Assembly: GCA_002687735.1 (NCBI GenBank)
Contig: NZBD01000002.1
Location: 6,550 to 47,168 of the forward strand
Origin: Candidatus Iainarchaeum sp.
GTDB lineage: Archaea > Iainarchaeota > Iainarchaeia > Iainarchaeales > Iainarchaeaceae
DNA: 40,619 bases
Direction of reading: 5' to 3'
Shown: piece by piece, positions 1 to 40,619 of the stretch
Numbering within the stretch: the first letter of the stretch is position 1
Layout of the letters: each line of letters starts with the position of its first letter
The notes under the pieces: model-generated
The model's input: the letters and a program-made list of their open reading frames with translations, nothing else
Database searches by the model: none
What the model was told of the DNA's origin: nothing
Translations under genes and position numbers: made by a program

Positions 1-1610
1 GGAAGTAACTGTGAGAAAATAAGTTTTCCTGAATATTTATCTTTACCAACATCCGGTTTTGGAATATCCTTTAAGTCCATAATCTGGAAAAACCTGAATG
101 CTCTTTCTTTATTGAAAATACTTTGTTTCAATGTAAGAATAAAACTTGCTGAAACACCATCTTCATCCAGTATAATTACCGGCCCACCATATCTCGGGGA
201 GATAATTTGGTTTTGCACAAGCATCAATTCCATTGCTTCTGAAATTCCTTCAGGAGTCTGTGGAACGTGCATGTTCATTTCATCTCCATCAAAGTCTGCG
301 TTGTACGGTTTACAAACAATCGGGTTTAACCTGAAAGTTTTATCGTCCATTATTCTTGCCCGGTGTGCCATCATTGATAATCTGTGTAATGAAGGCTGCC
401 TGTTAAATAAAACAATATCTCCATTTCTGAGTTTTCTGTCTAATTTGTAACCTACATCAAGTTCCTCAATAATCATATCCATGCTTGCTTCAACAACTTT
501 TCTTCTCATTCCGTCAGGTCTTGAAACATAAATTGCTCTTCCATCCTTAATCATTTTTTTAGCTTCGCTCATGTTGTTTGTTGTTACAATTTCAGGAACC
601 GTCATTGTTTCTGCAATTTCTCTTGGAACTCCAAGTTCATTAATTGAAAGCATTGGGTCAGGTGTGATAATAGATCTTGCCGCAAAGTTAACTCTCTTTC
701 CTGTTAAGTTGTATCTGAATCTTCCTTTCTTTCCCTGCAATCTTTGTACAAGTGTTCTTAGTGCTCTGCCACTTCTATGTTTTGCCGGAGGAACTCCTGC
801 AGTGTTGTTATTGAAATAAGTGGTAACGTGGTACTGTAACAAGTCCCAAAGATCCTCAATAATAAGCTGAGGTGCTCCGGCATCAATATTATCTTTCAAT
901 CTTAAATTGATTCTGATAATATCAACAAGCTTGTGAGTTAAATCATCTTCACTTTTAATTCCTGATTCAAGTGTAATAGAAGGGCGTAAGTTTATTGGAG
1001 GAACCTGTAAAACAGTCATGATGAACCATTCTGGTCTTAAATTATCATTCCCGTAACCAAAAAATTCGACATCCTTATCAGGAATTTTTTCCATCCATTC
1101 TCTGATTTCAGTAGGGTATATTCTGTCTTTTTCTAAGTAAAAATTAGTTGGTTTATCAAGGGTAACACTTCCTCTTTCAGCATTACAATGAGGGCATTTT
1201 TTTACTTTTTTAGTTCGTGTTAAAATCTTTTTTCCAACATCTATTGATTCATCATCAATAAATGGCCTTAATTGTTCAAGCTTTTCTTCAGGAATAGCTA
1301 TCCTTCCACAACCCTGACAGGTTGCATGCATTAATATTTCTAGTTTTTTTCCAAATTCGCTGTGAATAACCGGTCTTACAACTTCTATGTGTCCAAAGTG
1401 ACCTGGGCATTTTTTCATTGTGTTTCCGCAAGTCTTACATCTCAAACCAGGATTGATAACTCCAAGATGATTATCCATTAGTCCGCCTTCCATTGGGAAG
1501 CCGTCTTTGTCATAAGTTTCAGGACTCTTAATGTCTATTGCTGACATTTTTCTGATCATTTCAGGACTTAAAATACTAAACTCGATTGATTTGATTCTTT
1601 TTGTCATCAT
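1..1610 (-). CDS. rpoA1: DNA-directed RNA polymerase subunit A' (partial, C-terminal part beyond window start)
   Basis: Own reverse-strand translation from ATG at 1610: MMTKRIKSIEFSILSPEMIRKMSAIDIKSPETYDKDGFPMEGGLMD...CPGHFGHIE...NADFDGDEMNMHVPQ; runs off window edge so absent from ORF track. Confidence 0.97.
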   Translation of the reverse strand, partial: MMTKRIKSIEFSILSPEMIRKMSAIDIKSPETYDKDGFPMEGGLMDNHLGVINPGLRCKTCGNTMKKCPGHFGHIEVVRPVIHSEFGKKLEILMHATCQGCGRIAIPEEKLEQLRPFIDDESIDVGKKILTRTKKVKKCPHCNAERGSVTLDKPTNFYLEKDRIYPTEIREWMEKIPDKDVEFFGYGNDNLRPEWFIMTVLQVPPINLRPSITLESGIKSEDDLTHKLVDIIRINLRLKDNIDAGAPQLIIEDLWDLLQYHVTTYFNNNTAGVPPAKHRSGRALRTLVQRLQGKKGRFRYNLTGKRVNFAARSIITPDPMLSINELGVPREIAETMTVPEIVTTNNMSEAKKMIKDGRAIYVSRPDGMRRKVVEASMDMIIEELDVGYKLDRKLRNGDIVLFNRQPSLHRLSMMAHRARIMDDKTFRLNPIVCKPYNADFDGDEMNMHVPQTPEGISEAMELMLVQNQIISPRYGGPVIILDEDGVSASFILTLKQSIFNKERAFRFFQIMDLKDIPKPDVGKDKYSGKLIFSQLL

Positions 1611-1625
1611 CTTAGCTCACTCCAA

Positions 1626-3455
1626 TTATACTTTATCATCCAGCTTTAGTTTTGGGTAAACTCCCAGTGCTTTTAATTCATCTAACAATAATTTGAAACC
1701 ATAACTCATCTCAACAGGATAAATCTTGGAATCGTTTGCTTCAAGAACTCTTTTTGTTTTTCTTAACTGGTCCTCAAAACCGATTACTCCTGCGGTTTCA
1801 GAAACCCACATTGTTACTTTGTCAGAATCATCAATGAACTTTTCCTGCAACAGCATTGCAGCTCCGTGTCCAACCAGAGTTTCACCTTCCATCTCTCCAA
1901 ATCTCAATCCGCCTTCTTTTTCTTTTCCTTCAGTTGGTTGTCTTGTTAATATTTGCACTGGTCCTCTTGCCCTTCCCTGCATCTTGTGTGCGGTCATGTG
2001 GAATAATCTCCTGTATGAAACCATTCCTGTAAATATTTCCCCTTTCATTCTTTGTCCGGTTGTTCCGTCATAGAAAACTTCTTTTCCGTTTTTCTTGAAG
2101 CCTGATGTTTCTAGCATTTTTTCAATTTCATCCTCGTTAACTCCGCCGAATGGAGTTCCGTCAATTTGTATTCCTTTCATTGCTGCTGCTTTTCCGGCAA
2201 GCATTTCTAATAAGTGTCCAATGGTCATCCTTGATGGGATTGAGTGAGGGTTCAGAATTAAATCAGGTTTAATTCCGTCCGGAGTAAAAGGCATATCTTC
2301 TTCAGGAACAATTAATCCAACAACACCTTTCTGCCCGTGCCTTGAACTGAATTTATCTCCTAATGCGGGAATCCTTTCACTTCTGAGTTTAATTTTAATA
2401 AGTTTGTTTCCGGAGTCAGCTTCTGTAACAAATACTTTGTCAACATGACCAGCTTTTCCTTTTCTGATTGTAATGCTTGCTTCTCTTCTTTTTTCCTGAA
2501 CAACACCAAATTCGTTAATTTCTTCCAAGAACCTTGGCGGGGATGTTTTTCCTACAATCACATCGCTTTCGTTTACATAAGTTTCAAGCTGAATTAAACC
2601 GTCTTCTCCGAGTTTTTTGTAAGCATCCTCTCCCAAATGCCCTACTGTATCCTCATGAGGAATTTCAAATCTGTCAATCTGTCCACCCGGGTATCTATTT
2701 TCTGAGCTTTCATAAGTTCTAAAGTAACTGCTTCTTGCTAATCCTCTTTCAATAGCACCTCTATTCATTATAACTGCATCCAGAATATTGAAACCGTAGT
2801 AAGGCATTATTGCCACTACAAAGTTCTGGATCTGTGGTCTTTCATTCAAACCAATCATGTCCATTGTTTTTGTTTTTACAAGTGACTTTTGAGGGTAATG
2901 AAGCAAGTATCCTTCTGTGTCAGTTCTTAGTTTGAAATTGGCTGCACCAAATCCCTGTGCTTGCTTGAACATTTTTGCTCCGTGCAATGCTTTTCCTGCC
3001 ATGTTGTGTTCCAAATAAGGAATCATTGAACTAACAACACTCAGAATTACTGCACCATCAATTTCCAAGTGGGTGTGTTCTTTTGTTAACTGATCCTCAG
3101 TTGCAGCGATTAGTGCGTTTTCTTCTTCTTCAGAATCAAGATATTCTATGTATCCCTGTTCAACAACATCATTCCAGATAAGCTTTCCTTCCTTAACCTG
3201 TTTCACAATGTCTTCTGTGATTGTTGGTTTTCCGTTTTCAACAACAAGCAAAGGTCTTTGCACACGTCCTGCATCTGTGTTGATATAAACTTCATTAGTG
3301 TCCTCGTGGAATGCAACATTAACCTGTTCTGAAACTTTCGATTCTCTTCTTCTTGCAATTATTTCTTTTGTAAGTTTTACCGGGTCTGGGTGGAAACCTA
3401 TTAAACGTCCGTTAATGTAAACTTTTGCTTTTTTTGCTTCTGAACCCATAATCAC
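1626..3455 (-). CDS. rpoB1: DNA-directed RNA polymerase subunit B' (C-terminal half of split RpoB)
   Basis: ORF 609 aa; GDKFSSRHGQKGV, MTIGHLLEMLAGK, EMEGETLVGHGAA motifs. Confidence 0.97.
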   Translation of the reverse strand: MIMGSEAKKAKVYINGRLIGFHPDPVKLTKEIIARRRESKVSEQVNVAFHEDTNEVYINTDAGRVQRPLLVVENGKPTITEDIVKQVKEGKLIWNDVVEQGYIEYLDSEEEENALIAATEDQLTKEHTHLEIDGAVILSVVSSMIPYLEHNMAGKALHGAKMFKQAQGFGAANFKLRTDTEGYLLHYPQKSLVKTKTMDMIGLNERPQIQNFVVAIMPYYGFNILDAVIMNRGAIERGLARSSYFRTYESSENRYPGGQIDRFEIPHEDTVGHLGEDAYKKLGEDGLIQLETYVNESDVIVGKTSPPRFLEEINEFGVVQEKRREASITIRKGKAGHVDKVFVTEADSGNKLIKIKLRSERIPALGDKFSSRHGQKGVVGLIVPEEDMPFTPDGIKPDLILNPHSIPSRMTIGHLLEMLAGKAAAMKGIQIDGTPFGGVNEDEIEKMLETSGFKKNGKEVFYDGTTGQRMKGEIFTGMVSYRRLFHMTAHKMQGRARGPVQILTRQPTEGKEKEGGLRFGEMEGETLVGHGAAMLLQEKFIDDSDKVTMWVSETAGVIGFEDQLRKTKRVLEANDSKIYPVEMSYGFKLLLDELKALGVYPKLKLDDKV

Positions 3456-3457
3456 AC

Positions 3458-4921
3458 CTACTTTAATTTTACTCCCATATCTTTGAGTAATTTTTCAACT
3501 GGTTCTTCTTCAGTTTCAGTTGTAACCTCAGCTAACATTGCCAGATTTTTTACCAAACCACATTGCGGTCCGTCCGGAGTTTCTACTGCGCACAATCTTC
3601 CCCAGTGAGTTCCGTGAACATCTCTTGCTTCATAAAGTTCCCTGTTTTTATCAAGCGGACTCTTAACTTTTCTCAGATCAGTTAATGGAGATAAAAAATT
3701 AACTCTGTCCATAAACTTTGAAACTCCTGTTGCTCTTCCAATCCAGTTTCCTGTGCTCATAGCAAACCTGATTCTCTCTGATACTGCGCCCGGCCTTACA
3801 ATAGTTGAAATATTAAGTTTTCTTCTTCTTGTAACAGTTCTGTCAATCTGGAATTTCAAATCTTTAATGAAGTACTTGAATGAGTACCTGAATAAGTGTT
3901 CCATTAGTTTTCCTGATAATTCCAGTCTTTTGTTAGCGTAATGGTCCTTGTCATCTTCTTCCCTTAAATCGTAAGCTCTTTCAATTGCCTTGGTTGCCAT
4001 CATAACCAAATAGTAAGCTTTAGCAAGCCTGTCTTTTGAATCCTGTCCGATGTGTGGTAATAAGAATGCGTCAATTACTTCCTGTGCCCTTCTAAGCCGG
4101 TATTCCTCTACCTGTCCCGGTGCAACAAACTTTCCGATTTTGTCAAGCGCTTCTTTTTCAGATTTTACCAATAAATTTTCATTATTAATCAGAATATCAT
4201 TTTGCACTTCCAGATCATCAACAAAAGCATCTTTGATTGCTTGTGTTGTTTTGATTCCAAGTGCTTTTAGTAAAACAAATAATTTTAATTTTCTAGGGGA
4301 TGCAGGGAATGTAACATTCAAAATTCCATCAGGGCTTCTTAAGATTCTTACTCTTCCTTTGAAAGCTCCTTTAGTTGAGATAACCTCTGCAACAATTTTA
4401 TCGGTTTGTTCTGAAACAATAACTCTGTCAGAAGCTAATACCTCTTGAGTCATCAAAGCTTTTTCAGAACCGTTTACAATAAAATAACCCCCGAAGTCCA
4501 TCGGATCTTCCTGAAATTCAATTAATTCTTCTTTAGTTTTTCCGTTCAACCAGCAAAGATTACTCTTAAGCATAACAGGAAGCTCACCAATGTAAGTTTC
4601 TTTTCTGTCGTGTTCAACATCTCTTCTCAAAAGTTTCATGGTTAAGTTAATAGGGCTTGAGTAAGTTCTGTTTCTCAGCCTTGCTTCTATCGGGTAAAAT
4701 TGGTTTCTTGGTGAACCATCAGCTTCAACAATTCTTGGTTTTAAAATATCAATCTTGCCAAACTCAACTTTTACTTCCTCAATTTTAGGAACAACTTCCT
4801 TGTTTTCCTCAATAATTTCCGGAAGCTTCTTTTCAACAAACTGGTTGAAAGAATCAATTTCCATCTGAGCAATGTTCTTGTCTCTAAAATAAGAATCAAT
4901 TAAAGTCCATCCGTTAACCAT
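3458..4921 (-). CDS. rpoB2: DNA-directed RNA polymerase subunit B'' (N-terminal half of split RpoB)
   Basis: ORF 487 aa; FIVNGSEKALMTQE, GRLCAVETPDGPQCGLVKNLA. Confidence 0.97.
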   Translation of the reverse strand: MVNGWTLIDSYFRDKNIAQMEIDSFNQFVEKKLPEIIEENKEVVPKIEEVKVEFGKIDILKPRIVEADGSPRNQFYPIEARLRNRTYSSPINLTMKLLRRDVEHDRKETYIGELPVMLKSNLCWLNGKTKEELIEFQEDPMDFGGYFIVNGSEKALMTQEVLASDRVIVSEQTDKIVAEVISTKGAFKGRVRILRSPDGILNVTFPASPRKLKLFVLLKALGIKTTQAIKDAFVDDLEVQNDILINNENLLVKSEKEALDKIGKFVAPGQVEEYRLRRAQEVIDAFLLPHIGQDSKDRLAKAYYLVMMATKAIERAYDLREEDDKDHYANKRLELSGKLMEHLFRYSFKYFIKDLKFQIDRTVTRRRKLNISTIVRPGAVSERIRFAMSTGNWIGRATGVSKFMDRVNFLSPLTDLRKVKSPLDKNRELYEARDVHGTHWGRLCAVETPDGPQCGLVKNLAMLAEVTTETEEEPVEKLLKDMGVKLK

Positions 4922-4987
4922 ACGCGGTCACCTCCGCGTCCAGAGGTGTGCACCTTCGGTAGCACGTGCTCACTTTGTTCGCGAACA
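4922..4987 (-). promoter_or_regulatory. Palindrome-dense rpoH-rpoB'' intercistronic region with SD-containing hairpin
   Basis: ACGCGG-loop-CCGCGT (4922-4939) encloses the GGAGGTG SD; CACCTC (4929-4934) complementary to GAGGTG (4943-4948); palindromes AGCACGTGCT (4961-4970) and GTTCGCGAAC (4977-4986). Confidence 0.5.
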
Positions 4988-5230
4988 TTACACAACCACC
5001 CGGTAATAAATGCTTGTGCCTGCTGTTAGACTTGTTCTTGTGATTTTAATTAGATCTCCTTTTTTACCGCCGATCTCTTCTACTGCCGGATCGTCTTTTA
5101 GAAGTTGTGGGAATTGGTCAGCATTAGAACCGAATTTTTTAAGCAGTTCCTCAACTTTTTCCTCAGGCACGATTTCATGCTTAGGAACCAAAAAATGCTC
5201 GCCAACTTTTTCCAAACCCAAACAAATCAA
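4988..5230 (-). CDS. rpoH: DNA-directed RNA polymerase subunit H
   Basis: 80 aa; VPKHEIV...EEL...DPAVEEIGGKKGDLIKITR..YYRVVV, upstream of rpoB''. Confidence 0.93.
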   Translation of the reverse strand: MICLGLEKVGEHFLVPKHEIVPEEKVEELLKKFGSNADQFPQLLKDDPAVEEIGGKKGDLIKITRTSLTAGTSIYYRVVV

Positions 5231-5426
5231 ACCCCATTAATCTGGCTAAACGACGTGTAAAGCTGAATTTACGCTAAAATTCACTCAAACTAGTTTTGCT
5301 CACCAGATAAATCGATAATTATAATGTATAATTACTACTAATCTATCATAGAAAGGAATTTAAAGCTTACATTAAGATCGGAAAAACTAGGATAACTTTT
5401 AATAAAGTATGCTGTACTTTTGATGC

Positions 5427-6506
5427 ATGGTTCTTGAAGGAATAGCAGGAGGAACATATTTTGGTTCTGATCTAGTCCAATACGCTATGTTTGCGGGCAT
5501 AGTCCTAGGGGCCACTATTCTGGCTAAAATCCTTTATTTTATCATTAAAAAGTATGGTACTATTTTAACCTCCAAAACCGAGAACGAATTTGATGATCTT
5601 ATTATTGAGGCTATTGACAAACCAATGACATTTATCGGTTTTATTATTGGGTTAAGCATTGGTTATCAGTTCTTAACTCCTGATGTTCCTTTTATTGTTG
5701 ATAATTTCTTCAAAGCAATAGAAGCTCTGTTAATCCTTGATTTAATGTGGCTTGCTTTGAAACTGATTGACGGTTTTATTGCACATATAGTGATTCCGCT
5801 TTCATCAAAAACAGAATCGAAGTTGGATGATCAGTTAATTCCGATTTTAAAGAAAATTGCAAAAGCATCAGTTGTCTTAATGGGCGGAGTAATAGTTCTT
5901 TCAAATTTCGGAATAGATGTTTTACCATTAATCGCTGGTCTGGGTATTGGTGGATTAGCAGTGGCTTTTGCTGCACAAAAAACAGTGGAAGATATGTTTG
6001 GAGGCATTAGCATTTTTACTTCAAAGCATTTTACAGTTGGAGACGCTGTCAGAATCGGTTCTGTTGAGGGGACTGTTGATGCTGTCGGAATAAGAAACAC
6101 AAAAGTAATTGATTGGGACGGACGAGAAAACATAATGCCTAACTCCGCGGTTGTCGGAGGAAACGTTCTGAATATTTCCTCTGAACCAACAAAAAGAGTT
6201 TCAATCACTCTTGGATTAACTTACGATACTTCTTATGCTAAAATGCAGGAAGCAATGAAAATTCTGAAAGGCATTGTGAACAAACACAAAGACTGCGAAA
6301 AAGATCCGAGGGCAATTTTCAAGGAATATGATGATTCATCCATGAACATCTGGTTTGTTTATTACATAAAAAACAAAGACAGGAAATTTGATGTTATAAG
6401 TGAAATAAACATGGAAATACTGAAACAATTTGAGAAAGCCAAACTAAGTTTTGCATTCCCAAGCCAGAGCCTTTACGTTGAAACAATGCCAAAAGGGAAA
6501 AAATAA
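5427..6506 (+). CDS. MscS-family mechanosensitive channel
   Basis: GLGIGGLAVAFAAQKTVEDMFGGISIF..F.VGDAVRIG..EGTVDAVGIRNTKV....PNS motif. Confidence 0.95.
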   Translation: MVLEGIAGGTYFGSDLVQYAMFAGIVLGATILAKILYFIIKKYGTILTSKTENEFDDLIIEAIDKPMTFIGFIIGLSIGYQFLTPDVPFIVDNFFKAIEALLILDLMWLALKLIDGFIAHIVIPLSSKTESKLDDQLIPILKKIAKASVVLMGGVIVLSNFGIDVLPLIAGLGIGGLAVAFAAQKTVEDMFGGISIFTSKHFTVGDAVRIGSVEGTVDAVGIRNTKVIDWDGRENIMPNSAVVGGNVLNISSEPTKRVSITLGLTYDTSYAKMQEAMKILKGIVNKHKDCEKDPRAIFKEYDDSSMNIWFVYYIKNKDRKFDVISEINMEILKQFEKAKLSFAFPSQSLYVETMPKGKK

Positions 6507-6508
6507 TT

Positions 6509-6967
6509 TTAACTATTTTTTTTAGTGTATTCAAAAACAATTTGCAGTATAAACAAAATAACTAAACCTATTGAAAGAATTGTACTGTAGTTTATTAATG
6601 TTTGAAAACTAAATTGTTCGTTTGAAAGAGGCCATAAAAGTTTCACAGGCCAGTTTGTAAATAACACATCAGTAATTGGATGTAAGATAAATCCAATTGA
6701 AAAAACAGTGAATGCCATTTTTTCATTAATTGCAAATTTTCTTTTCAGAATTAATGCAATTGGAATAGCAAGTAAAATACCATATATAGGTTCGTGGAAT
6801 AATTCGTGGTGGATTGCATAAAATAAATCCAAGTCAAACAGAATGGGCAGACCATCTAAATCTGGAAGAACACCTGCGATAAAACCAAGTACCCATAAGC
6901 GTTTGTCTTTTGTTATTGAAACAGCAAAAAAGTATGATATTAATCCATGAATTAATGTAAATGGCAT
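6509..6967 (-). CDS. Membrane-bound metal-dependent hydrolase-like protein (YdjM/DUF457-like)
   Basis: MPFTLIHGLISYFF...GVLPDLDGLPIL...HHELFHEP; multi-TM. Confidence 0.6.
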   Translation of the reverse strand: MPFTLIHGLISYFFAVSITKDKRLWVLGFIAGVLPDLDGLPILFDLDLFYAIHHELFHEPIYGILLAIPIALILKRKFAINEKMAFTVFSIGFILHPITDVLFTNWPVKLLWPLSNEQFSFQTLINYSTILSIGLVILFILQIVFEYTKKNS

Positions 6968-7086
6968 ATTAACGGATCTTTTTCAGTATTAATATTGGTG
7001 TTGGTACAAGGGAAATTTGTAATAGCATATACTAACTCGTTTTTGATATACTACCCATTTTTAAGTAATTCTCATAAAATTCTGAT

Positions 7087-7734
7087 ATGAAGGAAGAAAA
7101 TTTTGCTTTAGCTTTACTTCTTGCGAAAAAAACAAATTTATTCCATACGGCTTTTGTTTCTACGTCTTCTTTAGCAGAACTAACCGGGTTTTCTCAGCAA
7201 TCTATTTCCAGAAAACTCAGAGAACTTGAAAAAGACGGAATAATTGCAAGAAAGGTTTCCAACGCAGGAATAGAAGTTGTATTCACTGAAAAAGGAAGAA
7301 AGGAATTAGAATCGTTTTATTTAGAACTTAAAGAACTTTTTTCGAAAAAAAGTAATCCATTAAAAGGAAAAGTAGTGCAAGGTATCGGGGAAGGTTCTTA
7401 TTACACTTCACTTCCGCAGTACAAAAAGAAATTCAAGGAACTTTTCGGTTTCGAACCATTTCCGGGAACACTTAACCTCGAGGTTGATATTGATAAGAAA
7501 AAATCTTTCTTTTCAGGTAAGCCAAAAATAATTGCAGAATTCAAAACCAAATCAAGAAGCTTTGGCGGCATTGACTGCTGGCAATGCAAACTTAATAAAA
7601 AAGCAGAAGCAGTAATAGTTCTTCCTCACAGAACAAACCACCCCGAAACCATTGTGGAATTAGTTGCTTCTTATAATTTAAGAAAAAAATTAAACCTGAA
7701 AGATGATTCAACAGTAGAGGTGAGTATAGAATGA
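7087..7734 (+). CDS. ribK: HTH domain + CTP-dependent riboflavin kinase
   Basis: N-terminal wHTH; GKVVQGIGEGSYYTSLPQYKKKFKELFGFEPFPGTLNLEVD; next to riboflavin genes. Confidence 0.93.
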   Translation: MKEENFALALLLAKKTNLFHTAFVSTSSLAELTGFSQQSISRKLRELEKDGIIARKVSNAGIEVVFTEKGRKELESFYLELKELFSKKSNPLKGKVVQGIGEGSYYTSLPQYKKKFKELFGFEPFPGTLNLEVDIDKKKSFFSGKPKIIAEFKTKSRSFGGIDCWQCKLNKKAEAVIVLPHRTNHPETIVELVASYNLRKKLNLKDDSTVEVSIE

Positions 7735-8210
7735 AAACCAAAATTGCAATTGTAGATACAATGTTCGCCCGGGGTGACATGGGGAAAGTAGCTATTGAAA
7801 CAATGGAAAAAAATGCGAAGGAAAACAACTGGGAAATTGAAATAATGAAAAAAACCGTTCCCGGAATAAAAGATATTCCAGTAGCACTTTTGAACTTATT
7901 AGAACAAGGTTGTCAGGCAGGAATTGCTCTTGGAATGCCCGGTGCAGCTAAAGTTGACAAAACCTGTGCTCATGAAGCTTCTCTTGGAATTCAGGAAGTG
8001 CAGTTAATGACCCGCAAAACAGTACTTGAAGTATTTGTGCACGAGGATGAAGCCAAAGATGATAAAGACCTTGCGGAAATAATGCATAACCGAGCTTCAA
8101 AGCATGCTTTGAATTTACTCTGGGTGATTTTCAAGCCGGAAGAATTAGAAAAGCGCGCTGGTTCCGGTGAAAGGCAGGGAAGAGAAAACACAAAATCGGT
8201 TGGGTTGTGA
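7731..8210 (+). CDS. ribC: Archaeal-type riboflavin synthase
   Basis: IAIVDTMFARGDMG...WEIEIMKKTVPGIKDIPVA..LGMPGA. Confidence 0.93.
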   Translation: MKTKIAIVDTMFARGDMGKVAIETMEKNAKENNWEIEIMKKTVPGIKDIPVALLNLLEQGCQAGIALGMPGAAKVDKTCAHEASLGIQEVQLMTRKTVLEVFVHEDEAKDDKDLAEIMHNRASKHALNLLWVIFKPEELEKRAGSGERQGRENTKSVGL

Positions 8211-8226
8211 GAGTGGTGGTTGTTGA

Positions 8227-8619
8227 ATGAACATCGGAATTGTAGTGGCTGATTTTCACAAAGAACTTTCAGAAGAGATGTTAGATTATGCAAAAAAAAC
8301 AGCGAAAGAAAACAATTTGAATGTGGTTGATGTTGTAAAGGTTACCGGCGCTTTTGATATTCCTTTGCCTTTGCAAAGAATGCTTGCAAATCCATCCATT
8401 AATGGGGCTGTAGTTTTAGGGGCTGTTGTTCAGGGAGAAACAAGTCATGATGAAATAGTTGCTTTTACTGCCTCTCAAAAAATAACAGAACTTTCATTGA
8501 AATACGATAAGCCTGTAGGTTATGGGATTTCAGGCCCAAGAATGACTGCAGAACAGGCCAAAGCCAGATCCAAAGAGTTTTCTGTCCGCGCTGTTGAAGC
8601 AGTTGCAAGAATGCTTTGA
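8227..8619 (+). CDS. ribH: 6,7-dimethyl-8-ribityllumazine synthase
   Basis: VTGAFDIPLPLQRM...AVVLGAVVQGETSHDEIV. Confidence 0.96.
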   Translation: MNIGIVVADFHKELSEEMLDYAKKTAKENNLNVVDVVKVTGAFDIPLPLQRMLANPSINGAVVLGAVVQGETSHDEIVAFTASQKITELSLKYDKPVGYGISGPRMTAEQAKARSKEFSVRAVEAVARML

Positions 8620-8660
8620 TGTCTTATGAACAAGAACAAATTACTTTCTGAAATAGGAAT

Positions 8661-9368
8661 TTATTTCCCCTTCAACCTTCTTGATTCTACAAAGTATTCC
8701 CAAGCATTATCGAAATCTTTTTCCTGAACTTCAGGCCAGTACTTAGGGATGTGATAGTACTCTGAATAAGTACTCTGCCATAAAAGAAAACCGCTTTTTG
8801 CTTCCCGCCTTGCTTCTTCTTCCCCTGTTCTTATCACAAGGTCACATTCGTTTTTCACACCTAAATGTTTTGAAACATCTTTTTCACTTAAACCGAACAA
8901 AAGATTCTTGACCCTGTTCATAGGGCTGCTTACTGATTTTAGGATTTCTGACTGTCCGGTGTAACCAATTAAAATGTTCAGCATTTTGTTTCCGTAGTAT
9001 TTTGTTTCGCTTTTTAGTTCCGTGCAGACATCTAAAATATTTCCCGGAACATTTCCTGTACTTGTTGAAATAAGATTAACATTCACTTTATTCTCATGTA
9101 TTGTTTTTGACCCCACTAAATCAGAGAGTCCTTTGTAATAAATATCATATAAATTTGAGAGTTCTTTCGGGTTTCTTTTGAAGTTTTCTTCGCTTAAACC
9201 ATAAATGCTAATCTCGTTTATTGCAGGGTTTTTTATTGCCCAATTAACAAACAGTTCCATTGATTTAGCGCCTTTTTTGTGGCCTTCACTGGGGTGTAAT
9301 TCGTTTTTATTTGCCCATCGTCTGTTTCCATCAGGAATAACCCCGATGTGATAACCAGAATTGTACAT
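8661..9368 (-). CDS. uppS: Undecaprenyl-diphosphate synthase family cis-prenyltransferase
   Basis: GVIPDGNRRWA...GHKKGA; NILIGYTGQSEIL; DLVIRTGEE. Confidence 0.92.
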   Translation of the reverse strand: MYNSGYHIGVIPDGNRRWANKNELHPSEGHKKGAKSMELFVNWAIKNPAINEISIYGLSEENFKRNPKELSNLYDIYYKGLSDLVGSKTIHENKVNVNLISTSTGNVPGNILDVCTELKSETKYYGNKMLNILIGYTGQSEILKSVSSPMNRVKNLLFGLSEKDVSKHLGVKNECDLVIRTGEEEARREAKSGFLLWQSTYSEYYHIPKYWPEVQEKDFDNAWEYFVESRRLKGK

Positions 9369-9403
9369 ACTAATATTAATGAATATACCTATTAAAAAGA
9401 AAA

Positions 9404-10582
9404 CTACCAGCCATAAGATTTGGCCTGAGAGTATGCAAATGCCTTCATTGCAGGCACAAAGTTTTTGGTTACAATTCCTGGTTTTTTCAGCATAACTTTT
9501 AATCCGAATTTTATTTTTGCAATTGAATCAAATTCATCAAAGTTTCTTGGGAATTCCTTTGCAATAATATTAAGTTCATCATCCGTAAAACCATAAATTG
9601 CTTTTTTTCCTTTCACAAGTTTGTTATAATCAGGAAATTCTTCTTTCCACATTTCCTGATACTTTGAAAATATTTCTTTTGAAAAATCGTTTTTGTCAAC
9701 AGCTTCCTTTGCAACTTTGGCAGCCATCTGGCCGCTTTTCAAACCTAAATGAGAACCTCCCTCAAATAACGGGCTTGTAAAACCAGCTGCATCTCCAATA
9801 ATCATTAAACCTTCAGAGTAAGTATTTTTTACTGGTCCTGAAGCAGGAATCAAACCGCCAAAAGTTTTCACATTAACTTTTTTATCCCACTTCATTCTCT
9901 TAACAAATTTTTCATTATATTCTCTCGCTTTGTTTCTTTCAGTTGTAACCAAACCCACATTAGCGCGTGTTCCACTTTTTGGAATCATCCAAAGATAACC
10001 TTCCGGCGCTAACTCCGGCCAGATGTAAAAATCTAAATAACCGTCTCTTGGAATATCTTTCAGTTCATACTGAATTCCAGTAACTGATTCAAACCTTTTA
10101 TTTAATTTTAGTAACCTTGAGGTAACAGAAGCAACTCCTGATGCATCAATAACAATTTTTGAACTAAAATCGCCTTTACTTGTTTGCAATTCCCACAAAT
10201 TATTTTTTCTTTCTAAAGTCTGAAGCCGTGTTCCGAGTTTTATTTCTGCCCCGTTCTTTTTTGCTTCTTCACTTAGCCATTGTTCAAACTTTTCCTTCTC
10301 AAGGACAAAACCAGTCTCGTTAAAAACAGAATTTGTTCCATCCGGAAAAATAACCCGTACTCCTTTCACGTGTTCAGAAATAACTGATTCTGGAGGAGTA
10401 ATTCCTGTATTTTCAACTGCGTATTTGCTTAGGCATTCACCGCAATGCACAGGTTCCCCTATAATTTCATGATCCTCAATTACAAGAGTTTTCAAGCCGT
10501 TTCTTGCACAATGAATGGCTGCTGAGCCCCCTGCAGGACCTGCTCCAACTATTATAACATCATAAGCACCCATGTTTGTCAC
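9404..10582 (-). CDS. Geranylgeranyl reductase family FAD-dependent oxidoreductase
   Basis: VIIVGAGPAGGSAAIHCARNGLKTLVIE..IGEPVHCGECLS; GDAAGFTSPLFEGG. Confidence 0.93.
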   Translation of the reverse strand: MTNMGAYDVIIVGAGPAGGSAAIHCARNGLKTLVIEDHEIIGEPVHCGECLSKYAVENTGITPPESVISEHVKGVRVIFPDGTNSVFNETGFVLEKEKFEQWLSEEAKKNGAEIKLGTRLQTLERKNNLWELQTSKGDFSSKIVIDASGVASVTSRLLKLNKRFESVTGIQYELKDIPRDGYLDFYIWPELAPEGYLWMIPKSGTRANVGLVTTERNKAREYNEKFVKRMKWDKKVNVKTFGGLIPASGPVKNTYSEGLMIIGDAAGFTSPLFEGGSHLGLKSGQMAAKVAKEAVDKNDFSKEIFSKYQEMWKEEFPDYNKLVKGKKAIYGFTDDELNIIAKEFPRNFDEFDSIAKIKFGLKVMLKKPGIVTKNFVPAMKAFAYSQAKSYGW

Positions 10583-10683
10583 TCTAATAAGGTAGAAATT
10601 AATACTTATAAAGCATAGTGAACGTTAATCAATGTTCTGTAAGCTTTAAAATCCTGAAAGCCGATAATGTATAAAGTGTTGAT

Positions 10684-11583
10684 ATGAAACTTCCAAAAGT
10701 AAGTGTTCCAAAGGTCAAAACAATTAAAGCAAAATTGTCTTCTGCAAAATTACTTGGATCAGTTGTAAAAAATTCTTTGCAATTCAAGCTTAGAAGAAAA
10801 GCATTAAGGCGCTTTAAGGCAACGGAATTTGATACTATTGTTGTTGACATGGATGGTACGCTTTACAAAAGCGATGCGAATCTGGAAGCTTTGAAGGTTG
10901 TTTATCCTGAATCTGAAAATGGTTTGGTTAAAGGTGAGGAACTTTATGATTATATTCTTTCAAAAATAGCTTCAGGCACTTATAGTGTTGAGCAAGCTAT
11001 TGTTGAGGGCAATAATTTTCTAATGAAAAAAAACATGAAAAAGAATGATTTTCCAAAAGTTCTTGAAAAATTAAAACCAGGAATAAGAAAACCTTTGGTT
11101 AGGTCACTAAAGAAAATGAAAAAATCAGGAAAAACTCTTATATTAGCAACTCTTTCTTCAAAAGGATTCGGAGAACTCTTGAATAATTATCTGAAGAAAG
11201 AATTTGATTTTTCTTTTGATTTAATTGTGGGTACACAACTAAAATATGCTGCAAATGGGAAAATTACCGGAGTCAAAAGCATGGTAAGTACAAAAAATAC
11301 CACTTATAAAAAAATCCCTGTTAAATCAAAACTTTCAGCCATTCGTACTGCTCTGGAAGAACAAGGAAAAAAATTGGATTTAAAAAAATCAATTCTTATT
11401 ACCGACAGTTATTCTGATATTGACCTTGCAAAGATGTTCGTAACTGTTTTAATACAACCCACGAGATCAACCACTCCGCAAAAAGTTTCTCAGAGGTTAA
11501 AGCTGGCTGATTATATTTTACCGGAAAAATATTTGCAGACTAATTTAGAATCAATTATTCTTGGTCCGGAATTAGAAAATTGA
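10684..11583 (+). CDS. HAD-superfamily hydrolase with basic N-terminal extension
   Basis: FDTIVVDMDGTLY; ILATLSSKGF; ITDSYSDIDLAKM. Confidence 0.85.
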   Translation: MKLPKVSVPKVKTIKAKLSSAKLLGSVVKNSLQFKLRRKALRRFKATEFDTIVVDMDGTLYKSDANLEALKVVYPESENGLVKGEELYDYILSKIASGTYSVEQAIVEGNNFLMKKNMKKNDFPKVLEKLKPGIRKPLVRSLKKMKKSGKTLILATLSSKGFGELLNNYLKKEFDFSFDLIVGTQLKYAANGKITGVKSMVSTKNTTYKKIPVKSKLSAIRTALEEQGKKLDLKKSILITDSYSDIDLAKMFVTVLIQPTRSTTPQKVSQRLKLADYILPEKYLQTNLESIILGPELEN

Positions 11584-11584
11584 A

Positions 11585-12592
11585 TCAAAATTCAATTTTT
11601 TCTAATTCTACACCAGCTTCTTTCAGCATTTCCAAAGCAGTATCTCCAAGAGGATATTCTGCATTGTAAATGACTTTTTTTATTCCTGCATTGATTATCA
11701 TTTTGCTGCAGGTTAAGCATGGGCTGAAAGTAGTGTAAATAATTGAACCATTAAGAGGAGTTCCGTGATAAGCTGATTGTACTATTGCATTCTCTTCCGC
11801 ATGGCTGCACAAACATTCATCCAGCTTTGTTCCTCCTTTTGAAAAGGAATTACACCTAGTGCATCCCCCTTCATTACAATTCTTTACTCCTCTTGGAGTT
11901 CCATTATATCCTGTAGAAATTATTCTTTTATCCTTAACAATAACTGCTGCAACTTTTCTTTTTACGCAGTTGCTTCTCATTGCTACTTCCTTTGCAATGT
12001 TCAGGAAATATTCATCCCAACTGGGTCTCTTGAAATCCATTGGCGTTTGCAATAATAGCGTATCTACTTTTTCAAAGAGTTCAGCCATCGGTCCATTATT
12101 TTCTATGAGGTGTTCTGCCATTTCTGCACACTTGTTCAGTTGCTGTGCACTTTCGTTATCAGAATGGGACTCCTTTTCTTCAAGTTGCTTAAATTCTTCC
12201 AATGTTTTAGGGTCGCCTTCCCTTTTTCTTTCAAGAATCCTTTCAAATCTTTTATCTTCAGGAGCCTCAATATTCCACAAATGGAAAGTCCCTAACTCTT
12301 GGAAAGCTTTAATCTCATCAGGATTTCTGAGGGAATCAATAACATAATTCTTGTCCCTTTCAAGGTTGTCAATAAGTATTTTTGAAAGAACTGCGTTTCC
12401 CTGCCTTTCCCTTAATTCGTTGCCTTTAGCTATTAGATTTTCTCGTGTTTCAGGGATTCCTTCCTTTTTCAGCACTTCTCTGAGAACATCTGATAATGAT
12501 TTGTAATAGAAGCTCTTGCTCTTTAAGTAATCACATACTGTGCTTTTTCCTGAGCAATATTTTCCGGTTAACCCAATCAGAATCATTTTCAA
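11585..12592 (-). CDS. P-loop nucleotide kinase-like domain fused to dCMP/cytidine deaminase (DCD1-like architecture)
   Basis: N-term GLTGKYCSGKSTV Walker A; C-term RPSWDEYFLNIAKEVAMRSNCVKRKVAAVIV...TGYNGTPRG..CLCSHAEENA...CLTC. Confidence 0.93.
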   Translation of the reverse strand: MKMILIGLTGKYCSGKSTVCDYLKSKSFYYKSLSDVLREVLKKEGIPETRENLIAKGNELRERQGNAVLSKILIDNLERDKNYVIDSLRNPDEIKAFQELGTFHLWNIEAPEDKRFERILERKREGDPKTLEEFKQLEEKESHSDNESAQQLNKCAEMAEHLIENNGPMAELFEKVDTLLLQTPMDFKRPSWDEYFLNIAKEVAMRSNCVKRKVAAVIVKDKRIISTGYNGTPRGVKNCNEGGCTRCNSFSKGGTKLDECLCSHAEENAIVQSAYHGTPLNGSIIYTTFSPCLTCSKMIINAGIKKVIYNAEYPLGDTALEMLKEAGVELEKIEF

Positions 12593-12634
12593 CCCCCAAG
12601 AATGGATGTTTAGAAGGTTTTATATTCAATTAGC

Positions 12635-13423
12635 TTAAACCTTAGAAACACCGGGCTTCTGATAAAAATGCAGGTAAACCAATAGTAATCCCAGCAAAAT
12701 CACTAATCCCTGAACTCCGAGAGTTTCAATTGTAGGATATAATCCAATATCTTTTATTTTTGGGACTATTGCAAAAGTAGTCTCTCCTATAACCCCTGCT
12801 TCTTGTAGTTCGTGGATTCCTTTTCCCGCAAACTTAATCGATAGTAAGAACAGGATTATGCTTGTTATTCCAAACACAATATTGATTGGCAGTTTCTTCT
12901 CAATTTTTACAATCAAGTAAAACAATATTACCAATACCCCTAAACCCAAAATAAACCCTGTTATTATTCCTGTTAAATCAGCAGACCCTATAGTTAATGC
13001 TTTGAAAAATAACACGGTTTCAAAACCTTCTCTGTAAACAGCAAAGAAAGAAACTAAACCCAAGGCTAATGTATTTTTGTTGGTTAAAGCATCGGTTACT
13101 TTTCCTTTAATGTAAGTTTGCCATTTTTGTGCTTGCATTTTTCCCAGAAACCAGTTGGTTACATAAAGCATTACTGCAGCAGCAAGAAGCATTGTGATTC
13201 CTTCAAGCAATTCTGTTTGTGCTTCTGTTGCCATAAAAATTTGATCTAATAAAAAAGCGGTTACAAAACTTGCTAATATTGCAAGCCCGGTCCATAAATA
13301 AACAGTATTAACCTTATCTTTATGTTTTGATGTTACCAGGTAGGCAATGATTGCAGCAATAATAAGTATTGCTTCAAGACCTTCTCTTACAATTATTGTA
13401 AATGCTTCTAAAAATTCAGACAT
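12635..13423 (-). CDS. FTR1-family iron permease
   Basis: VREGLEAILII and YREGFETVLFF motifs, multi-TM. Confidence 0.9.
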   Translation of the reverse strand: MSEFLEAFTIIVREGLEAILIIAAIIAYLVTSKHKDKVNTVYLWTGLAILASFVTAFLLDQIFMATEAQTELLEGITMLLAAAVMLYVTNWFLGKMQAQKWQTYIKGKVTDALTNKNTLALGLVSFFAVYREGFETVLFFKALTIGSADLTGIITGFILGLGVLVILFYLIVKIEKKLPINIVFGITSIILFLLSIKFAGKGIHELQEAGVIGETTFAIVPKIKDIGLYPTIETLGVQGLVILLGLLLVYLHFYQKPGVSKV

Positions 13424-13485
13424 CTGCTCACCAATAATTTTTGAACTATAAGTTATTTATATTCATATCTGATTGTTAACTAAAC

Positions 13486-13806
13486 TTAATTTTCTAAAAT
13501 TGTAATTCCTTTTTTCGTAAGCTTGTAAGGAGTCATGCCTTTTTTGTGGGAACTGCTTCTGAGTTTAAGAATTTCAATTGCATTTTCTCTTCTTCCATCC
13601 TTTTTCATGTTGTAAAGAACAACCACTCCGTCAGCTAAAAACTCCTCTACTCCTGTTCTGCTGTATATTTTTGGGTCCTGTTCGGTTTCACTAATCACAT
13701 ATGATGTATAATTAAGGTGTTCAAGCGATTCAAATAGTTCTCTGATGTATTTTCTATAACTTTCCTCTTCTGTAAATGCAATATATAACAATAATACTTT
13801 TTGCAT
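13486..13806 (-). CDS. KaiC/RadA-superfamily C-terminal-like fragment protein without Walker A
   Basis: GVEEFLADGVVVLYNMKKDGRRENAIEILKLRSSSHKKGMTPYKLTKKGI resembles KaiC-family C-terminus; ORF-track start at 13902 lies inside a tRNA so MQKVLLLY start preferred. Confidence 0.6.
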   Translation of the reverse strand: MQKVLLLYIAFTEEESYRKYIRELFESLEHLNYTSYVISETEQDPKIYSRTGVEEFLADGVVVLYNMKKDGRRENAIEILKLRSSSHKKGMTPYKLTKKGITILEN

Positions 13807-13872
13807 AGTTTTCATTAGGTTTAATATGGAATAACTAGTATATATAGTTTTTTTTTTGGAAAAACGCAAAAG

Positions 13873-13944
13873 CGCCCGCACCGGGAATCGAACCCGACCC
13901 ACGACCTCGACAGGGTCGTATACTAACCAATATACTATACGGGC
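13873..13944 (-). tRNA. tRNA-Asp(GUC)
   Basis: GCCCGTA/TGCGGGC acceptor; anticodon arm CGACC-CTGTCGA-GGTCG; T-arm CGGGTTCGATTCCCG. Confidence 0.95.
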
Positions 13945-14018
13945 ATATTCAAAAGAAATGTCTAAAGTAATTCTAATTTAGAAACCTTTAAAACCTTTTG
14001 ATGCGACACAATATCCTG

Positions 14019-14945
14019 TTATGTAGAAGTTTTTCTTATTTTTGCGACAAAAAATGCCTGACTATCATTATCTTGGGGATAAATCCTTACGCATTTTTCA
14101 ATCCCTTCAGAAAATTTTGTTCCATTATATTCTTTCAAACCATCCCTTGTTTTAAAATCACTAAACTTCACACCAACCAATTCCGCATTTCCCTCTTCTA
14201 TTGCAGTACTTATTACCCCTTCATTTTCCTCCGGGCTTAAAGAACAGGTTGAATAAACAAGCTCTCCGTTTACCTTCAGCAATTGAAGCGATTTTTGCAG
14301 TAATTTTTTTTGCAATTCGGCTTTTCTTTCAACCAATCCAAAACCCCATTCTTTTAGTGCATCAAAATTCTTTCTCACTAAACCCTCAGAACTACACGGA
14401 GCATCCAGAAGAACCTTATCAAAAATATTTTTTCTTTTTGCTTCAAGCAAATCCATTCTTTTTGCAATCACATTTTTCATTCCGAATTTCCTTACATTAA
14501 AATTCAGGCTTTTAAATCTCTGAACATTTTTTTCCACGCAAACAATTTTCCCAGTTCCATTCATCAAACAACTTAATTGCAAAGTTTTATTTCCCGGAGC
14601 AGCAGTAGCGTCCAGAACAGTTTCTCCTTTTTTCGGATCTAGTGCAAGTGCTGGAAGCATTGAACTTTTTTCCTGAACATTAAACAATCCTTGTTTGAAC
14701 TGTTCACTTTGCCCCGGCCTTGTAACCTCTTTCAAAGAGTATGCATTTTCATGAAACAACTTTTCAAGAATCCATTCTTTTTCCCTTAATTCTTTAACCA
14801 AAATTTCAGGTTTTATTTTTAGCGAATTAATCCAGATGCTTTTGGGCATTTTAATTTTACAGTACTCAAAAAAAGTATCACTTTCTTTTCCCATTATTTT
14901 TGAGTACTTTTCCCTGAATTCTTCCGGAATAAATGTTTTTTTCAT
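14019..14945 (-). CDS. NSUN/RsmB-family tRNA/rRNA cytosine-C5 methyltransferase
   Basis: VLDATAAPGNKTLQL; DKVLLDAPCSSEG; LVYSTCSLSPEENE. Confidence 0.95.
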   Translation of the reverse strand: MKKTFIPEEFREKYSKIMGKESDTFFEYCKIKMPKSIWINSLKIKPEILVKELREKEWILEKLFHENAYSLKEVTRPGQSEQFKQGLFNVQEKSSMLPALALDPKKGETVLDATAAPGNKTLQLSCLMNGTGKIVCVEKNVQRFKSLNFNVRKFGMKNVIAKRMDLLEAKRKNIFDKVLLDAPCSSEGLVRKNFDALKEWGFGLVERKAELQKKLLQKSLQLLKVNGELVYSTCSLSPEENEGVISTAIEEGNAELVGVKFSDFKTRDGLKEYNGTKFSEGIEKCVRIYPQDNDSQAFFVAKIRKTST

Positions 14946-14995
14946 TTAACTAATTAGTAGAGGGTTTTGTTTAATTGTTTTTTCTATAACTTTAA

Positions 14996-16087
14996 TTAGT
15001 CACATTTGAGGCATACTTTGCTTGTGTGTAAGAAAGACACGGCTTTTCTTGAACCAGGTTCCCCCAAATAGTCGTTGTATAATTTTTTTACTTCAGGATT
15101 ATCCATACAAATCCTCACGTTTTCTTTTGAATCGATTTTAAATAATGCTTTTCTTCTTGCTGCTCTTATTTCAGGAGTTGATATTGGCTGGCCTCCTCCG
15201 CCAATACAACCATTTGGGCAGACCATTAGTTCTATTGCGTGGTATTTTTTGAATTTTTTTTCATTACTTAGTAAATCCTTTAAATGATGCAATCCATCAA
15301 CTATTGCTACTTTGAATTTTTTCCCGGCAATTTTTACATTTGCTTCCCTGAAACCTTCCATGCCCCTCACTTCTTTAAATTCAACCCTTCCAAGATCCTG
15401 TTCGAGTTTATTTGAAACAAACCTTAACAAAGCTTCTGCTACTCCTCCGGTTGTTCCGAACAATTGCCCTGCGCCTGAAGCATCTCCTAACAAATTATCG
15501 AAATTTTCTTCTTTTACTTTTTCAAGTTCAATTCTTCTTCCTTTTAGTAATTCAGCAATTTCCTTTGTGGTTAGTACCGCATCCACGTGCGGAATATTGT
15601 TGAATTCCATTTCAGGTCTTTTTGCTTCGAGTTTTTTTACAACGCAAGGCATTACTGATACCACAAAAAGATCTTTCTGTTTGAGTTTCATTTTTTCAGC
15701 ATAATATGTTTTGATCAATGCCCCCATTGTTTGTTGCGGGGATTTTACAGTGCAGAAATGATCGACATACTGAGGAAACTGCCTTTCAATGAACAGCACT
15801 GATGCTGGGCAGCAGGATGTGAAAAGAGGCAGACATTCCCCTGTTTCAAGTCTTTTCAGAAATTCAGTCCCTTCTTCTACCGTAACAACATCTGCGGATG
15901 TTGATGTATCAAACACCTTATCAAAACCCGCTTGTTTTAGTGATCCAATAAATTGTTTTGTAAGAACAGTTCCCGGTTTGTAACCAAATTCCTCGCCGAT
16001 TGTTACCCTCAATGCAGGAGCAACCTGTGCTACAACCTGAACATTATCCTCGTCCAGTACTTTGTTTACGTCTTCTATTGTTCCCAT
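14996..16087 (-). CDS. Minimal [FeFe]-hydrogenase H-domain protein
   Basis: QVAPALRVTIGEEFG; L1 TSCCPA; KSPQQTMGALIKTYYAEK; L2 VMPCVVKKLE; GGVAEALLR; L3 VCPNGCIGGGGQP; C-term FLHT..; no N-terminal ferredoxin domain. Confidence 0.92.
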   Translation of the reverse strand: MGTIEDVNKVLDEDNVQVVAQVAPALRVTIGEEFGYKPGTVLTKQFIGSLKQAGFDKVFDTSTSADVVTVEEGTEFLKRLETGECLPLFTSCCPASVLFIERQFPQYVDHFCTVKSPQQTMGALIKTYYAEKMKLKQKDLFVVSVMPCVVKKLEAKRPEMEFNNIPHVDAVLTTKEIAELLKGRRIELEKVKEENFDNLLGDASGAGQLFGTTGGVAEALLRFVSNKLEQDLGRVEFKEVRGMEGFREANVKIAGKKFKVAIVDGLHHLKDLLSNEKKFKKYHAIELMVCPNGCIGGGGQPISTPEIRAARRKALFKIDSKENVRICMDNPEVKKLYNDYLGEPGSRKAVSFLHTSKVCLKCD

Positions 16088-16140
16088 TGGAGAATTATGG
16101 TAATAGTAATATTTATAATTTTGGAATTCCTTTGTTTTTT

Positions 16141-16695
16141 ATGAAATTAGATTTTTCATATTCATCCACTTCAAAAACCAGATTTGAGAATCTCGTCAAA
16201 TCTGAAAATTTAGGTTTGCTGATTTTCGGCTTTGCTGTTTTTTTTATACCTTTTATTTTTGGGCATTCAACTAATTTTCCAAATCAATTAATAGTCGGAA
16301 GCTTAGTGAATACTTTACTTGCTTCTTCTGCTTTACATTTAACCATGAAAAAATCTTTGCCGATAATTTTACTTCCCGCTATTGCTGCAGTACTTTCCGG
16401 TTTTATTTTCGGTTCATTCAGTATATTTTTAGCTTTCCTTGTTCCTTTCATTTGGATAGGAAATGCAATTTATGTTTACTTTATTAAGAATTTGAAAATT
16501 GTTAACAAAATGAATTATGCCGGAGCTGTCTTCATTTCTTCGCTGCTTAAAGCTTTGTTCCTGTTCCTTTCAACTTTAGCATTAGTTTATTTAGCAATTA
16601 TTCCTGAAATTTTCCTGCTTCCGATGAGTTTGGTTCAGTTTGCCACGGCAATGGCCGGCGGATTGATTGGCGGAATAACCCTTCTGAAAAACTAG
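16141..16695 (+). CDS. Multi-TM membrane protein, divergent from the hydrogenase
   Basis: ORF 16000-16695; ATG at 16141 (MKLDFSYSSTSKTRFEN) preferred because the upstream extension overlaps the hydrogenase gene; ~5 hydrophobic segments. Confidence 0.75.
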   Translation: MKLDFSYSSTSKTRFENLVKSENLGLLIFGFAVFFIPFIFGHSTNFPNQLIVGSLVNTLLASSALHLTMKKSLPIILLPAIAAVLSGFIFGSFSIFLAFLVPFIWIGNAIYVYFIKNLKIVNKMNYAGAVFISSLLKALFLFLSTLALVYLAIIPEIFLLPMSLVQFATAMAGGLIGGITLLKN

Positions 16696-16724
16696 TTATA
16701 AATTATTAGCCCCTAATTATTTTC

Positions 16725-17414
16725 ATGTCAATTCTCTCAGAACTCAAAAAGGTTTCAACTAAGGAAAGAGCTAAATCTAATGCTTGGTTTTTCAAAACCG
16801 GAAAAGGAGAATATGGAGAAGGGGATCTTTTCCTCGGGGTTACTGTTCCTGATATTAGAACAGTTGCAAAAAAATTCCTATACCTTTCGTTAACAGAATT
16901 AAAACCACCATTAAAATCAAAATTCCATGAGGAAAGATTAGCTGCTCTTTTGGTTCTTGTTGAGTGTTTCAAAAAGGCTGATGAAAAAGAAAAGAAAAAA
17001 ATTTTCAATTTTTATCTGTCAAACACGAAACACGTGAACAACTGGGATCTTGTTGATTTGAGTGCACATAAGATTGTCGGGGAATATCTTTTGGATAAGG
17101 ATAGGACGCTGTTGTACAAACTTGTGAAATCAAAGAGCCTGTGGGAAAGGCGCATATCTGTTATTTCCACTTTTGCATTTATCGATGGTAATGATTTAGA
17201 AGACACATTCAAACTATCTGAGTTGCTTCTCCATGACAAACATGATTTGATTCATAAGGCTGTCGGGTGGGCTCTGCGTGAGGCAGGAAAAAAAGACAAA
17301 CAAAAACTTGTTAAATTCCTGAAAAAACACAAATCAGAAATGCCTCGAACAATGCTCCGTTACTCCATAGAAAAGTTTTCTGAAAATGAAAGAAAATTAT
17401 TTATGAAAAAGTAG
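16725..17414 (+). CDS. DNA alkylation repair enzyme (AlkD-like HEAT-repeat)
   Basis: VTVPDIRTVAKKF...HEERLAALLVLV...NNWDLVDLSAHKIVGEYL...KAVGWALREAGK. Confidence 0.93.
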   Translation: MSILSELKKVSTKERAKSNAWFFKTGKGEYGEGDLFLGVTVPDIRTVAKKFLYLSLTELKPPLKSKFHEERLAALLVLVECFKKADEKEKKKIFNFYLSNTKHVNNWDLVDLSAHKIVGEYLLDKDRTLLYKLVKSKSLWERRISVISTFAFIDGNDLEDTFKLSELLLHDKHDLIHKAVGWALREAGKKDKQKLVKFLKKHKSEMPRTMLRYSIEKFSENERKLFMKK

Positions 17415-17457
17415 ATTCTGCTAAAATTAATAAATAACAAAAACAACTACTATTGTT

Positions 17458-17991
17458 ATGGGTTTAGGAAAAAAAATTAAAAAAGCGTGGTGGAGCATAC
17501 CTTTTACTATTAGAGAGTCCGTTTTAGGGTTTAGAAGAAGGTTAAGATTGGGATTTACAAATTATGTCAGAAAAAGAGAAAAAATAGTATTAAATCAAAT
17601 AGTAAAAATGCATTTAGAAGGTGCATCCGCTTTTGACATTGCTTATGGAATAGAAAAATTTGGGATTGAGTGTGGTGCGGATTCTCTTGGATTTGGCATT
17701 CATGGGAAAGGTTACAAAAAACGAAAAGCGTTAATGGATTTATTTAAAACTAGAGTTGCCCAAAAAGTTTATCGTAAAGGCATTAAAAATGAAGAAACAA
17801 TAAATTTTGTAAACCGTGTGGAAGATTATTTAGCTAATTTTGACAAAGAAAATAAGTTTTATGAGGGAGAAGTTTCGAAAGTAATAACAAGTTATTGGGA
17901 CAGAGTGCAATTTCGTGGTTGGAAAGCATCACGTGTAAGAAAATTACAAAAAAAATATAATCGGAGAGTAAAAAAATTAGGGGCTTTTTAA
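17458..17991 (+). CDS. Hypothetical basic protein
   Basis: Intact 177-aa ORF, Lys/Arg rich, no family recognised. Confidence 0.6.
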   Translation: MGLGKKIKKAWWSIPFTIRESVLGFRRRLRLGFTNYVRKREKIVLNQIVKMHLEGASAFDIAYGIEKFGIECGADSLGFGIHGKGYKKRKALMDLFKTRVAQKVYRKGIKNEETINFVNRVEDYLANFDKENKFYEGEVSKVITSYWDRVQFRGWKASRVRKLQKKYNRRVKKLGAF

Positions 17992-18019
17992 TTATAATAA
18001 TTATTTAAAAAAATAAGTA

Positions 18020-18174
18020 TCCCCCCTCCCGGATTTGCACCGGGGATCTTCCGGTAACCGCACAAGCGATTATTTTCTTCCCCGCTTTGGGGATATTATT
18101 CTTTTTTGGTCAAGCTTTTTTTCCAAAAAAGGTTGTTCTACAGCCGGACGCTTTAGCTACTAAGCTAAGGGGGG
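18020..18174 (-). tRNA. tRNA-Tyr(GUA) with ~82-nt intron (about 18056-18137)
   Basis: CCCCCCT/AGGGGGG acceptor (C1-G72, archaeal Tyr identity), anticodon arm TCCGG-CTGTA.. interrupted after position 37, T-arm CCCGGTGCAAATCCGGG. Confidence 0.88.
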
Positions 18175-18229
18175 ATTAACTCCTTTTTAGGTCTGGTTAG
18201 AGATTAATCTTTGCTTAAGTTATTAAATC

Positions 18230-19078
18230 TTATTTCCTGAGCAATTTTTCGTAAATCACAGGATAAATAAAAGTTATCCAGATTCCGCCTATAAATAAGG
18301 CTATTAATAGTAATTCATACACATAACCCGTCAAACCAATCATTCCTAAACCTGCAAAACCAAAAAGCTGTTTTGCCCACAATTTTTGTCCTGAAAGCCT
18401 TGTTGAATCCATATTAATTAATTTGAATGCAAATGCTCCTGCAAAATAACCAAACAAGCCTATACTCAGCTCAAGTTGCCTCAGCCCTAAAGAAACAAAT
18501 ATTGCAAGTACAATTACCGACACTAACCCTATTTCTTCTAATAGTTTAATCTGATTAAACCTGATTTTTGCGTACTTTTTCTCTAGATAATGCACTAATC
18601 TTCCGATTAAAAAACCAAATAATGCCCCCACTAATACATCCCCAAGGAAATGAACTCCTAAATAAATTCTTGAAAGTAACACGAGCAGAACAATAATCAA
18701 TCCGGTTATTCTGGCATTGTGCTTAAACTTTTCCCAGTAATATCCAAAGATTCCTGCAATTGTTGCGGAGTGTCCGGAAGGAAAAGAGTATTGTGATTCA
18801 GTTAAATTATCAAGAACTCTGAACATTTCTTCACTCGGACGAAGCCTCCCAATTAACGGTTTTAATATTCCAACTACCGCAGTTGCAAAAAGAATTGTCA
18901 GCATTAAGAAAAAAGATTTTTTCTCATCGCCTTTCCAGTAAAGAAAAGCAGCAAGGCTAATCCAAAGAACCGGGTTCCCAAGCCAGGTTATTGTTAAAAA
19001 AAAAGAATCTAATGAAACTGTAGAAAATGATTGGACAAAAGTACTGAACCATAATTCTGCTTCAAGTGCTTCAAACAT
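18230..19078 (-). CDS. PAP2-superfamily membrane phosphatase
   Basis: KPLIGRLRPSEE...YSFPSGHSAT...SRIYLGVHFLGDVLVGAL. Confidence 0.95.
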   Translation of the reverse strand: MFEALEAELWFSTFVQSFSTVSLDSFFLTITWLGNPVLWISLAAFLYWKGDEKKSFFLMLTILFATAVVGILKPLIGRLRPSEEMFRVLDNLTESQYSFPSGHSATIAGIFGYYWEKFKHNARITGLIIVLLVLLSRIYLGVHFLGDVLVGALFGFLIGRLVHYLEKKYAKIRFNQIKLLEEIGLVSVIVLAIFVSLGLRQLELSIGLFGYFAGAFAFKLINMDSTRLSGQKLWAKQLFGFAGLGMIGLTGYVYELLLIALFIGGIWITFIYPVIYEKLLRK

Positions 19079-19082
19079 TCAT

Positions 19083-19550
19083 TCACGCTTTTTTTTTCTT
19101 TATTCTTTTCATTCCCGGGATTTCTATTTCAGAATAATCAACCATTATGCCTGTCTGCTTTAATGCTTTTTTCATAGCATAAACTTTGCAGAACTGTCCC
19201 AATTCTTTTTTTTCTGGTTTTGACAATCCTTCTAATCCTTCAGTTATTTCTTTTATTGCAGAACCTACTTTTCTGGAGTTAACCTCTTCCAAAGCTTTTG
19301 ATGTATCTTTTTTCCCAATGTCAAGAGCAGCAATTGCTTCATCAACCTTTTCAAGCTTAATAATTTTCCGGAGATTTTCCTCAACCTTAGAATCAATGCT
19401 TGTTCCAAGGCTTCCTAAAAATTCCATTATGCTTTTTGGGTCTGTAGCTTCATCTATTTTCAGTTTCCTGATTGAAACCCAATCCTCATAATTTGCTATA
19501 AACTGAATATACTTATCACTCATTTTTTGTTCCTCCAATCCAATAAACAT
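19083..19550 (-). CDS. Hypothetical protein (possibly DUF2666-like)
   Basis: Intact 155-aa ORF; family assignment from memory only. Confidence 0.5.
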   Translation of the reverse strand: MFIGLEEQKMSDKYIQFIANYEDWVSIRKLKIDEATDPKSIMEFLGSLGTSIDSKVEENLRKIIKLEKVDEAIAALDIGKKDTSKALEEVNSRKVGSAIKEITEGLEGLSKPEKKELGQFCKVYAMKKALKQTGIMVDYSEIEIPGMKRIKKKKA

Positions 19551-19602
19551 TCGTTTTACTAATTAAAAATCTTATTGTTTAAAAAAAAGAAAATCAGGGG
19601 GT

Positions 19603-19803
19603 TTAAATTAAACCCTCTAATACCTGAGCTGCATCTTTAACTGTTGATTCCGCTACATCTCGATTTTGTTCCTCAGGTTCCTGTTGCGTTTCCTGAGTTG
19701 TTGTTTCAGGTGTTTCAACATCAGAATTTTGTTCAGTTGTACATCCCGAAACAAGCACTAAAAGTGCTAATATTATTATTGGTAAAATTTTGTTCATTTT
19801 CAA
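19603..19803 (-). CDS. Small predicted lipoprotein
   Basis: Signal peptide with VLVSGC lipobox, acidic Gln/Glu-rich mature part. Confidence 0.65.
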   Translation of the reverse strand: MKMNKILPIIILALLVLVSGCTTEQNSDVETPETTTQETQQEPEEQNRDVAESTVKDAAQVLEGLI

Positions 19804-19875
19804 ACCCCCTAAACAATTAGTAGTTTATTTTCCCCCATAGTTTTCAATAAAGTCAGGGGGAAAAATTTTTATAAA

Positions 19876-19900
19876 GGGGTTGTAAAGAACCAACCCCTTT
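19876..19900 (-). terminator. Hairpin downstream of 19911-20564 gene
   Basis: GGGGTTG...CAACCCC inverted repeat immediately downstream of the stop codon, A/T-rich flank. Confidence 0.5.
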
Positions 19901-19910
19901 ACGGTAATAG

Positions 19911-20564
19911 TTATTTGATCTCTTTTCTCATGTCTCCAATTATCTGCTCAGCGTGGGTTTTCAAGCCCAATCCGAAACCTAGAGATAGTGCGAAAACAAT
20001 TCCTGCGATTATTATGAGGAGTGTGCTTTCAGCCAGCTCTACTCTCAGACCGACTTCTTTCAAAGCATAGATTGCGAAGTAGATAAGGATGAATATCCTG
20101 ACCGCTGCGCTTACTGCTTTGAATTTTTTTGCCTTTGCAATTTCGGCTGCTGCATAATCCGCTATAAGCAGACCTGCTGCCATGATGATTACTCCGATGA
20201 TCAAATGAGGAGCCCAGATTGCAACATCAGTTAGTATTGCTGCTACTGCTTCCAGTTCGATTAGATTTGCTGCTGATGCAAGAAATCCAATGAAGATCCA
20301 CCATTTTACCAGTTTGCCTGCAAGGCTTGAGATTGTTACTCCGCCAAGGGCATCGGCTCTTTTAATTTTTTTCAGCCAATCATCTGCATTTAATTTCTGG
20401 AGTATTTTTGTCAAAACATCTCCAACTATCAAACCAACAAGATAACCAATTCCAATAACCAATAGCGCTCCTACGATTCCTGGTAAATAAGTAACCAGAG
20501 AATTCCAGAACGAGTTTATCGGGTTGACCAGCTGCTGGCTTGCTGTTTCAATATCTAACGCCAT
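19911..20564 (-). CDS. Conserved TM-helix repeat (MscS-like pore) membrane protein
   Basis: LPGIVGALLVIGIGYLVGLIVGDVLTKIL..L repeat pattern. Confidence 0.75.
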   Translation of the reverse strand: MALDIETASQQLVNPINSFWNSLVTYLPGIVGALLVIGIGYLVGLIVGDVLTKILQKLNADDWLKKIKRADALGGVTISSLAGKLVKWWIFIGFLASAANLIELEAVAAILTDVAIWAPHLIIGVIIMAAGLLIADYAAAEIAKAKKFKAVSAAVRIFILIYFAIYALKEVGLRVELAESTLLIIIAGIVFALSLGFGLGLKTHAEQIIGDMRKEIK

Positions 20565-20672
20565 TTCAAATACCTCACTAAAATTATGAATTTTTAGAGA
20601 TTACAGTTTTTTCATATAAAAAGCTTTTGGTCAGCCTTTTTCTTTCTTGTAAGAAAGAACAAAAGTGAGTTG

Positions 20673-20686
20673 AAGCCTCCGGTGGG
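20673..20686 (-). repeat. att site, distal copy (tRNA-Thr 3'-end fragment)
   Basis: AAGCCTCCGGTGGG identical to 26988-27001 and same orientation. Confidence 0.78.
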
Positions 20687-20765
20687 CTTGGGAGTTTCCA
20701 GTCACCAGAGTAAAGGCTTTTATATTCGTTCATTCGCAACCAAAAACTATGGAGAGGTGTGAATT

Positions 20766-22022
20766 TTGGTTGAAACAATAACGATTTCAAAGCCAGTATT
20801 GGCTAATGGTAGGGAGTGGGTTGATTCCCATAACCACATAAGGGGCATTAACAACAGGCTGGAATTGATTAGAAATGATCCAAGCTTGAGTGAGCATAAC
20901 AAGAATATTCTTTCAGAGTATTGCAGGAGCATGGCCAAGAAAAGTCCTGCGACAATAATCAAGAATATGCAGGTTGTCCACAAGTTTTTGAAGGATATTG
21001 GAAAGGACATGGGTGACTCAATCACAAAAGAGGATAGTGATGAGTATTACCTTAACCTAATCAATAATCCTGATTTGAAACCCTGGACGCTGAAAAAATA
21101 TTTGCTCTGCATCAGGCGTTTTTTCAGGGTTCATTATGGACTAAAAACAGGCCGTTACCCTGACCAGGTTGACCATTGGGATACAAATATTGATACAAAG
21201 CAGTATCTTGACCCCGACCTTCTCCCTACCCAGATGCAGATAAAAGATGCAATTGAATCCTGTAATAATATGGGTAATTTGCTGGAATCAAGGAACCAGC
21301 TCTTAATTGCAATGCTTAATGACTTGGGCTGCAGGATAGCGGAATTACTGGCTGTGAATGTCGGCGATATAAAGGAAATAAACCATGATGGTCTGGACTT
21401 GTTTCTGGTTAAGTTTTCCCAGAGCAAAACTTTTCCGCGAACTGTGGTTTCCCTTCTTTCCAGGCCTTACCTGAAGAAGTGTTTTGCTTTAAGGGGAATA
21501 ACCAAAGACACGATAAGCGAAAAGGCAAATGAGCCTCTTTTCCTTGACAGGAACAAAAAAAGAATGGAGTACCGTGCAGTCACCAAGTTTGTCAGCAGGG
21601 CATTTGCAAGAATCAACTACAAGTTTCCTCACTACAAGAATGTTCACTTGTTAAGGCATTGCTGGATTACAAGAGCTGGTGAATATTTCAAGTTTGCCCA
21701 GAAAAATTATTGGTGCGGGCAAAGTGGCGGTCATGTTTCCTCAATATACACCCACTTCAATTGGAAGAATGTTGTCAAGCCGTATCTCGAGATGATTGTC
21801 GGTGAAAAAAATCCGATGCTTCTGATAAAGTGCAGTGCATGCGGCTTTGAAAATTCTGGGAAGGAATTTTGTGTGAAGTGCGGCAGCAATCTGACAGAAA
21901 TTAATGCTGTCAACAAGGACAATGCTGTTCAGGTTTTCAAGAATTTTGCCCAGAACATGACGCAGGAAGAGTTCGACAAATACTTGCTGAGGCTGATAAA
22001 CAAGAACAGGGGATTCACATGA
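20766..22022 (+). CDS. Tyrosine recombinase/integrase with C-terminal zinc ribbon
   Basis: TTG start after GGAGAGGTG; catalytic GCRIAELLAV, HLLRHCWITR, GHVSSIYTHF; C-term CSACGFENSGKEFCVKCG. Confidence 0.95.
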   Translation: MVETITISKPVLANGREWVDSHNHIRGINNRLELIRNDPSLSEHNKNILSEYCRSMAKKSPATIIKNMQVVHKFLKDIGKDMGDSITKEDSDEYYLNLINNPDLKPWTLKKYLLCIRRFFRVHYGLKTGRYPDQVDHWDTNIDTKQYLDPDLLPTQMQIKDAIESCNNMGNLLESRNQLLIAMLNDLGCRIAELLAVNVGDIKEINHDGLDLFLVKFSQSKTFPRTVVSLLSRPYLKKCFALRGITKDTISEKANEPLFLDRNKKRMEYRAVTKFVSRAFARINYKFPHYKNVHLLRHCWITRAGEYFKFAQKNYWCGQSGGHVSSIYTHFNWKNVVKPYLEMIVGEKNPMLLIKCSACGFENSGKEFCVKCGSNLTEINAVNKDNAVQVFKNFAQNMTQEEFDKYLLRLINKNRGFT

Positions 22023-22177
22023 GTAACGAACCACAAAATCAACCTTACTTTTACATGGGGGCTCAATATGGACTGCCATTACTGATTTTGGTTCTCATAA
22101 TTGTAGCTTCGACCACAATAATCGGCACGGCAATCTCCTGTCTTTATAGGAGAAAAGAAGGTCACGGCACCAAATAA
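22019..22177 (+). CDS. 52-aa single-TM protein overlapping integrase stop (ATGA)
   Basis: Own translation MSNEPQNQPYFYMGAQYGLPLLILVLIIVASTTIIGTAISCLYRRKEGHGTK*; below ORF-track length cutoff. Confidence 0.65.
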   Translation: MSNEPQNQPYFYMGAQYGLPLLILVLIIVASTTIIGTAISCLYRRKEGHGTK

Positions 22178-22178
22178 A

Positions 22179-22246
22179 TTTCGCGGAAGCTACTCCATAA
22201 AGCTTCACCAGCGAAACGGAGCTTAATCCGCGGAGTTTTTTTGCAG
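22179..22246 (+). ncRNA. Structured terminator/possible small RNA
   Basis: Nested inverted repeats TTTCGC..GCGAAA enclosing GAAGCT..AGCTTC, then CGG..CCG and a T7 run. Confidence 0.4.
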
Positions 22247-22355
22247 GGAATTAGCATTATTTTAGTATTTTGTTTTTTGATGTAAATTCATGAATTTTAA
22301 TTAAGTCTGACTTTAAGTAATAAGATGCAATTTTTTTTAGTATGTAAGATAAAAT

Positions 22356-25217
22356 TTATTTTCCAGTTATGTAATTATATTGTTTGTCAATTATGAACTC
22401 ATATTCTTTTAGTAAATTTAATTTTTGAACAAATCTTATATCATAATTTTCATTTTTTGGGTTAATTAATTCTGCATATTGGTCTGGAGATTCATAAACT
22501 AATTGAGTTAAGGTTGCTACGTCTTCTAAAAAGTTGTTAGCACCATAGGGTCTAGCAAAACCGTTTCTTGGTTCAGTACCCGAATCTTCTGGCCATCTAG
22601 TCCTCATTTTACCTGGATCGCCAGATTGATTAAAATATTCTCCTGCAATTTCCTGCCAAGCAGTCTGGAATTCTGAATCTTCACTATAATACTCCGATCT
22701 AGTTTGATCTCTAATTATTCTAAATGTATATACGTGAGAAGATTCATGGGCTGTTGTCCATATGCTATTTGGTTCCACAATCGGAATTGTTAGCGACATG
22801 CCATTCCAAGAAGCAAAAGCGCCTGCAGAACTCATATCCCTCTCTACAAACTCTTCTCTTGTCAAAAAATTGATTGCTTCTATAGAACTAATAACTTTAG
22901 GAGCTAGAACACTAAGTTGCATTCTCAAAATTCTTAATCCATGTTCATCTATTTCTCCATTAATTGTGATGTGTGGGAATTCGTCTCCAAAATTTTCCAT
23001 CGAATAAGATTCATCTTCAATAACTACTAATTTTTCACTAAGCTTAATGCTTAAATTGCCATTTGATATTAGTCCTTCTGACTCATTTGCAGGCAATTGA
23101 ATAAAATCATTATAGTTTCCAAATAGTATTTTTTCCGGGTTGCTTGCTTTTCCAATTGCGTCATTACCTTGTTCATCTAAAATTCTAAAAGAGAATCGAG
23201 TGCTACTGTTTCGGTAGAATCCTTCGCCTTGATTAATATGTACTTTATTTGTTGGACTTACTTCAACAGTAATAGCTCCGTTTCTTATTGAGAGAAATTG
23301 ATATTTATCTCCAAAGTTTTTCAATAAAGAAACCTCTGGAATCAAACCCTCTGACTTTCTGCCATTTATTCGGACAAGTTTTTTTCTACCATCAAACCTT
23401 AGAAAATCATTTTCTTCAATATCAAAATAAGGGTTGCCTTCAAGAAATTTCACAGAAAAATTATTTTTTGCATTATTTATATAAATCTCGTTCTCTCCAA
23501 CAAATGAAACATAATTTTCTGTATCCTCATATTCTTTCTTTCCATCAAAATAAATGAAAGTGTTTCCTTCTCCATATGGATTGCCTTCTATACTTACTCC
23601 ATTAATTATGGCTGTTTTTCCTGAACTGACATAGAGTTTTTCATTTTCAAAACTAATTTCTCCAGTAACTTCTATTATTCCTAATTCGTTTTCAAATTCT
23701 ATGAATTCCCAGCCTTTTTTTGTTGCTGTTTCTTGTGCAACTTCGCTGAATTCTTGAGGTGCTAATATGTAACCGGGTTCGTTTAAATTTATTTTGAGTT
23801 TGATTGGCGGAGCATATCCTCCTTCGAATATGCTGTAATCTATTTTTATTTCTTTTTCGAGTGTTTCAGGCAGTTTTTTGTTTCCTAGGAGTTCGGTAAA
23901 ATTAAGGTCAATAACCAAGGTGTATGGTTGTTCCCCCCATTCGCTGTTATCGCCTTCCTCATCAACAACTGAAAGCTTAATTCCTGGTTCTGTTCTTATC
24001 CTTTGAGGAAACCCGTTTATTTCAATGTCGCCCGAATTCGGAATTGAAAAGTCTTCTATTGGCCCGATTCCTGTATAGTTGACTTCATTTGGATTAAATA
24101 GCGGTTTTTTTAGTGTTATTTTTGGTTTGTTTTTTGTCAATCCGATTTCAATTGTTTCTTCAAAAATGTTTTCTTCAGAATAAATTTCATCAAACCTTGC
24201 TTTTCTATCCCTTACTATCACTTCTTCAATCAATCTAATTTCGGGAATACTGCGTTGAGCTAATTCTATTATTGTGCCTTCTTTTGAGGCTTTAATAAAG
24301 TAAGTGCCTTCTTGAAAACCGTCTCCGTCCCAAATTATTTCCAAAGGTTTGTCTTTCTCTATTGTTTTTTGGTTTTCGTTTAGGGTTTTTGAGAAACTGC
24401 CACTATAATCAAAAACGAATACATCAATGCCTTCGATTGTTGTATCAGAAGTAACTGTTATTTTTGTTTTTTGCTTGACTGGGACAAATTCTCTTGGATA
24501 AGCAAAAATTTTTATTTCTGGTTGTGAAGAAGTACCCAGTTGCTTGGATTCACCGGAAGCAAGATATTTTTTGACAATCTCTCCAACCGATCCTCTTATT
24601 GAATTTATGATTCTTCGAAATTGTGATTCTTCGGCTTCAAAATAAATTACTCTTTCTTCTTTTTTTTCTTCCAGTTTTGCTTCTTCTGTGAATGCGCTGA
24701 CCAGTTGTTCTCCTAAAATGTTTTCAAGTTCATTGGCTTTGGCATTGTCAAGGTTGAGTTCTGAAATGTTTTCAAACTCTTTTAATAATTCTCCTTCCTG
24801 TTCAGTCGACAATGAATCTGTAAACTCCTTTGGGAGAATTATATTCACAGAACCGATATCTGAAGTGTTTGTGAATTCCATTTTAATTATTATGTTATCT
24901 TCTTTTGGAGTGAATTTCAAAATCGGGTCGTTCTTAAGAGTCTTTTTGTCTGCGTTGGTTTCAAGGTAAAAATCTTGAACTGAAGGGGCAAGGTTTTTCG
25001 GGATTATTGTAAATATTGTAAATTCCTTTGCGTTATTGAGAAATAGGTGATCTGATCGTTTTCCATCAGCAAACCTAATTTTTTTGGCTGCACTTATAGG
25101 CGAATAATTTATGGAAAAATCATGTCCTTTGCTGTTCTCGGTTTCCTGGAAAAAAATGAAGAATCCTGAAATCAAAAGCAATGCAGATATGAAAGCAACT
25201 AACAAAATATTCTTCAT
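22356..25217 (-). CDS. Large secreted protein with C-terminal HExxH putative zinc metallopeptidase
   Basis: N-terminal hydrophobic signal MKNILLVAFISALLLISGFFIFF; EIIWDGDGFQEGTYFIKA FlgD-like segment; TTAHESSHVYTFR with downstream NFLEDVATLTQ. Confidence 0.85.
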   Translation of the reverse strand: MKNILLVAFISALLLISGFFIFFQETENSKGHDFSINYSPISAAKKIRFADGKRSDHLFLNNAKEFTIFTIIPKNLAPSVQDFYLETNADKKTLKNDPILKFTPKEDNIIIKMEFTNTSDIGSVNIILPKEFTDSLSTEQEGELLKEFENISELNLDNAKANELENILGEQLVSAFTEEAKLEEKKEERVIYFEAEESQFRRIINSIRGSVGEIVKKYLASGESKQLGTSSQPEIKIFAYPREFVPVKQKTKITVTSDTTIEGIDVFVFDYSGSFSKTLNENQKTIEKDKPLEIIWDGDGFQEGTYFIKASKEGTIIELAQRSIPEIRLIEEVIVRDRKARFDEIYSEENIFEETIEIGLTKNKPKITLKKPLFNPNEVNYTGIGPIEDFSIPNSGDIEINGFPQRIRTEPGIKLSVVDEEGDNSEWGEQPYTLVIDLNFTELLGNKKLPETLEKEIKIDYSIFEGGYAPPIKLKINLNEPGYILAPQEFSEVAQETATKKGWEFIEFENELGIIEVTGEISFENEKLYVSSGKTAIINGVSIEGNPYGEGNTFIYFDGKKEYEDTENYVSFVGENEIYINNAKNNFSVKFLEGNPYFDIEENDFLRFDGRKKLVRINGRKSEGLIPEVSLLKNFGDKYQFLSIRNGAITVEVSPTNKVHINQGEGFYRNSSTRFSFRILDEQGNDAIGKASNPEKILFGNYNDFIQLPANESEGLISNGNLSIKLSEKLVVIEDESYSMENFGDEFPHITINGEIDEHGLRILRMQLSVLAPKVISSIEAINFLTREEFVERDMSSAGAFASWNGMSLTIPIVEPNSIWTTAHESSHVYTFRIIRDQTRSEYYSEDSEFQTAWQEIAGEYFNQSGDPGKMRTRWPEDSGTEPRNGFARPYGANNFLEDVATLTQLVYESPDQYAELINPKNENYDIRFVQKLNLLKEYEFIIDKQYNYITGK

Positions 25218-25350
25218 ATATGATATGAAATTCAGGGATATATATAATTAGCACCTCTAAAGCCAATTTTCCTCGTCTTTTTTAGGCACTACATCAAGAA
25301 ATTAGCGTGCCATTTGGATGTTTTTGGTTAGGCACTACGCTTTTTTGGTT

Positions 25351-25620
25351 TCAAGCTGTGAGTGTGAGCAGGCCTTCGACCTGGAATATGCCTTGGTTGG
25401 TGAGTGAGAGGTTTTCCTTTTCTTCCTGCACTAGGTCGTAATCAATTAGTTGTTTCAGTCCTTCTAGTGATTTTTTGCCGAACTTGTCGGCTATTTCTTC
25501 CTCTGTGACCTTTGGGTTGTATTTGGCCAGGTATAGAAGTATGTCTATGTTTTTGCCGCTTAGCATTATGCCCTTTAGTTTTGCTGCATCCAAAGAGAGT
25601 TTTTTCAAATCTTCACCCAT
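25351..25620 (-). CDS. Small winged-helix-like protein
   Basis: 89 aa, NIDILLYLAKYNPKVTEEEIADKFGKKSLEGLKQLIDYDLVQEE..LSLTNQG. Confidence 0.6.
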   Translation of the reverse strand: MGEDLKKLSLDAAKLKGIMLSGKNIDILLYLAKYNPKVTEEEIADKFGKKSLEGLKQLIDYDLVQEEKENLSLTNQGIFQVEGLLTLTA

Positions 25621-25686
25621 GTAAAATCCCGCCTTTTTTGTTCTTTAATAAGTTTTACCTGATATATTTAACTTTCGCTCCTGGTT

Positions 25687-26340
25687 TCAAGAGTTTTTGA
25701 GTCTTGTCCTCCATGAAGTGTAATTCTGCCTTTTCAGGCCTTTTTTTGTCCTGTTCTGGTGCTCTATTATTTCCGCTAATCTATATAGTCTTAGGTTGGA
25801 ATATATTAAAATTTTATCCAACAGCTCGCTACTCGTATATGGGTAGATTGCGGGAAAGCACTTTATGTACTCGCTTGGGTTTGCCTTCAGTTTGTCGAAT
25901 TTCCTCTGTTCTATGAAGAAAATGATTTTTCCCTGAAAAACGTAATTTTCCGAGAGGTAATTCTGCTCGGTTACAGTCCCTTTTCCGTCGCCGTCAATGA
26001 AGACAATTAACTGGTGTGATATGCAGCAGGTTTCCAGCACCTGCAGCTGGCTCAGGCCGCCTTTCTTTTCAGTGTCATAATACTTGTCAATTGTTTCTGC
26101 ATAAACTCCGTTCTTCAGCAAGTGGTTTTTCACGGAATGGAGCAGCTGCTTCTTTTCTTTTGTGTACCAGTCGCCAAGAACCAGAACTTTGAGGTTCCTC
26201 AGGAGAACGTAAAAATCCGCTTCCCTCTCCTGAAGCTTCTTCCTTATTTGGCTCCTTATTTTCCCGAATTTATCAGAGTCATAGCTTGGTATTTTTTTCT
26301 CAAGGTTTTCCTTGGTTTCCCTGAAGTAATCCTTTTCCAT
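25687..26340 (-). CDS. Rossmann/TIR- or deoxyribosyltransferase-like protein, unknown function
   Basis: MEKDYFRET start preferred over 26430; KVLVLGDWYTKEKKQLLHSVKNHLLKNGVYAETID..QLQVLETCCISHQLIVFIDGDGKGTVTEQNYL. Confidence 0.65.
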   Translation of the reverse strand: MEKDYFRETKENLEKKIPSYDSDKFGKIRSQIRKKLQEREADFYVLLRNLKVLVLGDWYTKEKKQLLHSVKNHLLKNGVYAETIDKYYDTEKKGGLSQLQVLETCCISHQLIVFIDGDGKGTVTEQNYLSENYVFQGKIIFFIEQRKFDKLKANPSEYIKCFPAIYPYTSSELLDKILIYSNLRLYRLAEIIEHQNRTKKGLKRQNYTSWRTRLKNS

Positions 26341-26410
26341 AACAATACAATTAACCCAATCAAGTTTTAATACTGAATTTAACGAAAAATGAATCCGGTA
26401 AATAAAAAGC

Positions 26411-26455
26411 TTTTGTTTAGCACAGTACACGTTTGCTAAACTACGCTAAACAAAA
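26411..26455. promoter_or_regulatory. Operator-like inverted repeat in divergent control region
   Basis: TTTTGTTTAGC (26411-26421) / GCTAAACAAAA (26445-26455) with a third GCTAAAC at 26435-26441. Confidence 0.65.
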
Positions 26456-26501
26456 ACCTTAAAAAGGAGGCAAACAGCAAATCGTTTCAGAGGCTGGAAA
26501 A

Positions 26502-26684
26502 ATGCAGCAGACTTTATTCTCAAACAGGAACCAAACCCTTCTCGAAATAAAACACGAACAAATTAAACAAGGAATATCAGATGAAGAATTTGAACATCTA
26601 CTAGACGGCTTCTGTGAAAAATACTCAGTAGAAAAAAAGGCACTACTGGAAGCAATCAGGAAAAGGTTTTCACAAACAAGGTGA
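26502..26684 (+). CDS. Small hypothetical protein of element
   Basis: 60 aa MQQTLFSNRNQTLLEIKHEQIKQG...; near AAAAGGAGG; charged helical composition. Confidence 0.55.
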   Translation: MQQTLFSNRNQTLLEIKHEQIKQGISDEEFEHLLDGFCEKYSVEKKALLEAIRKRFSQTR

Positions 26685-26691
26685 AAAAGAA

Positions 26692-26883
26692 TTGGAAACA
26701 GAATCAATCTTCGCAGACTTCGATTTTAAAAAATCAGGCGGAAACTCAAACTTCAGACTACTAAAAGAACTCCTGATAGCACAGGAAAAATTAGAGCAAA
26801 AAATAAGAGTAATAAACACCGAATTTTTCGAACTGCAACAACACATTGATGAAATGAAAGAAAAAGTGGCTACCAACAAATAA
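26692..26883 (+). CDS. Small coiled-coil protein, TTG start
   Basis: 63 aa, 7 nt after previous stop; KLEQKIRVINTEFFELQQHIDEMKEKV. Confidence 0.5.
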   Translation: METESIFADFDFKKSGGNSNFRLLKELLIAQEKLEQKIRVINTEFFELQQHIDEMKEKVATNK

Positions 26884-26988
26884 CACAAAATCCGCGAAAA
26901 ATATAATAACAACTTAGGGCATTACTATAAAAGAAAAAAAGGGTTGCGGAACACTAAAAGCCCCGAACCTTATGACTGATTCTTTCTA

Positions 26989-27060
26989 AGCCTCCGGTGG
27001 GATTCGAACCCACGACCCGCGGTTTACAAAACCGCTGCTCTACCACTGAGCCACGGAGGC
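26989..27060 (-). tRNA. tRNA-Thr(UGU)
   Basis: GCCTCCG/CGGAGGC acceptor; GCGGT-TTTGTAA-ACCGC; discriminator U typical of archaeal Thr. Confidence 0.96.
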
Positions 27061-27135
27061 ACACTTTTTTCTTTCTTTGTAAAGAAAGAAAAACCTGTAC
27101 TAAAAAGAAAGAAACCCAATTAAGGTTAAAAATGG

Positions 27136-27210
27136 TGCTCCGAGGGGGATTCGAACCCCCGTCACAAGCGTGAGAAGCTTGTATCCTTGACCGGGCTAGA
27201 CGATCGGAGC
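27136..27210 (-). tRNA. tRNA-Glu(CUC)
   Basis: GCTCCGA/TCGGAGC; CAAGC-TTCTCAC-GCTTG; GGGGGTTCGAATCCCCC. Confidence 0.96.
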
Positions 27211-27391
27211 AAAGCCTTTTTCTTTCTTGTAAGAAAGAAAAACCCTTGGGAAAAAGAAAAAACCTGATTAAGGAAAAATCCTCAGAATTCCTTAAAAAAC
27301 TGCCGATAAGCGAATAAATCACTTATTTCAGTGAAAAGGTTAGTATTATATACTTTTCAAGCCCCAATATGTACGTTTTCGGGGGAAATGA

Positions 27392-27760
27392 ATGGTATTT
27401 TTTGAAGCTCTACAGGCTTTGCTCAGTTTAGACGTTTCGTTTTTTGTAAACATAATAATAGACCACATTATTTTTGTTTTTGGTATTGCTGCAGCCGCTC
27501 ATTATTTTTTTGATGGAAAGAAATTGATTTTTTGGTTTGTTTTTATCAGCGTTACTCTTTGGGCTTTAATAGATCTTGGAACTTACACTGGTTTGGTGTT
27601 CACTGGAACATTGTTTTTATTAGTTTATTATATTACTAAATTTGCGGTACTGGCTTTTGTTGAATCTGTTCCCTCTTTGAAACCTTATATTGTAGCTTTT
27701 AATGAGTTCCACTTTTTCATTATGCTAATCATTTTCCTATTTTTTGTGGGAGGTGGGTAA
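27392..27760 (+). CDS. Small membrane protein, family A copy 1
   Basis: 122 aa multi-TM; aligns with 27998-28360 (F..LQA..SLD..F......VFG.AA...F.D.K). Confidence 0.75.
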   Translation: MVFFEALQALLSLDVSFFVNIIIDHIIFVFGIAAAAHYFFDGKKLIFWFVFISVTLWALIDLGTYTGLVFTGTLFLLVYYITKFAVLAFVESVPSLKPYIVAFNEFHFFIMLIIFLFFVGGG

Positions 27761-27761
27761 A

Positions 27762-28001
27762 TTGGCTTTGTTCAAGAACTTTGTTAGGGGTTTGTACTTT
27801 GCACTCTTGCTTTTGATAATCTTGTTTGTTGGAGATTACATTTTCCCGGGAAGAGTTTACGATACAGCATTCGCATTGAGTGGTATACTAATAATTTTCA
27901 TTGCTGTTCCGCTGGATGTTATGTTTGCTTTGCATCCAAATGACGATTCAGAAGAAGAGGATTCGAAAGAAAAAGAAAAACTTGAGGGATCGCCAACATG
28001 A
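27762..28001 (+). CDS. Small membrane protein, family B copy 1
   Basis: TTG start after GGAGGTG; 2 TM plus acidic/charged tail DDSEEEDSKEKEK. Confidence 0.7.
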   Translation: MALFKNFVRGLYFALLLLIILFVGDYIFPGRVYDTAFALSGILIIFIAVPLDVMFALHPNDDSEEEDSKEKEKLEGSPT

Positions 28002-28360
28002 GCTTCCTAAATATATTACAAGCAGTGTTTTCATTAGATTTCATATTTTTGATAGACCTGATTATGAACAACCTATTCTGGGTTTTTGGTTTTATTGCTG
28101 CTGGTTACTTGTTTACAGATAAAAAAAGTTTCATTATGTTTGGCTTTGTTTATGCAGCAATAATCCTTATGACTGTTGATGTGTTTAATGTAATAGGCTT
28201 CAGCATCTACACAGCAACTGGATTAATGTTCTTGTACTTAGCCAGAATGGTAGTATTACTCTTCCTCGAAAACACAAAAAGCGGGCCACAACTTATTCCT
28301 TTGGCGTATGTTGCGGTCTTCTTTTTCACTTTAGCAATAGCTGCATGGGGGTTCTTCTAA
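27998..28360 (+). CDS. Small membrane protein, family A copy 2
   Basis: ATGA overlap with upstream gene; paralogous to 27392-27760. Confidence 0.75.
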   Translation: MSFLNILQAVFSLDFIFLIDLIMNNLFWVFGFIAAGYLFTDKKSFIMFGFVYAAIILMTVDVFNVIGFSIYTATGLMFLYLARMVVLLFLENTKSGPQLIPLAYVAVFFFTLAIAAWGFF

Positions 28361-28361
28361 A

Positions 28362-28562
28362 ATGTTCTTAAGATCGGTCATAGAGGCAATGCCCTTAGCT
28401 TTTACATTACAAATATTTTTTTTCATAGTGGACATTACAGGCAAAGTAGATTTCGGAATAGAAATTTATACACTTTCAGGATTTTTTATGCTCTGGATTT
28501 ATGCTTATTTAATGATTTTAGTTTTAAAAATCGGAAGCAAAAAAGAAGAACCAGAAAAATAA
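28362..28562 (+). CDS. Small membrane protein, family B copy 2
   Basis: 66 aa, 2 TM, charged tail SKKEEPEK; 1 nt after upstream stop. Confidence 0.7.
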   Translation: MFLRSVIEAMPLAFTLQIFFFIVDITGKVDFGIEIYTLSGFFMLWIYAYLMILVLKIGSKKEEPEK

Positions 28563-28667
28563 CTTACACTTCTCCGAAAACACGAAGGCCCGCTCCGTTT
28601 GGGGCGGGTTACTTTTTTTTTCTTAAAAGTGAGTTTTTTAAACCATTTCAAATGAAATCTTTAGGAA

Positions 28668-28740
28668 GCCGGTGTGGTTTAGCAGTTAGAACGCCTGACT
28701 CATAATCAGGAGGTCGGCGGTGCGAATCCGCCCACCGGCA
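28668..28740 (+). tRNA. tRNA-Met(CAU), elongator-like
   Basis: GCCGGTG/CACCGGC; CCTGA-CTCATAA-TCAGG; tRNA-Ile2 not formally excluded. Confidence 0.92.
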
Positions 28741-28836
28741 TAACCTTTTTCTTTTTGTTAACACAAAAAGCAAAAGCTTAACCAAAAAGAAAAATGTAGT
28801 AAGGAAAAGTTGCACCCAAAGAAAACTATTATGGTT

Positions 28837-29511
28837 TTACTTAAACTCGGTCCTACTCAGAAGCTGAATTTTCTTGCCATGCGTAATAATCTTATCAGCA
28901 AAACCAACGAACAATCCTGTTTCTAAAACCCCGGGAATATTTTTAGCTTCAAATTCCAAATCTTCATAACTGAAAATCTTATCAATATCTACCTCAATCA
29001 CATAATGTCCTGTTTCTGTTTTGAAAGGAATCTTTCCATTCATTCTTCTCCTTGCTGTTCCCAAAGAATCTAACTGGTTAAGTGTTCTTTTCCAGCCAAA
29101 AGTAGCAACCTCAAAAGGAATTTTTCCTTTAAGTTTTTTCACAAAACCATTTTCCTCAGTAACCCCGATAAGAATTCCAGCACTCTGTGCAATCATCTTG
29201 TCCCTTACAAAAGAACTGCTTTCCCTTTTCACAAAATTAAAATTGTCATCAATTTGATTCACAAATTCTATTGCAACATCAACCTCAACATCATTAATAT
29301 CGGCAATAAGCAAACCTAAACTGGAAGCAATAGCAGCATTCTGTATTGATGTTGGCACAAAACTAATCTTATCAATCGGCATATGCTCCTCTTCCAAAGC
29401 AAGAGCTAATTTTTTAATGAATTTCTCTCCCAGCTCTGAGGAACCAATACTAACAACATCCCCGTCCTTGATGTAACGAACTATCAAATCCTCAATATGC
29501 TTTTCGTGCAT
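28837..29511 (-). CDS. Ribose-5-phosphate isomerase A-like protein with divergent active site
   Basis: Overall RpiA pattern (KTETGHYVIEVD, IPGVLETGLFVGFAD) but DGADEID replaced by EFVNQID. Confidence 0.8.
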   Translation of the reverse strand: MHEKHIEDLIVRYIKDGDVVSIGSSELGEKFIKKLALALEEEHMPIDKISFVPTSIQNAAIASSLGLLIADINDVEVDVAIEFVNQIDDNFNFVKRESSSFVRDKMIAQSAGILIGVTEENGFVKKLKGKIPFEVATFGWKRTLNQLDSLGTARRRMNGKIPFKTETGHYVIEVDIDKIFSYEDLEFEAKNIPGVLETGLFVGFADKIITHGKKIQLLSRTEFK

Positions 29512-29551
29512 GCCAAAAGTAGTGCTTAAGAGATATATATTATTGTTGGAA

Positions 29552-29625
29552 AGCCGGTGGGAAGATTTGAACTCCCGACCTGTCCATTACCAATGGACTG
29601 CACCAACCAACTATGCTACACCGGC
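29552..29625 (-). tRNA. tRNA-Thr(GGU)
   Basis: GCCGGTG/CACCGGC acceptor; GTCCA-TTGGTAA-TGGAC. Confidence 0.94.
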
Positions 29626-29661
29626 TTTAACTAAAAATTCACTTCGAAAACAATTAAAAAA

Positions 29662-30375
29662 TCAAGGTTCAATGGCGTATCTTACTGTTGATTCTGCTAA
29701 AATTTCAACAGTATCAAAAACAGCCATCTCAACATCTTCTGCTTTCAGTAAAATCGGAATATCAGTACACCCAATTACAATTGCCTCTGCGCCTTTATCT
29801 TTAAGCGAATTAATTACTTGTTTCAGTTCTTGTTTATCAGTTTCAAGTTTATTTCCGGCAAGTATATTCATAATCACTTTGTTTACTTTGTCTTGTTCTT
29901 CAGGAATCACTAGTTCTATTCCGTATTCTTCAAATTCAGGATTATAAATTTTATTCTCGACAGTAGTCTTTGTTGCTAATAACCCGATTTTTTTGAAACC
30001 TTTTTCCTTTATTTTCTTTGCAGTTTCTTCAACAATGCTAAGAAAAGGAATTGAAATTTCTTTTTTCATATCTTTGAAAAAGTAGTGGGTTGTATTGCAA
30101 GGCATAACCATAAAATCTACTCCAATAGACTCTATTTTCTTTGCACCCTTCACTAAGCTGTTCAAAGTTTCTGCTTTATTTTTTATTCCTTCAACAACAT
30201 CAGGAATAGGAAGGTTATACATGAAAATCTCAGGGTAATCCTCATCAAGCTGTGCACCATATTGTTTTTGGCATTGTAGAATAATCTCATGATAAAATAT
30301 CGCTGTTGATTCAGGGCCCATGCCTCCAAGTATACCAATAATTTTTTTTGTTTCTGTTTTCATTAGGAAAAGCAC
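29662..30375 (-). CDS. Aspartate/glutamate racemase family protein
   Basis: IGILGGMGPESTAIFY; MPCNTTHYF; VIGCTDIPIL. Confidence 0.93.
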   Translation of the reverse strand: MLFLMKTETKKIIGILGGMGPESTAIFYHEIILQCQKQYGAQLDEDYPEIFMYNLPIPDVVEGIKNKAETLNSLVKGAKKIESIGVDFMVMPCNTTHYFFKDMKKEISIPFLSIVEETAKKIKEKGFKKIGLLATKTTVENKIYNPEFEEYGIELVIPEEQDKVNKVIMNILAGNKLETDKQELKQVINSLKDKGAEAIVIGCTDIPILLKAEDVEMAVFDTVEILAESTVRYAIEP

Positions 30376-31623
30376 CTACTTTTTTATTATTGTTAAAATT
30401 TTCTGTAAATCATCAAAACCAATTTCCTTTTCCTCGCGGGAAGTCATATCCTTGATTTTGAACTTTTTGGATTTTAATTCATTTTCCCCAAAAACAATCA
30501 AATATTCAATGCCCTTTTTCTGAACATACTCAAAATTCTTTTTCATGTTCCTTTGCATTAAATCTATTTCGACAGAAATTCCAAAACCTCTTATTTTTGA
30601 AGCTGTTTGAAAAGCAATTGAATAAGCTTCCTCAGAAAGAACAGCAACAAAAACATCTGAATTAGCACCAACAACCAAAGTTTCTTCCAAATAATCATAC
30701 AACCTATCTATTCCAAAACTAATTCCCGTAGCGGGAGTTTCAGGCCCTCCGTAAGTTTCAATCAATTTATCATAGCGTCCTCCGGCACCAACACTAGGGC
30801 CATCCTTTACTTTTATTTCAAAAACATTTCCGGTGTAATATTCCAAACCGCGTGCAAGCGAAAGATCAAACTCAACCTCTTCTAACTTGTTTTCTTTTGA
30901 AAGTTCCAAAAGAGTTTCAAGTTCTTTCAGAGAATCGCTTTCTTTCAGATAATGTTGCGTTTCTTTGAGAGAGTTAGCCTCAAGTTGTCCTAAAATTCGT
31001 GCATCAATTCCTTTTTCCTTAAACTCTTTCTCCACACCTTTAACACCAATCTTATCCAGCTTATCCAGACTCCTGAAAGCTTCCTTAATTTCATTTTCCT
31101 TGATACCCATTTTCAGTGAAAGTTCCTCAAGCACTTTTCTGTTATTAATAACAATTTTAAAATCAAATCCTAATCCACGCATCACATCAACAGCAACCTG
31201 CAAGCATTCAAAATCAGCGTAAACACTTTTAGTTCCTATAATATCCACATCTGCTTGTGTAAATTCCCTGTACCTTTTTGCCTGCGGCCTGTCATATCTA
31301 AAAACTCGGTTGATGCAGTAACGTTTGAATGGTTTTGAAAGGCTAGGATTACTTGCAACAACTCTTGCAAGCGGAACAGTTAAATCATACCTCAGACCCA
31401 GCTCACGGTCTCCTTTGTCCTTGAAATAATAAATCTCATCCTTTACTGCTTCTCCGCCTGAATCTTTGTTACTAAGAAGATCAAACTCTTCTACTATTGG
31501 GGTCTGTAATGGTTCAAAACCATAGCTCTCGAAAACTTTCCTTATAAAATCCTCGATGAACTGTTTTTTCTTCATCTTCTCCGGGAGAAAATCTCGCATT
31601 CCTCGTACTGTTTGAAAACCCAT
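30376..31623 (-). CDS. hisS: Histidyl-tRNA synthetase
   Basis: GMRDFLPE; LRYDLTVPLARVVA; RGLEYYTGNVFE; GGRYDKLIETYGG; GISFGIDRL. Confidence 0.97.
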   Translation of the reverse strand: MGFQTVRGMRDFLPEKMKKKQFIEDFIRKVFESYGFEPLQTPIVEEFDLLSNKDSGGEAVKDEIYYFKDKGDRELGLRYDLTVPLARVVASNPSLSKPFKRYCINRVFRYDRPQAKRYREFTQADVDIIGTKSVYADFECLQVAVDVMRGLGFDFKIVINNRKVLEELSLKMGIKENEIKEAFRSLDKLDKIGVKGVEKEFKEKGIDARILGQLEANSLKETQHYLKESDSLKELETLLELSKENKLEEVEFDLSLARGLEYYTGNVFEIKVKDGPSVGAGGRYDKLIETYGGPETPATGISFGIDRLYDYLEETLVVGANSDVFVAVLSEEAYSIAFQTASKIRGFGISVEIDLMQRNMKKNFEYVQKKGIEYLIVFGENELKSKKFKIKDMTSREEKEIGFDDLQKILTIIKK

Positions 31624-31645
31624 TAAAATCCCTTAAAAAAAATGG

Positions 31646-31718
31646 GGCCGCGACCGGAAATCGAACCCGGGTCAAGGGCACCACAAGCCCCTATCATAAC
31701 CACTAGACCACCGCAGCC
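31646..31718 (-). tRNA. tRNA-His(GUG) including encoded G-1
   Basis: G-1 plus GCTGCGG/TCGCGGC, C73; GGGGC-TTGTGGT-GCCCT; immediately upstream of hisS. Confidence 0.92.
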
Positions 31719-31855
31719 ATTAAATTTTTTTATTTGAGGATAGCTATCTATATTATTTAAAGAATAAGATTTTGTGATGAATATACTCACTATCCATGCT
31801 TAAATTAGGTGAGTAATTGTTTATTAATTTTACTAAAATTGTTTTCTAATTTATT

Positions 31856-32389
31856 TTACCTACAAGCTGCTACTCCAAGGGCACCAGTTGGACATGGTTG
31901 GCATCTTCTAGAGGAATTACATTCTTCTCCAAAATCGCAGTGACTGTTGAAAATACATTCCACCTCAACACATCTTCCTGCTTGGCAATCTTGTCTGGTT
32001 GGACAATTAGCTCTTACGTTACATGAGTTATCTTCAGTATCAGGATCTGGGCTTGCGCAATCTCCTGGACATGTTTCTCCTGTTTCCTCAATTTCACAAA
32101 TATCATTTCCGCACACTTCTTCAGCTCCGCAACCTCCTCCTGCACAATCTAGTAAACAATCCACCGGACAGTTTTCTTCATTTTCAGTACCTCTGCAGTT
32201 ATAATCTCCACATATTTGGTTAGGGTCACAATCATCCGGACAACTAAGATCATCTTCATTACTTTCACATACTCCATTTCCGCATACAAATAGAATTGAT
32301 TCATTAGAATTCGATTTTCCATTAAAAGTTACGCATCCGCTAATGAACAATAACCCGATTAAAACAATTCCGATGTTTTTGAATTTCAT
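31856..32389 (-). CDS. Cysteine-rich secreted lipoprotein with CGNGxCE...CPxDC repeats
   Basis: Lipobox LFISGC; repeats CGNGVCESNEDDLSCPDDC, CGDYNCRGTENEENCPVDC, CGNDICEIEETGETCPGDC. Confidence 0.85.
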   Translation of the reverse strand: MKFKNIGIVLIGLLFISGCVTFNGKSNSNESILFVCGNGVCESNEDDLSCPDDCDPNQICGDYNCRGTENEENCPVDCLLDCAGGGCGAEEVCGNDICEIEETGETCPGDCASPDPDTEDNSCNVRANCPTRQDCQAGRCVEVECIFNSHCDFGEECNSSRRCQPCPTGALGVAACR

Positions 32390-32499
32390 AGCAGTATAAC
32401 GAAATAGGTTTTACTTAAAGTTTGTGTTTTTTCAGTATTGTGACCCATTTTAGCAAGAAACAATTAAATATTCTGAAACACACAATTTATCTGATTGTT

Positions 32500-32655
32500 A
32501 TGAATTCAGTATTAGAAAAAGTCCCTGGTAATAAAGAGCATGCAAAAATCAAAGCAAAGCATCATGCATCTATTCTAAAAATCAATCTTCACAAAACTGA
32601 TAATTTAAAATCCAAGATTAAGAAAAAAGTAAAACCAAATTTAGAGGTGAACTAA
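32500..32655 (+). CDS. Small basic hypothetical protein
   Basis: MNSVLEKVPGNKEHAKIKAKHHASILKINLHKTDN...; preferred internal ATG of ORF 32422-32655. Confidence 0.45.
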   Translation: MNSVLEKVPGNKEHAKIKAKHHASILKINLHKTDNLKSKIKKKVKPNLEVN

Positions 32656-32771
32656 TGCCGTTGCCTGGAAGAAGAGCGCCTTCAAGAGTAAGAGGGTTTG
32701 GAAAAACTATAGGGGATATTTTCGGAATATTTTTTGAAGGCGGAATTAGAAAGAGAAAACCCCCTCAATAA
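32655..32771 (+). CDS. 38-aa basic ORF, TAATG-coupled
   Basis: Own translation MPLPGRRAPSRVRGFGKTIGDIFGIFFEGGIRKRKPPQ*; below ORF-track cutoff. Confidence 0.4.
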   Translation: MPLPGRRAPSRVRGFGKTIGDIFGIFFEGGIRKRKPPQ

Positions 32772-32781
32772 TTTTTCATAA

Positions 32782-32964
32782 TTATTTTTTTCCATCTCTT
32801 CTAAATGTATTTATTGTTGCCGAAATAACATTGGCGACAAATGAAGGTTTATGGTATTTTTGTTTTGATCTTTGTTTTTTATCAGCAACTGCATCTCTAA
32901 ATTTTCCCGCAAACCGTTTCGGAAACCCAATAACCGTATGCAAAACACGTTTCATAAAAACCAA
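32782..32964 (-). CDS. Small basic hypothetical protein
   Basis: 60 aa Lys/Arg-rich ORF abutting trkA stop. Confidence 0.4.
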   Translation of the reverse strand: MVFMKRVLHTVIGFPKRFAGKFRDAVADKKQRSKQKYHKPSFVANVISATINTFRRDGKK

Positions 32965-33618
32965 TTAAATAATGCTTTTTCTTACTTTTTCAGCAATGTC
33001 TCTTTTTGCAAGTATTAATATTTTTGAACCAACATTAATTTCGGTTTCCTTATCAGGAATAATGAGGTTATCATTTTCATACAAAGCAACTATTGCTGAT
33101 CCGGAAGGATGTTCTATTTCTTTGATTTTTTTACCGACAATTTTTGATTTTTCAGTTATTTCAAGTTCCATTATCTCAGCTTGACCTCTTGAAATAAAAG
33201 CCAAATCTAAAACCTCTGGTTTTGTAATTAATTCTGAAATATAACCTGCGGCTGCTGCTTCCGGATGAATAACAATATCGATTCCAAGTTTTTTCAGTAC
33301 CATTTCATCATAATCTATTTTACCAATTCTTGTTGCAACATTTTCAGCTCCCAGCTCTTTTGCAAGAAGGGAAATAACCATATTGGTTTCATCCTGGCCG
33401 GTTAAAGCAACAAGTGCATTGGCTTCTTTGATGCCTGCTTTTTCAAGAGTTTTGGTTTCGGTAGCATCACCTTTCTGAACCACAAGATCAAGTTCTCCGG
33501 AAATCTTTTCACAGATCTTTTCATCTTTATCTATAATTATAACATCATGTTCTTCATCCAAAAGAATCTGGGCAAGATAAAACCCTAAATCTCCGCCTCC
33601 GACAATTATTATATACAC
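32965..33618 (-). CDS. trkA: Trk potassium uptake NAD-binding regulatory protein
   Basis: MYIIIVGGGDLGFYLAQILLDEEHDVIIIDKDE RCK N-domain; TrkA-C region. Confidence 0.95.
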   Translation of the reverse strand: MYIIIVGGGDLGFYLAQILLDEEHDVIIIDKDEKICEKISGELDLVVQKGDATETKTLEKAGIKEANALVALTGQDETNMVISLLAKELGAENVATRIGKIDYDEMVLKKLGIDIVIHPEAAAAGYISELITKPEVLDLAFISRGQAEIMELEITEKSKIVGKKIKEIEHPSGSAIVALYENDNLIIPDKETEINVGSKILILAKRDIAEKVRKSII

Positions 33619-33655
33619 TTCAAAATCACCTAATAATAGAAGTTTCTGCTCCTTT

Positions 33656-35122
33656 TTAACTTTTCCTAAAACTCAGGGCAAATCCTATTGCTGAGAGTAA
33701 TGGTATTATTTCAAGCCTTCCGACCCACATACTCAGAATAAGCATTATTTTTGATGCTACTGGAAGCAAAGTACTCACAACCCCCACATCAAGGCCCACA
33801 TTCCCCTGTGCTGAAACAACCACAAATAATGCATCCGTAAAACCGGTTCCCTGCATTGTTAAAACAAATACCCCCATAACAATGATAACTATGTAAAGCA
33901 GGATGAATTGATTAACTTCCCTGATTAAACGGTTTTCAATTGGTTTTCCTTCAAACTTTTTCTGGAAGTAAGAATCTTTTGGAAGAATAAGTTCCTTTAT
34001 TCTCCAATAAATTGATTTTGTGAAAATAATTATTCTTGATACTTTTATTCCGCCTGCAGTTGAACCAGAGCTTCCCCCAATAACCATTAATCCCATCAAA
34101 ATCAATAACACAAAATCGTCCCACTTTGCAAGGTCTCCTATTGGCACGTTAAAAAATCCCCCGCAGGTTAATGCGGATGTATTATGAAAAAGTGCAGTTT
34201 CAACAGCCATTATTGCGTTAGGGTAAAAGAGCATCATTTTTGGAAGAATCATTATCAATGAAATAATCAAAATTGAAATCATGACTTTAAATTCACTATC
34301 TTTGAAATAAGCTCCGAAGTCTTTTTTTCGAATAAACAAATAATGTGCGGAAAATGAAGTAGCTCCCACAAGCATTATCAAAACTAAACTTAAACCGATT
34401 AAACTGTTATCAATTCCCACAAGCCCTGTTGAAGTTATGTCCATTCCTGTTGTGGAAATTGCGGACATTGAATAATTTACTGCTGAGAAAAAATCCATTC
34501 CAACAAAAAACAACAATCCAATACTAAGTATTGAAAGAAAAACATAAATGACCCAAATTTCCTTTGCAGTATTTTTTAGGTTTGGTCTTATTAGTTCTTC
34601 TCTTCCTTCAGCAACCATAAGCTTTGCTGATTTAGTATAAGTTGTAAAAATACCCATCAAACTTAATACAATAATTCCAACTCCTCCAATCCAGGAAATT
34701 AATGATCTCCACAATATCAGGCTTTTAGGAGCTGAATCAATAATGCTGGTCATCATGCTTAATCCTGTGGTTGTTATTGCACTCATTGCTTCAAAAAAAG
34801 CATCTATAAATTGCATGCCCATTATCAAAGAAAACGGCACTGCAGAAATCGCAGTAAACACAATCCACACTAATCCAACAATCATAAAAGCGTGTTTCAA
34901 ATCAGTGTCTGCATTTGTTCTGAAAACCTTTTTCAAAGCCGTTCCCAAAAAGAAACTGAATACTCCGGTCAAACCATAAATAATCAAAAAATCAATACTT
35001 TCTCTGAACCAGATTCCTGCTAATATAGGCAAAATAAACAGAATTGAACTCCATTTGATCAGTTCTCCAGAATCACGCAGAACAACCCTTAAATCTTCCA
35101 ATCCGAGCCTTACAAGCATCAA
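33656..35122 (-). CDS. trkH: Trk-type potassium transporter membrane subunit
   Basis: SAITTTGLSMM, GGVGIIVLS, GSSGSTAGGIKVSR, GNVGLDVG filter-like motifs. Confidence 0.95.
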   Translation of the reverse strand: MMLVRLGLEDLRVVLRDSGELIKWSSILFILPILAGIWFRESIDFLIIYGLTGVFSFFLGTALKKVFRTNADTDLKHAFMIVGLVWIVFTAISAVPFSLIMGMQFIDAFFEAMSAITTTGLSMMTSIIDSAPKSLILWRSLISWIGGVGIIVLSLMGIFTTYTKSAKLMVAEGREELIRPNLKNTAKEIWVIYVFLSILSIGLLFFVGMDFFSAVNYSMSAISTTGMDITSTGLVGIDNSLIGLSLVLIMLVGATSFSAHYLFIRKKDFGAYFKDSEFKVMISILIISLIMILPKMMLFYPNAIMAVETALFHNTSALTCGGFFNVPIGDLAKWDDFVLLILMGLMVIGGSSGSTAGGIKVSRIIIFTKSIYWRIKELILPKDSYFQKKFEGKPIENRLIREVNQFILLYIVIIVMGVFVLTMQGTGFTDALFVVVSAQGNVGLDVGVVSTLLPVASKIMLILSMWVGRLEIIPLLSAIGFALSFRKS

Positions 35123-35162
35123 AAATCAATACTAAAAAGGCTTTCCCTATATTTAATCCTTC

Positions 35163-35801
35163 ATGGCAGACAAAAAAAACATTGCAATTTGCATTCCGAG
35201 TGGTCGCTTTGTGGATTTCAGTTTCTTCAAATCATTTGCACAAAATATAGGAAATCTGATGTTAACTTATAATACTGCAGTTTTTACTGTTGCTTCCCCG
35301 ATGATTTTTGAAAACAGGAACGAATTAATGAGAAGAACTTTTAAGTTCGAAGAAACAAATCCTGGTTTTTTGTTTGATTATATTCTTTGGCTTGATAACG
35401 ATATTGTTTTCAACTTTAAACAAATACAAAAGTTAATTTCTCATTTAGATTCCGGAAAGGATTTTGTTTCAGGGGTTTATTTTAATCCGCTTGATGATGG
35501 AATCAGACCAGTTGCTTATTATGCTAACGGAGAACGATACAAGTGGTTAGAAGAATCGGAGTTAAACGGTTTCATAGAAGTTGATGCTGTTGGTTTTGGT
35601 TTTTGTGCTTTCAAAATGGATATTGCAAGGCGTGCTTTTGAAAAATTCAAGCCAAGGCCGTTTGACTTGCGTCCTTTGGATGACGGTTCTTTAGTTACTG
35701 AGGATCAGGTTTTTTGTGAAAGAGCAAAAGAACTTGGTTACAAAATTTTCCTGGATTCAGAACTAATTGTTAAACACGCTAAAGGTTATCTACCCAGATA
35801 A
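35163..35801 (+). CDS. Glycosyltransferase-like (GT-A fold) protein
   Basis: FDYILWLDNDIVF DxD-like; VSGVYFNP; TEDQVFCERAKELGYKIFLD. Confidence 0.7.
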   Translation: MADKKNIAICIPSGRFVDFSFFKSFAQNIGNLMLTYNTAVFTVASPMIFENRNELMRRTFKFEETNPGFLFDYILWLDNDIVFNFKQIQKLISHLDSGKDFVSGVYFNPLDDGIRPVAYYANGERYKWLEESELNGFIEVDAVGFGFCAFKMDIARRAFEKFKPRPFDLRPLDDGSLVTEDQVFCERAKELGYKIFLDSELIVKHAKGYLPR

Positions 35802-36119
35802 TTATCTTCGTCTAGGTTTAGGTCGTTTTTGTATAGGTTTTAGTGCCGCACGTTTAGCTTGCTGAGTATTTCTAATTGTTGTTCTTAATCTTTTAATTCC
35901 TTCAATCATATTTCTTTTTACTCTTGCACTAGGATTTTGATATTGTTTTGCTTTTAGTTCTTGTGCAGCCCATTTTTTTGGATCCTTTAACAAAAGTTGT
36001 TGATTTTTAGTTTTTGGCGTTAAATTTGTTCCGTACTCTAGTTCATATTTTTGTTTCAGCAACCTTGCCTTTATAATAATTAATTCTTGAAAAGTCAGTT
36101 CATGAAGTTCTTTTGCCAT
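35802..36119 (-). CDS. Small basic protein, possibly ribosomal protein L29-like
   Basis: MAKELHELTFQELIIIKARLLKQKYELEYG...NPSARVKRNMIEGIKRLRTTIRN; L29-like pattern with C-terminal basic tail. Confidence 0.4.
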   Translation of the reverse strand: MAKELHELTFQELIIIKARLLKQKYELEYGTNLTPKTKNQQLLLKDPKKWAAQELKAKQYQNPSARVKRNMIEGIKRLRTTIRNTQQAKRAALKPIQKRPKPRRR

Positions 36120-36154
36120 AAAATTAAAACAGACTTGAACAATAAAAAAGAGAG

Positions 36155-36180
36155 TGCAGGAGGGAGGATCCAAACTCAGA
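36155..36180 (-). repeat. Partial duplicate of tRNA-Leu 3' end
   Basis: TGCAGGAGGGAGGAT at 36155-36169 identical to 36275-36289 (tRNA-Leu), followed by a degenerate T-loop. Confidence 0.75.
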
Positions 36181-36274
36181 AAAACTACGTTTTTCCGAGA
36201 CCTTTTCCTTAAAACTTATGTCCTGCTTTAGGCAGGACGGCCGTTTGCGTTGCCCACAGCCGCAACTGTGGAGA

Positions 36275-36358
36275 TGCAGGAGGGAGGATTCGAACCTCCG
36301 AAGGCGCTAGGCCACCAGGTCCTAAACCTGGCGCGTTTGACCACTTCGCTACTCCTGC
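36275..36358 (-). tRNA. tRNA-Leu(UAG)
   Basis: GCAGGAG/CTCCTGC acceptor; CCAGG-TTTAGGA-CCTGG; long variable arm (type II). Confidence 0.95.
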
Positions 36359-36452
36359 AACTGAAGCCTCAGTTGACAAGGCGTCCACCTCATTTCATTC
36401 GGTAGGACAAATACTAAGAAATTTACTTGAAGAAGACTTTTAAAGTAAATCT

Positions 36453-36917
36453 TTATTTGCTTTCAGAAACGCTTATCTGAACTGTTTTTGACACATCAAA
36501 ACCCATTGGAATATCAAGTTTTGCGGTTAAAATCCATTTAATCTGACTTGATCTTCCTGAGAGCATACTGGCCACATTCATAATTTGACCTAATGCTTCA
36601 TTTCCCATTGGTTTGTTACCAATTCCTGTCGGAACCTGCAATTGGAATTTGTAAGTTTTTTCCCCTTCGCTTGGATTGTAATCTCTTTCAACATCCAATT
36701 CCTGCTCAAAATTATAAAGTGTTTCTTTCCTGTTGGTTCTTCTTCCTTGTGAGTAGCTTGAGGTTTCCCTAGTAGCCATAAGAACAACCTTGACTCCTTT
36801 TGCTTTTGTGGACTTATTCACTTTCAGTTTTACTTCTCCCTGAATAGCTTCCCCGGGATTAAAAATAGTCTTCCCTAATTCCAAATCAATTTTTCCAGCA
36901 CCTAAACCAAAAACCAT
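36453..36917 (-). CDS. Arrestin-fold / Spo0M-like protein
   Basis: KIDLELGKTIFNPGEAIQGEVKLKV...YKFQLQVP...IKWILTAKLDIP. Confidence 0.7.
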   Translation of the reverse strand: MVFGLGAGKIDLELGKTIFNPGEAIQGEVKLKVNKSTKAKGVKVVLMATRETSSYSQGRRTNRKETLYNFEQELDVERDYNPSEGEKTYKFQLQVPTGIGNKPMGNEALGQIMNVASMLSGRSSQIKWILTAKLDIPMGFDVSKTVQISVSESK

Positions 36918-36976
36918 AAAATCACTGGATAAATTACGGTTTTAGTTTATTTAATTTTTTTGTCAGTAAAAGTAAA

Positions 36977-37088
36977 CGCTCCCACTGGGAATTGAACCCA
37001 GGCCTCAAGCTAATTGCAAACTTTTTTGATTAAACTTTTTCAAAAAGTTTACCGCAAGCTTGAAGGCTATCCATTACCCCATGGGAGC
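36977..37088 (-). tRNA. tRNA-Arg(GCG) with ~40-nt intron (about 37012-37051)
   Basis: GCTCCCA/TGGGAGC; CAAGC-TTGCG..-GCTTG anticodon arm interrupted after position 37; CTGGGTTCAATTCCCAG; discriminator G. Confidence 0.85.
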
Positions 37089-37090
37089 TT

Positions 37091-37993
37091 TCAGTACAAG
37101 CGGATTACTTTGCCTTCGTTCAAAAGCAATGTTGTTTCTGCTTGGGTTACTGTTTTTTCTTCATCTTCTTTTAGTAAAGGAAAAGCACCAATACATTTTT
37201 TTTGCATTAATTCACGCAAACCAATTTTTCTGGAAAATTCACTCATTTCAAGATCTCTCTGAACCCATCTTTCTGCGAATGGCAGAGTGGAATATTCTTC
37301 CTCAATAAAATCAATTATTTTTCTTGCTTCTCTTCCTCTAAGTGGTTTCTTTTCTTCCATTTGGAAAATTTCTGCCTGGCTTCCCTCTTTTACAAAACCT
37401 TGTCCGTCAGTTGCAAACGGTTCAATAGCAATAGCCATGTCATCTTCCAGAACTTTTGTGTCATTATTAGCGATATTAGGAATTGTCGGATAAGTATGTG
37501 CATCATACTGCTGAACTCCGTGTCCAGAAAGATTCTGAATAGGGTTGAATCCTTTTCCTTTAATTATTTTCTGAATTTTTTCCCCAATCACTCCAAGTTC
37601 AGTTTCTTCTTTAACAAGTTTTACCGCTGCTTCCAAAGCTTCTTTTGTTGCATTAACCATTTCAGTTTGCTTCCCTGAAAAATCAATTGTTTCAGCGGTA
37701 TCACAAATATAACCATCAACATGAACCCCAATATCAACTTTGATAACTGCATTTTCTTCCAGTACATCCTCTGATTCAAAACTTGGGGTGTAATGAGCAG
37801 CTACATTGTTTACTGATAAGTTTATAGGGAATGCAGGAAAACCACCTTTCTTCTTAATCGCGGATTCAATTTCCTCAGAAAAATCAAAAAGATTAGTACC
37901 AACTTTAAGCTTTTTCTTTGAAAGCTCATGGGCTTCTTTTACTATTTCTCCTGCTTTCTTATATGCTGCAATTTCTTCTTTTTCCATAAACAA
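37091..37993 (-). CDS. map: Methionine aminopeptidase type II
   Basis: NNVAAHYTP; VKVDIGVHVDGYICDTAET; GHGVQQYDAHTYPTIPN; AIEPFATDG. Confidence 0.96.
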   Translation of the reverse strand: MFMEKEEIAAYKKAGEIVKEAHELSKKKLKVGTNLFDFSEEIESAIKKKGGFPAFPINLSVNNVAAHYTPSFESEDVLEENAVIKVDIGVHVDGYICDTAETIDFSGKQTEMVNATKEALEAAVKLVKEETELGVIGEKIQKIIKGKGFNPIQNLSGHGVQQYDAHTYPTIPNIANNDTKVLEDDMAIAIEPFATDGQGFVKEGSQAEIFQMEEKKPLRGREARKIIDFIEEEYSTLPFAERWVQRDLEMSEFSRKIGLRELMQKKCIGAFPLLKEDEEKTVTQAETTLLLNEGKVIRLY

Positions 37994-38019
37994 ATCTCCT
38001 CTGAAACGGGTTTTAAAGT

Positions 38020-40485
38020 TTACGTGAAAGCAGATAATGAACTCTGCTTTCCTCCTTGTATCAGATCTTCCTCTTCATACCCTAATTCCCGCATTATTTT
38101 GATTACTGCAGGAATAATCTGATGTTTAATATAATAATCAGGATCATAATTTCCTTCCTCAACATACTCCTCAAGTTCAGAATTATCAGAAATCTTTTTG
38201 CCAACTCCTTTAGTAATAACAAATCCTAAAACAGAACCAATATCAATTTCTTTACCTCTTTCAATTGCTTTTTTTGCAGCAGCCACATGAGGTCCTATTG
38301 CATCATACTTTTCAATTTTCCTTTTGAGCTGGGTCATTATTACTAAATCTTTTTTCAGAACATTTCCTGATTTCAGATCACTAATAACTTTTCTCACAAG
38401 TGCAATTGCCTTTTCAGGATTTCCTTCTTTTAAAACAGCTTCAATAACTCCTTTTTGCGTTTCCTTAGCTATTGCAGACCAGTCTCTTCTTACATATTCA
38501 AACCCTACTATTTTCAGATTTCCTTCAAAATCAACTAATGCATATTTTTTCTTTGCAGCTCCGCCTTCTTTTTTGGTTACAAAAATCCCACGCTTGAACA
38601 TTCCCTCAAACTCTAATTCCATTGCTCCGGGCAATTCAGAATTAATTCCATCAACAAACCCAACAACTTCCTTTTTTCCCTTTTCTTTTGGAACAAGAAT
38701 AAACAAAGAATCCGTATCCCCATACAAAGTTCTGAATCCCTGCTCATTGGCTTTTTCCATTGTATTCTGAATATAATGTCTGCTCCATGCAGTTACTGCC
38801 CTTGCACTTTCTCTAGAATACCATCTTGCTCTAGGGTATCCTAAATAACCATAATGAGAATTCAGAAGAATTTTAAGAGCGTGCTGTCTTGCATCCAGCA
38901 TCTTATATTCATGGCTTCCTTTTTCAACTTTTGCCATTTCTCCTTTAATCTTCACCCTGTTATTCAGAATTTCTTCCAGAATTCCTGAAAGAAAACCTTT
39001 TTGTTTTTCACAAAACCAATCTTTATCCGGAGAAAGGTTCTTTCCTTTTTTGCATGATTCATGTTCACATTTTAAAGTTTCAAGAGAAATGTTATGCGAA
39101 ATCATTATTGTTGGATGCAAAGACCTGAAATCCAGAACAGCAATATTCTCATGCAAACCCGGCAAAGGTTCTTTCACAAACCCTCCCTGATAGGTCTGCA
39201 GGTTCCTTTGGTTAACTTCACTTTCCCTTGGTTTGTTCGGGATTAATGCGTTTTTTTCAAAACTGTTAACGATTAATAGTTGTTCGACCATTTGGCTTGA
39301 TGAAGCTCTGGAAGTATCCTGCAAAGACTGCTTTAACATGGAGGTTAACTGCAATTGCAGTGGTAAAAATTCCTCCGCAAGTTCAACAGTTACTGCTCCG
39401 TCTTCTCTGTTGTATTCAACAACTCGGTCTATTGTTCCTTTATCCCAGAGTGTGTTTATTTCCTCTGCTTTAACTTTTTCCTTTGGTTTTCCAAACAGCT
39501 TGTCAGAAACATTTTCAAGATCAAACTTCAAAAGATTAACAGCGCCAATCCTTGCCATAAATCTCACCAGTTGGAATGCATCCAAATGCTGAATTCCTTT
39601 CAAACCTGCAGCATTAAACATGCCTTTTCTCACAACCCTTATTCCGCCATGGCCGATTTTACATTCAAGTTTAAGTTTTTCACACCTTGTTTTCAGATAA
39701 GGCAGGTCAAAAGAATCTCCGTTATAAGTAACAAGAATATCCGGCTGCATTTTATTGAGGTCATCAATGATTTTTTTCACTAATTCTTTTTCATTTTTCA
39801 GAACAACAGTATTTTTTGCAGAAGTTTTTTTGTAAGTGTAAACAACAGATTCTTTTTTTGTTGAAAGAACAGCCATTAAAATCGGATCTTTTTTCGGGTC
39901 TGAAAATCTTCCGGGAGAATAAGTTTCAAGATCAATAGCAACTATTCTCAAATCATGCTTAACTTCTTTCGAAACAATTTTTCTTATCTCTCCGTTTTCT
40001 TCCTCAATCTCAACACCAGTCATTGGTTTTAAGTTTTTATCAATTAAATATCTGTTTGCAAACGGAATATCAAATTCTCTTTTTTCAATAACTCCTTCAA
40101 GTTCCTCAACAGTATCTCTTGCTTTTACAAGTTCCTGGGGATTTTTGAAATAAACTCTGAGAACATTTTTTGCATTTTCCTTTTCTACTTTTTCTACTTT
40201 TAAAGATTTTATTCCTTCTCCAAAATCAGCTTGCTCTATAGCTTTTGCAGTTTTTTCAGGGTCTTTTGAGATAACATGAAAATATGGTTTAAAATCAGGA
40301 TCTTCGAATTTTTTGATCTCTTTTTCTGTACTGATAAAAACCTGAATTGCCGAATTTCCATCCTCATCCACTTTATAATTGGCTTCTAAGAGCATTCCAG
40401 TAACTTTATTATATGCCATAAGTATTATTGTTACAATAAAGGATTTTATATTGAAGGTTTTAACTTGCCGCCACACCATAGACAT
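38020..40485 (-). CDS. polB: Family-B DNA polymerase
   Basis: Exo I IDLET, Exo II NGDSFDLPYL, Exo III YNREDG; pol A DFRSLHPTIM; motif C YGDTDSLF; no intein evident. Confidence 0.97.
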   Translation of the reverse strand: MSMVWRQVKTFNIKSFIVTIILMAYNKVTGMLLEANYKVDEDGNSAIQVFISTEKEIKKFEDPDFKPYFHVISKDPEKTAKAIEQADFGEGIKSLKVEKVEKENAKNVLRVYFKNPQELVKARDTVEELEGVIEKREFDIPFANRYLIDKNLKPMTGVEIEEENGEIRKIVSKEVKHDLRIVAIDLETYSPGRFSDPKKDPILMAVLSTKKESVVYTYKKTSAKNTVVLKNEKELVKKIIDDLNKMQPDILVTYNGDSFDLPYLKTRCEKLKLECKIGHGGIRVVRKGMFNAAGLKGIQHLDAFQLVRFMARIGAVNLLKFDLENVSDKLFGKPKEKVKAEEINTLWDKGTIDRVVEYNREDGAVTVELAEEFLPLQLQLTSMLKQSLQDTSRASSSQMVEQLLIVNSFEKNALIPNKPRESEVNQRNLQTYQGGFVKEPLPGLHENIAVLDFRSLHPTIMISHNISLETLKCEHESCKKGKNLSPDKDWFCEKQKGFLSGILEEILNNRVKIKGEMAKVEKGSHEYKMLDARQHALKILLNSHYGYLGYPRARWYSRESARAVTAWSRHYIQNTMEKANEQGFRTLYGDTDSLFILVPKEKGKKEVVGFVDGINSELPGAMELEFEGMFKRGIFVTKKEGGAAKKKYALVDFEGNLKIVGFEYVRRDWSAIAKETQKGVIEAVLKEGNPEKAIALVRKVISDLKSGNVLKKDLVIMTQLKRKIEKYDAIGPHVAAAKKAIERGKEIDIGSVLGFVITKGVGKKISDNSELEEYVEEGNYDPDYYIKHQIIPAVIKIMRELGYEEEDLIQGGKQSSLSAFT

Positions 40486-40619
40486 TCCAGAAGCGAAAGA
40501 GAAGATGACCGTAAAGAAAAAAGGGTTTCAGGAAAAGCCCAGGGCGTTTTTTCCAGAATTAATTCAGATATCAAAGCACTGAACAGCAGCATTCTTGTTA
40601 TTTCCCAAAAAATAAAATA
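40465..40619 (+). CDS. Hypothetical protein, partial (runs off window end)
   Basis: TTG-start frame LPPHHRHSRSEREDDRKEKRVSGKAQGVFSRINSDIKALNSSILVISQKIK; TTTTATA box upstream, stays open to window end. Confidence 0.5.
   Translation, partial: MPPHHRHSRSEREDDRKEKRVSGKAQGVFSRINSDIKALNSSILVISQKIK

Follow-up and report, generated by a model that had tools for sequence, protein, structure and literature searches.

A four-gene cassette between two tRNA genes

The window (the whole 40,619-nucleotide stretch of DNA analysed here) comes from a draft genome of 552 kb in 18 contigs that is 63% complete, and that is archaeal as judged by its split rpoB genes and archaeal-type gene content, apparently from a DPANN lineage. 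Between a tRNA-Glu gene and a tRNA-Met gene, it carries four small genes on the forward strand, which encode membrane proteins of two kinds in alternation and are called A1, B1, A2 and B2 in the following:

27133..27210, minus strand: tRNA-Glu(CTC), bounding the conserved cassette site on its upstream side
27346..27353, plus strand: TATA-box-like TTATATAC, about 40 nt 5' of A1, read from the sequence
27392..27760, plus strand: A1, a 122-aa membrane protein with four transmembrane (TM) helices and a short N-terminal helix
27762..28001, plus strand: B1, 79 aa, a 2-TM protein whose C-terminal tail is acidic and rich in lysine; start taken from the family alignment
27998..28360, plus strand: A2, 120 aa, paralogue of A1
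28362..28562, plus strand: B2, 66 aa, paralogue of B1, with two TM helices
28587..28610, plus strand: hairpin with an ensuing T run, resembling a terminator, 3' of B2 at the end of the four-gene unit
28668..28740, plus strand: tRNA-Met(CAT), bounding the conserved cassette site on its downstream side

The overlapping or abutting small reading frames in A-B-A-B order reported in a first-pass annotation of this DNA are present as claimed, with a revised start for B1. The automatically predicted start at 27744 yields 85 aa and overlaps A1; the most likely start is the TTG codon at 27762, one base past the A1 stop, which gives 79 aa, fits the family N-terminus "M..FK" and is preceded at a distance of 6 nt by the ribosome-binding sequence GGAGGTG (27749-27755), itself located within the part of A1 encoding the C-terminus. 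The B1 stop and A2 start overlap as ATGA, and A2 and B2 are joined as TAA-A-ATG. The four genes probably constitute one operon, with TTATATAC probably acting as its single promoter; the spacing of this element to A1 is compatible with the position of about -26/-27 given for the archaeal TATA box (PMC4158304). Hairpins followed by a T run occur twice in the region against 1.2 expected from shuffled sequences, a weak excess when taken alone, but the hairpin distal to B2 is well placed. Inverted repeats of T and A runs (TTTTTCTTTCTT...AAAGAAAGAAAAA) also follow several tRNA genes (27062-27095, 27213-27245 and 28744-28792), and are probably tRNA terminators.

The arrangement tRNA-Glu / A-B-A-B / tRNA-Met is found at ten related loci in three families (L025-L031, L037, L038 and L124), where an eIF6-like gene adjoins the bracketed site, while most other cassettes have no tRNA gene nearby. 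Mobility via tRNA sites was considered and rejected, since the enrichment for tRNA neighbours stems from one inherited syntenic site. The tandem copy in the window occupies this conserved site and has no adjacent regulator gene.

Two families of paralogous membrane proteins

Profile-profile alignment of A1 with A2 gave a probability of 99.6% (E 1e-24), and their pairwise score exceeded those of all 1000 shuffled sequences (local z = 11), far above what random TM proteins would yield; the paralogy proposed for them from the sequence is thereby upheld. By pairwise local alignment, B1 and B2 were indistinguishable from chance, but the profiles of their subfamilies align with a probability of 95% (E 4e-8), in agreement with the relatedness suggested earlier, and a single B family model matches both (33.6 and 35.7 bits). 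Kinship between A and B was rejected, with a profile-profile probability below 1%.

In a tree of A proteins (113 rows, 117 columns), the deep branches of which are weakly resolved, A1 groups with the first copies of related cassettes in a 12-row set (SH-aLRT 99) and A2 with the last copies in an 8-row set (SH-aLRT 98). In family f8, too, first copies mostly group apart from the last ones. The duplication that gave rise to A1B1 and A2B2 is therefore not recent, and the two units are old, separate paralogues. Comparisons of close relatives gave a dN much lower than dS for A as well as for B, with dN/dS of, for example, 0.25 and 0.06 for the A and B genes, respectively, in the comparison of L074 with L075, and of 0.09 for both in that of L071 with L073. 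This indicates that B is a real gene, and both genes are under purifying selection.

Pairing and distribution of A and B

A model built from 48 A proteins detected about 130 copies, some of them partial, in 43 of the 93 genomes of the phylum. All copies lie within one order, with up to 9 per genome, so that the phylogenetic spread of the cassette, which the first-pass annotation had left to be checked, extends no further than this order of a single archaeal phylum. A wider search, which covered 395 genomes and extended to other archaeal phyla, added a single marginal A match (E 7.7e-4), which we take as chance and not as a homologue outside the phylum.

The 81 loci of these 43 genomes, all drafts with contig ends, comprise 37 A-B, 28 A-B-A-B, 3 A-B-A-B-A-B and 6 B-A arrangements; the remainder consists of two A-B-A loci cut by contig ends, three with A alone, and two that are frame-broken or divergent. 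Pairing is strict across about 110 A-B pairs, the six reversed loci included. Likewise, in a genome-wide search for B in eight genomes of the window's family, 36 of the 37 matches at E<1e-3 adjoin an A match. The sole exception (L128, G003:C121:29387-30827) is a B gene next to a frame-broken A and a divergent, likewise broken double-Lrp gene, which may reflect either the joint decay of a whole module or assembly errors. Evolutionary distances of A and B correlate (r 0.45), compared to 0.13 +/- 0.04 when the B genes of each genome are permuted over its paralogues (none of 1000 permutations reaching the observed value); A and B are thus co-inherited. The window's own genome contains a third A copy (L024, G000:C16:21051-21878) with B before A, which falls within the clade of the A tree characterised by B-A order.

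The view that a gene pair was duplicated with its order retained, and that each A-B forms a unit, fits well with this alternation of A and B almost without exception, and homologues outside such pairs are correspondingly scarce. The A-B pair is almost certainly the unit on which these loci are built.

Predicted structure and topology

The AlphaFold2 model of A1, computed from the A alignment, has a pLDDT of 92.1 and consists of helices at residues 2-11, 15-24, 26-39, 45-66, 73-92 and 94-119. The first TM helix is broken or kinked at residue 25, a position occupied by Asn in 93% of the A family and by His in A1. Conserved polar residues are located in or beside the TM helices (D14, N25, D61 and Y80), and K43 in the first loop. 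When the stops of L069 are read through to give a single A-linker-B chain, the model obtained has a pTM of 0.49, with pLDDT of 72-98 over the four TM helices of A and of 55-69 for B.

Lys and Arg residues occur in loops 1-2 and 3-4 of first, last and single A copies alike. On account of these positive charges, A proteins are predicted to be N-out/C-out, and since the charge bias is equal in first and last copies, A1 and A2 are expected to share the same topology; the charge counts led us to reject opposite orientations of A1 and A2 of the kind seen with small multidrug resistance (SMR) proteins. B proteins, with their basic N-terminus, are predicted to be N-in/C-in. A has short loops and most B proteins end directly after the second TM helix, so neither has a cytosolic domain. 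The charged tails noted earlier on the 2-TM proteins do exist in B1 and B2, but they are missing from most B proteins and were discarded as a key trait of the family.

Comparison with known proteins

None of the 48 A proteins matched Pfam at E<=0.1, and no match was obtained in NCBIfam, in PDB sequences (A and B profiles), or in phage and plasmid records; the A proteins also had no match in PHROGs. Foldseek comparison of the A1 model (pLDDT 92) with PDB and BFVD returned nothing at E<=10. PADLOC gave one marginal match, of one A protein to the "4TM" effector model (E 0.063), and none for the other 47 of 48. The impression of the first-pass annotation that no known family could be recognised thus stands for sequence databases as well as for experimental and viral folds. 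A weak Pfam match of a stretch of B1 to MarC (E 0.005, 16.5-16.8 bits for a cut-off of 23.9 bits) was seen in one of 56 B proteins; MarC proteins are far larger than B1, and kinship was rejected, this lone sub-threshold match being best seen as a chance pairing of TM helices. No paper turned up in a literature search on small membrane proteins of this phylum and on regulators divergent from the genes for such proteins among DPANN archaea. We consider the A-B family and its architecture to be new; its mechanism may turn out to be ordinary transport.

Several known systems bear comparison. SMR proteins (EmrE, EbrAB and others, including paired SMRs) have about 110-120 aa and four TM helices, and occur as tandem paralogues and in multiple copies, all of which they share with A. 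Unlike SMR proteins, however, A has an obligate, separate 2-TM partner and a broken TM1, and resembles them in neither sequence nor fold: the SMR family model matched 0 of 48 A proteins at E<=0.1, and no fold match to solved EmrE-type structures was obtained. Fluoride channels of the Fluc/CrcB type, of about 125 aa with four TM helices and often encoded by adjacent gene pairs, are similar to A in size, helix number and gene adjacency, but the partner of A is an unrelated 2-TM protein, and the corresponding Pfam model found no match among the 48 A proteins. Exporters of the AzlC-AzlD type are membrane transporters made of two unequal subunits, encoded beside a regulator of the Lrp family. A-B, with its two unequal subunits and Lrp-type neighbour, would work in the manner of these exporters, but A-B is much smaller and is also paired with TrmB and HTH_10 regulators, and neither AzlC nor AzlD families were matched in Pfam.

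Regulators beside single A-B units

Clustering of the neighbours of all loci and inspection of their upstream genes revealed that single A-B units are usually divergent from a gene for a one-component regulator, identified by Pfam in representatives as double HTH_AsnC/HTH_24 (Lrp type), TrmB or HTH_10. By hand count, such a regulator is directly divergent in about 30 of the 47 single units with upstream sequence; it lies further off in L086, and in L071 an HTH_10 gene is found on the same strand. Among tandem loci, only the triple cassette L036 has a regulator, a co-oriented Lrp. Altogether 32 of 113 A genes were labelled as regulator-linked, nearly all of them in single units.

Counting the regulator genes of the window's family located no more than 1.6 kb from an A gene gave 9 of 14 double-Lrp genes (0.18 expected, P about 2e-14), 4 of 8 HTH_10 genes (0.11 expected, P about 2e-6) and 7 of 50 TrmB genes (0.66 expected, P about 4e-6); these P values are too small because related genomes were treated as independent. 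Most two-unit Lrp regulators of this family accordingly adjoin an A-B unit, and in the window's own genome the sole HTH_10 gene detected (C16:22183) is divergent from the third A copy (L024). In family f1 (e.g. L034, L040, L084, L099 and L106), the Lrp protein consists of two tandem HTH_24/AsnC units in one chain of 320-380 aa.

The A tree requires 18 changes of regulator label, at least nine of which (for the split between linked and unlinked) are forced by well-supported branches, so that the association must have formed repeatedly. Regulator-linked single units are present in both the A1 and the A2 subfamilies. Palindromes in the shared divergent promoters are more frequent than in shuffled sequence (combined P 1e-5, strongest for L118, L041 and L090), and in the HTH_10 group two families share a conserved promoter block around TGTCACTAAA. 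This link of single A-B units to regulators is a new point beyond duplication of the gene pair. Regulators of the Lrp, TrmB and HTH_10 families commonly respond to small molecules, and those of the TrmB and Lrp families control non-transport genes as well. In some archaea, TrmB genes flank sugar transporter operons (PMC4158304).

Proposed function and alternatives

We favour the reading that A-B units are small, two-subunit, inducible membrane transporters, with a probability of roughly 0.45. A and B would be subunits of a 4 + 2 TM membrane complex moving a small molecule across the cell membrane, most likely outward; the divergent regulator would sense this molecule and switch on its own A-B unit, and different A-B paralogues would serve different molecules. 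The tandem A1B1 and A2B2 of the window would probably be made constitutively, and the two units may work together. Pairing, co-inheritance, selection, the recurrent regulators, the palindromes, the conserved polar residues and the break in TM1 all support this reading. On the other hand, no homologous known transporter emerged from the searches, the A-linker-B model showed no confident interface, and tandem units, including that of the window, have no adjacent regulator, the L036 triple excepted. Regulators with a local target are equally compatible with a membrane effector not involved in transport.

That A-B units are tightly linked to three unrelated families of one-component regulators could also mean that A-B is a membrane sensor or anchor which signals to the neighbouring regulator or sequesters it, the tandem copies having lost or moved theirs. 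Some bacterial membrane-bound inhibitors do act on transcription regulators. A receptor role is disfavoured by the lack of a cytosolic domain in both A and B, and the folds of Lrp, TrmB and HTH_10 are unrelated, so that a common binding surface would hardly accommodate all three; moreover, most linked regulators are divergent and not co-transcribed, an arrangement expected of a regulator and the genes it controls. We regard such a role as unlikely, and the same holds, to a similar degree, for a function of A-B as an accessory in lipid or envelope modification, for instance by flipping polyprenyl-phosphate-linked molecules or by aiding membrane homeostasis. The latter would account for the tandem cassettes of family f2 located about 85 nt after a BacA/UppP-like gene (Pfam BacA; L112, L115 and L122), for the BacA-like gene that follows the A-B unit in L099, which extends BacA adjacency to two families, and for the many f8 cassettes that follow a predicted secreted, C-terminally anchored protein with no Pfam match. 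The BacA cases are, however, perhaps just two independent associations, and most units have other neighbours.

Small, paired, multi-copy TM proteins, one of them marginally similar to a defence model, might further be a toxin or bacteriocin acting on membranes, or a defence effector, in each case with its partner. This is improbable, as 47 of 48 A proteins had no defence match, and tandem repeats of the same pair with low dN/dS better suit a housekeeping or transport role. Still less credence is given to an antiparallel, dual-topology heterodimer of the two copies after the fashion of paired SMRs: size, helix number and tandem paralogy would suit it, but the charge bias in loops 1-2 and 3-4 does not differ between first and last copies, which hence share one topology, and SMR proteins have no obligate 2-TM partner and no similarity to A in sequence or fold. 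The location of the window's cassette between tRNA genes and the multiple copies per genome initially suggest genes of a mobile or viral element, for example of holin type, with tRNA genes as integration site. This is the least plausible of all, given that the tRNA genes flank the cassette at a single syntenic site passed on by descent, that most other copies lie away from tRNA genes, that phage and plasmid records as well as PHROGs (A proteins) yielded no match, and that purifying selection and vertical paralogue clades are evident.

It is conceivable, though less likely than not, that A-B founds a hitherto undescribed class of miniature membrane machines with two subunits (4 + 2 TM, about 20 kDa per unit), which expanded into many paralogues in one order of small archaea; most single copies would be under the control of a ligand-sensing regulator of their own, and tandem duplication would have united some units into A1B1A2B2 heteromers. 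If the favoured reading of A-B as a transporter is right, a genome-reduced archaeal lineage devotes as many as about nine gene pairs in a genome to a single small-molecule membrane module that has no known relative. Regulator, operator-like palindromes and inducer would then offer a genetic handle on the compounds taken up or expelled by these uncultivated and probably host-associated cells, and A-B would be among the smallest two-subunit transporters known, and a model for duplication and specialisation of paired small membrane proteins.

Other genes near the cassettes and in the window

A small lipoprotein-like gene is found near the cassettes of L029, L030 and L037, and a membrane protein resembling ECF S-components near those of L093 (weak Pfam match), L037 and L082 (related reading frames); together, these neighbours point to a possible context of vitamin uptake. 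In the window itself, a tyrosine-recombinase-like reading frame with a C-terminal zinc ribbon (20766-22022) is located about 5 kb upstream of the cassette. The reading frame at 14996-16087, with a TSCCP motif and a cysteine-rich C-terminus, resembles, by eye, the catalytic domain of an iron-only ([FeFe]) hydrogenase, and that at 22356-25217 encodes a predicted secreted protein of 953 aa with a metalloprotease-like HESSH motif near its C-terminus.
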